Of a stretch of 60,590 nt of DNA, positions 1-60,590 are shown in pieces. The DNA comes from Chitinophagaceae bacterium. GTDB taxonomy: Bacteria > Bacteroidota > Bacteroidia > Chitinophagales > REEL01. The position numbers and the translations under genes were made by a program. Within the stretch, counting starts at the first letter, position 1. The number at the start of each line of letters is the position of its first letter. The stretch covers positions 1-60,590 of the forward strand of contig REEL01000071.1 of NCBI GenBank assembly GCA_007695095.1, written 5' to 3'. The notes below the pieces were generated by a model that ran no database searches, was not told where the DNA came from, and worked only from the letters and a program-made list of their open reading frames with translations.

Positions 1-56
1 TCTTCAGTACAAAATTTACACTGCTAAAAACAGGAAATCAAGTAAAAGTAAATTTT

Positions 57-1061
57 TTAAGCGGGCAGCTTTTCATTCAGCGTTTCCCATATCATTTTTT
101 TCAGATCTTCTAATCCTTCTTTATTGAAGGCTGATATGTAGGTGTAGGGAATGTCTTCAGGAATATCTTTTTTCAATAACTGCTTCAGCTCGATATCTAC
201 CAAATCTGCTTTGGAAATGGCTAAAATTCGCCTTTTGTACATCAGTTCCGGGTTATGGCTTTTCAATTCATGAACTAAAATATCATACTGCTTTCGTATA
301 TTATCTGCATCAGCAGGTACAAGAAACAACAGCATACTATTTCTTTCGATATGTCTCAAAAATCTTAAACCCAGCCCCTTGCCTTCATGAGCACCCTCAA
401 TAATTCCGGGGATATCGGCCATTACGAAAGATAAATTTTCCTTATAGGGGACAATCCCCAGCTGTGGTACAAGCGTTGTAAAAGCATAATCGGCAATTTT
501 AGGTTTTGCCGCAGAAACCACCGAAAGTAAGGTTGATTTACCCGCATTTGGAAATCCTACCAAACCAACATCTGCCAATAGCTTCAATTCTAAAACTATA
601 GCTTTTTCTTCTCCGGGAATTCCGGGTTGAGCATATCGTGGTGTTTGATTAACTGAAGTTTTAAAGTGGCTGTTTCCCAAGCCGCCTTTACCACCTTCCA
701 GCAATACCATTTCTTCTCCATGCTCCAGTATTTCTCCTATTTTTTCGCCTGTATCAGCATCTTTGGCAATGGTTCCTATTGGAACCTCCAGAATTTGACT
801 TTCGCCGGACTTACCACTTCTATTTCCTCCTTCTCCGGGCTTGCCATTGTCTGCAAAAATATGTTTTCTGTATTTCAGGTGGATTAATGTCCAGATTTGT
901 TTGTTCCCCTTGATGATTACATGACCTCCATTGCCTCCATCTCCGCCATCAGGCCCGCCCTTAGGCACATATTTCTCTCTACGAAAATGAGCAGATCCCG
1001 ATCCGCCACTTCCGGAACGGGCATAAATTTTTACATAATCGACAAAATTACTTTTTTCCAC
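57..1061 (-). CDS. obg: Obg family GTPase (ObgE/CgtA)
   Basis: This 334-residue protein is the essential ribosome-associated GTPase that acts in late 50S assembly and stress signalling in the cytoplasm. The glycine-rich Obg fold fills residues 1-158. The G domain follows, with P-loop GFPNAGKS at 169-176 and the G3 motif DIPG at 216-219. The G4 motif reads SKAD instead of NKxD; a Ser or Thr here is, as I recall, common in Bacteroidota and need not mean loss of guanine specificity. The protein ends soon after the G domain, so the variable C-terminal extension of some Obg proteins is absent. It starts 11 bp after the adk stop codon and is almost certainly co-transcribed with it. Confidence 0.97.
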
Positions 1062-1072
1062 AATTTTTTTAA

Positions 1073-1648
1073 TCAGGTGTAGACTTTCAACTCTTCTTTC
1101 AAAAGCTGAAAGGTCTCATCTATAGAGCCGGTTCCTTTAACCAGAGATAGTTTGTTATTCCTTTTGTAATATTCAGCTACGGGCTCTGTTTTTGACCTGT
1201 ATTCAATAATTCGCTTACGAATAATACTCTCATCTTTATCATCGGGACGACCGGATGTTTCTCCCCGCTTCAGCAATCGCTTAACCAACTCTTCTTCATC
1301 AACGGTTAAAGCTAAAACAATACTGATAGAGGTATTTTTAAATTCTAAGAGTTTATCCAAAGCCTCTGCCTGAGCAACAGTTCTTGGAAATCCGTCAAAA
1401 ATAAATCCTTTTGCATCTTCATTTTCATCTAACCGATTACTAATCATTCCAATCACCACTTCATCAGGAACTAAAAGCCCTTTATTCATAAAGTTTTTGG
1501 CTTCCATACCCAAAGGAGTACCTCTTGAAATTTCATCGCGCAGTAAATCACCCGTTGAAGTATGCAGTAGTTGATATTGTTCAACTATATTGGCTGCTTG
1601 CGTGCCTTTTCCGCTTCCCGGAGGGCCAAACAAAATAATATTTAACAT
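1073..1648 (-). CDS. adk: Adenylate kinase, short-lid form
   Basis: This gene encodes adenylate kinase (AMP + ATP to 2 ADP), 191 residues long, cytosolic and essential for nucleotide balance. The P-loop GPPGSGKGT lies at residues 8-16, followed by the AMP-binding STGDLLR segment and the FDGFPRT motif. The lid is the short type: no cysteine zinc-finger lid is present, which explains the length below the 214 residues of the E. coli enzyme. It is the first gene of an adk-obg pair read on the minus strand. A sequence matching the -7 consensus TAnnTTTG (TACTTTTG on the minus strand) lies at 1678-1685, about 30 bp before the start, but I see no well-spaced -33 partner. Confidence 0.97.
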
Positions 1649-1759
1649 TTATAATTCAAATTTCGCTTAAAGTCAATCAAAAGTACTAAATAAAAACAAA
1701 AAATGACTTGTAATCTGTTCTAAAATAAATTAAGCCTGTGAATTTATCAAGTTTTTGCA

Positions 1760-3271
1760 TTAATTATCGGGATTTTCCAATGTCTTATCCACAATTCGTT
1801 GCAATTCTTCTCTGAGTTTTGTTTTTCGAACTTGTTTTAAAAAATGATGAGGAGATGCTGCTCTTTCAAGACAATCCTCTGCCGGACATCTTTCACAAGT
1901 ATCATTAACTTCCCTTTCAACGATATCTTCATCATTCCAAAATTTTATTTTCCGCCTGAAGGTTTCATTCATTAGTATACCTATTGTTACACTTGTATTA
2001 GCATTTGAAGTAGGTTTTTTGGAGCGCCCGACGGAAATACAAAAATATTGGTTTTCAGAATTCATAAATCGGGAGCGCTGCAAACGTATCAGGTATCTTT
2101 GTTTTTTTTCTGCTTTTTGAATATTTTTTAATTCTCTGAGCAGACGAATACTAATCCATCTTCTGCAATAGTGTTCCTGGATCGGACTTCCATGAGGATT
2201 GTGAAGCATAGATAAGTGGAGCTCATGGGTGAGGTTGTAAATTTCACTTTCCCAACTATTATCGATTCGTAGAAAAAACAAACTTCTTATTTGAAAAAAC
2301 TTCGGAAGTAAGGTCGTGAGCCTGTACATCAATACTTCCGGTGTTGCGTGATAATCTTCCATTAATTTAGAGAATGCTGACTCATTAAATTTTCGCTTTT
2401 GAAAAATGTTTTTTAACTTTTCACAAATTTGGTCAGCCGGCAATAGTAAGACCGTTGCAAAATAAGCCGACTTAAAGTTATTCAACATTAACTCAAAGCT
2501 GTTTTGCTCAATGTTTAAAGATGTGGAAGGTCGTTCTTTAATACCCATAAATGAAAAGCCCAGCTCCTTAGCTAACACAAAAATACGGGCATCTGCTTCT
2601 AATTGTGGATGTATATATAAAACAGGTTTTGAAGCTTCCACATAAATCATTCTGAATGGAGATGTGTTTTCATCTTGCATCATTTCCAAATCACGAATTT
2701 CATAGCCGTATTTATCTTTCAAAATTATCTCTAAAACCTCCGGATTCCTGACCGGCCGGTCTCCAAAGCCAAATTCTTCCCGAAATGTTCTCCCGGCTTT
2801 TTCTATTTCCGGAAAATAGTTGTCATACAATTCCTGATATGACCGGAGAGCCGCAAAGTAAAACTCCTCAGGACTCAAATCATAATTTCTCGAAAGCTCA
2901 ATAATTGTGCTTATAAAAGCATTCAATTTGGCCGGTGCATTGGAAACCAAATCAGCTAACTTATTCAATTCCAGACCAAAAAGATCCAAAGGCATCTCCT
3001 GCAAAAAATTAGAATTCAATATTGCAGCAACTAATTTAAGCTTCTTGCTCATTTTGAGAGAGACAAGTTCGTCATAGGTGGTATCTAATGCAGCTGCTAC
3101 AGATGCTATTTTTTCAGCTTTCGGGTATTTCTTACCCTTCTCAATCTCATTTAAATATGAAACGGACATTCCGGAAGCAGCAGCCAGTTCAGAAAGGTTC
3201 ATTTCTTTTTCCTGTCTCAACTGCTTTAACTTCATCCCGAAAATTAAGCGTATGTTTTCTTCTTTTATCAT
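1760..3271 (-). CDS. ScfR/RamB-type XRE transcriptional regulator
   Basis: This 503-residue protein has the layout of the short-chain fatty acyl regulator family (RamB, ScfR). An XRE-type helix-turn-helix occupies about residues 8-70, followed by a middle IrrE/M78-like region and a C-terminal DUF2083-type domain with a paired-cysteine motif, CERCPAEDC at 459-467. In active IrrE proteins the middle domain holds a zinc HExxH site. Here that position reads AKELGF (234-239), so metal-dependent proteolysis is unlikely; I believe this loss is usual in the RamB branch. Relatives control acetate, propionate and glyoxylate-cycle genes. That fits acs 4 kb away and the methylmalonyl-CoA mutase at the far end, but direct regulation is inference. 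It has its own promoter. Confidence 0.85.
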   Translation of the reverse strand: MIKEENIRLIFGMKLKQLRQEKEMNLSELAAASGMSVSYLNEIEKGKKYPKAEKIASVAAALDTTYDELVSLKMSKKLKLVAAILNSNFLQEMPLDLFGLELNKLADLVSNAPAKLNAFISTIIELSRNYDLSPEEFYFAALRSYQELYDNYFPEIEKAGRTFREEFGFGDRPVRNPEVLEIILKDKYGYEIRDLEMMQDENTSPFRMIYVEASKPVLYIHPQLEADARIFVLAKELGFSFMGIKERPSTSLNIEQNSFELMLNNFKSAYFATVLLLPADQICEKLKNIFQKRKFNESAFSKLMEDYHATPEVLMYRLTTLLPKFFQIRSLFFLRIDNSWESEIYNLTHELHLSMLHNPHGSPIQEHYCRRWISIRLLRELKNIQKAEKKQRYLIRLQRSRFMNSENQYFCISVGRSKKPTSNANTSVTIGILMNETFRRKIKFWNDEDIVEREVNDTCERCPAEDCLERAASPHHFLKQVRKTKLREELQRIVDKTLENPDN

Positions 3272-3289
3272 TCAACTATTTAATATGGA

Positions 3290-3318
3290 CAAATTTATAC
3301 TTTTTTTTATAAATCAAT
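3290..3318 (-). promoter_or_regulatory. Predicted promoter of the ScfR-type regulator
   Basis: Read on the minus strand, TAAATTTG at 3290-3297 is a perfect match to the Bacteroidota -7 element TAnnTTTG. ATTG at 3315-3318 is a one-mismatch -33 element 17 bp upstream. The -7 element ends 18 bp before the start codon, giving a very short leader. Confidence 0.55.
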
Positions 3319-3342
3319 TTTGAATACTTTCAGTAATCTACT

Positions 3343-3855
3343 CTATTGATTTTTTGAAATAGCCTCTTTTAATGATTTTTTGAAAGATGTCAGCTCATCC
3401 GGCCCCAGTATAATCTTTTTTCCATTACTTAGTTCTAACAGTAGCAAAATATCCCTCCTTCGTGTATAAAACACCATGTCTCCAAACTTTGCATTTCTGA
3501 ACTTTCCGTAATAGCCGAAAACACCGCCATTTCCAAATGACCGCCAGGTATTTTTCATTTCATCTTTCTCAACTGCCCTTACCAGTATGATTTCAGAAAG
3601 TGGAATGCTTTTCGTTCCTAATTTTCGTAAAATATTCAGGTTTTTCTTTTCAATAACATATCCATAGGGCGCATATCCCCAGGTAAAAACAAGAATGAAG
3701 GAAAATAAAACTAACATTAAAGCCGGGATGGTAACAGGTTCTTCCGGTGCTCCTAACAAAATCAGAATCTGAAAAAATATTATAAACAAAAAGACGCCTC
3801 CAATCAAAAAAGTGATTATTCGGCAAATTTTATCGGGACTGGTTTTATACATCAT
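3343..3855 (-). CDS. Membrane protein with a bacterial PH-like domain
   Basis: This 170-residue protein has two hydrophobic segments near the N-terminus (about residues 12-34 and 42-60). A soluble half rich in alternating beta strands follows, including the YVIEKKNLNIL and KSIPLSEI segments. Two short membrane helices followed by a strand-rich domain with a Y-x-I start and I/V-x-L-x-x-I pattern are typical of bacterial PH-domain (bPH) membrane proteins, whose function is mostly unknown. The call is from layout, not a specific motif. It stands alone, divergent from the histidine kinase gene, with 120 bp between the starts. Confidence 0.6.
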   Translation of the reverse strand: MMYKTSPDKICRIITFLIGGVFLFIIFFQILILLGAPEEPVTIPALMLVLFSFILVFTWGYAPYGYVIEKKNLNILRKLGTKSIPLSEIILVRAVEKDEMKNTWRSFGNGGVFGYYGKFRNAKFGDMVFYTRRRDILLLLELSNGKKIILGPDELTSFKKSLKEAISKNQ

Positions 3856-3975
3856 TCTATTTTTTTTTGTAAAAATACAAACACTATATTACATTGAAGA
3901 AATGACAAACATTGATGCATAAACAATTTAAAATTAAAAATATCCTTAACTTTAGTTTTTTTTAAATCAACACCT

Positions 3976-5649
3976 ATGTTTAAAAGGTTTCAACTAAGCT
4001 ACTTTCTGAGTCTTACTTATCTTTTTTTTGGCCTTATATGGATTTATTTTTCAGACAGGTTTCTATTGTCAATAGTAGAAACGGATAATGGAGAATTGAT
4101 TACAACCTTACAGTCCTATAAAGGATATGGATTTGTATTAGTAAGTACATTAGTTTTGTTTGTTCTTTCCGATTACCTGACAAAAACGCTTAGGGAAAGT
4201 AAAAAAAGTTATGAAGATTTATTCAAATTAAATCCTTTGTATACCTGGTTGGTCGATCAGAATACAAATAAGATTTTATTATGTAACGATGCTGCTATTG
4301 AAAAATACGGATATACAAAAGAAGAGTTTAAACAGCTGCATTATGATGAAATAGTGTACGAATCTGACTTATATAACCAGACTGAAACTCATTTGCAAAA
4401 AGATGGAAGCAAATCTCATGTTGAAGTAATAACCAAGCCTGCACAATATGAAAATAAAGAGGTGCTTATAGTTATTGCAAAAGACATCACAGAGAAGTTA
4501 GAATTGAATAAACGGATAAAGGACAAAAATGTAGAATTGGCAAAGTTTAAAAATGCAATTAGTAATTCCTCTTTGGTTTCAATTTGTGATGAAAAAGGAA
4601 TTATAACAGAAGCAAACAAAAAATTTGCCGATGTAAGCAAATACTCTCTTGAAGAGCTTATAGGTAAGCCATACAATATTCTTAATTCCGGCTATCATGA
4701 CAAAAGTTTTTTTAAAGACCTATGGACTACGATTTCTTCCGGAAAAGCCTGGAGAGGGGAAATATGTAATCGTACAAAAGACGGAGAGATTTATTGGGTT
4801 GACACAAATATTTTTCCTTTCGTCAACAAAGAAGGCAAAATCTATGAATACTTAAGTATTCGAAATGAAATAACAGAGAAAAAAGAGTTTCAGGAGAAGC
4901 TTTTGAAAATTAATAAAAAGCTTGATGCTGAGGTGATTCAAAGGACGAAAGAGCTTCAAATGGCTAATGAAAACTTAAAGTCTTTTAACTCAAGTCTTTC
5001 GTTTGATTTACAGAAACCAATTGTTGAAAGCATAAAAAATCTGGAATCTTTGAATAAAAACATAAGTGATAAATTAAATGAAAAAGACAAAAGTGATATA
5101 AAAAATGTTTTTTATTTTTTAAATAACGCACAAGCCCAAATTCTCAATTTAATGGCCTTTTCTATCATGGGAAATCATGAAAAACGTATTCAAAATCTGG
5201 ATATGAATAAGATTGTAAACAATGCACTTAGTGAGCTTAAAGCAACTGAATTTCGCTTTTCTGAACACAAAATCGACGTTAAAGATTTGCCGGAAGGTTT
5301 AGGTGATGAAAAAATGATAGATCAGGTTGTTCGGGTTCTCCTTTCAAATGCATTAAAATTTTCAGCCAAAAAAGAAAACCCTATAATAGAAGTAGGGTGT
5401 TACATCAATCAAGAAAATTCGGAATGTATTTACTTTTTAAAAGATAACGGAATTGGAATTGAAAAAAGCAATCAAGACAAAATCTTTAATGGAATAATTA
5501 GCAAGACAGAACAAGAGAATTTTAGTGGAAATGGTGTTGGGCTCGCCATTGCAGATAGAATTATTATGAGACATGGCGGCAAAATATGGTTAGAATCCGA
5601 AATAAATGAAGGCTCTACTTTTTATTTTAGCTTACCCTGTGTAGAATAA
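3976..5649 (+). CDS. PAS-domain sensor kinase lacking the H-box histidine
   Basis: This 557-residue protein is built like a membrane sensor histidine kinase. Two transmembrane helices (about 8-30 and 48-68) flank a short external loop. Two PAS domains follow (about 78-180 and 190-310), then a coiled-coil linker, a dimerisation domain and a HATPase_c domain (about 420-557). The ATP-binding boxes look intact: the N box LLSNALKF, G1 DNGIGI and G2 GNGVGLA. In the phospho-acceptor motif, where relatives read SHDL, this protein reads SFDL; the codon at 5002-5004 is TTT, so residue 343 is Phe. No nearby His can replace it. Autophosphorylation at the usual site should be impossible. No response regulator is adjacent, so it may modulate another kinase or act as an ATP-dependent sensor. 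Confidence 0.85.
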   Translation: MFKRFQLSYFLSLTYLFFGLIWIYFSDRFLLSIVETDNGELITTLQSYKGYGFVLVSTLVLFVLSDYLTKTLRESKKSYEDLFKLNPLYTWLVDQNTNKILLCNDAAIEKYGYTKEEFKQLHYDEIVYESDLYNQTETHLQKDGSKSHVEVITKPAQYENKEVLIVIAKDITEKLELNKRIKDKNVELAKFKNAISNSSLVSICDEKGIITEANKKFADVSKYSLEELIGKPYNILNSGYHDKSFFKDLWTTISSGKAWRGEICNRTKDGEIYWVDTNIFPFVNKEGKIYEYLSIRNEITEKKEFQEKLLKINKKLDAEVIQRTKELQMANENLKSFNSSLSFDLQKPIVESIKNLESLNKNISDKLNEKDKSDIKNVFYFLNNAQAQILNLMAFSIMGNHEKRIQNLDMNKIVNNALSELKATEFRFSEHKIDVKDLPEGLGDEKMIDQVVRVLLSNALKFSAKKENPIIEVGCYINQENSECIYFLKDNGIGIEKSNQDKIFNGIISKTEQENFSGNGVGLAIADRIIMRHGGKIWLESEINEGSTFYFSLPCVE

Positions 5650-5654
5650 AGATT

Positions 5655-7388
5655 TTATTCAGGTACAAAAAATACAGTCGATAAATCTCTGTGCTCTAAT
5701 GGGTTTTGATGAAAGTTTCTAACGTATGGCTGTAAGATTCTGTGATCTTTGTAATAAAAAATCGGAATAATAGCTGCGTCTTCCATCATAATATTATCTG
5801 CAACTTCATACAACTGCATTCTTTCATCAAAATCTACTGTTTGTAAAGCTGCTTCGAAAACAGAATCATAGCGGGCGCTTCTGTAACGAATAGAATTCAA
5901 ATAACTTTTATCGTCTTCCCGGTCGGGGATATGAATACTATGAAAAAGATTTAAAAAATATTCGGGGTCAGGATAGCTTCCAATCCAGCCTGAGCGCCAA
6001 AAATCTGTTTTACCGGTTTCTATATTTTCTAAATGTTGTGCAAAAGGTAAGCGGGTCATATTAACCCGTATATTTAGTGTTTCTTCTAACATTTTTTGAG
6101 CGGCCTCAGCTACCTGTTCATTCAGACCTCCACCGGTATTAATTTGTAAAGTGACAGGGGGAAATCCGTTTCCGTTGGGATAACCTGCTTTTGACATATA
6201 TTCTCTGGCTTTTTCAGGATTATAAGAGTATCCGGTAACATTTTCTGCATTATAACCGGGCATAGATGGTGGGATAAAGCCGTTTTCAGCAGCAATGCCT
6301 GTTCCTTTTAATGTAAAATCTGCTATTGTTTGCCGGTTAATTGCATAATTAAATGCTTTTCTGACATTAATATCATCGAACAAGGGGTTAGTGTGTAAAA
6401 ACCCATAATATTGAATGGCTAAAGTTGGCGTATATTGAAGCTGATACTTGCTATAGTCCGGCTGGAGTTCATCATTTCTGTTAATGACATCATAAATCAA
6501 CTCTAAAGGCAATCGGTACATCATATCTAAATTCCCCTTTCTAAACTCTAATAGTTCTGCTTTTTTATCATTTATAAAGCTCACTCTTACGCCGTCAAGA
6601 TAGGGTAAAGCATTACCATGCTCATCCACCCGCCAATAGTTTTCATTTCTGCTTAGTATCACTGTTTCATCCTGTCGGATTGCAGTAAGCTTAAAAGGAC
6701 CTGTACCTACGGTATGAATTCTCATATCTCTACCGTATTTTTCATAGGCTTCATGAGGGAAAACTGAGGTGAAATTCATGGCCAGTATATACAAAAAACT
6801 GGCAAAGGGCTCCTCAAGTTCTATCTGAAGAGTGAAATCATCCAATGCTCTAATTCCGCTAACGCCTTCCGGCAAAGGGTTCCCTTCTATAGTAGAAGCA
6901 TAATATTCATTTGCTCCTTTTACTCTGTTTTCAAATATCCAAAATCCCTGATTAGTGATGCTGGCTTCGCAAAGTTTGTTAAAGCTCCATACAAAGTCAT
7001 GAGCATTTACCAGGCGTCCTTTCCCGTCAGGAAAACAAGGATCGTCATGAAAATATACATCCTGACGTAGTTGAAAAGTAAATAAAGTTGCCTGGCTGTC
7101 AATTTCCCACGATTCGGCTATTAGAGGTTCTATCAACAAGGTTTCCTGATTCATTTTTACCAATCCTTCATAAATTTGGTTAGCTATTCGGCTACCCCCT
7201 ACTTCTGTGATATTATGCGGGTAAAGGCTCCTGAGGAACTCTACTTCATTTATACGAAAGACCCCCCCGTAATACTTCCCTCCATTTGCCTCTGTCAAAA
7301 CTCTGGCTTGCTGCTGACCGGTGTCACAGGAGGTTAAAAACAGAAAAGAAGAAAATAAAAAAATGGAAAAAAAAGATTTTGCTGACAT
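5655..7388 (-). CDS. Extracellular solute-binding lipoprotein, family 5 (OppA/DppA type)
   Basis: This is a 577-residue binding protein of the peptide/nickel ABC transporter class (SBP_bac_5). The signal peptide ends in the lipobox LTSC with Cys21, so the mature protein is a lipoprotein. The family signature is seen in the region around VGTGPFKL and in the long segment with IYEGLVKMN and SWEIDSQATLFTFQLR. In other bacteria these proteins hand oligopeptides to an OppBCDF permease, but no permease or ATPase gene is in this window, so the transporter must be elsewhere or absent. It is convergent with the kinase gene, with only 5 bp between the stop codons and no visible terminator. Confidence 0.88.
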   Translation of the reverse strand: MSAKSFFSIFLFSSFLFLTSCDTGQQQARVLTEANGGKYYGGVFRINEVEFLRSLYPHNITEVGGSRIANQIYEGLVKMNQETLLIEPLIAESWEIDSQATLFTFQLRQDVYFHDDPCFPDGKGRLVNAHDFVWSFNKLCEASITNQGFWIFENRVKGANEYYASTIEGNPLPEGVSGIRALDDFTLQIELEEPFASFLYILAMNFTSVFPHEAYEKYGRDMRIHTVGTGPFKLTAIRQDETVILSRNENYWRVDEHGNALPYLDGVRVSFINDKKAELLEFRKGNLDMMYRLPLELIYDVINRNDELQPDYSKYQLQYTPTLAIQYYGFLHTNPLFDDINVRKAFNYAINRQTIADFTLKGTGIAAENGFIPPSMPGYNAENVTGYSYNPEKAREYMSKAGYPNGNGFPPVTLQINTGGGLNEQVAEAAQKMLEETLNIRVNMTRLPFAQHLENIETGKTDFWRSGWIGSYPDPEYFLNLFHSIHIPDREDDKSYLNSIRYRSARYDSVFEAALQTVDFDERMQLYEVADNIMMEDAAIIPIFYYKDHRILQPYVRNFHQNPLEHRDLSTVFFVPE

Positions 7389-7417
7389 TCTATGGTTTTA
7401 AAAACTTGTGGTAAATA

Positions 7418-9316
7418 CTAATTGATTCTGCTATTTATAATTTCTTCAACGATTTTAGGGTCCAGTAAAGTAGAGGTATCTCCAAGATTTGAAACATCCC
7501 CTTCTGCAACTTTCCGTAAAATCCGGCGCATAATCTTCCCGGATCTTGTTTTTGGCAACCCTGAAACCAATTGAATTTTATCCGGTTTGGCTATTTTCCC
7601 AATTTTTTGAGCGACCGTTTCAATGATTTCTGCCCGGATAGTATCTGAGTTACCTTCAATCTGTTCGCAAATCACAAAAGCATAAATTCCCTGCCCTTTG
7701 ATTTCGTGCGGATAGCCAACAACTGCTGACTCTACAACTTTTTGATTAAAATTAATGGCTTCTTCTATTTCTGCTGTTCCAAAGCGATGCCCAGAAACAT
7801 TTATAACATCATCTACCCGGCCAATTATTCTGTATAAGCCATCCTTATCTCTTTTTGCTCCATCTCCGGTAAAATAGTGATTTTTAAAAGCTGAAAAATA
7901 TGTTTTTCGACAACGTTCATGGTCGCCATAAGTAGTTCGCAAAATAGATGGCCAGGGATATTTAATACACAATAAGCCTTCCTTTTCATTTTCGGTTATT
8001 TCTTTTCCGGATTTGCTTAACAATACCGGCTGAATTCCCGGAAGTGGTACTGCAGCATGGGCCGGTTTCATAGGCGTAAAATCTCCCATAGTTGAAATCA
8101 TTATGCCGCCGGTTTCTGTCTGCCACCAGGTATCTACTACCGGGCAATTGCCTTTTCCGATTTCATTATAATACCAGTTCCAGGCTTCTTCATTTATGGG
8201 CTCACCAACCGTTCCCAAAATCTTCAGTGATTCAAGACTGTAGGGCTTTACATATTCTAATCCGGCTGCCATTAGTGAACGAATTGCTGTTGGTGCTGTA
8301 TAAAAAATATTTACCATATGCTTATCAATTACCTGCCAAAATCTACCGGCATCCGGAAAAGTTGGAATTCCCTCAAAAGCTATGGTTGTAGCTCCCGTTA
8401 GCAGCGGTCCGTAAACTAAATAGCTGTGCCCTGTAATCCAACCAACATCCGCCGAACACCAATATACATCCTCCTCATTGTATTGAAATACATTTTCAAA
8501 AGAATATGCCGTATAAACCATATAGCCACCGCAGGTATGAACTACCCCTTTAGGTTTGCCGGTAGAACCGGACGTATATAAGATAAAAAGTAAATCCTCT
8601 GCGTCCATTTCTTCGGCTTCACATTCTTTGCTCACACCCTTCAATTCTTCATGCAGCCATAAGTCGCGACCTTCTTTCATATCTACTTTCTCGCCCACCC
8701 TCTCCGTTACAATTACTTTCTCAACTGAAGGACAATCTTTTACGGCAGTGTCAACTATACTTTTTAAAGAAATTTGCTTTGCTCCTCTATTTAAACCATC
8801 AGCTGTTAAAACCATACGTGCATTTGCATCTATAATTCTATCCGCTAATGCCTGAGCTGAAAATCCGGCAAAAACTATTGAGTGTACCGCTCCAATTCGG
8901 GCACATGCCAGCATTGCTATAACGGTTTCAATAATCATAGGCATGTAAATACAAACTCTGTCGCCTTTTTTTACATCATTCTTTTTGAGGACATTGGCAA
9001 ACTGACAAACTTTTTCATAAAGTTCTCTGTATGTAAGGCTTAAAAACTTTTCGTCCGGATCATTCGGCTCCCAGATTAAAGCTGTCTTATCTCCTCTTTT
9101 CTCCAAATGACGGTCTAAACAATTTTCGGTAATATTCAGCTTTCCATTTATAAACCACTTTACATCAGGCTTTTGAAAGTCCCATTCACAAACCTTGTCC
9201 CATGTTTTTCTCCAGGTGAAATTCCGGGCAACATCTTCCCAAAAAGCTTCCGGGTTTTCAAGGCTTTTCTTTTTAGCTTTTTCAAAAGACTCCGGGCTAT
9301 TTATTCTGTAACTCAT
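7418..9316 (-). CDS. acs: Acetyl-coenzyme A synthetase (AMP-forming)
   Basis: This 632-residue enzyme activates acetate to acetyl-CoA through acetyl-AMP. Visible signatures are the P-loop-like YTSGSTGKPKGVVHT, the acetate/AMP-site region with DTWWQTETGG, the hinge region GRVDDVINVSGHR, and the C-terminal PKTRSGKIMRR. In the last motif Lys594 is the adenylation lysine, which in relatives is silenced by acetylation. Length and motif order fit true Acs, not the longer propionyl or medium-chain synthetases, though related short acids cannot be excluded. It is a single-gene unit on the minus strand. A TAACTTTA box (minus strand, 9335-9342) just upstream is a near match to the -7 element. Confidence 0.96.
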   Translation of the reverse strand: MSYRINSPESFEKAKKKSLENPEAFWEDVARNFTWRKTWDKVCEWDFQKPDVKWFINGKLNITENCLDRHLEKRGDKTALIWEPNDPDEKFLSLTYRELYEKVCQFANVLKKNDVKKGDRVCIYMPMIIETVIAMLACARIGAVHSIVFAGFSAQALADRIIDANARMVLTADGLNRGAKQISLKSIVDTAVKDCPSVEKVIVTERVGEKVDMKEGRDLWLHEELKGVSKECEAEEMDAEDLLFILYTSGSTGKPKGVVHTCGGYMVYTAYSFENVFQYNEEDVYWCSADVGWITGHSYLVYGPLLTGATTIAFEGIPTFPDAGRFWQVIDKHMVNIFYTAPTAIRSLMAAGLEYVKPYSLESLKILGTVGEPINEEAWNWYYNEIGKGNCPVVDTWWQTETGGIMISTMGDFTPMKPAHAAVPLPGIQPVLLSKSGKEITENEKEGLLCIKYPWPSILRTTYGDHERCRKTYFSAFKNHYFTGDGAKRDKDGLYRIIGRVDDVINVSGHRFGTAEIEEAINFNQKVVESAVVGYPHEIKGQGIYAFVICEQIEGNSDTIRAEIIETVAQKIGKIAKPDKIQLVSGLPKTRSGKIMRRILRKVAEGDVSNLGDTSTLLDPKIVEEIINSRIN

Positions 9317-9534
9317 TTTTCAAATTTTTGGACTTAAAGTTAACAATCTTTAATAAAAATGTAACTATTCCCCATTAACATCTCCTTTGAAATGGCTAAA
9401 TAGGGGAAGTACCTTCTCAATAATTTCCTTTTGACATTTTTTTCTTTGAAATTTGGTTTTCCTGAAGTTTGGGTTGACTGAGAACGCCCCAAGTCTTTAT
9501 AAATTAATCACTCGCAAGCTTCGAATACAGAAAA

Positions 9535-9921
9535 TTATCTTTTAAGCATAAAGTTTGCAAGGTCTTTATCTAAAAAATTGGTTGCTTTTATTTCGCCAAC
9601 AGCAATGATAGCATATTTGTCGTTGGTAGTAAAAATGGTTTTTATTTTGTTCTCCAAATCATTGAAATCACCTTTCCACTTTAATAAAACTGCGGCATGA
9701 TTTAATAGAATAAACCCCCGGGGATTTAATGCATTTAAATCTGAAAGTCTGGAGGCATCAGGAAAGTCTGTTATTAATTCCATTTCATAATTCTTTGCTC
9801 CTTCACGAACATTAAATACAGGCGTTCCCTCTTCCTTGCCTTGGAATTCAAAGTTAGTTGGTTCTTGCTCAGAACTTACTTTAACTAAATCGTCCGCTTC
9901 AAAAGTAATTAAGTACCACAT
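9535..9921 (-). CDS. Small hypothetical protein
   Basis: I do not recognise this 128-residue protein. It is acidic in its first half, has no signal peptide or membrane helix, and shows a predicted mixed alpha/beta pattern with a GFILLNHAAVLLKW strand-like stretch and a C-terminal YAIIAVGEI strand. The start is the ATG at 9921. It is flanked by gaps on both sides (218 bp towards acs and a long gene-free region upstream) and seems to be transcribed alone. Codon use looks like that of its neighbours, which supports a real gene. Confidence 0.6.
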   Translation of the reverse strand: MWYLITFEADDLVKVSSEQEPTNFEFQGKEEGTPVFNVREGAKNYEMELITDFPDASRLSDLNALNPRGFILLNHAAVLLKWKGDFNDLENKIKTIFTTNDKYAIIAVGEIKATNFLDKDLANFMLKR

Positions 9922-10386
9922 CTTTTATTTTTGTACTACCGAATATATGTAATTTTATTCGAGTACTAAGGCTATTCCGTTTTTGTTTTTTCTTGCAGGT
10001 TAAGAATTCTTTTGTAGAATTTCCGGTCTGTGCGGTTATTTTCTATTAAATGCATCTTTAGAACACTTTATTATTACGTCATAAATATCGAAACATTTCA
10101 ACATCATAGTTGGGTATATGGCAAAACAGTATAGTTTTCAACTTTGTATTTTTAAATCCTTTTCAATAACAATTAAAATTTAGATGTCGTATTAAGACTC
10201 AAACTAAATACTTGTATACACCTAAATTCTTTTAAATGTCTGGTGTTAACGAGTAAATATTACTATAAAAGTGAATAATGATAACCCTACCTACAACTCA
10301 TGACAAAAGTCAATTAAACTTATATTCTACGCTGTCGGTACTATAAATATATAAGGTGGAGGTCCAATTAAATATGGGCTAAAATA
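9922..10386. other. Gene-free region
   Basis: About 465 bp without a convincing open reading frame on either strand. It is AT-rich with scattered runs of A and T, and I see no repeat, transposon end or RNA fold that I can name. The palindromic terminator and tRNA-Asp follow directly. It could be the decayed remains of a gene, or could encode a small RNA read towards the terminator at 10387-10420. Confidence 0.4.
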
Positions 10387-10420
10387 AAAAAAGTCCTTAA
10401 ATTAATTTAAGGACTTTTTT
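10387..10420. terminator. Perfect palindromic bidirectional terminator
   Basis: A 34-bp stretch equals its own reverse complement. Six A residues, a stem beginning GTCCTTAAA and six T residues form a hairpin with a U-tract on either strand. It lies 10 bp beyond the 3' end of tRNA-Asp and should end that transcript; it could also stop transcription coming from the left. Confidence 0.8.
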
Positions 10421-10430
10421 GTATAAGATG

Positions 10431-10504
10431 CGGTCCGGACGGGACTCGAACCCGCGACCCCCTGCGTGACAGGCAGGTATTCTAACCAACTGAACTACCG
10501 GACC
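10431..10504 (-). tRNA. tRNA-Asp (anticodon GTC)
   Basis: Read on the minus strand, the 74-nt sequence starts GGTCCGG and its acceptor stem pairs with CCGGACC before a G discriminator. The anticodon GTC (bases 10468-10470) sits in a CCTGCCTGTCACGCAGG stem-loop, and the T arm carries the usual GGTTCGAGTCC. The terminal CCA is not encoded, so it must be added after transcription. A TAAATTTG promoter box lies upstream at 10542-10549. Confidence 0.96.
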
Positions 10505-10541
10505 AATGAACTTTCTTCTTTCACTTCGCTAAAAGTGAATG

Positions 10542-10574
10542 CAAATTTAACAACTAATTTCTAAATAAATCAAC
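10542..10574 (-). promoter_or_regulatory. Predicted promoter of tRNA-Asp
   Basis: On the minus strand TAAATTTG (10542-10549) is a perfect -7 element, with GTTG at 10571-10574 as a weak -33 element 21 bp upstream. Between it and the tRNA lies a 7-bp inverted repeat (10520-10526 with 10533-10539) that would form a hairpin in the tRNA leader. Confidence 0.5.
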
Positions 10575-10771
10575 AACAAAGCTATATTTTTTTTAAAAGT
10601 GAATTTTAGCTGTTTTTTCTTTCAGGTAATTTTTATTAAAAAAGTATTTTTTATTTTAAACAGAAAAAGCTTAACTTAACATAATCTGCTCAGGGGAAAT
10701 GAAATATATTATACAGAAATATATTTTTTCTGTTTCAAAGAGTGGTTGGGGACTTCAAAAAAATAATAAAG

Positions 10772-10801
10772 TTTGTGTGCAATAGATAATTTGTAAATTT
10801 G
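10772..10801 (+). promoter_or_regulatory. Predicted promoter of accA
   Basis: TTTG at 10772-10775 and TAAATTTG at 10794-10801 are separated by 18 bp. This is the best complete match to the Bacteroidota promoter (TTTG, about 19 bp, TAnnTTTG) in the window. The start codon of accA is 20 bp downstream, so the leader is only about 14 nt, and there is no Shine-Dalgarno sequence. Confidence 0.7.
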
Positions 10802-10821
10802 CGTTCTAAAAAAAATAAAAG

Positions 10822-11787
10822 ATGATATATCTTGAATTTGAAAAACCGATAGAAGAGCTTGAAGAGCAATTAGAAGGTTTGAAAAAAATATCTGAAAAAG
10901 GCAATGTAGATGTTTCTGTTGCAATTAAAGAAGCTGAGTCTAAAATAAAGGAAATCAGAAAGGAAATATATTCAAATCTGACCGGTTGGCAAAAGGTGCA
11001 ATTGTCCCGTCACCCGGACAGGCCCTACACCTTATATTATTTGAGTGAAATTTGTGAGAATTTCATTGAAATGCACGGAGATCGGCACTTTAAAGATGAC
11101 AAGGCGATTGTTGGCGGTTTTGGCAGTTTAAATGGTAAGTCTGTGATGTTTATAGGCCACCAAAAGGGCATAAACACGAAAATGCGTCAGTACAGAAACT
11201 TTGGTATGGCAAATCCGGAAGGATATAGAAAAGCACTTCGGTTGATGAAATTAGCTGAAAAGTTCAACAAGCCTGTGGTATGCCTTATAGATACTCCGGG
11301 AGCATATCCCGGACTGGAGGCTGAAGAGCGCGGACAAGCCGAGGCAATTGCCAGGAATTTATTTGAAATGATAAACTTAAAAGTTCCGGTAATTTGTATT
11401 GTTATTGGAGAAGGAGCTTCCGGCGGCGCTTTGGGAATCGGGGTCGGTGATAGAGTTTATATGCTGGAAAACACCTGGTATTCAGTAATTTCTCCGGAAA
11501 GCTGCTCATCAATTTTATGGAGAAGTTGGGATTATAAAGAACAGGCTGCCGAACAACTAAAACTTTCTTCAAACAATATGTATAAATTCAAGTTAGTTGA
11601 TGGCATATTAAAAGAGCCAATGGGTGGAGCCCATGCAAATCCTGAAGAAATGGCTAAAAGGTTAAAGCTCAAACTTGAAAAAACCTTAGCTGAACTTGAA
11701 GAAATGACACCTGATGAGCGTATTGAAAAAAGAATTGAAAAATTCTCGTCAATGGGTGTATATGAAGAAACAAAAAGTAAAAAGTGA
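10822..11787 (+). CDS. accA: Acetyl-CoA carboxylase carboxyltransferase subunit alpha
   Basis: This 321-residue protein is the alpha half of the carboxyltransferase that makes malonyl-CoA for fatty-acid synthesis. The N-terminal helical segment with [15 protein letters not shown] is typical of AccA. The crotonase-like core is seen in the segments [17 protein letters not shown] and [15 protein letters not shown], which include the oxyanion-hole glycines. The length fits the family. The partner accD is not in the window. It heads an operon: the next gene overlaps its stop by 4 bp (GTGA). Confidence 0.97.
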
Positions 11788-12323
11788 GCATAGGCAACCT
11801 AAAGGAAAAAATACATCTCTATGTCAGGCGTAAAAAGATCAGTAAGATAAACATGCCTGTACGCAGTACTTGTGGCCTTTCACGCGCAAAAAAAATTGGA
11901 ATTGTCTTCCGTTTAACTTCCGGAGAAAGAGACCAAAAAATCATTAAACTCGGTAAGGATTTAGCCACACAAAATATTATAGCCGACCTGTTGGCTTATA
12001 CACCCTCACTTAAATCAAAAAAAGGCAACCCCCCTTTGGACGTAGCTATCTTTACGGATAAAGACTTAAACTGGCTATGGTTTCCGAAAAGTAAAAAGCT
12101 GAATGACTTTATAAACAATGATTTTGATATTTTAATTAGTTTGTGCACCACTAAATGCATGCCGGTAGAATCAATAGTAGCCTTGTCTAAAGCGGGCTTC
12201 AGAGTGGGAGCATACTCTAACCATTCGCTTGCCTTGTATGATTTTATGGTACAAAACAACTTCAAAGGCAAGGAAGAGTTGTTAATGCAGGAAATTATTC
12301 ATTATTTAAAAATTATAAAATAA
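11784..12323 (+). CDS. Conserved Bacteroidota protein of unknown function (DUF6913-like)
   Basis: This 179-residue protein starts with GTG, and that codon overlaps the TGA of accA, so the two are translationally coupled. It has no signal peptide or membrane helix. A central block (residues about 75-150) alternates hydrophobic strands and polar turns, and the N-terminus is strongly basic. I recall similar small proteins ahead of dapA in other Bacteroidota (annotated DUF6913), but no function is known to me. Placement between accA and dapA with 5 bp to dapA suggests constitutive co-expression with housekeeping genes. Confidence 0.8.
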
Positions 12324-12328
12324 ACTAA

Positions 12329-13219
12329 ATGCAAATTGAGAAGTTCAAAGGTACAGGTGTAGCGCTGGTTACCCCTTTTACAAAAGACGGAAAAATTGAT
12401 TTTAATTCATTGGAAAAAGTAATAGAGAATTGTATTTCCGGAAAAGCGGATTATCTGGTTAGTTTAGGCACAACCGGTGAATCTGTAACTTTATCAAAAG
12501 CAGAAAAGTCAGAGGTATTAGCGTTTACCATTGAAAAAGTTGCCGGCAGAAAAGCGGTAGTTGTTGGCTGTGGGGGAAACAATACTCAGGCCGTTGTTGA
12601 GGAGTTAAAGACTTTGCCAAAAGGAGTCGATGGCGTGCTTTCGGTAAGCCCCTATTACAACAAACCCAATCAAAATGGTATTTATGCGCATTATGCTCAT
12701 ATAGCGAAAAGCACATCGCTGTCCGTAATTTTATATAATGTTCCTTCCAGAACAGGTTCTAATATGACCGCCGACACAACTTTGCGTTTGTCAGAAGATT
12801 TTAAAAACATCATTGGAATTAAAGAAGCTTCCGGGAATATTGATCAAATCTCTGAAATCCTGTCTAAGCGAAGACCTGATTTTTTAGTAATCTCCGGTGA
12901 TGATGCCCTGACTTTCCCCCTTTTATCATTAGGTATAGACGGTGTTATATCAGTGGTAGCAAATGCATATCCGTATTTATTTTCTGAAATGCTTCGAAAA
13001 ACTACCTCCGGGAAAAATAAAGAAGCACAACAAATACATTTCAGACTAGCTCCGATTATTGAATTATTGTTTGCTGACGGTAGTCCGGGAGGAATAAAAG
13101 AATTACTCAGTTATTTCAAACTTACCGAAAACAACTTAAGACTTCCACTTTGGCCTGTAAATGAAGAAGTTAAAAAAAGTATTGTCAAGTTCGCTTCTGA
13201 AAATCCTGACCGGTTCTGA
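12329..13219 (+). CDS. dapA: 4-hydroxy-tetrahydrodipicolinate synthase
   Basis: This 296-residue TIM-barrel enzyme condenses pyruvate with aspartate semialdehyde in the first committed step to diaminopimelate and lysine. The catalytic set is complete. Lys165 in GIKEAS forms the Schiff base. Thr48 and Thr49 in GTTGES with Tyr136 in YNVPSRTG make the proton relay. Arg141 in the same motif binds the carboxylate of the substrate. It is the third gene of the accA operon, 5 bp after its neighbour. No terminator hairpin is obvious in the 153 bp that follow. Confidence 0.96.
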   Translation: MQIEKFKGTGVALVTPFTKDGKIDFNSLEKVIENCISGKADYLVSLGTTGESVTLSKAEKSEVLAFTIEKVAGRKAVVVGCGGNNTQAVVEELKTLPKGVDGVLSVSPYYNKPNQNGIYAHYAHIAKSTSLSVILYNVPSRTGSNMTADTTLRLSEDFKNIIGIKEASGNIDQISEILSKRRPDFLVISGDDALTFPLLSLGIDGVISVVANAYPYLFSEMLRKTTSGKNKEAQQIHFRLAPIIELLFADGSPGGIKELLSYFKLTENNLRLPLWPVNEEVKKSIVKFASENPDRF

Positions 13220-13372
13220 TATAAAAGCACTTAAATAGTCAAAAAATCTAATTAAAATTGTATATTATAAGGGATAAGCAAGCATAGATTTCTTAATTTT
13301 AGAGTTTAATTTTTCAATTAGCGGTTGACATGTTAAATAATCGGAATAATCAACAAACAAACATTGAGTTAA

Positions 13373-15850
13373 GTGTCTGACATAAAACAATTTATTATAT
13401 ACACATTTTTTACGCTATTTTTTTTATTTACAGCGTTTGATGCATTTTCTCAACAAATAGTTGTCAGTGGAAGAGTTATTGATGACCATACAGAAGAGGC
13501 TATCCCTTTTGCTCATGTTCATATTAAAGGTACTCCGGCCGGAACATACACAGACATGGACGGCTATTTCGAATTACAATCATCAGTAAGGGGAGATTCC
13601 GTTATAGCAACAACTATCGGTTATCAAAAACAAGCAATAACTATAGAAAGAGCATTAGCCGGGAATGTGACGATTAGAATGTTTCGCTCAGACTTCAATA
13701 TTGAAGAGGTAGTTGTAAGAGCCGGTGAAAACCCGGCGCATATAATTTTGAGAAAAATTATTGAGAATAAACCTAGACATAACAAGGATAACTTGGAGAA
13801 TTATAAATATGAGGTTTATAACAAAATTGAGCTGGATCTGACAAACATTACTGAAAACTTTAAAAACAGAAGAATCTTTAGACAGGTAGATTTTATTTTT
13901 GACAATATTGACAGCCTTTCAGAAGAAAAACCATTCTTGCCAATTTTTATTACAGAAACCATATCTGAATACGCAAAACGAACAAGTCCAACCCGCGAAA
14001 GAGAGCGAATTCTTGCCAGTAAGGTTTCCGGTTCTCAAAACGAAAGCATAACTCAGTTTTTAGGGTCAATGTATCAGGACATAAACATTTATAACAATTG
14101 GGTGGATATTTTAAACCGTAGTTTCGTCAGCCCTATAGCAAATCAGGGATTAAGCTACTATAATTATTTTTTGGTAGATAGTGCTTATATAGACGATGTC
14201 TGGAGTTTTCAAATACACTTCAAACCCAAGTACAGAGGTAGTAGTACTTTCGTTGGGGAATTCTGGGTTGCAGATTCAAGCTTTGCCATTAACAGAATAA
14301 GCATGCAGATTTCAGACGATGCAAATATTAACTTTGTTGACAGACTAAGTATCTACCAGAATTTTAAGCCATTGGATGACGGTAGTTGGATGATACATCT
14401 AGACCGTTTATTTGTTGATTTTGTCAGAACTTCTGAGGATGCATTAGGTATTATAGGCCGAAAAACTACTTCTTATAAAAATATAGAGATAAATATAGAG
14501 GATATAGACAGATATTTGGCAGGACGGGAAGAGGTTATTATCGATGAACAGGCAATGCAAAGAGACGAATCCTTTTGGGAAGAGAACAGGCACTTGAGTT
14601 TAACCAAAAATGAGGCAGCGGTTTATAAAATGATAGATTCATTGAAAAATGTGCCTATGATTCGAACCTATGTTGATATTGTAAATGCTTTAGCAACCGG
14701 TTATTATGCTTTGGGGCCGGTTGAAATTGGTCCGTATTTTTCTTTTTATGGCTACAATGAAGTAGAAGGGCATCGATTTTTAATGGGTCTGCGGACAAGC
14801 AATGATTTTAGTAAAAATATAATGTTTGGTGGCTATGCGGCTTACGGAACAAAAGATAAAAGAATAAAATACGGAGGAAGTCTGCTCTGGCTTTTGGAAA
14901 AGTCTCCGCGCATGTCAATTGGTGCAATGTTCAGAGATGATGTGAGCCTAAGTACCGATAACAGAGACGGCTTTGGAACTGATAATATTTTTGCTTATTT
15001 TCTGCGGAGAGATATCCCTTTAAAATTAGTGAATATAAGAGAAGGTCGGGCTTTTTATGAAAAAGAATGGCCAATTGGCTACAGCCAGAGAGTTGGTGTG
15101 GGCCACCGGGAAATAGAACCTTATTTTGATTTCACCTATTTAAATGGTGAAGCTGCTGCCGCTTCCGATACATTTTTAAATAAAATTACAACTACTGAAA
15201 TTACCCTTAAGTCGAGATTTGCATACAGAGAAAAGTTTGTTTCAGGGCAGTTTCAAAGACTCAGCCTCGGAAGTCAGTATCCAATTCTCCAATTACAATA
15301 CACATACGGTGTTCCAAATGTATTGAACAGCAATTTTTCATACCATAAATTGGTTGGGGACTTAAGCCATACATTTAGGTTGAACCCGATTGGCAGAATG
15401 CACATGAACCTTACCTTTGGAAAAGTTTTTGGCGATTTACCTTATTTGCTTTTAGAAGTTCATGAAGGAAATGAAGGCTATTTCTTTAATTCAAGAAGTT
15501 ACAACCTGATGAATAATTACCAGTTTGCCAGTGATCAGTTTGTTGGCTTGTATCTGAGTCATCATTTTGAAGGTTTGTTTTTCAACAGAATTCCCGGAGT
15601 TCGAAATCTCAAGTTCAGAGAAGTTATTCATGCAAAAGCACTTCTTGGGTCTATGAGTGAAGAAAATCGCTTTCTAAACCGCTTTAACGAAGTGTACTCT
15701 CCTTCACCTACTCCTTATATTGAAGCAGGTGTGGGCATTGAAAATATACTTAAATTCTTTAGAGTTGATGCTATCTGGAGATTGACATACAGGGATTTAC
15801 CTGACACCTCTCCCTTTGGAGTAAGAGTTGGGATGCAACTTTCTTTTTAA
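13373..15850 (+). CDS. DUF5686 / CarboxypepD_reg-like outer-membrane protein
   Basis: This 825-residue protein begins with a signal peptide ending near FDAFSQQ. A CarboxypepD_reg-like domain of about 85 residues follows (VSGRVIDDHTEEAIPFAHV), which is the usual N-terminal plug extension of Bacteroidota barrels. The rest fits DUF5686: an NKPRHNKDNLENYKYEVYNK segment, a lipoprotein-carrier-like middle, and a beta-rich C-terminal barrel ending in aromatic Phe. The start is GTG at 13373; no ATG lies upstream in frame near enough. The role is unknown, but it is expected in the outer membrane. It is not tightly coupled to dapA. Confidence 0.88.
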   Translation: MSDIKQFIIYTFFTLFFLFTAFDAFSQQIVVSGRVIDDHTEEAIPFAHVHIKGTPAGTYTDMDGYFELQSSVRGDSVIATTIGYQKQAITIERALAGNVTIRMFRSDFNIEEVVVRAGENPAHIILRKIIENKPRHNKDNLENYKYEVYNKIELDLTNITENFKNRRIFRQVDFIFDNIDSLSEEKPFLPIFITETISEYAKRTSPTRERERILASKVSGSQNESITQFLGSMYQDINIYNNWVDILNRSFVSPIANQGLSYYNYFLVDSAYIDDVWSFQIHFKPKYRGSSTFVGEFWVADSSFAINRISMQISDDANINFVDRLSIYQNFKPLDDGSWMIHLDRLFVDFVRTSEDALGIIGRKTTSYKNIEINIEDIDRYLAGREEVIIDEQAMQRDESFWEENRHLSLTKNEAAVYKMIDSLKNVPMIRTYVDIVNALATGYYALGPVEIGPYFSFYGYNEVEGHRFLMGLRTSNDFSKNIMFGGYAAYGTKDKRIKYGGSLLWLLEKSPRMSIGAMFRDDVSLSTDNRDGFGTDNIFAYFLRRDIPLKLVNIREGRAFYEKEWPIGYSQRVGVGHREIEPYFDFTYLNGEAAAASDTFLNKITTTEITLKSRFAYREKFVSGQFQRLSLGSQYPILQLQYTYGVPNVLNSNFSYHKLVGDLSHTFRLNPIGRMHMNLTFGKVFGDLPYLLLEVHEGNEGYFFNSRSYNLMNNYQFASDQFVGLYLSHHFEGLFFNRIPGVRNLKFREVIHAKALLGSMSEENRFLNRFNEVYSPSPTPYIEAGVGIENILKFFRVDAIWRLTYRDLPDTSPFGVRVGMQLSF

Positions 15851-15862
15851 CTGTAAAAATGT

Positions 15863-15877
15863 CCTTAAGTTTTAAGG
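15863..15877. terminator. Short hairpin between convergent genes
   Basis: CCTTAA (15863-15868) and TTAAGG (15872-15877) form a 6-bp stem with a 3-nt loop, followed by a T-rich stretch (15884-15896). It could end the DUF5686 transcript. It is weak because the T run is interrupted and partly inside the next gene. Confidence 0.4.
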
Positions 15878-15886
15878 TACCCTCTT

Positions 15887-16279
15887 TTATTTTTTTGAAA
15901 TAATTTTCAAATACAACAAAGTTTTAAGTGTAATTTGAAGCAGCTCCCTGAACAAGCCTAAAATTAGAGGATAAAAGTAGACAAAAATGAGTGTTCCAAC
16001 AAAAGCTATAATTGCTTTTGTATTTATAAGAGCTACAATCGCAATTATTATCCCCAAAGGATAGCTTATGACAATTAAAGCATTAAAAACACTTACAAAC
16101 CAAACATAAAGAGGAAAGTCCGAGGATAGGTTTGACTCTTCAGAATCTTCAGAGCCGGTATTTGATAAGCTTACCAGTGCATTAACATAAATCTTATATG
16201 GGAGGGTAAATATTTTAAGAATAAGCAAGTCTAAAACTTTTAATATTACATTCCCTACATTGATATTTTTGTCTTCCAT
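15887..16279 (-). CDS. Small multi-pass membrane protein of unknown function
   Basis: This 130-residue protein has at least two strong hydrophobic stretches in its second half (about 52-75 and 80-105), plus amphipathic helices at both ends. Between the first helix and the membrane part lies an acidic, serine-rich linker. The layout vaguely recalls small DUF4282-like integral membrane proteins, but I cannot assign a family. It is monocistronic on the minus strand and convergent with the DUF5686 gene. Confidence 0.55.
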   Translation of the reverse strand: MEDKNINVGNVILKVLDLLILKIFTLPYKIYVNALVSLSNTGSEDSEESNLSSDFPLYVWFVSVFNALIVISYPLGIIIAIVALINTKAIIAFVGTLIFVYFYPLILGLFRELLQITLKTLLYLKIISKK

Positions 16280-16412
16280 AGTATAGATAATTAGGTTTAA
16301 TAAAAAAAATATATTTTCATTTCAAAGCTATAAAAAATTGACATTTAAAAAAGTATAAAAAGTTTTTTCGTATAAAAATCACTATATTTTATATAATAAA
16401 AGTTGCATTTGA

Positions 16413-16458
16413 CTACGGCTTAAACCTTAAATCCGTAGATATAGCTTGTTTTAGCTAT
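16413..16458. other. Two adjacent small inverted repeats upstream of the antiporter
   Basis: CTACGG (16413-16418) pairs with CCGTAG (16433-16438), and ATAGCT (16441-16446) pairs with AGCTAT (16453-16458), forming two back-to-back hairpins in the 276-bp gap. They lie upstream of the predicted antiporter promoter, so they may be protein-binding sites rather than leader RNA. I cannot match them to a known riboswitch. Confidence 0.35.
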
Positions 16459-16498
16459 CATCAACCAACTAAATGTAGTTTAAAGGTGTTTTTTTGAT

Positions 16499-16506
16499 TA
16501 ATTTTG
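16499..16506 (+). promoter_or_regulatory. Predicted -7 element for the antiporter gene
   Basis: TAATTTTG matches TAnnTTTG exactly and sits 49 bp before the start codon. No clear TTTG lies at the right distance upstream (only GTTTA near 16479), so the promoter may be weak or activator-dependent. Confidence 0.4.
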
Positions 16507-16555
16507 AAGCAATCTGAATTTGACTTTAATCAGTAAATAGACAATATAAAAGTTT

Positions 16556-19066
16556 ATGGAATTTTTCTTCATACTTCCTTTAAAAAATCCGGTGGCCGTA
16601 TTTGCCCTTGTAATGGCAATTATTTTTATCGCCCCCATTATTTTTAACAGGATAAAAATTCCCGGTATTGTAGGGCTTATAATTTTTGGAACCATTTTCG
16701 GGCCGAGTGTGCTGGGCATGCTTGAAAGAAATGAAACTATAGAGCTGCTGGGAATTGTAGGCTTAATCTACCTAATGTTTATGGTGGGTCTTTCTATAGA
16801 CTTAAACCAATTTCAGAAAATGAAAGTCAAGAGTTTAACTTTTGGTTTACTTTCGTTTTTTATACCGCAGTTGTCCAGTGTTTTCTTAGCTCCTATATTC
16901 TTAGGGTTTTCTTTTGAGGCCTCATTGTTATTAGGCTCTATTGTAGGCTCTCATACATTACTGGCTTATCCTATTGCTAACCGTTTGGGTATCGCCAAAA
17001 ATGCTTCAGTAATTATGACAATGGGTGGTACCATTATTACTGATGGGTTTTCACTTATGTTATTGGCATTAGTAGCTGCCGGAGCATTTGCCGGACAACT
17101 TGAAGTCTCATTTGCATATACCTTTGTGTTACCGGTAATAGTTTTTTTGACAGTCACCATGATTGGTTTACCAAAACTGGGAAGATGGTTTTTCAAAACT
17201 GCCCGAATGGACGGCAATACCAACTATGTTTTCTTAATCTCACTGCTTTTTGTAACGGCATTTATTGCTGAAAGTGTAGGATTGGCAGCTATGATTGGAG
17301 CTTTCCTTGCCGGCTTGAGTTTAAACAGATTGGTCCCGGACAATAGTACCATGATGAATCGTATACAGTTCGTCGGGAATGCTTTGTTTATTCCGTTTTT
17401 CCTGATATCTGTGGGTATGCTGGTAGACGTAAAAGCACTATTCAGCTCTTTAGATGTTTGGATAATGGCTCTTTTCTTTACTGCATTGGTATTGGTGGGT
17501 AAATTTTTGGCAACAGCTATTACAGTGGGAGTCTTCCGCTTCTCAAAAGCTGAATTATTTACCATTTTCGGATTATCGACACCACAAGCAGCATCTACAC
17601 TAGCAGTAACCTTAGTTGGGTTTGAGTTAGGCTTTTTTGGTCAAGTGACAGTTAATGCAGTAGTGATATTGATTTTAGTTACATGTCTGGTTGGCCCCTG
17701 GTTTGTTGAAAAGTTTGGAAGAGAATTGGCAAAAGAAGAAGCCTCTAGTCCATATAAACCCTCAAATGCACCACAGAGAATTCTGGTTCCTTTGGCAAAT
17801 CCGCAAACAGCTGATTCATTAATGGACATTGCCATATTTATACAGCAAAAAAATGCAGAAGAACCGCTTTATCCATTGTCAGTAGTAAGGGAAAAGGAAA
17901 ATGTAGATGCAGATGTAGCTGCCAGTGAAAAAATGTTAAGCCATGCTGTAGTGCATGCCGCAGCCGCAGAAAGAAGTGTTTCTCCAGTGACAAGGGTAGA
18001 TTTAAATATTGCCAACGGTATCATCAGGGCTATCAGAGAGTTAAGAATTACACATATTATTATCGGTTGGAATGGTGAAATAAGTGCAAGAGATAAAATA
18101 TTCGGATCAATACTGGATTTACTTTTAAAAAGAACAGATGAACTGTTTATGGTTTGTAAAGTTGACCAACCCATTAATACAACCAAAAGAGTTATTTTAT
18201 TGGTTCCTCCATATTTTCAACTCGAAAAAGGATTTAGTGATGCTATGGTCACTATTCAAAAATTAATTCAACAATCCGGGGCGAATGCAATCCTCTGTAC
18301 CATGGAGCAAAACAGAAAGCTGATTTCTGAAATTATGGCAGAAAAAGAGCCTAAAATAACCCCCAAAGTATTAAATATTGACAATTGGAATCAGCTTTTT
18401 TATAGCGATAAGCTACAAATTGACGACAATGATTTGATTGTCCTCATGAGTGGAAGAGAAGGCTCAATTTCATGGCAACCATATCTCAAAACACTGCCCC
18501 GGCAAATTTCCACTCATTTTAATGAGAATAATTTTGTTATTATATACCCTTCCGAAAGCAAAGACGGACTCAACCAGTCTGTTTCTATAAGATTTAGTGA
18601 TGAAGGGGATATTCCTGAATTAAAAATTGAGGATATTACTTTTAATATTGAGAAACAAAGCTACGAGGATGTTCTTAAGTCTGTTTTAGCCCACCCATTT
18701 AGAAATGACGAGCATGCGTTTGGTAAAGTATTGAAAAAATTGATTGCGAAAGGGCCTGATAATACGACCCTTGAGCTGCCAAATACTATTTTAACATTTG
18801 TAACAACTTCTTTTGTAAATGAACCCCGAATTTTATGTGGATTTTCTAAAACAGGCTTTCCTCATCCGATAAGCAAAGATAATATTCATGGTATTTTTGC
18901 GCTGCTTATGCCTGAAGATGCAGACATAGAAGCGAGTCTTCATATAATTGCCAGAATAACCCGCTTTTTCAAATACAATAAGCGTTACGAAAACCTAAAA
19001 GAGGTAGTTGATGAAGTGACCTTAAAAAAAGAATTACTTGAAAAAGGGCTGCAAAGGGAAGATTAA
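16556..19066 (+). CDS. Cation:proton antiporter (KefB/CPA2 type) with C-terminal USP-like domains
   Basis: This 836-residue protein has a membrane half (residues about 10-390) with some twelve hydrophobic segments typical of Na_H_Exchanger/CPA2 transporters, including GAFLAGLSLN and the STPQAASTLAVTLV helix. The cytosolic half carries alpha/beta segments that begin like universal-stress-protein domains (PQRILVPLANP near 402 and KRVILLVPPYF near 545). Two tandem USP-like domains seem present where KefB/C would have an RCK/TrkA-N domain, and no GxGxxG dinucleotide motif is visible. Na+/H+ or K+/H+ exchange is expected, possibly gated by nucleotide. It is monocistronic; its stop overlaps the convergent gene by 4 bp. 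Confidence 0.88.
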   Translation: MEFFFILPLKNPVAVFALVMAIIFIAPIIFNRIKIPGIVGLIIFGTIFGPSVLGMLERNETIELLGIVGLIYLMFMVGLSIDLNQFQKMKVKSLTFGLLSFFIPQLSSVFLAPIFLGFSFEASLLLGSIVGSHTLLAYPIANRLGIAKNASVIMTMGGTIITDGFSLMLLALVAAGAFAGQLEVSFAYTFVLPVIVFLTVTMIGLPKLGRWFFKTARMDGNTNYVFLISLLFVTAFIAESVGLAAMIGAFLAGLSLNRLVPDNSTMMNRIQFVGNALFIPFFLISVGMLVDVKALFSSLDVWIMALFFTALVLVGKFLATAITVGVFRFSKAELFTIFGLSTPQAASTLAVTLVGFELGFFGQVTVNAVVILILVTCLVGPWFVEKFGRELAKEEASSPYKPSNAPQRILVPLANPQTADSLMDIAIFIQQKNAEEPLYPLSVVREKENVDADVAASEKMLSHAVVHAAAAERSVSPVTRVDLNIANGIIRAIRELRITHIIIGWNGEISARDKIFGSILDLLLKRTDELFMVCKVDQPINTTKRVILLVPPYFQLEKGFSDAMVTIQKLIQQSGANAILCTMEQNRKLISEIMAEKEPKITPKVLNIDNWNQLFYSDKLQIDDNDLIVLMSGREGSISWQPYLKTLPRQISTHFNENNFVIIYPSESKDGLNQSVSIRFSDEGDIPELKIEDITFNIEKQSYEDVLKSVLAHPFRNDEHAFGKVLKKLIAKGPDNTTLELPNTILTFVTTSFVNEPRILCGFSKTGFPHPISKDNIHGIFALLMPEDADIEASLHIIARITRFFKYNKRYENLKEVVDEVTLKKELLEKGLQRED

Positions 19067-19341
19067 TTATCCAAAGACACTTCAAATATTGCTTTTAGTG
19101 GTATCTCACATCCACCTTCAATAATAATATTGTCATTAACAAAGCCTTTTATAAGAGAAGAGATGGTGTTGACTTGATTATCAGAGGTGGCAAAAATAAT
19201 CGTTGATTTGCGATTTTGCGTATTTGCCATTATTATTGAAATATAGATTCTTTCCTTTCTGTAGTTTTTCTCAGCAGTTGATTCCAGAACATCATCAAAG
19301 TGAAACTTCAAACTTGCAATGTCAGTTATATTAAGAGTCAT
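19063..19341 (-). CDS. Small hypothetical protein
   Basis: This is a 92-residue soluble protein that I do not recognise. It has alternating strand-like segments (IYISIIMAN, KSTIIFAT) and a conserved-looking C-terminus. Its stop codon overlaps that of the antiporter gene by 4 bp, tail to tail, so both transcripts would share antisense ends. The next plus-strand and minus-strand genes leave 117 bp upstream, enough for its own promoter; a CAAATTTC box there resembles an imperfect -7 element. Its length and codon use support a real gene, but homology would be needed to be sure. Confidence 0.55.
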   Translation of the reverse strand: MTLNITDIASLKFHFDDVLESTAEKNYRKERIYISIIMANTQNRKSTIIFATSDNQVNTISSLIKGFVNDNIIIEGGCEIPLKAIFEVSLDN

Positions 19342-19458
19342 TTTAGTTTTTGATAGGCGAATAAAAGAATCATTACAAATTTCTTTTATTTTACGGGAAA
19401 GTAAAGCATTTTAAAGATGTTACTTTTCAACAATTTGTGTGTGAATAACTTTCGCTTA

Positions 19459-20334
19459 TCACAAAACATTAAGCACTTGCTCTTTAATTTTTTCAAGCTC
19501 ATCTTTCATTTCGACAACAAGTCTTTGCATATCAGCATCATATGATTTTGCACCAAGGGTGTTAATTTCTCTTCCCAACTCCTGACTGATAAAATTTAAT
19601 TTTTTACCCTTATCAAGATTTTTATCTTCAAGCACTTCTGAAAAATAACGGATATGGCTGTTCAGTCTTGAAATCTCTTCGTTAATGTCTATTTTTTCCA
19701 GATAATAAATCATTTCCTGCTCCAATCGTGCCGTATCCAGCTCTTTTTCATTCAAATGCTTTTTTATTTGATTTTCAATTCTTTGCTTAATCAGAACGAT
19801 TCGGTTTTTGTCTAACAGTTTAACTTTTTCTACTGAACTTAGAAACATTGACATGCTTTGTTCAAATTCTTTTAAAAGTCCGGTTCCTTCATTTTTTCTG
19901 TGTGCCATTGCTAAATCACAACATTCGGTTAAACAGTTTTTTAATGCTTCCCAATGCTCATTTGAACTTTCATTTTCCGCTTTGGTAGTAACATCCGGAA
20001 GGGACATTAAAATTCGCATATCTACCTCTCCCTTATGCTCTAACTTTTTCATCAGGCTAAAATAGTCTTTATAGTATTTTTCAATTACAGACTCATTAAA
20101 CTTATAAACCTGTGGTATTTCTTCAAGTTCAAAAGTGATGACGCAATCTACTTTGCCCCGCACAAGTTTTTCCTGTATTATTTTTCGCATCTCATGCTCT
20201 TTATCTTTGAGTCCGGAAGGATATTTTAAATTCAAATCCAAATATTTGCTGTTAAGCGTTTTAATTTCCACGGAGACTTTTCCCTTTGGAAAGCTTGTCT
20301 GTTTTTGGCCGAAGCCTGTCATTGAATATAGCAT
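19459..20334 (-). CDS. yicC: YicC/YloC family endoribonuclease
   Basis: This 291-residue protein has the hallmark N-terminus MLYSMTGFGQ and the strongly conserved C-terminal block with ISQELGREINTLGAKS and VVEMKDELEKIKEQVLNV. Members of this family have been described as RNases that act in small-RNA turnover in E. coli and B. subtilis. No signal peptide is present, as expected for a cytosolic enzyme. It is the last gene of a tight minus-strand operon: only 1 bp separates it from the EamA transporter gene upstream. Confidence 0.94.
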   Translation of the reverse strand: MLYSMTGFGQKQTSFPKGKVSVEIKTLNSKYLDLNLKYPSGLKDKEHEMRKIIQEKLVRGKVDCVITFELEEIPQVYKFNESVIEKYYKDYFSLMKKLEHKGEVDMRILMSLPDVTTKAENESSNEHWEALKNCLTECCDLAMAHRKNEGTGLLKEFEQSMSMFLSSVEKVKLLDKNRIVLIKQRIENQIKKHLNEKELDTARLEQEMIYYLEKIDINEEISRLNSHIRYFSEVLEDKNLDKGKKLNFISQELGREINTLGAKSYDADMQRLVVEMKDELEKIKEQVLNVL

Positions 20335-20335
20335 C

Positions 20336-21253
20336 TTATTTTTTTTCTGTTTTTAAGGATGGTTTGCTTACAAGATAAACACCTGCAAAAATAAGTATGG
20401 ATGCCAGTATTTTTAAAATATCCAACTCATCTTTTCCAAATGAGAGAGCAATAACCGAAGCAAAAACCGGCTGAAGATATATATAAACCCCGACTATTGA
20501 CGGATTTACTTTACTTAATGCAAAAATATTGAGCAGATAGGCCAAAAAAGTAGTTGCAAACACAACATATATTACAGCTAACCAAATGCCTGTGGTGAAC
20601 GACTGCCAGTCAATTAAAGTAAATTCACCGTATCCCACCGGCCACACAAATATACAACCACTTAAAAACACATAGAAAATTACATTTAACGGGGAATACT
20701 TCTTCATGAGAGGCTTTACCAAAACCAAATATAAGGCATAAGAACAGGCGTTAACCAATATAAGAAGGTCGCCCCTCAATGTATTTTGTTCAAACCCAAA
20801 TGCATTTAAACTTCCTGAGAGTAATATAAAAAAAGCACCTAAAGCTCCCAAAAATATTCCGGCTCCTTTCGAAAAAGTAATTCGCTCTTTTAATAAAAAG
20901 GCAGTCATGATCAAAACTAATATAGGCGTAGTAATCATTATTAGTGATGCATTTATGGGAGTAGTCCAGTCGAGTCCTTTAAAAAACATTAATTGGTTTA
21001 GAGCTACCCCGAAAAATCCACACATTATAATCCTAGGAAGATCTTTTTTAAATGGAACTTTGATTTTTAAAGCAAGGGCAAAAAGAAAAAATAAAAATGT
21101 AGCTACAGTTACCCTCAGGAAAATAAACCCGTAGGGAGTAATGTAGTCAGGCATAACAACTTTGGCAATCGTGTAGTTTGCGCCGTAAATTAAATTTACC
21201 AGCACCAAAGCACCATGAACTTTTAAAATTGAAATAGGCTTAACTTCTGTCAC
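20336..21253 (-). CDS. EamA/DMT family transporter
   Basis: This 305-residue protein shows about ten hydrophobic helices in two EamA repeats (roughly 10-145 and 155-295), with the typical NQLMFFKGLDWTTPINASLI helix pair and the C-terminal YIYLQPVFASVIAL segment. Such carriers export amino acids or metabolites; the substrate cannot be told from sequence. Its start codon abuts the stop of the large outer-membrane protein gene with no gap, and yicC follows after 1 bp, so the three genes are surely one transcript. Confidence 0.92.
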   Translation of the reverse strand: MTEVKPISILKVHGALVLVNLIYGANYTIAKVVMPDYITPYGFIFLRVTVATFLFFLFALALKIKVPFKKDLPRIIMCGFFGVALNQLMFFKGLDWTTPINASLIMITTPILVLIMTAFLLKERITFSKGAGIFLGALGAFFILLSGSLNAFGFEQNTLRGDLLILVNACSYALYLVLVKPLMKKYSPLNVIFYVFLSGCIFVWPVGYGEFTLIDWQSFTTGIWLAVIYVVFATTFLAYLLNIFALSKVNPSIVGVYIYLQPVFASVIALSFGKDELDILKILASILIFAGVYLVSKPSLKTEKK

Positions 21254-24200
21254 TTAGAAATCTTTCCCGATAGAAAAATGCCATACCCTGTCTTTGAGTT
21301 CACCGCTATCAAGACCTCTGGCAGCATCAAGTCTTAAAAAATATCCAAAAATAGAAGTTCTGAAACCCAGGCCATAGCTCATAACTATCGGGTTTCTGAA
21401 GTATTCTACTTCAACCTGAATAGGTACATCCCCAATAGTTTCATTAAAAAGCGGGTTGCTTTGGTCATATGGATTCAGGCCAACCCATGCTGTTCCCACA
21501 TCTGCAAACCCAACCAGCTGAAAGTTTCTGATAAATTCTGAGCGAATAGGATTTCTTATTAGATAAGTAAAAACAGGGACTCTCAACTCAGAGTTAAATA
21601 CGGCAAAACTATTTCCGTTTCTAATATTTTGAGGGAAACCGCGCATATTTGTGGCTATCGTTTGAAAGGCAAAGTTCTCTTCATCCGTTACCGGAATACT
21701 ATTGTCAAAGTTTGGTAAAAAGGCATTGTCCACCCCTCCTAAAAAGTAGATTAATTTTCTGGTTCCGTAAGAAGTACCAAAAGCAAATCTGTTTGCCCAA
21801 ATTATTTGTCTGTGCACTCGTTGATAATGTCTGAAATCACCCCCAACAACGCCCAAATAGGCGTCATTAAAATTAGGAACATCTAAATCTACCTGTCCTA
21901 ATATAGTGTCTCTGTTCATTTCAATTTCCTTATGTATTTCTGCATAAAGTTTGAAACGGGTACCTGTTCGAAGGTTTGTCCCAATTCGCATGGTATTGTC
22001 ATGCACATACTCTGCACGCGCCAAAATCCAATTTTCTGTATAGTTTGGCAAGCTGCGACTTAAATTATCTCTGGACTTATAAATTACCCGCTCATTTCTA
22101 AACCCGACATACCCCCTTAGGCTTCTGATTACATCAAAGGGATAGCTGACACCGTATTGAAAATAATTGGTTATGAATTGCACTTCAATTGGAAGGTTAA
22201 ATGCCGTTACTTCTCTGTCTGTAAAAGGAATGCGTTCCCCCGCTCCATATACCTTTGAATCTGAACGGCGATAGTATAAAAGCTTTTTGTCCAGTCTTTT
22301 CTTAAGATTTTCATACGTTAAAAAGTATTCTGAACTATTGAAGTTTGTAGGCACTCTAAAACCTCCTATCAGTCGGTAATCTTCAAATAAATCACTCACA
22401 CCAATAGCCATCATCAGGCTTAAGTTCGGGTTGTTAAATGTAGGGTCTGCTTCTGCAAATTTTTGATAACGGTTAATCATCAAACTATTGTCAAACTGTG
22501 TTTGCACATAATCATTTGTAAACTTTACCCTATAAGGTAAAACTCTTGTAAGCTGGAAGGTTTCCCGATCACCTTGCTGAGTATCTACTGAGTATAAATA
22601 GGTTTGCCTGTCCGGCCCGTCCTCTTCAACTTCTATTAAAAGGGTATCTGACGGGTGGTAATGCTCACTTTGAAAATAAAATGTTGGAAAGCGAATTCCC
22701 CCGGTGTCTTCCTCAGACATACGGCTAAGTTTTTCGTATCGAGCTCTTTCTATTTTCTTTTCCTCAATAGTGTTTAGGTGATCTCTATATGAAGTGTTTT
22801 GAGGCATGTTAATTCTATCTGCATTAGCTATTATATCCTGAGTAGGTTGAATATAAAAATGAAATTTACCCTCATCTCTAAAAACCTTCAGGGTACTTGA
22901 TGATGCCGGTTGATTATCATAATCCAGCAAATTCCATGCATAATCTGAGATTGGGTTGAGATATGCCGTGTCTTTATAAACTCTTTGTGTTCTAACTGAG
23001 TCAGGGTTCCATAATCCCTCATCCATAAGAGAAAGTATATCATACTCAGGGTTCACAACAATTGAGTCTTCAAAAAAATAAGTAGTATCGATATGAGAAA
23101 AAGTGGAGTCTATATATCCTGCAATAAGATTTCTAATACCGCTTTCTTCACTGATAAAGCTGAAATAGGTGCTGTCCATCTTGGCCGGTCGCCAGTTATT
23201 GTGCCACCCTCCTCTCGTGATTTTCAAAACCTCATTACCCCCCTTGTCCATGTCATAGAAAAAGAGATTAAGCCTGCCTGTCGGTAAAATAGTGTCTATT
23301 CTTTGTTCTTCAAGTGTGATTGATGTTCTGTTCGAAAGGAATAAAATACCATTCCGGTTATTTGAGTTAATAAAAGCCGGCTGCAAATCATCATAAAAAT
23401 CATTGGTGATCTGACGTACCCTGCCTGAAGGAATGTGATAAGTATAGATATTAGATTGACCTGCAGAAATAGCTGATAACAATAAGGTTGATGCGTTATC
23501 TGTGAAGTCAATATGTGTGATTTTTTGAAAATTGGTGATAAGCCTGCGATCCCGATCCCTTTCTTCCAAATCATAAAAATGCAGATAATTATCTCCCCTT
23601 CGCTCTTCTGTAAAAACCAGCATTTTGCCATCCGGAGACCAGCTTAAAAGAGGATAGCTGTAATCTGTTAAAAGTGTTTTGGTTCTGTGTCCGCCCCGGT
23701 ATATGGTTCTGGTGCGATTCGTTTCCGTATCCAGTATATGAATTCTATAGCGACCCAATTGATTGGTTACATAAGCAATTTTGTTCCCCTCGGGATGAAG
23801 TCTTGCCTGATAATGGTGCCATTTTTTTTGTTTTCTTTTATTTACTTTTAAATCTTCCTCAGGAAAATCTCTGTTTTGTAAATCTGCAGTATATCTTGTA
23901 AGTTGAAAATTATACCATTCTTCAAGAGTTTCATTTACTGTTTTACCAAGCACAAAAAGGAATCCACTCTCCATATTTCTGTTTATTCTGGTAATATACA
24001 GTAAGTTAGAAATAGCATTTTCGCCATAGTTCTCGGCAATGTATTGAAAAATAGCATGGCCTGCAAATTTGGCTTCTTCTCCGGAAAGCCTGTTAAGCCT
24101 TTTGTAATTTCCCGATAATACACCATCTCTTAGCCGATCGTCAAATTTGCTGTTCCATTCGTTTCCAACATAAGAAACCAAGCCTCCGGAAAACCAGCTT

Positions 24201-24721
24201 GGAATATTCAGCAACACAGAGTTTTGCAAGACTTCCTGAACACTACCGCCAAAAAGCATATTTTCCATAATAACCTGAGCAATTCCCTTTCTTATCTGTG
24301 CAGCAAGGTTCTGATGGTTTCCGTTGAAGTATAAAAAAACTTTATTATCAATAATCTGAGTAACCCCCCCTGTATTGTAACCCTCCCTGCCAATTCCAAT
24401 ATTTGTCTGATTGGCATCCATAATATTATTATAAACCAGTAGAGAGATGTCACTGTTGAGTCTATATTCCAGACGATCTTCAATATCTTTAAGCACTTTT
24501 TCGGCATATTGGACTGTAAATCGACCGATATCCTGACCTCCCATATAAAAATAAGTAGTAAAATTGTCAGATTGAAAGTAAGACCATTCAAAGTTTTTAT
24601 ACTTTACTCTGTTTTGGCCAAACTCCTCTATAGTGGTCTGTGCTGTTGATTTAATTGTAAAAATTAAAGCGCTCAGGCAAAAAATTAATAGAGATTTATA
24701 AATTAAGGATGAAAATTTCAT
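21254..24721 (-). CDS. Outer-membrane protein with gluzincin-like, beta-propeller and barrel regions
   Basis: This 1155-residue protein has a signal peptide (to about 28) and a gluzincin/peptidase-MA-like domain (about 30-290). A TolB/PD40-type beta-propeller follows (about 300-640), with repeated LxWSPDGKMLVF-like strands. The C-terminal part is a beta-rich surface-antigen barrel ending in Phe, as outer-membrane barrels do. In the peptidase-like domain the zinc site is lost: the HExxH position reads RKGIAQVIMENM (144-155), and PxWFxEGLAEY becomes PSWFSGGLVSY (174-184). It is therefore probably not a protease. The likely place is the outer membrane with the propeller in the periplasm. It heads the operon with eamA and yicC. 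Confidence 0.78.
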   Translation of the reverse strand: MKFSSLIYKSLLIFCLSALIFTIKSTAQTTIEEFGQNRVKYKNFEWSYFQSDNFTTYFYMGGQDIGRFTVQYAEKVLKDIEDRLEYRLNSDISLLVYNNIMDANQTNIGIGREGYNTGGVTQIIDNKVFLYFNGNHQNLAAQIRKGIAQVIMENMLFGGSVQEVLQNSVLLNIPSWFSGGLVSYVGNEWNSKFDDRLRDGVLSGNYKRLNRLSGEEAKFAGHAIFQYIAENYGENAISNLLYITRINRNMESGFLFVLGKTVNETLEEWYNFQLTRYTADLQNRDFPEEDLKVNKRKQKKWHHYQARLHPEGNKIAYVTNQLGRYRIHILDTETNRTRTIYRGGHRTKTLLTDYSYPLLSWSPDGKMLVFTEERRGDNYLHFYDLEERDRDRRLITNFQKITHIDFTDNASTLLLSAISAGQSNIYTYHIPSGRVRQITNDFYDDLQPAFINSNNRNGILFLSNRTSITLEEQRIDTILPTGRLNLFFYDMDKGGNEVLKITRGGWHNNWRPAKMDSTYFSFISEESGIRNLIAGYIDSTFSHIDTTYFFEDSIVVNPEYDILSLMDEGLWNPDSVRTQRVYKDTAYLNPISDYAWNLLDYDNQPASSSTLKVFRDEGKFHFYIQPTQDIIANADRINMPQNTSYRDHLNTIEEKKIERARYEKLSRMSEEDTGGIRFPTFYFQSEHYHPSDTLLIEVEEDGPDRQTYLYSVDTQQGDRETFQLTRVLPYRVKFTNDYVQTQFDNSLMINRYQKFAEADPTFNNPNLSLMMAIGVSDLFEDYRLIGGFRVPTNFNSSEYFLTYENLKKRLDKKLLYYRRSDSKVYGAGERIPFTDREVTAFNLPIEVQFITNYFQYGVSYPFDVIRSLRGYVGFRNERVIYKSRDNLSRSLPNYTENWILARAEYVHDNTMRIGTNLRTGTRFKLYAEIHKEIEMNRDTILGQVDLDVPNFNDAYLGVVGGDFRHYQRVHRQIIWANRFAFGTSYGTRKLIYFLGGVDNAFLPNFDNSIPVTDEENFAFQTIATNMRGFPQNIRNGNSFAVFNSELRVPVFTYLIRNPIRSEFIRNFQLVGFADVGTAWVGLNPYDQSNPLFNETIGDVPIQVEVEYFRNPIVMSYGLGFRTSIFGYFLRLDAARGLDSGELKDRVWHFSIGKDF

Positions 24722-24744
24722 AATGTTAAAATCAATTCTCCTCT

Positions 24745-24771
24745 TTTGGGAAGGAAAAAATTATAATTTTG
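24745..24771 (+). promoter_or_regulatory. Possible promoter of the MBL hydrolase gene
   Basis: TAATTTTG (24764-24771) is a perfect -7 element 40 bp before the start codon. TTTG at 24745-24748 is only 15 bp upstream, shorter than the usual 17-21 bp, so it may be a weak promoter. Confidence 0.4.
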
Positions 24772-24811
24772 TAACGAACCAGACTTATCAAAAGTAACAA
24801 AAAAACGTAAA

Positions 24812-25459
24812 ATGACTTCAATAAAGTGTTTTGTATTTAACCCTTTTGCAGAAAACACCTATTTAATTTACAATAATGATGGAGATTGTTGGATAATTGA
24901 CCCGGGATGTTTTACTACTCAGGAAGAAGATTTGCTATCAAATTATATTGAAAGTGAGGGACTTAAGCCCTCAAGGCTTTTGCTGACACACGGCCATTTA
25001 GACCATGTAATTGGGAACGATTTTATTTTAAAAAAATATAAACTAGCTCCGGAAATTCATAAAATGGATTTACCAAATATGGAAAGTGCACCGGCAACAG
25101 CAGCTTCTTATGGTGTTGACATTAAACCTTCTCCGGCTCCAATAAATTTTTTAAAAGAAGGGGATGTTTTAAAAATGGGAGAAGCAGCATTTAAGGTGCT
25201 TTTTACACCGGGACATGCACCCGGGCACATAAGCCTATATAATGAAAGGGAAATGTATATAATTTCCGGTGATGTCTTATTTGAAAACAGCATTGGCAGA
25301 TATGATTTGCCCGGAGGGAATTTAAATGTTTTGCTTGAGTCTATAAAAAATAATTTTCTAAACTTGCCGGATGAAGTGGTTGTGTATCCGGGGCACGGCC
25401 CATCCACAACTATAGGAAAAGAAAGAAAACTAAATCCATTTCTCATAAATATTGACTAA
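24812..25459 (+). CDS. MBL-fold metallo-hydrolase (glyoxalase II-like)
   Basis: This 215-residue enzyme belongs to the short glyoxalase II-like branch of the metallo-beta-lactamase fold. The metal-binding motif THGHLDH gives ligands His60, His62, Asp64 and His65. A later TPGHAPGHISL gives another His, SGDVLF the bridging Asp, and YPGHGPSTTIGKE the last His. It lacks the C-terminal helical domain of classical GloB, so S-lactoylglutathione may not be its substrate; relatives act on several thioesters or persulfides. It is cytosolic, without a signal peptide. Only 66 bp separate it from the WlbA gene, so they may be co-transcribed. Confidence 0.9.
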   Translation: MTSIKCFVFNPFAENTYLIYNNDGDCWIIDPGCFTTQEEDLLSNYIESEGLKPSRLLLTHGHLDHVIGNDFILKKYKLAPEIHKMDLPNMESAPATAASYGVDIKPSPAPINFLKEGDVLKMGEAAFKVLFTPGHAPGHISLYNEREMYIISGDVLFENSIGRYDLPGGNLNVLLESIKNNFLNLPDEVVVYPGHGPSTTIGKERKLNPFLINID

Positions 25460-25525
25460 TTTACATTTATTGAATAAATTCGGTTTTTTCAGCTAATTTC
25501 GCGTTCAAAATAAAAACAAGACAAC

Positions 25526-26476
25526 ATGAATAAAAAATTTGGTATAACAGGGGTAGGTGGATACGTCGCTCCAAAGCATCTTAAAGCTATCCTTGAAACC
25601 GGAAATGTGCTTACTACAGCACTTGATATAACTGATTCTGTTGGATTGCTTGACAGCTATTTTCCGGAAGTGGATTTTTTTAATGAGCCGGAACGCTTCG
25701 ACAGACATTTGGAAAAACTTTACAGAAAAGGAGAGGGTATTGACTATCTGAGTATTTGTTCACCGAACTATTTGCACGATGCGCATATAAGAATGGGACT
25801 AAGAACAGGAGCTCATGCCATTTGTGAAAAACCACTTGTTTTAAACCCCTGGAATTTAGATTTTTTGGAGGAATTAGAACAGGAATCCGGAAAAAGAGTA
25901 TATACAATACTTCAGTTGAGAGTTCATCCGGCCTTAATTGCGCTAAAGGAAAAAATGGAGAAAACCGGCACTAGCGATAAAAAAGAAATTAATTTGACTT
26001 ACATAACCAGCAGAGGTCCATGGTACTTAAGAAGCTGGAAGGGAAACCTTGAAAAATCAGGAGGCTTAGCCAGTAACATTGGAATACATTTTTTTGATAT
26101 GCTTATCTGGATGTTTGGACAAGCGGAAAGCATTGAGGTTCACATTAATGAAGAAAAAGTTGTTTCGGGCTTTTTAAATTTAGAGAGAGCAAGAGTAAAA
26201 TGGTTTCTGTCTATTGATAAAAATATGTTGCCGGAAGATGTAAAAAAAGCAGGACAGATGACTTATCGTTCAATTACAGTTGACAAAGAAGAAATTGAAT
26301 TTTCCGGGGGTTTTACAAATCTACATACACTGGTGTATGAGTCTATACTAAAGGGAGAAGGTTTTGGAATTACTGAGGCAAGAGATTCTATTGAGATTAT
26401 CCAAAAAATCCGAACAGCTACGGTTAAACCTGAAAAAGAAAATATGCATGAAAAACTAATTGAGTTAAACCGATAA
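25526..26476 (+). CDS. wlbA: WlbA/WbpB-type UDP-N-acetyl-glucosaminuronate 3-dehydrogenase
   Basis: This 316-residue protein is a Gfo/Idh/MocA oxidoreductase whose sequence matches WbpB/WlbA closely. The N-terminal ITGVGGYVAPKHLKAI binds NAD, and the motifs SICSPNYLHDAHIRMGLR, ICEKPLV, LTYITSRGPWYL and SNIGIHFFDML are all present. WlbA oxidises the 3-OH of UDP-GlcNAcA, the first step towards 2,3-diamino-uronic acid residues in O-antigen or capsule. The partner aminotransferase, acetyltransferase and epimerase genes (WbpE, WbpD, WbpI types) are not next to it, so it is an orphan in this window. A strong terminator follows directly. Confidence 0.9.
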   Translation: MNKKFGITGVGGYVAPKHLKAILETGNVLTTALDITDSVGLLDSYFPEVDFFNEPERFDRHLEKLYRKGEGIDYLSICSPNYLHDAHIRMGLRTGAHAICEKPLVLNPWNLDFLEELEQESGKRVYTILQLRVHPALIALKEKMEKTGTSDKKEINLTYITSRGPWYLRSWKGNLEKSGGLASNIGIHFFDMLIWMFGQAESIEVHINEEKVVSGFLNLERARVKWFLSIDKNMLPEDVKKAGQMTYRSITVDKEEIEFSGGFTNLHTLVYESILKGEGFGITEARDSIEIIQKIRTATVKPEKENMHEKLIELNR

Positions 26477-26514
26477 AAAAAGCCCCGCTGATAAAATCAG
26501 CGGGGCTTTTTTTT
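26475..26514. terminator. Strong bidirectional intrinsic terminator
   Basis: A 12-bp GC-rich stem (26481-26492 with 26496-26507) with a 3-nt loop is flanked by A residues on the left and a T run on the right. It overlaps the end of the wlbA stop region and ends both wlbA and the convergent esterase gene, which stops 16 bp beyond. Confidence 0.93.
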
Positions 26515-26530
26515 ATACTTTATAAAATTC

Positions 26531-28045
26531 TTATTGTTTAATGAATTTGTGATAATCCACACCTTTGTTTTTAACTTCTACACGAAGAACATAAATACCT
26601 TTTGGTAAATCACTAATTCCTATTTCCAATCTACTATTTCCGTTTACAGGACTTGACTTAACCAATGTGCCGTCTAAAGCATAAACACCAACATTCGAAA
26701 TCTGAATTTCAGAATTATTGTTTTCAAGAATTAAGTAATCTGAAGCCGGGTTTGGATATGTATTAAAATCAAATTGCTTAACGTTTAAGTTCCTAACGCT
26801 TGAAATAATCGGATCAGCTGTTTCTACCGCCACACTATCAATATTTTCAAAAGCTACAACTGCACGTGGTGCAAAGTAATTCATAATAGTATCAATGTAA
26901 TTCAATGCCATTGCTTTTGTTTGCATAGGATTTGCTGCAGAACCACAGCCATCTTCCGGAGCGCCTGTTGGAGCTGCTGCACTTGGATGTCCGCAATCAT
27001 ACCATGCCCATGGTTCGAAGCCTACACCATTAAAAGGGAATAAACCTTCTAAAGCAGTTTTAGCTTGAGCAGCTAAGGTATAATCATCTGTAAAGTTTGC
27101 GGCATAAAAAATATCCTGATTTCCAACTTCATCAGATTTTCCGATTACATCTAAGCTTCCGCTTACTTCAACAATGGCATCACCTGTACTGGCTACTATA
27201 ACTACCTGAGTGCCATAAGGTGTCAATGGATCTCCAACGCCGTGGAATGCAACTATTGGAGCTTCACCACTTTCTATCCAAGAAGAGTCGCCAACTGCAC
27301 CACCAAGGTTTTTCACAATCTGAACAGCAGAAGAATATCCGGGAGTATTATATCTGTTTACACCGGAAGCTCCACCTTCTCCCCAAATTCCACCGGTAAT
27401 ATCAGGGTCAACAAATGGTGCGCCATTATCATCTAAAAATTTAAAAAGCTCTAATTCTTCCGGTTTGTTTAATGAACCAACGGTTAAAGCGACATAGCCT
27501 CCTGAGTTTGAGCCACCAATTGCAACTCTGTAAGGATCAATTCCGAATTGATTACCATTTTCAGCATCTTCTCTGAAAAAACGAATGGCTGCTCTGGCAT
27601 CCTGATTAGCTCTGTAAACAGCTTGTATAATTGTTTTGGCCCGGTCTTCCTGATCGGTAGCTGTTGGCGTCCAACCTAAGCGGTAACCAATTGAGGCGCA
27701 AGTCCATCCTCTTTTGGCATATTGTTTACACATTTCAACGATGGTGCTGTCACCCTTATCACCTAATGGCAAGGTATTTAAACCCTTTGGAATAAAACTC
27801 CCCGCGTGCATTAAAATCATTAATGGCCTGTCAGTAGAAGCATCACCGGTTGGAGTATAAACATCCATTGATAAATCCTGCAAGTTAGGCGAACCGGTCA
27901 AAATCGTATAATTTTGAGCATAATTGACTCCTGTTTGGACACTCACATCTGTGAAAACCTCTTCAATTATAGGCGTTTGTGCATGAATTTTTGATACTGA
28001 GAATAGTATCAGTAATGTAAAAATTAGTTTCATTTGCGTTTTCAT
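26531..28045 (-). CDS. T9SS-secreted alpha/beta-hydrolase (esterase-like)
   Basis: This 504-residue protein has a signal peptide ending near IHAQ and an alpha/beta-hydrolase domain (about 50-400) with an oxyanion-like LMHAGSF segment. The C-terminal T9SS type A sorting domain starts with TYPNPASDYL and ends in GIYVLRVEV and FIKQ. It is therefore expected to be exported to the cell surface or medium by the type IX system. The nucleophile-elbow region reads AIGGSNSGGYVAL; in an ungapped comparison with GESAGG the nucleophile position holds Asn, with a Ser on each side, so activity is uncertain. Close placement behind the TonB receptor gene (101 bp) suggests they may process and import one substrate, but this is inference. 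Confidence 0.8.
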   Translation of the reverse strand: MKTQMKLIFTLLILFSVSKIHAQTPIIEEVFTDVSVQTGVNYAQNYTILTGSPNLQDLSMDVYTPTGDASTDRPLMILMHAGSFIPKGLNTLPLGDKGDSTIVEMCKQYAKRGWTCASIGYRLGWTPTATDQEDRAKTIIQAVYRANQDARAAIRFFREDAENGNQFGIDPYRVAIGGSNSGGYVALTVGSLNKPEELELFKFLDDNGAPFVDPDITGGIWGEGGASGVNRYNTPGYSSAVQIVKNLGGAVGDSSWIESGEAPIVAFHGVGDPLTPYGTQVVIVASTGDAIVEVSGSLDVIGKSDEVGNQDIFYAANFTDDYTLAAQAKTALEGLFPFNGVGFEPWAWYDCGHPSAAAPTGAPEDGCGSAANPMQTKAMALNYIDTIMNYFAPRAVVAFENIDSVAVETADPIISSVRNLNVKQFDFNTYPNPASDYLILENNNSEIQISNVGVYALDGTLVKSSPVNGNSRLEIGISDLPKGIYVLRVEVKNKGVDYHKFIKQ

Positions 28046-28070
28046 ATTTTTTTGTTTTAAAGTTTATATC

Positions 28071-28104
28071 AAATATAACCTATTTAGGGTTTAGAAATAC
28101 AATT
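28071..28104 (-). promoter_or_regulatory. Predicted promoter of the secreted esterase gene
   Basis: On the minus strand TATATTTG (28071-28078) is a perfect -7 element 25 bp before the start codon. ATTG at 28101-28104, 22 bp upstream, is a weak -33 partner. The gene may thus be transcribed apart from the TonB receptor gene. Confidence 0.45.
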
Positions 28105-28146
28105 ATAAAGAAATATTTTTTTTATTGAACAGTTGACTTTTACCAA

Positions 28147-30951
28147 TTATAAGCCGGGATTTTCAAAAGTAATGGAAATATATGCTAGCCTTCCTATATA
28201 AGGCCCGCCATAAGTTTGGTAATGTTTGTTATTCAATAAGTTGGATGCACCAATTTTAAAGGTCGTGTGAAGTGGCTTGTGTGTATAGTTTATTTGAGCA
28301 TCCAACAAGCCGTAAGTAGGGACAAATCCGGTAAATTGGGGGGAACCTTCAAATAAAAATCCCTGTACCCATTTATAATTTACATTAAAGCCAATATTTC
28401 TCAAAGTAACTCTGTCGCCAAATCTTAAAACCAAATCTCTGGCACTTACTCCAATATTGAATTTATGCTCCGGGGTATTAAAAGCAGGGACTATCGGGTC
28501 ATCAGAGCCCAACAAATTCAACCGGTTCCAGGAGTAGTTTCCATTTAAAGAGTAATATCGGCGGAAGTAATAGTTGAATCCAATGGCGGTTCCGTATGTC
28601 AAAACTTCATCAGTAGCATTAGCAGCAATTCTGTAAACCTGCGATTGAGTAATAAAGCCCGTTGATTCATCAAAATCAACCTCTGCACCAATATTATAGC
28701 CTATAAAATCTCTGTATAAACTCATGTAGGCACTCATGTCTACATAAAAGTTATTTAAAACAGTTCCACGGTAACCGATTTCCAACGTTCGCACTTTTTC
28801 AGGTACAATAGGTGCAACATTAAAGTAGTCGAGCGTATCCGGATTTCTGGTGTTCACATAATCTATAAGTGATTCTGTTGTTACTATAGAGTCTTTCCCG
28901 CCAAGGTTTCCTAATAATATTGCCCGGCCAACATTGTAAAACAAGTACTGATCCTGTAAAGTTGGATTTCTGATTGCTGATGAAAACGAAAAACGCAGAG
29001 TGTGATTACCTCTTGAATAAACAGCAGATGCAGCAGGCGAGACCTGGTATCCAAAGTTTTGATTTTTATCCAGTCGTGCGGCTGCTGATAAAATCAGGCG
29101 GTCACCAATAAATCTTCTTTCAGCACCGGCATAAACGCCATATTCATAGTTCCTGATTACAACACCGGCAGTGTCACTGAAAATTGTACCGTCAGAGTCA
29201 GGGGCATACAATCTGTAACTGCCTCCAACCCTCAAATCAGCAATTCCTCCGGGATTAAACTTGTATTCTCCCTGAACGTGATACAGCTTAGATTTATCAT
29301 AGAAACGGGTACCACCTTCCGATAAGGTTGATTCAGAAGTTATTTGATTAAACATGGAATCAAATTCAGCAGTTCCCGGCTCAAACCGCACCGTAGATTC
29401 AATAAGAGGATTTCCAATTCCATCGGCAAAGGCTCTGGTTTCTTCATGCCATGCCTGAATTGAATCCTGAAAGGTATTCAGCACATTTTGAGCTACGGCA
29501 ACGGTGGAATCTCTTGTGTCTCCAAACCACCAGTTTCCCTGACCGGGAAAATCCGGTAAATTCCTGACTCTGTTTACAATATTCTGACTCCAGTAGCTTA
29601 TATAATCCTGATTCCAGGCATTATTGTTTTTTGCTTCTTGCTGAAGTAAAAGAGCAGTAAAAACGGCATCATAAGAATCCCCGGCATCTTCCAAAGTTGT
29701 ATAGGCACGCACAAAAAATCTATTCGGTTTACTTACTTCAACCCGATGTTGCTGAAATTGAAGATTTTTTAAACTATAGCGGTTATCTCCCTGATATACG
29801 GTTGTTCCGGCACCATAATTATAACTGTAATTTGCTTCTATGTCACGGGTCAGCTTATAATGAAGGGAAGCCCCGGCCTTTATATTTCTTATATCATAAT
29901 CTACTACATCAATTTCCCGGTAACCGGTTCGGTAAAAAACGCCTAAACCGGGATAATTTCTCAAGCCGCTAAAGGTTTCAAAATTATTAGTTTGCTCTCT
30001 AAAATTTTCATCTCCGTAAACATTCACAGCATCGTAACCCCCCGGATTATCCGGTCCTTTCAAAGATTGGTCTGTGGGATTATAGTTTTCTGCTTCCCAA
30101 TCATCAGCCCTCAAAAATGAAAAATTCAGCTTAAAAGCAAATTTGTCTTCATCGTCACTATCTCTGAAAACTCTTGCATAGCGTACGGCTGTTTCAAATA
30201 AATTACGCTCTCCACCTTTTACCATTACACTTAAACCGGGATGAAAAAATGGGTTTCGGGTATACATATTAATAACTCCGTTGAAGGCATTAGGCCCGTA
30301 AAAAGCAGTACTCGCACCTTGAATTAATTCTACTCTTTGAATATCAAGCTCGGAAGAACCCACAAAATTCCCCAAAGAAAAATTTAATCCGGGAGCCTGA
30401 TTGTCAGCTCCGTCAACCAATTGTAAAGAGCGTACCGGTGAAGTCGAGTTAAATCCACGCGTATTGATAATCACAAACCCAAGACTGGCCGTCGTCATGT
30501 CAACCCCTTTCATATTGCCCAAACCTTCATAAAAAGATGCGGCAGGAGTCTCTTTTATTGCGGCCAAACTCATAGACTCAATTGTTAAGGCAGACTCTCG
30601 CAAACGGTCAGTTATCCGGCTTTCAACAACCTCTACTTCACCCAAACCTTCTGCAGAAGAAACCATTCTTACACGTAAAGTTCTGTTTAGATCATTCTCG
30701 CTGATAGTAATCGTTTGGGAAACGTAACCTAAATAAATAACTTCAATCTCTGCCGGTAATTCCTGAGTAATCCGAAGTGTAAAACGGCCATCAAAATCAG
30801 TTGTAGTACCGGTAGAAGTACCTTTAATTACTACATTTGCACCAAATAAGGTTTCGCCTGTCTCCCTGTCTGTTATAACTCCTGAGACAGATTGGGAATA
30901 AGCAAAACTTATGTGTAAAAGAAAAAACAAAAAGACTGTATAAAATTTCAT
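28147..30951 (-). CDS. TonB-dependent receptor with CarboxypepD_reg N-domain
   Basis: This 934-residue outer-membrane receptor has a signal peptide (to about SFAYSQ, residue 20) and a CarboxypepD_reg-like domain (about 22-100, VSGVITDRETGETLFGANV). A plug domain follows (about 120-235), with SLQLVDGADNQAPG and VELIQGASTAFYGPNAFNGVINM, and then a large beta barrel. It takes up a large substrate by energy from TonB. No SusD-like lipoprotein is adjacent, so it is not a SusC/SusD pair. The substrate is unknown; the neighbouring secreted esterase-like gene is the only hint. It is transcribed on the minus strand from a divergent region of 248 bp. Confidence 0.94.
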   Translation of the reverse strand: MKFYTVFLFFLLHISFAYSQSVSGVITDRETGETLFGANVVIKGTSTGTTTDFDGRFTLRITQELPAEIEVIYLGYVSQTITISENDLNRTLRVRMVSSAEGLGEVEVVESRITDRLRESALTIESMSLAAIKETPAASFYEGLGNMKGVDMTTASLGFVIINTRGFNSTSPVRSLQLVDGADNQAPGLNFSLGNFVGSSELDIQRVELIQGASTAFYGPNAFNGVINMYTRNPFFHPGLSVMVKGGERNLFETAVRYARVFRDSDDEDKFAFKLNFSFLRADDWEAENYNPTDQSLKGPDNPGGYDAVNVYGDENFREQTNNFETFSGLRNYPGLGVFYRTGYREIDVVDYDIRNIKAGASLHYKLTRDIEANYSYNYGAGTTVYQGDNRYSLKNLQFQQHRVEVSKPNRFFVRAYTTLEDAGDSYDAVFTALLLQQEAKNNNAWNQDYISYWSQNIVNRVRNLPDFPGQGNWWFGDTRDSTVAVAQNVLNTFQDSIQAWHEETRAFADGIGNPLIESTVRFEPGTAEFDSMFNQITSESTLSEGGTRFYDKSKLYHVQGEYKFNPGGIADLRVGGSYRLYAPDSDGTIFSDTAGVVIRNYEYGVYAGAERRFIGDRLILSAAARLDKNQNFGYQVSPAASAVYSRGNHTLRFSFSSAIRNPTLQDQYLFYNVGRAILLGNLGGKDSIVTTESLIDYVNTRNPDTLDYFNVAPIVPEKVRTLEIGYRGTVLNNFYVDMSAYMSLYRDFIGYNIGAEVDFDESTGFITQSQVYRIAANATDEVLTYGTAIGFNYYFRRYYSLNGNYSWNRLNLLGSDDPIVPAFNTPEHKFNIGVSARDLVLRFGDRVTLRNIGFNVNYKWVQGFLFEGSPQFTGFVPTYGLLDAQINYTHKPLHTTFKIGASNLLNNKHYQTYGGPYIGRLAYISITFENPGL

Positions 30952-31172
30952 TTTAATTTAATTATCATTTTGATAAAGGAAACCTAAATTTTGTTTAAAG
31001 ATAACTTAATTTTAAATTTAGAAAATAAGATTGTTAATTTGAGGATAATTAATAAAAAAAAAGAAAAGATTTTGTAAAAAAGGATTGTTATAAATGAAAA
31101 TTGTAGTTGTAAACAGTTCTTTTATTACTTGATTTATTTTAGACATTTCTTTTACTTTGACAATAAATCATT

Positions 31173-31180
31173 TAAATTTG
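31173..31180 (+). promoter_or_regulatory. Predicted -7 element for the SDR gene
   Basis: TAAATTTG is a perfect match to TAnnTTTG, 19 bp before the start codon. TTTG at 31156-31159 is only 13 bp upstream, too close for a standard -33 element; TTTC at 31146-31149 is 23 bp away. Confidence 0.5.
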
Positions 31181-31199
31181 TTTTACTGATTTTATAAAC

Positions 31200-31904
31200 A
31201 TGGAGTTAAAAAATAAAAAAGTACTGATAACAGGTGGTAGCTTAGGCATTGGCTATGCTATAGCTGAAGCATTGATTTCAGAGGGCGCTGACGTGATTAT
31301 AACCGGTAGAGATAAAGGCCGTTTAGAGAGTGCAGCTAAAAAATCCGGAGCCTTATTTTTACAGGCAGATGTTTCTAAAGAAAAAGATGTTGATGCAACT
31401 TATGATTTTATTTTAGAGAAATTTGGCACACTGGATATATTAATAAATAATGCAGGCATTGGAAAACCTGCGGCATTAGAAAATCTCAGTAGAGAAAAAA
31501 TAATGGAAGTATTTGATGTAAATGTAATTGGAGCAGCATTGACAACTGCGAAATTTACACCATTATTTAAAGAAAAAAAATCGGGAGATATTGTAAATAT
31601 AGCGTCCACTGCAGCGCTTAAGGGCTATAAAAACGGCTCAATTTATGTAGCATCAAAGTTTGCCCTCAGGGGTATGACAGAATGTTGGAGGGCTGAATTA
31701 AGACCTTTTAACATTAGAGTTATGCTTGTGAATCCTTCGGAAGTTGCAACCGCTTTCGGAAATTCTGAGCGTAAAGAGCGACAAGCTCAGCCTAATAAAT
31801 TGAGACCTAAAGAAATAGCAGATGCAGTAAGCGGGATTTTAAAACTTGAAAGCAGAGGGTTTATACCTGAACTTTCAGTTTGGGCAACCAACCCATTTGA
31901 TTGA
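31200..31904 (+). CDS. Short-chain dehydrogenase/reductase
   Basis: This 234-residue classical SDR enzyme has the NAD(P)-binding TGGSLGIG (residues 11-18), the NNAG motif (LINNAGIGKP) and the full catalytic triad: Ser in NIASTAA, then Tyr and Lys in YVASK, 13 residues after the Ser as usual. An Arg at the end of the second strand (TGRDKGRL) favours NADP. The substrate is not predictable; it belongs to the broad FabG-like group but is not next to fab genes. The TrmH-like gene starts 26 bp downstream, so they may be an operon. Confidence 0.93.
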   Translation: MELKNKKVLITGGSLGIGYAIAEALISEGADVIITGRDKGRLESAAKKSGALFLQADVSKEKDVDATYDFILEKFGTLDILINNAGIGKPAALENLSREKIMEVFDVNVIGAALTTAKFTPLFKEKKSGDIVNIASTAALKGYKNGSIYVASKFALRGMTECWRAELRPFNIRVMLVNPSEVATAFGNSERKERQAQPNKLRPKEIADAVSGILKLESRGFIPELSVWATNPFD

Positions 31905-31930
31905 TTTTTAAACTAAAAAGGAACCGGATT

Positions 31931-32608
31931 ATGGATTTAAAAACTAGAAAGGAGGTGATAGATCATCTCTACTCCTTTATCTCTGAAAGTAAGAAAAAAA
32001 GGATGAACCAGGTACTAGGCGAAAGAACTAAGTTCCTGACACTTGTTTTAGAGGATGTTTACCAGCCTCAAATTGTGAGCTCTATTGTGAAAACATGCGA
32101 TTGTTTTGGCATTCAGGATTTGCATCTGGTAGAAAACTTTAACAAGTATTCAGCAAGCCCTGATGCGATTATTGCTGCAACAAAGTGGGTGAATATTCAC
32201 CGATACAGAGAAAAAAACAGCAATAATACACAACTGGCAATTAATGAACTGAGGGATTCAGGCTATCAGATTGTAACCGTTACAAACAATAGAAGAGCAA
32301 CTTCAATTGATGAATTTCCGATGGATAAAAAAACAGCAGTTATTTTTGGACCGGAAAAAAGCGGACCATCTGATGTTGCTATTAAGCAAGCGGATGCTTT
32401 TGTAAAAATTCCGTTGCTTGGTTTTTCTGACTATCTGAATTTACCGGTCACTACAGGAGCGGCCTTGAATTCATTAAGACACCGAATGGTTCAGTCTAAA
32501 GCAAAGTGGCAACTTGATGAAAATGAGATTGATGAAGTTAAATACTTTTGGGCGCATAAGTTGCTGAAAAGTGCCGACAGACTCGAAGATGTTTTCTTAA
32601 ATAAATAA
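31931..32608 (+). CDS. TrmH-like SPOUT protein with altered catalytic residues
   Basis: This 225-residue protein has the SPOUT (SpoU/TrmH) methyltransferase fold and the size of TrmH, which makes 2'-O-methylguanosine 18 in tRNA. I chose ATG 31931 over the TTG at 31901. Compared with Thermus TrmH (conserved N35, R41, E124, S150, N152, as I recall), the equivalent residues here are Ile48, Lys54, Glu142, Tyr168 and Asn170. The spacings 35-41 and 124-150-152 match exactly, so the alignment is solid. The Arg that acts as base and two other positions have changed. It may be catalytically weak, altered in specificity, or only RNA-binding. The canonical SpoU at 42818-43630 keeps these residues. Confidence 0.82.
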   Translation: MDLKTRKEVIDHLYSFISESKKKRMNQVLGERTKFLTLVLEDVYQPQIVSSIVKTCDCFGIQDLHLVENFNKYSASPDAIIAATKWVNIHRYREKNSNNTQLAINELRDSGYQIVTVTNNRRATSIDEFPMDKKTAVIFGPEKSGPSDVAIKQADAFVKIPLLGFSDYLNLPVTTGAALNSLRHRMVQSKAKWQLDENEIDEVKYFWAHKLLKSADRLEDVFLNK

Positions 32609-32666
32609 ATTCTAAACTAAATAGAGTATAGAAGAAAAGTTTACTCAAAAAGACATATTTTAACAT

Positions 32667-32674
32667 TATATTTG
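32667..32674 (+). promoter_or_regulatory. Predicted -7 element for the LiaF-like gene
   Basis: TATATTTG is a perfect -7 element 47 bp before ATG 32722. Its position, with transcription likely starting near 32681, argues that the ATG at 32722 is the true start rather than the TTG at 32689. No good -33 TTTG is visible. Confidence 0.5.
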
Positions 32675-32721
32675 TATTTTTAATTTAATTGTCAGAGATT
32701 TGTGTACTTAACACTATCTAT

Positions 32722-33252
32722 ATGTCTATTTTAAGTTCAGGGGTTTTTTGGGGTGTTCTGATTTTATTAATCGGAATGTCAATAATTTTAAAAGCATTGT
32801 TTGGCTGGAATATTCCGGTTTTAAGAATTGTCTTTGGATTGCTGTTTATATACATAGGCCTTCGGTTAATACTTGGCTTTTTTTATAAACCTGACACTAA
32901 AGAGAAACACTTCTTTAATAGCAAGGAAAAAATAGAATATAGCGAAGGAGTTAAAGATTATAATATAATTTTCGGCAGTTCTGTGATTGATTTGAGAAAT
33001 ATAGAAGTCGTTGATAAAAAGAAAAAAGTAGAAATAAATGTCATTTTTGGAAGCGGCAAGGTCTATATGCCTGAAAATGTAGATTATGTAGTAGAAATGA
33101 ATGCTATTTTTGGTGATGTAAAATCTCCTGACAGAAATGCAAGTGGGATGGGAAGCGCCAACTACACCAAAGGCGTCGGTGACTCTGCAGAAAATGTAAA
33201 GCTGTATATTAGTGTTAATGCTATTTTCGGCTCAGTAAACATCGTAAATTGA
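32722..33252 (+). CDS. LiaF-like membrane protein (DUF5668/LiaF C-terminal type)
   Basis: This 176-residue protein has two transmembrane helices at the N-terminus (about 7-28 and 31-55) followed by a beta-rich domain. In that domain the motif I-F-G recurs four times: NIIFGSS, NVIFGSG, NAIFGDV and NAIFGSV. Regular repeats of about 20-40 residues with a shared IFG turn suggest a short beta-helix-like stack, as in the LiaF/VraT C-terminal family that senses or controls envelope stress. No LiaR or LiaS kinase pair is adjacent. I moved the start from TTG 32689 to ATG 32722 because of the promoter position. It is convergent with comM, 4 bp apart. Confidence 0.8.
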   Translation: MSILSSGVFWGVLILLIGMSIILKALFGWNIPVLRIVFGLLFIYIGLRLILGFFYKPDTKEKHFFNSKEKIEYSEGVKDYNIIFGSSVIDLRNIEVVDKKKKVEINVIFGSGKVYMPENVDYVVEMNAIFGDVKSPDRNASGMGSANYTKGVGDSAENVKLYISVNAIFGSVNIVN

Positions 33253-33256
33253 TAGT

Positions 33257-34798
33257 TTAACCTGTTGCCCAGCTTTCTCTGTCAAGTGAACGATATTGGA
33301 TAGCTTCAGCCAGATGTTCAGCTTCAATTTCTTTACTGCCATTAAGGTCAGCTATGGTTCTGGATACTTTTAGTATTCTGTCATAGGCTCTTGCCGATAA
33401 ACCCAGTTTTTCCATGGCTCTTTTTAACAGGTTTTGTCCTGCACTATTGATTTCACAACATTCTTTCAGAATTTTTGAGCTCATTTGTGCATTGCAATAC
33501 AGACCTTCAGTATTTTTAAATCTATCTTCCTGAAATTCTCTGGCTCGTATCACCCTTTCTCTTACCGCTTCACTTTTCTCTCCCGAAGGAGCGGCAGAAA
33601 GGTCACTGATTGATACCGGGGTTACTTCCACATGCAAGTCAATCCGATCCATTAAAGGGCCTGAAATTTTATTTAAATATTTCTGAACTATACCGGGTGC
33701 GCAGACACATTCCTTTTCCGGATGATTGTAATATCCACAAGGACAAGGATTCATAGAGGCAATCAGCATAAAACTGGAGGGATAGTCAACGGTAAACTTT
33801 GCTCTGGAAATGGTAATTCTGCGTTCTTCCATGGGTTGTCTGAGCACTTCTAAAACCGTTCTTTTAAATTCCGGAAGTTCATCCAGAAAGAGTACTCCAT
33901 TATGGGCAAGCGAAATTTCTCCGGGCTGAGGCACATTCCCTCCGCCAACTAATGCAACATCACTAACGGTATGGTGGGGAGATCGGAAAGGACGCAGATT
34001 TATTAAACCGGAATCTGAAGGAAGCAAACCGGATACAGAATGAATTTTTGTAGTTTCTAAGGCTTCATAAAGTGTTAAAGGAGGTAAAATAGTTGGCAGT
34101 CTTTTTGCCAACATTGTTTTTCCGGAACCGGGCGGTCCAATTAAAATGAGATTATGGCCTCCTGCTGCGGCTATTTCCATAGACCTTTTAATATTTTCCT
34201 GTCCTTTTACATCCTGAAAATCCAAATCAGTAATGTTTAGTTTATGAGCAAATTCAGCCCGGGTATCTATATGGATTTTCTCAAGATTATGGTTATCAGT
34301 AAAAAAGTCATAAACGTCTCTAATGTTTTCCACGCCATAAACATCCAGATTGTCGACTATTGCCGCTTCACGGGCATTTGCTTTCGGTAAAATAAGACCT
34401 TTAAAATTTTCTTTTCTGGCCTGAATAGCTATTGGCAAAGCACCTTTAATGGGTTGTACTGTGCCGTCTAAAGACAATTCCCCCATGATAATATATTTTC
34501 CGATTTCCTCCTTGTTAATTTGATCGGAAGCGGCCAAAATTCCGGCAGCCATTGTTAAGTCATAGGCAGAACCCTCTTTTCGAATATCTGCCGGGGCAAG
34601 ATTTATTACGATTTTTTTTCTGGGAATTTTGAGGCCGTTATTTTTCAAAGCGGCGTCCATTCGAAACCAACTTTCTTTAACAGCATTGTCGGGAAGCCCT
34701 ACTATGTAGTGATTCATCCCTTCCCCAATATTTACTTCAATTGTAATTGTTCTGGCATCGACACCATATACAGCACTTCCAAAAGTTTTTACCAGCAT
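33257..34798 (-). CDS. comM: YifB/ComM family Mg-chelatase-like AAA+ ATPase
   Basis: This 513-residue protein has the ComM layout: a Lon-like N-terminal domain (about 1-180), then a Mg-chelatase-type AAA+ core with Walker A GPPGSGKTMLAKR and the LDELPEF Walker B, and a C-terminal Mg_chelatase_C domain. A cysteine group (NPCPCGYYNHPEKECVC) follows the sensor region, as is typical. In naturally competent bacteria ComM is a branch-migration helicase for integrating transformed DNA; in others its role is unclear. It is transcribed alone. A 7-bp inverted repeat at 34855-34875 lies between it and the next gene upstream. Confidence 0.95.
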   Translation of the reverse strand: MLVKTFGSAVYGVDARTITIEVNIGEGMNHYIVGLPDNAVKESWFRMDAALKNNGLKIPRKKIVINLAPADIRKEGSAYDLTMAAGILAASDQINKEEIGKYIIMGELSLDGTVQPIKGALPIAIQARKENFKGLILPKANAREAAIVDNLDVYGVENIRDVYDFFTDNHNLEKIHIDTRAEFAHKLNITDLDFQDVKGQENIKRSMEIAAAGGHNLILIGPPGSGKTMLAKRLPTILPPLTLYEALETTKIHSVSGLLPSDSGLINLRPFRSPHHTVSDVALVGGGNVPQPGEISLAHNGVLFLDELPEFKRTVLEVLRQPMEERRITISRAKFTVDYPSSFMLIASMNPCPCGYYNHPEKECVCAPGIVQKYLNKISGPLMDRIDLHVEVTPVSISDLSAAPSGEKSEAVRERVIRAREFQEDRFKNTEGLYCNAQMSSKILKECCEINSAGQNLLKRAMEKLGLSARAYDRILKVSRTIADLNGSKEIEAEHLAEAIQYRSLDRESWATG

Positions 34799-34885
34799 AG
34801 TATATCTATATTTTCAAACATAAATATACTAATTTAATATAAGAAGTTGATTTGTATACTTACTTTTTAAGTATATGAGCGGTTT

Positions 34886-35389
34886 TTAGTCTATTTTTTG
34901 AATACGAATAGTCTCTGTGGAGTTGCCATTTGATTCGGTTAAGCGAACGAAATAAACCCCGGAAGCAAAGGGACTCATGTCAAGAGTGATTTTCATTTGT
35001 CCGTTGATAAGGTGGCCATTTTGTAAGGGCTTTATTTTTTTACCCAATACATCAAAAAGTTCAACATTTATATCTACATCTGATGAAGCAGATATTTCCA
35101 AAAACACGGAATTGCTTGTAGGGTTAGGAAAAACGTTTACATCCCATATAGAAAGGCTGTTGGAAGAAATGCCAACGCTCAATTTTTCAGGTTGATGAAA
35201 TCCCTGAGTAAGTATAAGATCGCTGCTGCTTAGCGTTTCTATCACAGTTTCTCCGACTGTTTGGCTCAGGCTGTAGCCGCCGGCTGTATGAAAGGCCCCC
35301 GAGGAGCTGATTACGGTTGGGCTGAGAGATTGTCCAAAGCTATAGAGTGCAGTCAGACTGATGGCAATAGTTAAAAGTAAACTTTTCAT
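34886..35389 (-). CDS. Small secreted protein with T9SS type A sorting domain
   Basis: This 167-residue protein has a signal peptide (to about 20, TALYSFGQ) and a short mature region with the motif SQTVGETVIETLSSSDL and LTQGFHQPE, seen in many short Bacteroidota secreted proteins. The C-terminal T9SS sorting domain starts VFPNPTSNSVF and ends in GVYFVRL and IRIQKI. It is expected to be exported and anchored or released. No enzymatic domain is visible; the short mature part may act as an adhesin or structural piece. Confidence 0.85.
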   Translation of the reverse strand: MKSLLLTIAISLTALYSFGQSLSPTVISSSGAFHTAGGYSLSQTVGETVIETLSSSDLILTQGFHQPEKLSVGISSNSLSIWDVNVFPNPTSNSVFLEISASSDVDINVELFDVLGKKIKPLQNGHLINGQMKITLDMSPFASGVYFVRLTESNGNSTETIRIQKID

Positions 35390-35570
35390 ACAATTTTATT
35401 TAAAAGGGAAAATTGAAATTATCCTTAGGATAAAATTAATCATTATTTATCAAAGTAAATAATTGATGTAAGACTGAGGCTATATTTTTTAAAAAAGTAA
35501 AAATATAGGTCCGTTCATCCCAAGCTTTTAGAGAATTGAAGGCGGTAGTGTGTTAATTTTTGGTTTATTT

Positions 35571-35600
35571 TTTGAAAAAGATTTTTAAACTATATGTTTT
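35571..35600 (+). promoter_or_regulatory. Possible promoter of the trypsin-like protease gene
   Basis: TTTG at 35571-35574 and TATGTTTT (7 of 8 matches to TAnnTTTG) at 35593-35600 are spaced 18 bp apart. Transcription would begin near 35607, downstream of the TTG at 35560, which supports ATG 35641 as the true start. Confidence 0.45.
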
Positions 35601-35640
35601 CTTTTATATTTACATTTATTTTAACACGAAAATATATACG

Positions 35641-36861
35641 ATGAAAATCTTAAAAACCTTAACGGCACTGTTTTTTCTTAATTTATTTTTATTAACGGCA
35701 AAAGCAGAGGAAAAACCGGCTATCAGAATTGCTAATGTTGTGATAGATATTGAATATGGCGAATTACTTGGTGATTTTTTTAACTTAGAGTTATTTTTCA
35801 CTAAACATTTTCAGAGAAATTTTTCATTTACTGAATCTGAAATTAAACATTTTATTGAAAAATCTTTCACATTAAGCGGATACAGGGTACAAGGCTGGGG
35901 AAGCATGTTCAGAGAACTTGATGAGCACTTCAAATCTGAGTTTGCTCTTGGTGTAAAAATCAAAGAATTTGATGTGAATTTTAACTTAAGAATGGGGGAT
36001 ATGCGAAGTATAGATACAAGAATGGAAACTGAATGGTCAATCTTTCACATAGAAAGTGAACAGGTAATTCTTAATAAAAACTTGACAAGCAGTAATAATA
36101 TAGAAATATATACAAATAGAACTAGACTAAATTTAGTAAATGAAGACTTTACACCTGTTACCTATCATGCTTTCAAACATAACGTCAAACAACTCATTGA
36201 AGACCCGGAGTTTAAAGCAGCAATACGTGATGTTCCTGCCAAAAAAGAAATAGATCCGGCAAGTTTTGATAAAATCACACTCAACAAAGTGCCTTCACCC
36301 GGTACAGAAAGAGCAAAAGTGTTGAAAAGGGCACAGGATGCTTCAGTAACGATTGTAACAGCTACAGGACATGGCAGTGGCTTTTTCATAGATCATCATG
36401 GTTTAATTCTTACCTGTTATCATGTTGTACAGCAATCAAATAGTGTGGAAGTAGCGCTGAATGAAGGTACTTTGATAAAAGCAAAAGTTGTCCGCACCAA
36501 TCCGGATTATGATTTGGCACTCATCCAAATTGAAAATGTTAGTTCCACTCCAATAGGTTTCAATAGTTCCAAACCATCTCCAGGAGATGAAGTCTTTGCC
36601 GTTGGCTCACCTGCCCATAAAGACCTGGGGCGTTCGGTTACCCGCGGGATTGTAAGTGCTGAAAGAGTTGTAGAAGAACGGCAATACATCCAAACAGATG
36701 CCGGCGTCAGTCCGGGCAATAGTGGCGGCCCTTTAATCAACCACAGAGGCGAAGTTGTAGGCATTGTAAATGCCAAAGCAATGTCATTCGGTACAGAAGG
36801 CGTTGGCTTTGCTATTCCGGTGAGTGTTGCCATGGAGAAATTGAATTTGGGGGTGGAGTAG
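35641..36861 (+). CDS. Secreted trypsin-like serine protease (HtrA-type catalytic domain, no PDZ)
   Basis: This 406-residue protein has a signal peptide from the ATG at 35641 (MKILKTLTALFFLNLF to TAKA). A region of about 190 residues that I cannot assign follows, and then a C-terminal S1C protease domain. The catalytic triad is complete: His261 in TCYHVV, Asp291 in DYDLALI and Ser361 in SPGNSGGPL. There is no PDZ domain after it, unlike DegP/HtrA. The N-terminal region has mixed strands and could be a lipid- or partner-binding domain. An upstream TTG extension (to 35560) adds hydrophobic residues that break up the signal peptide, so I reject it. It is monocistronic. Confidence 0.85.
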   Translation: MKILKTLTALFFLNLFLLTAKAEEKPAIRIANVVIDIEYGELLGDFFNLELFFTKHFQRNFSFTESEIKHFIEKSFTLSGYRVQGWGSMFRELDEHFKSEFALGVKIKEFDVNFNLRMGDMRSIDTRMETEWSIFHIESEQVILNKNLTSSNNIEIYTNRTRLNLVNEDFTPVTYHAFKHNVKQLIEDPEFKAAIRDVPAKKEIDPASFDKITLNKVPSPGTERAKVLKRAQDASVTIVTATGHGSGFFIDHHGLILTCYHVVQQSNSVEVALNEGTLIKAKVVRTNPDYDLALIQIENVSSTPIGFNSSKPSPGDEVFAVGSPAHKDLGRSVTRGIVSAERVVEERQYIQTDAGVSPGNSGGPLINHRGEVVGIVNAKAMSFGTEGVGFAIPVSVAMEKLNLGVE

Positions 36862-37020
36862 GGTATTGGTGCCGTAATTGGCGCTGGTTGGCGTTATCAA
36901 CAACCACAACCAAAAACAAAAACAAGGAATTGACAGTTAAGCTGGCAAAATTGCTATTGACGGCACAGACATTTTAAGCTTTGACCTTGGTAGCATAGCC
37001 CCGAAAAAGCAAAATAAAAT
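36862..37020. other. Possible degraded coding remnant
   Basis: This 159-bp gap is less AT-rich than its surroundings. The frame continuing past the protease stop reads GIGAVIGAGWRYQQPQP before a stop. Another frame, beginning near 36941, reads KIAIDGTDILSFDLGSIAP and runs into the penicillin acylase 3' end. Both look protein-like, so this may be the eroded remains of a longer gene or a short repeat. Confidence 0.3.
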
Positions 37021-39384
37021 CTACTTTTTAGCTGTGAAATCAATTCTTTTTTGAGAATTTTTTAAAATTGTATCTTTTTCCCAAAGCAACGGCTTGTAAC
37101 GAACATGTAAAAAATCATCTAACTGATCATTATAATGCGGACTTCCAATTCGTTCAGATTGTCCGGGTGGCACACTAATAAGAGAGTTTTCCCAATTTGA
37201 AAGATCATAGATAAAACGGGCAGAGGGTATTATAAGCGAACCACTAAAAGGTTTTGAAGGGTGCCAGGCTGCCTGACAGGCTGTGTCAGTATTTCCTCCA
37301 TAAGGAAAAGGCCCCTGATTGAAAACCTTGTCCATTGGTGATTTTTTGCCAAACGGATGCATGAAAACCAGCTTATGTAGCTGGCCCCATTTCCATAGTT
37401 TACTGTCTTTACCCAGCTTTTTTTCCAAGTAATCTATTGACTCTGTCATACAGTCAGAAATAATTTTCTCTTTATCTCCTTTTTTAAGAAATGCTGTACT
37501 TTCATTTTCTAAAATATTTAAAATAATGGTTGCTTCCTGTCCGTAGAGCTCACTCATGGGATGCAAAACTTCATTGGTGCCTTCTCCCATGAGCTCAGCA
37601 AAAGAATCCTCACCGAGTAATTCTTTAAATACTTTTTTTAAAAAACAAATTTTCCATACTTCATAAATACAGGTAGCTGCCGATTCAGTATCCGTATTTC
37701 CATCCCAACTCGAAATCATTTCAACGGCTTTATGTGCAGGTAACTCTTTAGAAAGGTTTGTAATAATAATATCTCTAATTTTCAGACCCGGTATACAAAG
37801 CAGATCAGCTTGAATTTGCTGCATGTCAGATATGGAAAAACGGCTTTTCTTTTCTAATAAATATTTAATTCTTTTCGCCCTGAATCCATCCATCCAGGAA
37901 TGTCCCAAATAAAAAGGATAGTCATCGTTGACAATTTTGTTATTACTGTTTACCAGATAACCTTTTTCTGTATTAAAAGCATAAGGTTTTTCTTCGGTGG
38001 AAAGATAGGGTCTGTTTTTGTCGGGCAAGTTTTCAATGTAAGGATAGCTCCCCTCAGGTGCTTTGCGTTTAGGCGTTTTTCCGCTGACAAAGTAGCCCGT
38101 ATTTCCGTAAACATCAGCATAGCTGAGGCACAGCGCCGGAGCATCAATATCTTTTACAGCATTGACAAAATGATTCCAGTTTTCTGCCTTGTTGAGACGA
38201 TTCCACGCATCTAATATATTATTTTGAAAAAAAGCGGGGGAGTAGAGGGTTATGAGTTGTTGTTCACCATCACTAAGGGTATGCAGAACCGGGCCAAAAT
38301 CTGTATTATAAAAACTTTCATTGGCAGGACTTTTTCTTCCTTTTATATGAAAAACTTCTTCCCTCTCAGTAATGCTCAGTGTCTTTCCGTTGCTGTCAGT
38401 ATGCGAACCCTTTTTTATGCTTTCTTTTGGTATTAATACTAAATCCTGTATTTCGGTAAAAGCTAAAGTGGCTCCCCAGGCTATGTGTTTATTATGTCCT
38501 ATTAAAATCATGGGAATCCCCGGAACGGATACCCCACTTACTTTTAAGTCTTTACTTTCAAGGTGGTTTTGATACCAGATTGATGGCTGAAGCGAAGCTA
38601 AGTGCATATCGTTACATAAATAGGGAAAGCCCGTATCGGTTAGTTTGCCGCTAATGGTCCATGTATTGCTGCCTTTTATATCTTGCAGCCAGGGGCCGGT
38701 AGCTTTTTTCAATTCTCTGGAAAACTCAAAAACATTAAATTCTCTTCCCTCATCCAGTGTTTCGGGGTTTTCTTTATAGTAGTTCAGGTCAATTTCAGCG
38801 GTTTTTAAACCCAATTTTTTCTCTAATTTTTCACGCACCAGCTTTCCGTGCCATACAAAACCCATTTGCCAGGACATTAATCTTGCAATGGCTAAACTGT
38901 CTTTTAGCTGCCATTTTTCGGGCTTTTGCTTTAATAAAGAGTATTCAGCAGGATAATTTTCAGGATACTTTTCAATAAAAAAGTTAACGCCTTTCACATA
39001 GGCTTCCAAAACGCCGCTAAGTAAAGGACTTAACTCTGTAGAATCTTGTTCGGCATTTTTAGTAAAACAAAGACTTCTTGAAAAACGATCGGTATCAAAA
39101 GTTTCTTCTCCGAACCACTCAGAAAGCTTGCCATGGGCTAATCTTCTTGCAATTTCCATTTGAAAAAGCCTGTCGGAGGCATGCATAAACCCCTGCACAA
39201 AAAACAAGTCATGGTTGTCATTAGCATAAATATGCGGAACGCCCCACTTGTCCATTAAAACAGAAGACTCTCCATTTAACTCAGGAGCCTCAATTTTGCC
39301 GTTAAAGCGGGGTATCTTTTTTTTGGATATTTTGTTTACATATCGCCTGAGAAAATATGCTGTAATATTGTGAAGTAAATCCAT
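37021..39384 (-). CDS. Penicillin acylase-like Ntn hydrolase (S45 family)
   Basis: This 787-residue protein belongs to the penicillin acylase/AHL acylase superfamily. Precursors cleave themselves, and the new N-terminal Ser of the beta chain is the nucleophile. It lies in KGSNTWTISG with Ser239. Other family marks are the DKWGVPHIYA N-terminal motif, the QGFMHASDRLFQMEIARR alpha-chain segment and the CNDMHL motif. Such enzymes hydrolyse N-acyl bonds in lactones, penicillins or amides; the substrate cannot be predicted. Members are usually periplasmic, but the N-terminus (MDLLHNITAYFLRRYV) shows no clear signal peptide. The gene stands alone. Confidence 0.9.
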   Translation of the reverse strand: MDLLHNITAYFLRRYVNKISKKKIPRFNGKIEAPELNGESSVLMDKWGVPHIYANDNHDLFFVQGFMHASDRLFQMEIARRLAHGKLSEWFGEETFDTDRFSRSLCFTKNAEQDSTELSPLLSGVLEAYVKGVNFFIEKYPENYPAEYSLLKQKPEKWQLKDSLAIARLMSWQMGFVWHGKLVREKLEKKLGLKTAEIDLNYYKENPETLDEGREFNVFEFSRELKKATGPWLQDIKGSNTWTISGKLTDTGFPYLCNDMHLASLQPSIWYQNHLESKDLKVSGVSVPGIPMILIGHNKHIAWGATLAFTEIQDLVLIPKESIKKGSHTDSNGKTLSITEREEVFHIKGRKSPANESFYNTDFGPVLHTLSDGEQQLITLYSPAFFQNNILDAWNRLNKAENWNHFVNAVKDIDAPALCLSYADVYGNTGYFVSGKTPKRKAPEGSYPYIENLPDKNRPYLSTEEKPYAFNTEKGYLVNSNNKIVNDDYPFYLGHSWMDGFRAKRIKYLLEKKSRFSISDMQQIQADLLCIPGLKIRDIIITNLSKELPAHKAVEMISSWDGNTDTESAATCIYEVWKICFLKKVFKELLGEDSFAELMGEGTNEVLHPMSELYGQEATIILNILENESTAFLKKGDKEKIISDCMTESIDYLEKKLGKDSKLWKWGQLHKLVFMHPFGKKSPMDKVFNQGPFPYGGNTDTACQAAWHPSKPFSGSLIIPSARFIYDLSNWENSLISVPPGQSERIGSPHYNDQLDDFLHVRYKPLLWEKDTILKNSQKRIDFTAKK

Positions 39385-39471
39385 GCCTGATTATTTTTTA
39401 AATTTCTTAAAAATAATCAAAGCAATGAATAATTCAGCTTGAACGGCACTTTTTACTAAAAAAAACTTTAA

Positions 39472-41169
39472 TTATTCGGCTTGTACGCTTTGTGGACTTA
39501 GTAAGGCCCGATATTCAGCTTGATCGTGTAAAATTTCAAGACCTTTGAGAATATCATGGTCGTAGCGAAGACCTATTTCAATTTTCCCGGAACGATGGTA
39601 GTATCTGCTCACAATTTCTGTTGCCAGAAGTTCCTCAATTTCTTCTCTGAAAGTATAAACATCTTCAGCCTTATCTTCTTTAATCTTTAGCAATACTGAT
39701 GCAAGAGTTTCTTCTACAGCCTCCATATACTTTTCATCTTTAAGTTTATTCTCCAGCTCTGTGATTAAACGCTCACTTTCAGTTTCGTAAGAGATATCTC
39801 TTTCTTTTAAAAAGGCTATAAAAGCATTGTAGGTTTCATCAGTGATTTCAAAAGTAGAGGGAGGTGCAATTTCCTCATTTTCAGCACTGAATTTTGTAGC
39901 AAAGTCAAATATAACATGGTTAGTTATGAGAGCTCTCGTCAAAGGGCTGTATTCTCTGCTTGCAACTTCCACATCCGGCATAATTCCGGTGCCATCAAAA
40001 ACTACACGTCCGTTAGCTGTGGTAAAAGGTACTTTTAAAGAATCGGCAGTAGACACCGGCCTTCCGTCGAGTCTGTTAGAATAATCAATAGACTGTATGC
40101 TTCTGCCGCTTGGAATCAGATATTTAGCGGTTGTTACCTTCAGCTTAGACTGATAGGGCAGGGAACGTGTGGTTTGTACTAATCCTTTCCCGAACGTTCT
40201 TCTACCCACAACAACTCCACGATCTAAATCCTGCACAGAACCGGCTACAATTTCTGATGCTGATGCGGAACCTCTGTTTGTGAGAACTACTAATGGTAAT
40301 TCAGTGTCAACAGGATCATTCAGCGTTCTGAAAGTTCTATCCCAATCAGGAATTTTCCCTTTGGTACTAACGATTTCCTGTCTGCGCGGAATAAAAACAT
40401 TACTTACATTTACGGCTTCACTTAGCAAACCTCCCGGATTTCCTCTTACATCAAAAATTAAACCTTTAAGCTCACCTTCTTTTTGTAAGCTTTCAATTGC
40501 TGACCGCACTTCTCCGCCGGCATTATCTGTAAAATTACTTAAAACTATATACCCAATTCCATCGTCTGCCCAGCCATAAAAAGGTACATTTTTTACACGT
40601 ATTTCTTCTCTGGTCAATACATTCATAATTTCTTCATAAGTGCCGTCAGCCTGTAATCTTTTCACTGTTAACTCAACAGTAGTTCCGGCTTGTCCGCGCA
40701 ACATATTGCTGACTTGTTCTGTATTTCTGTTTTCAATTTTTTCATCATCTACTTGAATTAAAATATCACCGGCTTTCAGCCCGGCCTTGTGAGCAGGATA
40801 GTTTTCATAGGGCTCGGAAATGACAACTTTGTCATTATGTTGTCTGATAACAGCGCCAACTCCACCGTATCTTCCGGTAGTTTGTAAGCGGTGTTGTCCA
40901 ATTTCAGACTCTGATATAAAGTTGGTATAAGGGTCTAAAGATTCAAGCATCGCATCCATTCCAATGCGCATCAGTTCGCCGGGCTCAATAGGTTCCACAT
41001 AATAAGTATTCAATTCTTTATACAAGGTGGCAAAAATGTCCAGATGTTTGTTTATCTCAAAATAGTCAGTCTTTTTATCAAAAGACATTATACTCAGTGC
41101 CAAAACACCTACCAAGCCGATTGAAAAAATTACTTTGTATTTAGATTTTATTTTTTTGATAATTTGCAT
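39472..41169 (-). CDS. S41 family C-terminal processing peptidase
   Basis: This 565-residue periplasmic protease starts at ATG 41169; a longer frame reaching 41265 adds 32 residues that hide the membrane anchor, so I prefer the shorter one. Near the N-terminus a hydrophobic helix (VIFSIGLVGVLALSIM) acts as anchor. A PDZ domain (about 115-200) and a S41 catalytic domain with the Ser in RGSASASEIVAGS and the Lys in RTFGKGLVQT follow. These tail-specific proteases mature or degrade envelope proteins. The gene has a 328-bp divergent region towards the TolC-type gene. A near-match -7 box, CAAACTAA as read on plus, lies upstream, but I do not rely on it. Confidence 0.94.
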   Translation of the reverse strand: MQIIKKIKSKYKVIFSIGLVGVLALSIMSFDKKTDYFEINKHLDIFATLYKELNTYYVEPIEPGELMRIGMDAMLESLDPYTNFISESEIGQHRLQTTGRYGGVGAVIRQHNDKVVISEPYENYPAHKAGLKAGDILIQVDDEKIENRNTEQVSNMLRGQAGTTVELTVKRLQADGTYEEIMNVLTREEIRVKNVPFYGWADDGIGYIVLSNFTDNAGGEVRSAIESLQKEGELKGLIFDVRGNPGGLLSEAVNVSNVFIPRRQEIVSTKGKIPDWDRTFRTLNDPVDTELPLVVLTNRGSASASEIVAGSVQDLDRGVVVGRRTFGKGLVQTTRSLPYQSKLKVTTAKYLIPSGRSIQSIDYSNRLDGRPVSTADSLKVPFTTANGRVVFDGTGIMPDVEVASREYSPLTRALITNHVIFDFATKFSAENEEIAPPSTFEITDETYNAFIAFLKERDISYETESERLITELENKLKDEKYMEAVEETLASVLLKIKEDKAEDVYTFREEIEELLATEIVSRYYHRSGKIEIGLRYDHDILKGLEILHDQAEYRALLSPQSVQAE

Positions 41170-41418
41170 ATGAAAAAATTTAAAGGGTAAAACAGTAAGT
41201 CTTTTCCGGAGAAAAATTTGCCTTAAGTTAATAAGTGCAAGTTTATAAACGCAAACTAAAGACAAAAATTTTAGAAAAATCTTCTAACATAAAATACAAT
41301 CCGAAAATCAAAAAGTTTTTCAGTTAGCAAAATGATGTTTTCATAATAGTAGAATCAACAGCTTTATAATTAAATAAAGTGCTTTTAAAATAAAGCTTAA
41401 TTAATGTTGTTAAGTTAT

Positions 41419-41426
41419 TAATTTTG
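41419..41426 (+). promoter_or_regulatory. Predicted -7 element for the tolC-like gene
   Basis: TAATTTTG is a perfect -7 element 72 bp before the start codon. The 328-bp gap between the S41 peptidase gene and this one holds nothing else I can recognise; no well-spaced -33 TTTG is present, so the promoter may be activated. Confidence 0.35.
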
Positions 41427-41498
41427 CCAAATTAGTTGATACTTTCAACTTTTCTGTTTGTAATATGTATTTATTAATTCAATTACCTTAAAAAACTT

Positions 41499-42821
41499 AT
41501 GAAAAACTATACACGAAGGATATTCTTCTGCTTTCTTCTTTTCATAATCTCTCCGGTGAACCAGATTTTCGCCGCTGAATCATTAAGTCTGGATTTAGCT
41601 ATTCAACAGGCATTAGAAAGAAATTTTGATATAATAATAAGCGATATGGAAGTTGATATAGCTGAAAATAATAATCGTCTGGGGAATGCCGGTTTTTATC
41701 CGGACTTAGACTTGTTAATTAATCAGAGAAATCAGTTTGTGAATGCAGATAACCCGGCCTCATTTTTAAATGGAGAGTATAGAAATATTGGGGCTATTGC
41801 CGGAGCAGAATTGAACTGGACAATTTTTAACGGATTCAGAGCTCATATTTCAAAATCCAGATTATCCTTATTAGAAGAACAAAGTCGCGGATTTTTGACT
41901 GTGGTTGTTGAAAATACAATTCAGGGTGTGATTATGTCATATTTTCAATCTTGGATAGAAAAAGAAAAAATGAATGTGCTGGAAAGTTTAACAGAATTAT
42001 CCAAAGACCGTCTTGAGTATGTGGAATATCAGCGCTCTGTGGGTTCTGCAAGTTCTTTTGATGTACTTCAGCTAAACAATAATTTTATTCAGGATTCTAC
42101 TAATCTTGCCCGGCAGAAAATAATTTATAATCGTTCTTTGAGAAATTTGAAACGACTGATTCGGGCAGATGAGGAAATTGATTTGGAACTTACGGATGAG
42201 CCTTCTGTCAGGGATGAGGGTTTTGAAAGAGACCCATTATATGCGATGTTATTAAGCAATAATTCAAATATCAGAAATCAGTTTGTTCAGCTTGAAATTT
42301 ACAAGAAAAATACTTCTTTGCAACGGACAAACAGATACCCGCGATTGTCGATGAATACAGGTACTTCATATAATCTAAATGAGTTTAAATTAGAGGATAA
42401 TCCCTCTACTACCGGAAGAACATTTGAGTATTATATAAATTTTGGTTTATCCTTCAATTTATTTAGCGGAGGCAATATTTCCAGAGAAATTCAGAATGCT
42501 AAAATTAATGAGTTAATAGCGGAAACATCTTATCAGGAGATTGAGGAATCGGTAAAGTTTGAGTTTTTTAATGCATTTGATAATTATGAAATGCTGAATG
42601 AGGTTACAGGTCTGTTGGAGTTAAATAAAAATAATACAGAAAGGCTTTTATCGCTTGCAGAAGACCGCTTTAATGAGGGGTCTATTAATATTTTTGAATA
42701 CAGAACAATTCAGCTTGATTATTTAAATGCAGTTGTACAGTATTACGAAACCATGCTTGATCTTAAATCTGCCGAAGTAGAATTGTTGAGGCTAACCGGT
42801 GGCATTATTGATGAAAATTAG
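41499..42821 (+). CDS. TolC family outer-membrane efflux protein
   Basis: This 440-residue protein has a signal peptide (to about FAAES, residue 27) and two OEP repeats rich in long coiled-coil helices (about 30-225 and 240-430), with GAELNWTIFNGFRA and INFGLSFNLFSGGN strand segments that form the barrel. It would form a trimeric channel from the outer membrane into the periplasm. No RND pump or membrane-fusion gene is adjacent, so its partners are elsewhere. Its stop overlaps that of the convergent SpoU gene by 4 bp. Confidence 0.93.
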   Translation: MKNYTRRIFFCFLLFIISPVNQIFAAESLSLDLAIQQALERNFDIIISDMEVDIAENNNRLGNAGFYPDLDLLINQRNQFVNADNPASFLNGEYRNIGAIAGAELNWTIFNGFRAHISKSRLSLLEEQSRGFLTVVVENTIQGVIMSYFQSWIEKEKMNVLESLTELSKDRLEYVEYQRSVGSASSFDVLQLNNNFIQDSTNLARQKIIYNRSLRNLKRLIRADEEIDLELTDEPSVRDEGFERDPLYAMLLSNNSNIRNQFVQLEIYKKNTSLQRTNRYPRLSMNTGTSYNLNEFKLEDNPSTTGRTFEYYINFGLSFNLFSGGNISREIQNAKINELIAETSYQEIEESVKFEFFNAFDNYEMLNEVTGLLELNKNNTERLLSLAEDRFNEGSINIFEYRTIQLDYLNAVVQYYETMLDLKSAEVELLRLTGGIIDEN

Positions 42822-43630
42822 GGTTTTTCTTTAGCATTAGTTTTTTTCATGCGCTGGCGGAGAACTTCATAGGCCAATACGGCCGCTGCATTAGAAACAT
42901 TTAAAGAGTCAATTTTTCCCATCATAGGAATAGAAATGATTTGGTCTGAAGCGGATCTCCATTTTTCTGTTAACCCGGTTGATTCTTTTCCTAAAACAAT
43001 GGCAGACCCTTTTGTGAAATCAGAATCAAAATAGGTGATGGCATTTTGGAGGGCAGCTGAAAATATGTTAATGTTTTCTTTTTTCAAAAAATCAATGATA
43101 GTCTCCGAATCGGCTTGAATGACATCAATAGAAAAGCAACAGCCGATACTTGCTCTGACTACATTTGGATGAAAAATATCCGTATGTGGATCACAAACAA
43201 TTACAGCATCACATCCGCTGGCATCGGCAGTTCTCAGGACCGCTCCCAGGTTTCCCGGCTTTTCAACACTTTCAAGTATGATATAAAAAGGATTTTTTTT
43301 GTTTTTTAGATTTTCAAGGCCAAGCTCTTTAATCTTAAATAATCCTAAAACCCCTTCTGTATCTCCTCTGTAAGTCACTTTTGAAAACACTTCTTTTTTT
43401 ACGGCATAGGTTTTTTGAGCATTTTTTTCAAAATTTTGAATGTTGCTTTGGTTTTCTAATTCCGCATTGAAATAGAATTGCTGTAACTCATATCCGTTTT
43501 GAATTGCCAGATTCATTTCTCTATTTCCTTCAACCCATATAAATCCTGTTTTTTTTCTGTAAGGAGCTTTTGTTTTTAAGCGGGCTAAATCTTTTATTTT
43601 CGGGTTTTGTGCACTGGTTATAATGTCCAT
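42818..43630 (-). CDS. SpoU/TrmH family RNA 2'-O-methyltransferase
   Basis: This 270-residue protein is a canonical SPOUT enzyme with an N-terminal substrate-binding domain. It shows the conserved GNLGAVLRTADASG motif (with the Asn and Arg), LGKESTGL (with the Glu) and the knot motif SLNVSNAAAVLAYE (with the Ser and Asn). It should 2'-O-methylate rRNA or tRNA, in the RlmB/TsnR group; the target base cannot be fixed. It contrasts with the altered copy at 31931-32608. It is monocistronic. Confidence 0.93.
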   Translation of the reverse strand: MDIITSAQNPKIKDLARLKTKAPYRKKTGFIWVEGNREMNLAIQNGYELQQFYFNAELENQSNIQNFEKNAQKTYAVKKEVFSKVTYRGDTEGVLGLFKIKELGLENLKNKKNPFYIILESVEKPGNLGAVLRTADASGCDAVIVCDPHTDIFHPNVVRASIGCCFSIDVIQADSETIIDFLKKENINIFSAALQNAITYFDSDFTKGSAIVLGKESTGLTEKWRSASDQIISIPMMGKIDSLNVSNAAAVLAYEVLRQRMKKTNAKEKP

Positions 43631-43829
43631 GATTAGTTGTTCTGATTAAAGAAACTATAAAGTTTTCCGGAAATAAGTCTTTTGAGAAATTTATTTCATC
43701 AAATATCTGAAAAATAGAGCTAAGGAATAATGATAAGTAGGATTATAATATTTTTATAAAGCATTGGATTTTATAGAACTCTTTCCCTTTTTTGCTTGTT
43801 GCTTAAGTGAAAATAAAATATAAAAAAAT

Positions 43830-44450
43830 ATGGAAGCAACAAAACAACCGATTTTAGAAATATATACGGAAATGACGCCAAATCCGGAGTCTATGAAATT
43901 TGTGGTTAACAAAATGCTTTTGGCCGGAAAAAGTGTTGATATCAGAGATGAGGAGACCTTAAAATTATCGCCTTTAGCTCAAAGGCTTTTTGAACACGAA
44001 TATGTAAATGGAGTATTTGTTTCTGCAAACTTCATCACGATTTCAAAATCCACTAAAAAGGAGTGGATGGAGATAATCCCCGAGTTAAAACAATCTATCA
44101 AAAACCTCTTAACTGAGGGCATAAAAGTTATTGATGAAAAAGCTTATAAGGCCTTTGTTGATAAACAAGAAGCTGAAGCAGCATCTTCGGGCGAACAAAC
44201 AGACACGGTAAGCAAAATTAAAGAGCTTCTGGATACCTATGTAAAACCGGCCGTAGAAATGGACGGTGGAGCCATTCAATTTAAATCATTTAATCCGGAA
44301 AGCGGTAAAGTTACTTTAGTGTTGCAGGGTGCTTGCAGTGGTTGTCCATCTTCAATGCTTACTTTAAAAGCCGGAATTGAAGGTATGTTAAAAAGAATGT
44401 TACCTGAAGAAGTTACCGAAGTGGTTGCTGAGTCTGAAGACGATGCATAG
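43830..44450 (+). CDS. Nfu-type iron-sulfur scaffold/carrier protein
   Basis: This 206-residue protein has an Nfu_N domain (about 8-95, starting ILEIYTEMTPNPESMKF) and a C-terminal NifU domain (about 125-200). The latter carries the CxxC motif (GACSGCPSS, Cys169 and Cys172) that holds a [4Fe-4S] cluster between two monomers. Nfu proteins pass clusters to target enzymes under stress. No isc or suf genes are adjacent. A run of T-rich sequence follows the stop codon, without a clear hairpin. Confidence 0.95.
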   Translation: MEATKQPILEIYTEMTPNPESMKFVVNKMLLAGKSVDIRDEETLKLSPLAQRLFEHEYVNGVFVSANFITISKSTKKEWMEIIPELKQSIKNLLTEGIKVIDEKAYKAFVDKQEAEAASSGEQTDTVSKIKELLDTYVKPAVEMDGGAIQFKSFNPESGKVTLVLQGACSGCPSSMLTLKAGIEGMLKRMLPEEVTEVVAESEDDA

Positions 44451-44497
44451 CTTTTAGGGAGAAATTAAGATACAGCAAACTTTTTTTAGTTTTTTTT

Positions 44498-44509
44498 GTA
44501 ATATATTAC
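44498..44509. promoter_or_regulatory. Perfect 12-bp palindrome GTAATATATTAC
   Basis: This palindrome lies in the 170-bp gap between nfu and anmK, just after a run of T residues. It could be an operator, but AT-rich palindromes of this size also arise by chance. Confidence 0.3.
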
Positions 44510-44550
44510 CAACACTATACTATAAACGTCCAATAATACTATTGAAAGAA

Positions 44551-44571
44551 ATTGAGTCCTAAAAACTCAAT
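44551..44571 (+). promoter_or_regulatory. Leader hairpin upstream of anmK
   Basis: ATTGAGT (44551-44557) pairs perfectly with ACTCAAT (44565-44571) around a 7-nt loop. With no T run behind it, this is not a standard terminator; it may be an RNA structure in the anmK leader. Confidence 0.4.
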
Positions 44572-44582
44572 GTTTCTGTTTA

Positions 44583-44596
44583 TGCCAATATTGGCA
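44583..44596. promoter_or_regulatory. Candidate operator: 14-bp palindrome before anmK
   Basis: TGCCAATATTGGCA is a perfect palindrome ending 24 bp before the anmK start codon. Its GC-containing arms are unusual for this AT-rich gap and resemble a dimeric repressor site. Which regulator binds is unknown. Confidence 0.45.
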
Positions 44597-44620
44597 GCAG
44601 CATGTTTATAATATATTAAA

Positions 44621-45757
44621 ATGAAAACTTATCATGTAATTGGACTTATGTCCGGAAGTTCTTTAGACGGATTGGATATTGCTTACTGCAAATTTGAAGA
44701 AGAGGATGGGAATTGGAAGTTTGAGCTGTTAAAATCTCATTGCCATAAATATGATAAAAAATGGTTTCTTCGTCTTAAGAATCTGGTGTTGCAAAATGCT
44801 GTAACATATCTTAAATCTGACACTTTTTTTGGACATTACATCGGAGAGGTTGTGAATGATTGGATACAGTCAGAAGGAATAGGAAGTAAGGTAGATTTTA
44901 TCGTTTCTCATGGTCAAACTGTATTTCACCAACCCGACAACCTGATGACCAGTCAAATTGGGGATGGCGCATCTATTGCGGCTAAGACCGGCTTGCCGGT
45001 TATTACAGACCTGCGGTCGATGGATATAGCTTATGGCGGTCAGGGTGCTCCTATAGTGCCCGTGGGTGAAATGAAGTTATTCCCGGACTATAAATACTTT
45101 ATAAATCTGGGAGGTATTGCAAACATAAGCGCTCACCTTCCGGATGAGATTGTAGCTTTTGATATTTGTCCATGTAATCTAATCCTGAATCCGGTAGCCA
45201 GACAGAATGGCTCCGATTATGATGATAAAGGCAGATTAGCTTCCGTAGGAACAGTAAATGAAAGTTTTTTCAATGATTTAAATACGAGTTGGTATTATAC
45301 AAAAGAATATCCAAAAACGCTGAGTGGTGGTTTTGTAAATAAAGTTTTATGGCCGACTATTAAAAAATATCAGATTCCAATTGAAGATAAACTAAGAACT
45401 CTTGTGGAGCATATAGTTTATCAGATTTCTAATCACATAAAAATGATTGAAACCACGAAAAATGTAACTTTTAATAAGGATGAAAGCATATTATTTAGTG
45501 GAGGAGGTACATTTAACACTTTCCTTATGGAAAAATTATCTGAAGCCTTGCCCATGAGTGTAATTGTTCCTAATGAAGATGTAATTAATTATAAAGAAGC
45601 ATTAATAATTGCTTTCTTGGGAGTATTGAGAATGCGAAACGAGGTGAACTGTCTTAAATCTGTAACAGGTGCGACACAGGATACTGTAAACGGATCAATT
45701 TACTTTGGACATAAAGAGAAACAGGCTGTATCAAATCCCGATGATTTTTTTGAATAA
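44621..45757 (+). CDS. anmK: Anhydro-N-acetylmuramic acid kinase
   Basis: This 378-residue protein is AnmK, which hydrates and phosphorylates 1,6-anhydro-MurNAc to MurNAc-6-P during cell-wall recycling. The ATP-site motif GLMSGSSLDGLD (8-19), the HGQTVFHQP motif and the FINLGGIANIS motif are present. The region that reads DTGPGN in E. coli AnmK reads DICPCN here, a change I believe is common in Bacteroidota. The C-terminal SGGGTFNTFLMEKL segment is also typical. MurQ or a transporter is not adjacent. A hairpin and a palindrome upstream hint at regulation. It ends 12 bp before the convergent surface-protein gene. Confidence 0.93.
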   Translation: MKTYHVIGLMSGSSLDGLDIAYCKFEEEDGNWKFELLKSHCHKYDKKWFLRLKNLVLQNAVTYLKSDTFFGHYIGEVVNDWIQSEGIGSKVDFIVSHGQTVFHQPDNLMTSQIGDGASIAAKTGLPVITDLRSMDIAYGGQGAPIVPVGEMKLFPDYKYFINLGGIANISAHLPDEIVAFDICPCNLILNPVARQNGSDYDDKGRLASVGTVNESFFNDLNTSWYYTKEYPKTLSGGFVNKVLWPTIKKYQIPIEDKLRTLVEHIVYQISNHIKMIETTKNVTFNKDESILFSGGGTFNTFLMEKLSEALPMSVIVPNEDVINYKEALIIAFLGVLRMRNEVNCLKSVTGATQDTVNGSIYFGHKEKQAVSNPDDFFE

Positions 45758-45769
45758 AAAAAATGTTGC

Positions 45770-47911
45770 TTATCTGATTAAGTGCAGATTTCCTGTAAAA
45801 TACTCATCACGTCCGTCCAGAAAACGAATTCTGATATCATAAACGTAAACTCCCATGGGTTGGTCAGCATTATTAAAAGTGCCGTCCCATCCATTATTGA
45901 TAACATTTGTACTAAATAATTTCTGACCCCAGCGATTAAAAATTTGCATTTCGAAAGTCTCTACATTTTTGGCTACCGGTCTGAATACGTCATTTATTCC
46001 ACTTTCATTGGGTGTAAAGGCATTGGGTATACTTATTGGTAACGGACATTCATCTGTGCCGGAGGTAACTTCTAAGCTATCTCTTCTGGTGCAACCATCA
46101 GCAGTAATTTCAAGCCATACAATTTCCGGTGTGGTTGATACTTCAATGGAAGTAACATTATCCTGACCGGTTGACCACTGGAAACTATCAAAATCCGGAG
46201 GAAAGTCCGGTTCAATCACTAAAGTTTCTGAAAAACAAATGCTTGTGTCAGCTCCAAGTGAAAATTCTGGACTTTGGTTAACGGTTATTGTAGTAACGGT
46301 TGAGTCAGTTCCACAGATGCCGTCAGACACAAACAAACTTATATCAAAAGTGCCTTCCATTTCATATACATGCTGTGGGTTAGCTGTTTCATAAGTGTTT
46401 CCGTCACCGGTATTCCATGTGTAAGCACTAATATTACCTATTGAAGACTCATCTAATACAATAACTTCACCACTACAAAGAATGCTTGGTACATTTATAA
46501 TTGCATTTGGACGAGGGTTAACCACTACATCTTGCAATACCGTTTCTGTACATCCTTCAAATGAATTGGCTATCGTTAAACTAATGGAATAAGTCCCTGC
46601 CTCGGCAAAACTATGTACAGGGTTTTCGATGTCGTAAGTAACGCCATCAGGGAAAATCCAGTTATAGTTATCCGCAAAAGCTGGAGTAGTGATTTCGAAC
46701 TCAATATCCTCATTGGCACAAATTGGGCTTGTAAGGCTGGTAAAGGCAGCGTTAAAACCATCTGATAGTTGAACAGTAAAACTTTCCTGAACAACACAAT
46801 CAGAACTTTCCATTTCAACAGTTACATTTAAAACGCCACCTGACAGCACAGTTATTTCCGGGGCAAAATCAGAAGAAGTCATACCATTGCCGAAATTCCA
46901 TATTATATCAGTTACATTTCCTTCTGTATTATTTATAATTGTGACAGTATCATTTGAGCAGCCGGTACTAATTTCATATTCTATATCAGGTATAATTATA
47001 TTATTTGCCTGAAAAACCAATTGGTCTGAAATTGCAATATTTCCGCAATTATCTTCTAAAAAAGTACCGTTGTCAGATCCGTGTAAATCTAAAGTGTAGG
47101 CACCGCCATTTATGATATATTGGTCTAATTCTAAAACAATAATGGAAGTAAAGGCTCCACCGGCATCACAATCATCAGAGCTGGCAGATAAGATATTTAA
47201 ATTATCCGGCCCACTAAGGCTGAAATTTGTTCCGTCCGGATCGATTGAACTACATAAAACAGGTTCTGATAAGATAACTTCTAAAAAGAAGCTTTCGTCA
47301 CAACCGGAGGTGTTTACATTTGCTAATTCAGGAGGTACATTGTCTAATATTTGAGCAGAAGAAGCAGTGAAATCTAAAGTATAACCATCGTCAGAGCTGG
47401 TAAAGTTATCAATTACCAAAGCATAAGTTTCACCGACATTAACCGGAAGGGGAGCACTGAAAGGTGGCCCGCCGGCTCCTTCAGAAATGCCTGTAAATCC
47501 GGACTGCAAGCCGGTTGGTCCGAGCGTACCTGAATAATTACAACGTACTTCAGGAGCAACACCTGTTAAGATATCTGAGCAGGACAAGCCGGTTAAGTCA
47601 TACAAGGCAAAGTCATAGTCATCGTTGGCAAAAGGAATAATTGAAAATTCTAAATCACCACTACCTGTAACTGTAAAAATATACCAAACAGAATTGTTTT
47701 CGCCATTTAATAAACAACTTGTATTTTGAATTAAAATTTCCTGCATGTCCCCAAAGCCTTCATAAGATTCATTTTGTACATAAATATCCTGACATACAGA
47801 TATGGCATTGCTGCAATCTTGTTCAGGGCCACTTACTTGTGCCTTTAACAAATAAAAAGAGAAAGTAAAAACAAGAAATGAAAGGATAAATTTTTGGCTA
47901 CTAAGAAACAT
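45770..47911 (-). CDS. Surface protein with PKD domains and CHU_C (T9SS type B) sorting domain
   Basis: This 713-residue protein starts at ATG 47911; 14 extra residues upstream disrupt the signal peptide. After the signal peptide comes a region with paired cysteines (about 25-200, EQDCSNAISVCQ) and a Cys-containing Ig-like part. Two PKD-like domains follow, shown by NWIFPDGVTYDIENPVHSF and YTWNTGDGNTYETANPQHVY. The C-terminal gliding-motility/CHU_C domain (PNAFTPNESGINDVFRP, IFNRWGQKLF, GVYVYDIRI) directs export by the type IX system as a type B substrate. It may be an adhesin. It is monocistronic. Confidence 0.9.
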   Translation of the reverse strand: MFLSSQKFILSFLVFTFSFYLLKAQVSGPEQDCSNAISVCQDIYVQNESYEGFGDMQEILIQNTSCLLNGENNSVWYIFTVTGSGDLEFSIIPFANDDYDFALYDLTGLSCSDILTGVAPEVRCNYSGTLGPTGLQSGFTGISEGAGGPPFSAPLPVNVGETYALVIDNFTSSDDGYTLDFTASSAQILDNVPPELANVNTSGCDESFFLEVILSEPVLCSSIDPDGTNFSLSGPDNLNILSASSDDCDAGGAFTSIIVLELDQYIINGGAYTLDLHGSDNGTFLEDNCGNIAISDQLVFQANNIIIPDIEYEISTGCSNDTVTIINNTEGNVTDIIWNFGNGMTSSDFAPEITVLSGGVLNVTVEMESSDCVVQESFTVQLSDGFNAAFTSLTSPICANEDIEFEITTPAFADNYNWIFPDGVTYDIENPVHSFAEAGTYSISLTIANSFEGCTETVLQDVVVNPRPNAIINVPSILCSGEVIVLDESSIGNISAYTWNTGDGNTYETANPQHVYEMEGTFDISLFVSDGICGTDSTVTTITVNQSPEFSLGADTSICFSETLVIEPDFPPDFDSFQWSTGQDNVTSIEVSTTPEIVWLEITADGCTRRDSLEVTSGTDECPLPISIPNAFTPNESGINDVFRPVAKNVETFEMQIFNRWGQKLFSTNVINNGWDGTFNNADQPMGVYVYDIRIRFLDGRDEYFTGNLHLIR

Positions 47912-48067
47912 ATATATAAAATTGGAGCAATTGTTTAAGATTATTGATAACAAATATGGTTTTTAAAATTTATTTATAATCATAACTTCTTTTTAATTTT
48001 TTTCTTGTTTAATGTATTGAAAATTTCTGAAAAATGAGAAAAATTTATCACTTTAACTTTTAGTATA

Positions 48068-49441
48068 TCAATTGTTTTCAGAAAAATAATTTTCCCATTC
48101 CCGGAGCAAAGTATTTACGGCCTCATCGCTTTCCGGATTTTTTAAAGAGGATTTTTTAAAGATTTTTTCAAAGAAAGCATCCTGTAGCTTTCCGGTTCTA
48201 AGAGCCGCCGAATAAGGGATATGATCGGCAAAAGTAACCATACTGTAAAGCGGTATATATAAATCAGGGAAACGTTGATGTAATATATTTTCGATTTTTT
48301 TACGGAACAGAAAGCGTTCATCTGCAACCTTATCCCGCATTTCAATAAAGTTTCTCAAAGCCAGTTCAGCTATAGCGTCTCCATTTGGTTTTCGTTCCCC
48401 CTGATATTTTTGTAACAATTCAGGGATACTTAAATCTTCCTGCAATAAATCATTTAATACCCGACAATCCTCAAATCCGGCATTCATACCTTGTCCGTAA
48501 AAAGGAACTATAGCATGGGCAGCATCTCCTATCAGAGCCACTTTATTATCAAAAACCCAGGGTGAACATTTAATGGTGACTAATGAAGAAGTTGGGTTTT
48601 TAAGAAACTGATCTTCTAAATCCGGTATGAGCGGCACTACATCCGGAAACCAACGATTAAAAAAACGGCTGATATCTTCTTTGGTATTTAAGTGTTCAAA
48701 AGCCTGTTCTCCTTTGTAGGGTAAAAATAATGTACAAGTAAAAGAGCCGTCAGTATTTGGTAAGGCTATTAGCATAAAGCTTTTTCTGGGCCATATATGC
48801 AAGGCTTCTTTTTTTATTTTCCAAGTTCCATCATCAGCCGGAGGCATGGCTAATTCTTTATAACCATGTTCTAAAAATTGCTGACTATAATTAAACCGAT
48901 CTGTTTTTTGTAAATTATATCTGATAGCCGAGTATGCTCCGTCGGCTCCGAAAATTAAGTCGGAAGAAGTCAGGGTTTCTTCGTCACTTTGAGTGTCTGT
49001 AAAGGTAATTTCTCCTTTTTGAGGATTTATGTCAGTGCATCTTTTATTAAAATGTAAATTTACATTTTCGTACTTTTCAGCCTCTTCAAGTAAAATTTGA
49101 TTTATCCTTCCTCTGGAAACTGAATATATTGATTGCCCCTCTAAACCATAAGGCTGGAAGTTTTCTACTCCTTTTTCATCATGAACCTGCCGTCCATGCA
49201 TTGGTATAGCAATGTCTTTTACTGCCTTTTCTACGCCGGCGGCTCTGAGGCCTTTCCAGCCCCTTTCGCTTAATGCCAGATTAATAGAACGCCCGGCTGA
49301 AATTTTTACTTTGCGTATATCCGGTCTGCTTTCATACATGTTTATTTTAAAGCCTTTGCGTGCAAGTATCGTAGTGCATAAAGAGCCTACTAATCCCCCA
49401 CCCACCACTGTCGTTTTTATATCATTGTAATTTTTCTTCAT
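48068..49441 (-). CDS. kmo: Kynurenine 3-monooxygenase
   Basis: This 457-residue FAD enzyme hydroxylates L-kynurenine to 3-hydroxykynurenine with NADPH and O2. The N-terminal FAD motif VVGGGLVGS (12-20) and the second FAD motif GDAAHAIVPFYGQGMNAG are present. The order with kynureninase, ACMS decarboxylase and 3-hydroxyanthranilate dioxygenase makes the assignment firm over other aromatic hydroxylases. The C-terminus is soluble with no membrane helix visible. It is the last gene of the operon, 61 bp after kynU. Confidence 0.94.
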   Translation of the reverse strand: MKKNYNDIKTTVVGGGLVGSLCTTILARKGFKINMYESRPDIRKVKISAGRSINLALSERGWKGLRAAGVEKAVKDIAIPMHGRQVHDEKGVENFQPYGLEGQSIYSVSRGRINQILLEEAEKYENVNLHFNKRCTDINPQKGEITFTDTQSDEETLTSSDLIFGADGAYSAIRYNLQKTDRFNYSQQFLEHGYKELAMPPADDGTWKIKKEALHIWPRKSFMLIALPNTDGSFTCTLFLPYKGEQAFEHLNTKEDISRFFNRWFPDVVPLIPDLEDQFLKNPTSSLVTIKCSPWVFDNKVALIGDAAHAIVPFYGQGMNAGFEDCRVLNDLLQEDLSIPELLQKYQGERKPNGDAIAELALRNFIEMRDKVADERFLFRKKIENILHQRFPDLYIPLYSMVTFADHIPYSAALRTGKLQDAFFEKIFKKSSLKNPESDEAVNTLLREWENYFSENN

Positions 49442-49502
49442 CGAATAAAAGTTTTAAAATAAAGAGTGTTCGTTTGTTTTTGTTCAAAAAGCGAAAAGAT
49501 CT

Positions 49503-50780
49503 TTACCGATAAATTTTATGACATGCTTCATTTAACAAAACACCAAATTGATAGACATCTGAAAAAGAATTGTATAGAGGCACAGGTGCCAGCCTGATTA
49601 CATCAGGTTCCCGCCAGTCAGCAATTAGCCCACCCTTTTTCATTTCGTCAAATATTTCCCGCCCTCTGTCTTTTGCCAGAATAGATAACTGACAACCTCT
49701 GGATTCTTTTTCAGGGGGAGTAATCAGATTGAATTTCCCGGAAAATTTTCTTTCTGTTTCAGTTATTATAAAGGCCATATAGGCTGTCAATTGTTCGCTT
49801 TTCTTTCTTAATTTTAAGATTCCAGCTTTTTGAAAAATTTCCAATGAAGCTTTTTGGGCTGCCATACTTAATACCGGGGCATTGCTCAGTTGCCAGGCTC
49901 CTGCTCCTTTTTGAGGAACAAATTGCTTTTCCATTTTAAAGCGGGTTTCTTCATCTGTGCCCCACCATCCGTTGAATCGTTTTAATTGATTGTTTTCATG
50001 ATGTTTTTCATGCACAAAAATGCCGCTACACCCACCCGGTCCGCTATTCAGATACTTGTAGGAACACCAGGTTGCAAAATCTACATCCCACTCGTTTAGC
50101 TTAAGAGGAACATTCCCTATCGCATGTGCTAAATCAAGCCCAAAAGTTATGTTGTTTGCAGAAGCAACTTCTGATATTTTTTTGTGGTCGTAGTAATGAC
50201 CGCTATAATAATTAACACCGGATAATAAAATCAGTGCCAGCTCATCTTTATGCTTTAGTATATTTTGAATGATTTTTTCATTTGCCTCACTTCCATTACA
50301 ATTACTGATATCAACTTCTAGAAGAGCATTTTCATAACCGTGAAAATCAGCTTGGCTTTGAATAGCGAAACGGTCAGACGGAAAAATAGGCGTATCGGTC
50401 AGAACTTTAAATTTATTTTTTCCCGGATTATAAAAAGACACCATCAGCAAGTGCAGATTTACACTGAGGGCGTTCATTGCTGCTACTTCACTTTTTTTTG
50501 CTCCCAATAATTCAGTTAACCCCGGGGTTAAAAAGTGATGATAATAAAACCAGGGATTTTTTGCTTCGAAATGACCTTCAACACCTAATTCTTTCCAGTC
50601 TTTTAGCTCCTGTTGCAAATGAATATCAACAGTTTTGGGTTGCAGTCCTAAACTGTTGCCACAGAAATATAAAGCGTCTTTTTGCTGAATTTTTGGGATG
50701 TAAAATTGCTCTCTGAAGCTTTTTAATTCATCTTTTTTGTCAGCTTCTTCTGCAAAGTTTTTTTCAAATGCGAATTCCAT
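49503..50780 (-). CDS. kynU: Kynureninase
   Basis: This 425-residue PLP enzyme cleaves kynurenine or 3-hydroxykynurenine to anthranilate or 3-hydroxyanthranilate plus alanine. PLP is bound by Lys242 in CSYKYLNSGPGG, with Asp216 and His219 in FGLDLAH. The N-terminal CGNSLGLQPK is also typical. In this operon its product would be 3-hydroxyanthranilate, the substrate of the dioxygenase at 51915. The gene lies 52 bp behind the ACMS decarboxylase gene. Confidence 0.95.
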   Translation of the reverse strand: MEFAFEKNFAEEADKKDELKSFREQFYIPKIQQKDALYFCGNSLGLQPKTVDIHLQQELKDWKELGVEGHFEAKNPWFYYHHFLTPGLTELLGAKKSEVAAMNALSVNLHLLMVSFYNPGKNKFKVLTDTPIFPSDRFAIQSQADFHGYENALLEVDISNCNGSEANEKIIQNILKHKDELALILLSGVNYYSGHYYDHKKISEVASANNITFGLDLAHAIGNVPLKLNEWDVDFATWCSYKYLNSGPGGCSGIFVHEKHHENNQLKRFNGWWGTDEETRFKMEKQFVPQKGAGAWQLSNAPVLSMAAQKASLEIFQKAGILKLRKKSEQLTAYMAFIITETERKFSGKFNLITPPEKESRGCQLSILAKDRGREIFDEMKKGGLIADWREPDVIRLAPVPLYNSFSDVYQFGVLLNEACHKIYR

Positions 50781-50832
50781 ATATTTTTTTGAGCAAAGGT
50801 AATAAGGCTTTTAAGCAAATCAGCAAACATTT

Positions 50833-51903
50833 CTATGAAATGCTTTTATGGTGTTTTTGTAGAAAAACATCAGGCATATAATTTTCCCGAGAAACGCCCA
50901 GCCATTCAAAAGCTGTTAGAGCAAGTAGTTGCTGCTTAACGGAGTCATTAAAAGCACTTTCTTCTATAAGCTTTCCCGGAACGTGTTCTCCAAGCGGGAA
51001 TGGGTAGTCACTGCCTAGACAAAGTTTTTCCGGCCCCATCAAATCCACTAAGTATTCTAAAACTTTTTTATCATGAACAAGGGTGTCCAGATAGAATTTG
51101 TCAAGATACTCTCTGGGGTTTATATTATTATCTACAGCGCATAAGTCCGGACGGGTATTAAAACCATGTTCAATTCTGCCGATAGTTGCAGGAAATGATC
51201 CTCCCCCGTGGGCAAAAGCAACTTTTAGTTTCGGAAATTTTTCAAAAATTCCTCCAAAAATCATAGAGCAAATAGCCAGAGAAGTTTCAGCCGGCATTCC
51301 CACTAACCAGGGCAACCAGTATTTTGGCATTTTTTCAGTGCCCATCATGTCCCAGGGATGTACAAAAACAGATGCTCCGAGCGATTCAGCAGCTTCCCAA
51401 AAAGGGTATAATTCTTCATTTTCAAGATTCCAGTCATTAATGTGAGAACCGATTTCTACACCCCTTAAGCCCAAATCTTCCATACATCTTTTGAGTTCTT
51501 TTGCGGCAAGCTTGGGGTCTTGCATGGGCAGCGTTCCAAGCCCTATAAATCTTTTAGGGTTTTTATCTACAACACTTGCTATATGGTCGTTTAAAAACTT
51601 ACAAACTTCAAGTGTGTCTTTAGGTTTTGCCCAATAGTTAAACAATACCGGTATGGTTGATAAAACCTGAACGTCAACATCAGTATTTTTACAATCCTCA
51701 ACACGACTTGCCGGTTCCCAGCAATTTTGATTTACTTTTCTGAAAAATTTATCGCCAATCATCATATCTGCCTGACAACAATTACTGCTGTGATGCTCTA
51801 AATGTATAAATCCGTCATATCCGAATTTGTCTGCAAATCTGGGGAGATTTTCCGGCATTATATGGGTATGTATATCTACTTTAAAAAACTTTTTTTCTTT
51901 CAT
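50833..51903 (-). CDS. 2-amino-3-carboxymuconate-6-semialdehyde decarboxylase (ACMSD)
   Basis: This 356-residue amidohydrolase-fold enzyme decarboxylates ACMS to 2-aminomuconate semialdehyde, steering it away from spontaneous quinolinate. The zinc ligands appear as His12 and His14 in VDIHTH, a His in FVHPWDMMG, another in AHGGGSFPATIGR and an Asp in GSDYPFPLG. The sequence fits ACMSD better than other decarboxylases of the family, and the operon supports it. Its presence means the operon serves catabolism, not NAD synthesis. The dioxygenase gene lies 11 bp upstream. Confidence 0.93.
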   Translation of the reverse strand: MKEKKFFKVDIHTHIMPENLPRFADKFGYDGFIHLEHHSSNCCQADMMIGDKFFRKVNQNCWEPASRVEDCKNTDVDVQVLSTIPVLFNYWAKPKDTLEVCKFLNDHIASVVDKNPKRFIGLGTLPMQDPKLAAKELKRCMEDLGLRGVEIGSHINDWNLENEELYPFWEAAESLGASVFVHPWDMMGTEKMPKYWLPWLVGMPAETSLAICSMIFGGIFEKFPKLKVAFAHGGGSFPATIGRIEHGFNTRPDLCAVDNNINPREYLDKFYLDTLVHDKKVLEYLVDLMGPEKLCLGSDYPFPLGEHVPGKLIEESAFNDSVKQQLLALTAFEWLGVSRENYMPDVFLQKHHKSIS

Positions 51904-51914
51904 TCCTACTTTTT

Positions 51915-52430
51915 TTAAGGCTTTTCCATTACATGTCCGCAGTTATCACAAGTTCTGCGTTCTTCAGATTCATAAAAGTTTTTCATTACTTTTGGCAACT
52001 GACTTACTATATCCTCCAAAACGAAATACTCTTCATAAAGTAAGTGGTTACAACTTTCACAGTACCATTGAAATCCGTCTTTTTCATTTTTGTTTCTATA
52101 TCTTTCAATGACTAAACCAACAGAGTTAGCCGGTCTTTGAGGAGAGTGAGGCACTTTAGGTGGCAGTAGAAAAATTTCGCCTTCTTTTATTGAGATATCC
52201 TTTGGCTTACCGTTTTCAATAATTCTAAGGACAATATTTCCTTCTAATTGGAAAAAGAATTCTTCCCCTTCATTATAATGAAAATCTTTTCGGGTATTCG
52301 GTCCGCCGACCACCATAACAATAAAGTCATCATTTCCTTTAAAAACCTGCTGATTTCCTACCGGAGGTTTAAGTAGATGTCGATGTTCATCAATCCATGT
52401 TTTAAAATTAAATGGGGCACTTATACTCAT
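51915..52430 (-). CDS. 3-hydroxyanthranilate 3,4-dioxygenase, bacterial type
   Basis: This 171-residue cupin enzyme opens the ring of 3-hydroxyanthranilate to ACMS. The Fe(II) ligands His51, Glu57 and His95 and the substrate arginines Arg47 and Arg99 match the well-studied Cupriavidus enzyme almost residue for residue. A second, rubredoxin-like site is formed by Cys124, Cys127, Cys161 and Cys164, the mark of the bacterial type. It is the first gene of the four-gene operon. No good TAnnTTTG box is visible in the 150 bp upstream, so its promoter is unclear. Confidence 0.95.
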   Translation of the reverse strand: MSISAPFNFKTWIDEHRHLLKPPVGNQQVFKGNDDFIVMVVGGPNTRKDFHYNEGEEFFFQLEGNIVLRIIENGKPKDISIKEGEIFLLPPKVPHSPQRPANSVGLVIERYRNKNEKDGFQWYCESCNHLLYEEYFVLEDIVSQLPKVMKNFYESEERRTCDNCGHVMEKP

Positions 52431-52580
52431 GATTTTTACATTTTAGTTTTCTTAAAAATAAGAAATTTATTCATACTGTCAATGATTATTTTATCTTTAT
52501 ATACAGATATGAAAGATGTTTAATGGAAATTTATTGCCCATTAAAGCTTAATTGTAAACGATAAACGAAAGTACTGCTCT

Positions 52581-53363
52581 ATGAAAGAAATTCATGTTTT
52601 GCTCTTAAATACCATTGCTTTAATCATTGTTTTGATTTTTAATTCTTTAGGAGGCTCAGGTTCTTTAAGTGAGTATAGCGTAGGTGATATCAGCAATTTT
52701 TACCCGACTTTAATAACTCCGGCTTCTTATGCATTTGGAATATGGGGCGTGATTTATCTGCTATTAGCTTTATTTATTGGTTTTCAATGGTATTCTTATT
52801 TTAGAAGACCGGTTAAAAATCTCATTTTTGACAGTTTTCCATGGTTTCCTTTATCATGCTTTTTCAATTTACTCTGGATACTTTTATGGGTTAATAATTT
52901 TGTTTTTTACTCCACCATAGTAATCTTTTTATTGCTGTTTTGTCTTATCCGTTTGGTTTTGAAATACCGATTGGAAGTTTGGGACGCACCACTAAAGATT
53001 ATTTTTTTCGTGTGGTGGCCGATATGTATTTATTTTGCTTGGATAATTTTGGCTTCCGTTATAAATGTCACGGTATATCTCAAAAGTATGGAGGCTGAGT
53101 TATACCTAAGTGAGACCGCATGGCTGTTTGTAATGCTTTCTGTCAGCACCCTTATCTATCTTTTGCTAATCATAAAAAGAAATATGAGGGAAGCTGCCAT
53201 TGTTGGCGCTTGGGGAATTTTTGCCGTATACATAAACGTAATTGACAGCCACCCGCATATTGCAAAGTTTATCCTGGCTTTTCCTTTGTTGCTTATAATA
53301 GCAGCAAGCATTCATGCTTTTAAAAACAGAAAAACATTACCTTTTCTCAGAAAGGTGTTTTAA
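52581..53363 (+). CDS. TspO/MBR-like tryptophan-rich membrane protein (long form)
   Basis: This 260-residue protein has about seven hydrophobic segments and a high content of Trp. The signature ITPASYAFGIWGVIYLLLAL and the WILLWVNN helix resemble the long tryptophan-rich sensory family related to TspO, which binds porphyrins or lipids. The function of this branch is unknown. It is divergent from the kynurenine operon with 150 bp between starts, so the two could share a regulatory region, though the word tryptophan here refers to composition, not to substrate. It ends 13 bp before the convergent lipoprotein gene. Confidence 0.75.
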   Translation: MKEIHVLLLNTIALIIVLIFNSLGGSGSLSEYSVGDISNFYPTLITPASYAFGIWGVIYLLLALFIGFQWYSYFRRPVKNLIFDSFPWFPLSCFFNLLWILLWVNNFVFYSTIVIFLLLFCLIRLVLKYRLEVWDAPLKIIFFVWWPICIYFAWIILASVINVTVYLKSMEAELYLSETAWLFVMLSVSTLIYLLLIIKRNMREAAIVGAWGIFAVYINVIDSHPHIAKFILAFPLLLIIAASIHAFKNRKTLPFLRKVF

Positions 53364-53376
53364 AAGAAATACTTAA

Positions 53377-53814
53377 TTAAAATGTAGCTTCTTCTCCCGA
53401 AGCTTTTACAACTTTAATTTCTGAGATATTAATTGATGCAGTTCCTTCCGGGATGTCATTACCAAGAGATATATTACGGATAGATTTAGCGTCTACAACA
53501 TGCGGATTTGCAGCCTGTTGAAAAGGAGAAGTAATCGGTGCTCCGGTAGCTCTGGAAATAGCAGCTCCATCTTCATTCATGAAATTTAAACGACCGCTGA
53601 CACTTGTTATAGCTTCTCCCATTCGGTTAGTAAGTTCAACTTGAGTTCTGCGATCTTCTACAGAAAAACTGATGACATTCATTTCAAAATCCGGACCATC
53701 CATATCAATTTCTACTTTATCAGCAGCATCACTTGTTTTAGAGTCAGACCCTTCATTATTACAACTATAAAGAGCAAAAGAAAGAAAAGTAGCAAGTAAG
53801 ATTAAGTTTTTCAT
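53377..53814 (-). CDS. Small hypothetical lipoprotein
   Basis: This 145-residue protein starts at ATG 53814; a longer frame to 53877 would bury the signal peptide. The N-terminus MKNLILLATFLSFALYSC is a lipoprotein signal with the lipobox Cys at 18, followed by a Ser- and Asp-rich linker. The rest is a strand-rich domain of about 100 residues that I do not recognise; the segment VELTNRMGEAITSVSGRLNF suggests an immunoglobulin-like fold. The gene is convergent with the TspO-like gene and is separated from dnaA upstream by a terminator. Confidence 0.7.
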   Translation of the reverse strand: MKNLILLATFLSFALYSCNNEGSDSKTSDAADKVEIDMDGPDFEMNVISFSVEDRRTQVELTNRMGEAITSVSGRLNFMNEDGAAISRATGAPITSPFQQAANPHVVDAKSIRNISLGNDIPEGTASINISEIKVVKASGEEATF

Positions 53815-53864
53815 CTGATTAAAATTTATATGATAAAATGTATTTATGCTCATAAAAGTATAAA

Positions 53865-53899
53865 AAAAACGAAGCAAAAATAAAAATTGCTTCGTTTTT
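53865..53899. terminator. Intrinsic terminator of dnaA
   Basis: A 13-bp inverted repeat (53865-53877 with 53887-53899) with a 9-nt loop has A residues on one side and T residues on the other. On the minus strand it follows the dnaA stop by 30 bp and should end that transcript. Confidence 0.8.
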
Positions 53900-53929
53900 A
53901 AGTTTTTTTTAAAAATTCTTTAACAATCC

Positions 53930-55366
53930 CTAAAGGTTTGATTTAATTTTTTTAGTTAACAAGTCCACTTTTTCTTTAAAGTCAGAATCAACATCCATTT
54001 GGTCGGTTATTTGTTTACATGAGTGAATCACCGTACTATGATCTCTACCTCCAAAATAATCTCCAATGCTTTTCAGTGGTTTGTCCGTAAATATTTTAGA
54101 TAAATACATAGTTAGTTGTCTGGCCTGTACTACTTCTCTTTTTCTGGTTTTTTCCTTTAAAGAGTTAACCTGTACATTCAGGTTTTCGCAAACAACTTTT
54201 TCAATATATTCTATGCTAACTTCCTGAGAAATGTTTTTTACCAGATTTTTTAGTATTGACCGGGCTAAATCCATGTCAATTTCTCTTTTGTTTAAAGAGG
54301 ATTGAGCCAGCAAAGAAATGATTGCACCTTGTAAATCTCTGACACAAGTGTTGATGTTTTGGGCAATAAAGTCAACTACTTCATCAGGAAACTGAATGCC
54401 ATCGGCAAACATTTTCTTTTCAATAATAGCTTTCCGGGTTTCAAAATCAGGTGGCTGAAGATCTGTGGTTAATCCCATTCTAAAACGAGAGGTTAATCTG
54501 TCTTCTATACCATCCAGTTCATTGAGTTTTTTATCGGAAGAAAGGACAATTTGCTTTTGATTTTGGTGAAGCTCATTAAATATTTGGTAAAAAATATCCT
54601 GAGTGGATTCCTTTTTTGCCAAGTACTGAATGTCATCTAGCAGTAATACATCGATTACTTTGAAAAATTGTACAAAATCATTAACAGTGCCTTTTTTTAT
54701 AGACTCAATAAATTTAGTTATAAAGGTGTCTGTCGTGAGATATAAAACTGATTTGGACGGATATTTGTCTTTTACCTGATTGCCAATTGCATGCAAAAGG
54801 TGTGTTTTGCCAAGCCCTACCCCACCATAAATAACCAAAGGGTTAAAGGAGGTTTGTCCCGGTTTTTCAGCAACAGCATAACCGGATACTCTGGCAAGTC
54901 GGTTGCAATCTCCTTCCACAAAGGAATCAAATGTGAAACCCGGTTTTAGATTTGAATTAATATCCATCTTTTTCAAGCCGGGAATTACAAAAGGGTTTTT
55001 GGGTGAGTCACCTAAAACTAATGGAGAGCTAACGTCCTTATTAATAAAATTTCCCCTTTTTTGATTCGGGTAATTTATTGTAGTGGGAGGTGAGCCATTA
55101 TTGCTGTTTTTATTTTCCATTAGTATTTTGTAATTCAGACGGACTTCGGGACCGACTTCTCTTCTAAGACATTTAAAAATAAGCTCAGAATAATGTTCTT
55201 CCAAATATTCATAAAAAAATTGGCTCGGAACCTGTATGGTCATTTCATTATCTTTAAGCTCTACAGGCCTTATTGGTTCAAACCAAGTTTTATATGCTCT
55301 CTGTCCTAAAACATCGCGAAATACCTTTAAACATTCTTTCCATATAGAATCGCATGTTTTTATCAT
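53930..55366 (-). CDS. dnaA: Chromosomal replication initiator DnaA
   Basis: This 478-residue protein is DnaA. Domain I covers about 1-90 (IWKECLKVFRDVLGQ, TWFEPIRPVEL), followed by a linker. The AAA+ domain III carries Walker A GGVGLGKTHLLHAIGN and the VLLLDDIQ Walker B. The C-terminal domain IV has the DNA-binding signature GGRDHSTVIHSC. I noticed no cluster of DnaA boxes (TTATCCACA) around the gene, so the origin is not visible here, as is often the case in Bacteroidota. It is a single-gene unit. Confidence 0.98.
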   Translation of the reverse strand: MIKTCDSIWKECLKVFRDVLGQRAYKTWFEPIRPVELKDNEMTIQVPSQFFYEYLEEHYSELIFKCLRREVGPEVRLNYKILMENKNSNNGSPPTTINYPNQKRGNFINKDVSSPLVLGDSPKNPFVIPGLKKMDINSNLKPGFTFDSFVEGDCNRLARVSGYAVAEKPGQTSFNPLVIYGGVGLGKTHLLHAIGNQVKDKYPSKSVLYLTTDTFITKFIESIKKGTVNDFVQFFKVIDVLLLDDIQYLAKKESTQDIFYQIFNELHQNQKQIVLSSDKKLNELDGIEDRLTSRFRMGLTTDLQPPDFETRKAIIEKKMFADGIQFPDEVVDFIAQNINTCVRDLQGAIISLLAQSSLNKREIDMDLARSILKNLVKNISQEVSIEYIEKVVCENLNVQVNSLKEKTRKREVVQARQLTMYLSKIFTDKPLKSIGDYFGGRDHSTVIHSCKQITDQMDVDSDFKEKVDLLTKKIKSNL

Positions 55367-55461
55367 AGCTATTTCATAGGTTTTTTTTGGTTAAAAAATA
55401 AATTTATACAGCTACGAAAATGAACAAAAAAAAGTTAATAAAAAACTGTTTTGGCTATTGT

Positions 55462-56385
55462 TTATTTGTCAAGAATTACAGTATTGGGTTTCAGGCTGAA
55501 AATTTTCATATTTTTTTTATCAAAATATAAGTCAATGCGCCCCAAACGGATGCCTCCCCAGCCTACCTGATTGATTATCACATCTTTACCCAGTTTGTTT
55601 TTAAGTAACACCGGCTCGTCAAGGAAGGTATGTGTGTGTCCTCCAATGATCATATCTATGTTTTCTGTCTGTGAGGCGATGGTATGATCTGATATTCTTT
55701 CCGGGTCAGCGTACCTAAAACCAAGATGACTTAAAGCAATCACATAGTTGCAATTATAATCATTTTTTAGAATTTCAGAATACTTATTGGCAGCTTTAAC
55801 CGGATCGGTATATTTTGTGTTTCCATATAATGAAGGAGGAACCAGGCCTTCCAGTTTTATTCCTAAACCCAGTATTCCAATTTTTATATTCCCTTTTTGA
55901 AATACCTTATACGGCTTAAATTCATTTTCTAAAATGGTATCTTTAAAATCATAATTTGCAGAAACGAAATCAAATGAGGCATTTGGGAGCTGTCTTTTCA
56001 GGCCATCCAGTCCGGCGTCAAAATCATGATTTCCCAGAGTAGCTAAATCATAGCCCATCATAGACATGCTTTTGATTTCCGGTTCTCCTAAATAAAAATT
56101 AAAATAAGGGGTTCCCTGAAAAATATCGCCTGCATCTACTAGAAGTACGTTTTTTTCCCGGCTTCTGATACTTTTAATTAGGGTTGCCCGCCTGCTAATT
56201 CCTCCCATCCCTTCAAACCTGGAACCTTCCGGAAAGGGTTCCATTCGCGAATGAGTGTCATTTGTATGTAGCAAAACTAGTTTTTCTAATGCCCCTTCAG
56301 CTAATGCTTCAAAGGGAAATTTTCCAATCCCGAATGCTAAAGTTGCCAAACCGGCATTTTGTATAAATTTTCTTCTATTGAACAT
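55462..56385 (-). CDS. Metallophosphoesterase, 5'-nucleotidase N-terminal domain as a separate gene
   Basis: This 307-residue protein is the catalytic half of a UshA-type 5'-nucleotidase. It begins with a twin-arginine signal, MFNRRKFIQNAG. The metal motifs are LLHTNDTHS, VDAGDIFQG, LGNHDFDAGL, ALSHLG and IGGHTHTF, all intact. It lacks the C-terminal substrate-binding domain, which is encoded by the overlapping gene just upstream. The two would work together in the periplasm to take phosphate from nucleotides. The start codon lies within the preceding gene, overlapping by 11 bp, so translation is coupled. Confidence 0.92.
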   Translation of the reverse strand: MFNRRKFIQNAGLATLAFGIGKFPFEALAEGALEKLVLLHTNDTHSRMEPFPEGSRFEGMGGISRRATLIKSIRSREKNVLLVDAGDIFQGTPYFNFYLGEPEIKSMSMMGYDLATLGNHDFDAGLDGLKRQLPNASFDFVSANYDFKDTILENEFKPYKVFQKGNIKIGILGLGIKLEGLVPPSLYGNTKYTDPVKAANKYSEILKNDYNCNYVIALSHLGFRYADPERISDHTIASQTENIDMIIGGHTHTFLDEPVLLKNKLGKDVIINQVGWGGIRLGRIDLYFDKKNMKIFSLKPNTVILDK

Positions 56386-57136
56386 ATTTAACCCTCCCGT
56401 CTAATTTAGAAGTTATTGGTTTATCAGATTCTTTCAGATATTTTAAGTAATCAAAAATGGCATCCCTGAAAAGTACACCCAGATTTTCTCTTGGTAAATC
56501 TACTAAAAAGGGAAGCCTGTCTCCTCCGTCAGCGAGAAAGTCAGATAATACGACCGTATAAATTTTATCAGCAACCGGAGCTTCTCCATTAATTTTTAAG
56601 CTTTCCAATTTTCTGTTGTTAATTTCTAATTCCATTCCGGCTACCGGCCAGCCATTCCAATCGGCAATTACTTCTCCCAGTTTGATTAAAGTTTGAGCAT
56701 CTAATTCCATTATAACCAAAAAATTGTCAAAAGGCATTAATTCGAAAATGTCGCCTTTGGTAAGTTCTCCCTCCGGAATGTTGGGCACCCTTAGTCCACC
56801 AATATTTACTATAGCAATGTCCACCGGCTTATTGTAATAAGTTTTGCCCTGATGCAAAATCAGGTCAGCGACAAAATTACCCAGTAAAGATTCCGGCTGC
56901 GCTCTGGGCATATCAAATGGAGCGTAACCAACCACCTCATTCATTTCTTCTTCCAGCGCTTCTTTATATGTAGCCAAAAAGGCTTCCATTTCTGAAGATT
57001 TTTCTATGGATTCTTCAATTTCATAGCTTCCATAGGTAGCCTTGCTTATGCTTAAATCTTTTGAAGAGCTGCACCCATTTAATAAAAGGCCAATTGTTAT
57101 TACAAAGGAGAAAATTTTTAAAAATGTATTATTCAT
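56375..57136 (-). CDS. 5'-nucleotidase C-terminal domain lipoprotein
   Basis: This 253-residue protein is a lipoprotein (LLNGC, Cys22) whose mature part matches the 5'-nucleotidase C-terminal (5_nucleotid_C) domain. It shows the NFVADLILH helix, the NIGGLRVPNIPEGELTKGDI substrate-binding motif (NGGGIR in UshA) and LMPFDNFLV. In UshA this domain follows the metallophosphoesterase in one chain; here it is a separate gene placed first, with the catalytic gene second and overlapping it by 11 bp. One part is a lipoprotein and the other a Tat substrate, so they would meet in the periplasm. Confidence 0.92.
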   Translation of the reverse strand: MNNTFLKIFSFVITIGLLLNGCSSSKDLSISKATYGSYEIEESIEKSSEMEAFLATYKEALEEEMNEVVGYAPFDMPRAQPESLLGNFVADLILHQGKTYYNKPVDIAIVNIGGLRVPNIPEGELTKGDIFELMPFDNFLVIMELDAQTLIKLGEVIADWNGWPVAGMELEINNRKLESLKINGEAPVADKIYTVVLSDFLADGGDRLPFLVDLPRENLGVLFRDAIFDYLKYLKESDKPITSKLDGRVKYVQ

Positions 57137-57169
57137 GTTTTTCTTAAGTGCTTTTAGTTTTAAAATAGA

Positions 57170-58750
57170 TTAGAAGCTATCTTTATGTTCACCAAAAATA
57201 TTTCTCAGGCAATCGGAAATTTCTCCTAAGGTTACAAGGTTCTCAACGGCTTCAATAACGGCAGGCATGATATTTTCATCTGCATTTACTTTATCGGTTA
57301 AATTTTTAAGACATTGATTTACTTTTTCTGTATCTCTTTTTTTTCTTAAAATTCTAAGCTTTTCAATTTGTTGAATACGGATACTGTCATCTACCGAAAA
57401 TAATTTATCAAAAGGGGGTTCTTTTGTTTGAAACTTATTAACTCCAACAATAACCTTTTCCTTACTTTCAATTTGTTGTTGATAATCATAAGCAGATTGA
57501 GCTATTTGTTCTTGTATATATCCATCTTCTATAGCACTTACAGAACCTCCCATAGCATCTATAGTATCAATGATTTCCCGGGCTTTTTCCTCTATTTGAT
57601 CGGTTAGATTTTCAATAAAATATGAACCGGCTAAAGGATCTGCCGTATCTGCCACACCACTTTCATAAGCAATGATTTGCTGCGTTCTTAGAGCAATGGA
57701 AGCCGCTTCTTCAGTAGGTAGAGAAAGTGCTTCGTCATAGCCGTTTGTGTGCAATGATTGAGTTCCGCCGAGCACAGCCGAAAGAGCCTGTAAGGTAACT
57801 CTTGAAATATTATTTAAGGGTTGTTGAGCACTTAGAGTTGATCCGCCTGTCTGTGTATGAAAACGCATCATTTGCGCTTTAGGGTCAGTAGCTCCTAATT
57901 CTTTGGTAATGTGAGCCCACATTCTTCTGGCTGCACGAAATTTGGCTATTTCTTCAAAAAAATTGTTATGTGCATTGAAAAAAAAGCTTAATCTTCTGGC
58001 AAATACATTTATATCTAATCCTTTTTCAATGGCGGCCTTACAATAAGACTTTCCGTTGGCTAAGGTAAAAGCGACTTCCTGAGCTGCATTAGACCCGGCT
58101 TCACGTATATGATAACCGGAAATTGAAATCGTATTCCATGCGGGTAAATATTGACTGCAATATTCAAAGATGTCTGTGATAATTTTCATTGAAGGCTTAG
58201 GAGGGTATATGTAAGTTCCCCTGGCAGCATATTCTTTGAGAATATCATTTTGAATAGTACCTGACAGCTTTGATAAATCTGCATTTTGTTTTTTTGCAAC
58301 AGCAACATATAAGGCAAGCAGAATAAATCCGGTTGCATTTATAGTCATTGAAGTTGAAATCTTATCTAAAGGAATGTCTTTTAAAAGCAACTCCATATCT
58401 TCAATAGAGTCAATTGCAACACCCACTTTTCCAACTTCACCTTCAGAAAAGTGATGATCAGAATCATAACCGATTTGAGTTGGCAAATCAAAAGCTACTG
58501 AAAGTCCTGTTGTTCCCTGAGAAAGTAAATAATGATATCTTTTGTTAGATTCCTCTGCAGTTGAAAAGCCTGCATATTGCCTCATTGTCCAAAAACGACC
58601 TCTGTACATATTAGGATGAATTCCTCTGGTAAAAGGGAACTCACCGGGTATTTCAGCTTTATGATCAGCTAAGGTATAGGTTGGTTTTATTTCTATTCCG
58701 GAGTCCGTTAAAAAACGCTCCTTTCTTTCTGTTGCTTTTTTACTGCTCAT
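57170..58750 (-). CDS. Methylmalonyl-CoA mutase, large catalytic subunit (stand-alone)
   Basis: This 526-residue protein is the TIM-barrel part of a B12 acyl-CoA mutase. The B12-binding domain is missing, so a small subunit must be encoded elsewhere. The residues match P. shermanii methylmalonyl-CoA mutase with a constant offset of 30: Tyr59 (Y89), Gln167 (Q197), Arg177 (R207), and Tyr213-His214 (Y243-H244). Tyr and Arg at the first and third of these mark methylmalonyl specificity; isobutyryl-CoA mutases have Phe and Gln there. It links propionyl-CoA and odd-chain or branched amino-acid carbon to succinyl-CoA. It has its own promoter and ends 33 bp before the 5'-nucleotidase gene pair, possibly in one transcript. 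Confidence 0.94.
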
Positions 58751-58825
58751 TCGGTATATTAGATTTTCTGGTTACTAAGGTAAAAATTAAAGCTGTAATC
58801 TTCATTAGATGGATTTTGTTTTTCA

Positions 58826-58854
58826 CAAATTTAACGCAGGGGAAACGCTTGAAA
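58826..58854 (-). promoter_or_regulatory. Predicted promoter of the mutase gene
   Basis: On the minus strand TAAATTTG (58826-58833) is a perfect -7 element, and TTTC (58851-58854) 17 bp upstream is a one-mismatch -33 element. The start codon is 75 bp downstream. Confidence 0.5.
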
Positions 58855-58897
58855 CATTAAAAAAAACTAAGATTGTAAAGCTTATATAAAGTTAAAT

Positions 58898-59374
58898 TTA
58901 GAAGTTAAGTATGAATCCAAAATTTGCGCCACCACTTGTAATATGCAATTTGGGTTTTGTTTGATTGAATGATGATTCATTTCGATTTTCATTGTAGGTT
59001 ATCGTTGCCATTTTTTTTAAGCTTAAATATCTGACATTTAAAGGAACGGAAAGTAAAACAATACCACCTCCGATAGCAGCGATTTCCCAATTTAGTTTGG
59101 AACCATATAAATAGTTTGCTAATTGATAACCAATTATAAAACCTCCTATACTACTGAGAACTCTGCCTATTCTTTTATTTGCCTCCGCTCTTCGTAAGTA
59201 ATGTGCAGACAAGTCATTTGTTTGAAGAATGTTTTTTAATTCAGTATCTGAAAGTTGTTTATCATCTTGATAGAAGTTAATTCCTCCAAAAATCGGCTTA
59301 TATACTATTTCTTGAGAATGAGTAAACTTCAAATTTATACACATAAGAAAAAATAAAAAAACAAAGCGTTGCAT
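58898..59374 (-). CDS. Small secreted or membrane protein of unknown function
   Basis: This 158-residue protein starts at ATG 59374 (MQRFVFLFFLMC), giving a signal peptide that ends near FTHSQ. A hydrophobic, glycine-rich pair of helices follows in the middle (IGRVLSSIGGFIIGYQL and IAAIGGGIVLLSVPL), and the C-terminus has strands ending in Phe (GGANFGFILNF). I recognise the type (a periplasmic or outer-membrane small protein of Bacteroidota) but no family. It is transcribed alone, divergent from the DUF2911 gene. Confidence 0.65.
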   Translation of the reverse strand: MQRFVFLFFLMCINLKFTHSQEIVYKPIFGGINFYQDDKQLSDTELKNILQTNDLSAHYLRRAEANKRIGRVLSSIGGFIIGYQLANYLYGSKLNWEIAAIGGGIVLLSVPLNVRYLSLKKMATITYNENRNESSFNQTKPKLHITSGGANFGFILNF

Positions 59375-59494
59375 ATCAGGCAATTATTAGATTTTTTAAC
59401 CTTTTTCAAGTAAAAATACAAATGTCAATGCTAAATTAAACTTAAATATCTGCATATGCTTTTAACTTTTTTAAAATAATAGTATAAAGTTCAT

Positions 59495-59502
59495 TAAATT
59501 TG
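59495..59502 (+). promoter_or_regulatory. Predicted -7 element for the DUF2911 gene
   Basis: TAAATTTG is a perfect -7 element 21 bp before the start codon. A T run at 59467-59472 sits where a -33 TTTG would be, with the wrong base at the end. Confidence 0.5.
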
Positions 59503-59523
59503 AACTTATCAAAAAAATAAAAT

Positions 59524-60453
59524 ATGAAATCAGTATCTTTTTATGCAGCACTTATTTTGCTGACCACCTTGTTTGCTTGCTCCGAAAACAGTCAACAAGC
59601 AAGTGAAGAAACTATGGACAAAAAAGAAAAGAAAGTTAAAGAAAATGACGAAAAAGTTGATTTAAGATTCCCTGCTATAAGCCCAAGGTCTCAGGTAAAT
59701 CAGGTTATAGGCGTTACAGATGTTCGCATTGACTACAGCAGGCCTGCTGTAAGAGAAAGAGTAGTCTGGGGAGAGCTTGTTCCTTATAATGAAATTTGGA
59801 GAACAGGTGCAAATGCACCAACAACTATTAAATTGCAGCATGATGTAATGGTAAATGGAAATCCTGTTGCAGCCGGAAAATATTCTATAATTACAATTCC
59901 GAATGAGAATGGCAACTGGAAACTTATGTTCCATAAAGACACAGAGGTTAATAGTTCTATTGGCTACGATGAAGCAAATGATGCATTGCAACTTGAACTA
60001 CAAGCAGAAAGTACAGACGTTCATTATGAAATGATGACGTTTAAGTTTATAGATGTAACGGAAACAAGTGGAACCGCTGTGATGGCATGGGAAAATCTTC
60101 AGATTGAATTTGATATTGAAGTTAACACACATGATATCGTATTGAAAAAGATCGACAAGGCTATTAAAAATGCCGATGATGATGACTGGATGGTTTATAG
60201 TCAGTCTGCAAGATATCTTGTTAGTAAAGGCGAAAGAATGGAAGATGCAGAAAAATGGATTAACAAATCTATTTCAATTGAAGAAAACTGGAGAAATTAC
60301 TTTGCAAAAGCAAACCTTAGAGAGAAGCAGGGAGATATTCCAAGAGCCATAGAGCTTACTGAGAAAGCACTTGAAGCAGGAAGAAAAGATGAATCTTTTG
60401 GAGCAGAAGGGTTCCTAATAGGAAATTTGGAGCGGTTAAAATCTGAAATTTAG
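59524..60453 (+). CDS. DUF2911 lipoprotein with C-terminal TPR-like helices
   Basis: This 309-residue protein has a lipoprotein signal (TTLFACS, Cys19) and a charged linker. The DUF2911 domain (about 45-190) shows the marks SPRSQVNQVIGVTDVRIDYS, VPYNEIWRTGANAPTTI and AAGKYSIITIP. A short helical tail (about 200-305) includes AEKWINKSISIEENWRNYFAKA-like repeats that look like TPR units; I quote only part of them: AKANLREKQGDIPRAIEL. The function of DUF2911 is unknown. A strong terminator follows 32 bp after the stop. Confidence 0.85.
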   Translation: MKSVSFYAALILLTTLFACSENSQQASEETMDKKEKKVKENDEKVDLRFPAISPRSQVNQVIGVTDVRIDYSRPAVRERVVWGELVPYNEIWRTGANAPTTIKLQHDVMVNGNPVAAGKYSIITIPNENGNWKLMFHKDTEVNSSIGYDEANDALQLELQAESTDVHYEMMTFKFIDVTETSGTAVMAWENLQIEFDIEVNTHDIVLKKIDKAIKNADDDDWMVYSQSARYLVSKGERMEDAEKWINKSISIEENWRNYFAKANLREKQGDIPRAIELTEKALEAGRKDESFGAEGFLIGNLERLKSEI

Positions 60454-60484
60454 GCATACAAATTCTAAATTCTTTAAAATATAG

Positions 60485-60519
60485 AAAGGGCAGAGGTTTT
60501 AAATCTCTGCCCTTTTTTT
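60485..60519 (+). terminator. Intrinsic terminator after the DUF2911 gene
   Basis: An 11-bp stem (60485-60495 with 60505-60515) containing GGGCAGAG and CTCTGCCC is followed by a run of T residues. The remaining 70 bp to the window end hold no recognisable feature. Confidence 0.9.
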
Positions 60520-60590
60520 ATTGTTGCTTAAACAAAATTGTGTGTAAAAAAAGTTTATCTGGCTATATACATTTTGCCGAACCCACTATG

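Follow-up and report, generated by a model that had tools for sequence, protein, structure and literature searches.

Histidine pseudokinases are few, and most work on them has been done in Caulobacter and Firmicutes. We looked in the literature for surveys of kinases without the H-box His and found nothing directly useful. Among the described systems, DivL of Caulobacter is a pseudo-histidine kinase that carries Tyr550, or Ala in one species, and binds an ATP analogue weakly (PMC4211667). In group A Streptococcus, RocA is an accessory pseudokinase acting on CovS (PMC7028121), and a pseudokinase variant of ChrS is described along with ChrS-HrrS heterodimers (PMC9491836). NifL, a redox and ADP sensor of NifA, acts by contact (PMC8063818, PMC9866876).

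Here we describe P0001, a 557-aa protein encoded on the plus strand at positions 3976..5649 of the window, by which we mean the whole stretch of DNA analysed (60,590 nucleotides from a draft assembly of 186 contigs). The gene is defined by its open reading frame and by Pfam matches to PAS and HATPase_c. P0001 is probably a histidine pseudokinase, a known kind of protein, and is itself undescribed and unusually eroded. An annotation from PAS and HATPase_c matches would label it a working sensor kinase, which is almost certainly wrong.

Loss of the phospho-acceptor His and erosion of the kinase core

Codon 343 of P0001 (5002..5004, plus strand as for all features of the gene) is TTT and places Phe where the phospho-acceptor His is expected (..NSSLSFDLQKPI..). 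The H-box motif SHDL thus reads SFDL, as the initial annotation had pointed out. The comparison set consisted of 129 other DHp-CA domains, drawn both from this genome and from relatives in its order, class and phylum. The acceptor column holds His in 125 of these, Asn in two and Arg in one, and one domain is unaligned. Phe343 thus lies in the correct register, in a column that is so rarely anything but His that the replacement is an exceptional one. A later set of about 60 homologue domains, overlapping in part with the 129, has His wherever the column is covered, save for the Asn protein already known.

The initial annotation had named a nearby phosphorylated His as something that would count against its reading. 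P0001 has His at residues 122, 139, 148, 241, 401, 431 and 533, and none in the DHp helices (residues 300-398), which rules out an alternative phospho-acceptor His inside the DHp domain.

The same annotation held that the N, G1 and G2 boxes are all kept. This is correct for the G1 box (DNGIG, residues 490-494, 5443..5457), for the G2 box (GNGVGL, residues 518-523, 5527..5544) and for the second, Mg-coordinating Asn of the N box (Asn458, AAT, 5347..5349), which is present in 129 of 129 homologues. It does not extend to the first N-box Asn, found in 128 of 129 homologues and replaced in P0001 by Val454 (GTT, 5335..5337). The F box and ATP lid (5494..5502) are eroded as well: Ile507 (ATA) stands in place of a Phe present in 120 of 129 domains, and Ser509 (AGC) in place of an Arg present in 107. 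Residues D490, G492, G494, F504, G518, G520, G522, L523 and P348 are also retained. All four deviations together (343, 454, 507 and 509) occur in P0001 alone among the 130 sequences. With the N box and the F box/ATP lid eroded, the kinase core is generally degenerate, which is more than the swap of one residue.

Pfam detects no HisKA match in P0001, whereas the canonical paralogue of the same genome does match HisKA. The CA domain (residues 443-555, 5302..5640) matches HATPase_c (PF02518, E 9.9e-21) well above the cut-off. A HisKA-type sensor kinase has His in the DHp H box, where P0001 has Phe343; a pseudokinase has the DHp-CA fold minus catalytic residues, and this is the state of P0001, the fold being taken from the structural model described below.

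Domain layout and predicted redox input

From N- to C-terminus, P0001 is composed of a membrane hairpin, PAS1, PAS2, a coiled coil with the DHp hairpin, and CA. The two PAS domains and two membrane helices of the initial annotation were recovered by Pfam and by the model, respectively. The membrane helices lie at residues ~8-32 (SYFLSLTYLFFGLIWIYFSD..) and ~46-68 (GYGFVLVSTLVLFVLSD) as read from the sequence (3997..4179), and at 2-33 and 40-85 with low pLDDT in the AlphaFold model. This N-terminus is homologous to that of other PAS proteins and of a paralogue on contig C76. PAS1 (residues ~78-172, 4207..4491) is defined by a Pfam PAS_8 match at 79-118 and by a PAS fold in the model, and has no solved relative by sequence. 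PAS2 covers residues 199-312 (4570..4911), and the coiled-coil linker and DHp helix hairpin span residues 300-366 and 369-398 (4873..5169) according to the AlphaFold helices.

The model was built from a 35-sequence alignment and has a mean pLDDT of 85.9, low just at the N-terminus, the linkers and the ATP lid, with a full-model pTM of 0.46. Confidence is good for the DHp hairpin and for CA apart from the ATP lid, and the best matches to this core are the true kinase cores of HK853, ZraS and RpBphP2.

By homology (TIGR00229 and NifL models) PAS2 is a redox PAS of the FAD type. Its closest solved proteins are MmoS (3ewk, 9.5e-43), Aer (8dik, 2e-24) and NifL (2gj3, 7e-15), all far beyond any other solved protein, and the pattern W..W.G...NR.K.G..YWV is common to PAS2, MmoS and Aer. 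MmoS is an FAD redox PAS protein. The same is true of NifL and Aer (PMC12540587). We infer that PAS2 senses redox state via a predicted bound FAD.

Comparison with DivL and RocA

Like P0001, DivL combines PAS domains with a DHp-CA fold and has a residue other than His at the acceptor position. Apart from that residue, the motifs of the H, N, G1, F and G2 boxes are preserved in DivL, whereas P0001 combines Phe with eroded N and F boxes; also unlike DivL, P0001 has no DivK- or CckA-like neighbours. The match of its DHp-CA part to the solved DivL structure 4q20 is weak (E 3e-6). We rejected P0001 as a DivL orthologue on the basis of this match, of Phe rather than Tyr or Ala, and of its relatives, which are PAS kinases from the same order and class as P0001.

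RocA resembles P0001 as a membrane sensor with a degenerate core missing several CA residues, and it acts on a canonical kinase. Unlike P0001, it retains the DHp His, which is dispensable (H246A still works), and no PAS or FAD sensor is described for it (PMC7028121).

Relatives and evolution

Orthologues were searched for in samples of about 400 genomes each from the order, class and phylum, the family being represented by this genome alone. Further searches used the DHp-CA part in family f9, the N-terminal part, and a profile of three His-less proteins. No close orthologue and no further Phe-type relative of P0001 was found in those samples, and a named genome collection gave distant matches at most. 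The best relatives, all PAS kinases from within its order and class, carry His, share at most 43% identity and are not orthologues. The closest (L111) is 43% identical over residues 109-554. Together with the paralogue on C76 and MmoS, it has an FAD-type PAS followed by a HisKA/HATPase_c core, as in P0001; L111 and the C76 paralogue differ from P0001 in that they have His as phospho-acceptor and their N and F boxes are intact.

The two Asn-type proteins of the comparison set (L094:3540-5075, FNHTLANNLQHP; L095:2186-3745, FNHTLANGLQKP) are 60% identical and come from two genomes that belong to a single genus of family f18; within this genus, such proteins are found in two of the 14 genomes searched. 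They share with P0001 an acceptor other than His, but have a REC-PAS-DHp-CA architecture and intact N and F boxes. Each gene overlaps that of a canonical PAS kinase, followed by a response-regulator gene, forming a pseudokinase-plus-kinase unit.

In a DHp-CA tree with the catalytic columns masked, P0001 groups with this pair (UFBoot 99, SH-aLRT 90). The grouping is also found in a DHp-only tree; its signal is carried by DHp alone, and it brings long branches together. A CA-only tree separates P0001 from the pair, with a single clade not rejected (AU p 0.228), and a tree without the H-box neighbourhood does not join them. The loss of His in P0001 and in the Asn-type pair may go back to one ancestral event or to separate ones. 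The end branch of P0001 measures 1.07-1.33 changes per column, compared with a median of about 0.6.

A third kind of replacement was seen in the kinase domain of a 1788-aa frame (L108, genome G579), whose acceptor residue is Arg (ASRDLQEP) and whose N box begins with His instead of the first Asn. In the tree, this Arg-type loss is clearly independent.

Among relatives of the N-terminal part, the proteins at loci L183-L195 (mostly family f21) have a P0001-like membrane hairpin and PAS1 and often end in a His-bearing DHp without CA (IAWxxSHExRxP). These CA-less proteins are possibly phosphotransfer or docking proteins of Bacteroidota.

Genomic context and paralogues

The 60-kb window contains no REC domain, although the same receiver model matches 77 proteins in the fetched loci, and no kinase besides P0001. 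Without a response regulator or a second kinase in the window, the P0001 gene is an orphan. Its neighbours encode a bPH_5 membrane protein, an HTH/IrrE-type regulator and an SBP_bac_5 protein, with no NifA-like gene among them.

We read 30 of the 32 HATPase_c matches in the genome. These are two topoisomerase subunits, 26 kinases with the acceptor His, and two proteins without a recognisable one, namely P0001 and a TPR protein on contig C64. Among the paralogues of P0001 the best is a kinase of 737 aa on contig C76, whose SHDL box is normal. Its membrane hairpin, PAS2 and DHp-CA are homologous to those of P0001 (32% identity over the main alignment), and its PAS is very like the FAD-type PAS of P0001.

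The genome also has a two-component cluster on contig C119 (locus L041, genome G000, minus strand). It comprises a complete kinase (1207-aa frame), a response regulator of the Rcp type (157-aa frame) and a 352-aa frame for a REC-PAS-DHp protein (SHVVRAPVAR), which stops once the DHp is complete and lacks CA.

A proposed contact-based model for P0001

As the His is gone, along with three or more further conserved catalytic residues, P0001 most likely signals by protein contact and not by phosphorylation. From the same losses we infer that P0001 is incapable of autophosphorylation. The initial annotation had suggested either a receptor controlling a second kinase through dimerisation or a sensor of the ATP state; a role outside phosphotransfer is strongly supported, while these two specific roles stand as proposals.

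We consider it probable that P0001 is a histidine pseudokinase with redox input through an FAD-type PAS and output by contact with a partner, likeliest as a DHp heterodimer with a canonical kinase. PAS2 would sense redox state by way of bound FAD. ADP or ATP may still occupy the CA domain as a second input: N458, DxGxG and GxGxG, the core of the nucleotide pocket, are kept, as is the predicted DHp-CA fold, and loss of the first Asn and of the lid Arg could weaken nucleotide binding. The conformational state resulting from both inputs would then be relayed to the partner through direct contact, for which DivL, RocA-CovS, the ChrS variant with HrrS and NifL-NifA are precedents. This contact would most likely take the form of a heterodimer, mediated by DHp, with one of the genome's canonical kinases. 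The C76 paralogue would be the prime candidate, as it possesses the His, the same membrane domain with two helices and an FAD-type PAS closely resembling that of P0001. Both this partner and the heterodimer itself are conjecture on our part. A membrane-bound FAD-PAS pseudokinase in a Bacteroidota-type genome that also holds a canonical paralogue would offer a clean test of heterodimer tuning of sensor kinases.

Alternative explanations

The main rival is gene decay, in which a redundant PAS kinase under relaxed selection has recently lost catalytic residues and is turning into a pseudogene. Several independent losses, the long end branch, the lack of an orthologue in the order, class and phylum samples and the many paralogous kinases of the genome are all consistent with it. 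We nonetheless judge decay unlikely: the 557-codon frame is intact, both PAS domains, the DHp hairpin and the nucleotide-pocket motifs are kept, and the losses are limited to phosphotransfer residues, with N458, DxGxG, GxGxG, P348 and the glycines of the second half staying in place.

P0001 could also be a switch in the manner of NifL, directly binding and silencing an effector such as a transcription factor in response to FAD redox state and ADP, with no kinase partner. The order of parts is the same as in NifL (PAS domains including an FAD PAS, an H-like domain and a GHKL domain), 9qq6, the complex of NifL with NifA, is among the structural matches of P0001, and NifL itself acts by contact without kinase activity or phosphotransfer (PMC8063818). 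The match to the NifL model TIGR02938, at 102.3 bits, falls below its cut-off of 242.45, and for this reason, and because no NifA gene adjoins, we rejected membership of the NifL family. NifL further has a conserved H-domain His, two N-terminal PAS domains and a dedicated NifA gene (PMC8063818, PMC12540587, PMC9866876), whereas P0001 has Phe, two membrane helices that are absent from the four NifL domains given in PMC9866876, and as neighbours the bPH_5, HTH/IrrE-type and SBP_bac_5 genes described above. A direct switch of this kind is rather improbable.

Far less credible is a split kinase, in which the CA domain of P0001 would phosphorylate the His of a DHp partner without CA, such as the REC-PAS-DHp protein on C119. 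This same-genome protein bears a His, and many relatives that share the membrane/PAS sensor terminate in a CA-less DHp of this sort; however, the CA domain of P0001 has lost the first Asn, the F-box Phe and the lid Arg, which makes phosphoryl transfer doubtful, and the C119 protein adjoins its own complete kinase and response regulator. We give equally little credence to the broader idea of a Bacteroidota lineage of His-less redox pseudokinases whose CA would cooperate in trans with His-bearing DHp proteins devoid of CA, or else with canonical paralogues. If true, such a lineage would represent a kinase split over two sensor proteins.

Finally, an assembly or sequencing artefact masking a normal His codon has a negligible chance, even in a contig from a draft assembly, given the absence of a HisKA match in Pfam and at least seven base changes from consensus (two each for H343F, N454V and F507I, at least one for R509S) at four separate codons, all of catalytic positions, in an otherwise open frame. 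The initial annotation had argued from the two changes at codon 343 that sequencing error was not involved; this was right and understated, and the full count excludes it.

Other features of the genome and window

The TPR protein on C64 (L148, G000 C64:18791-18946, minus strand) has a HisKA_3-like H box (SRELLEYVKSKL) with apparently Leu for His, and is a possible second pseudokinase in the same genome. Elsewhere in the window, a block of four minus-strand genes at 48068-52430 resembles, by eye, kynurenine 3-monooxygenase, kynureninase, an ACMSD-like amidohydrolase and a 3-hydroxyanthranilate dioxygenase, enzymes of tryptophan catabolism.
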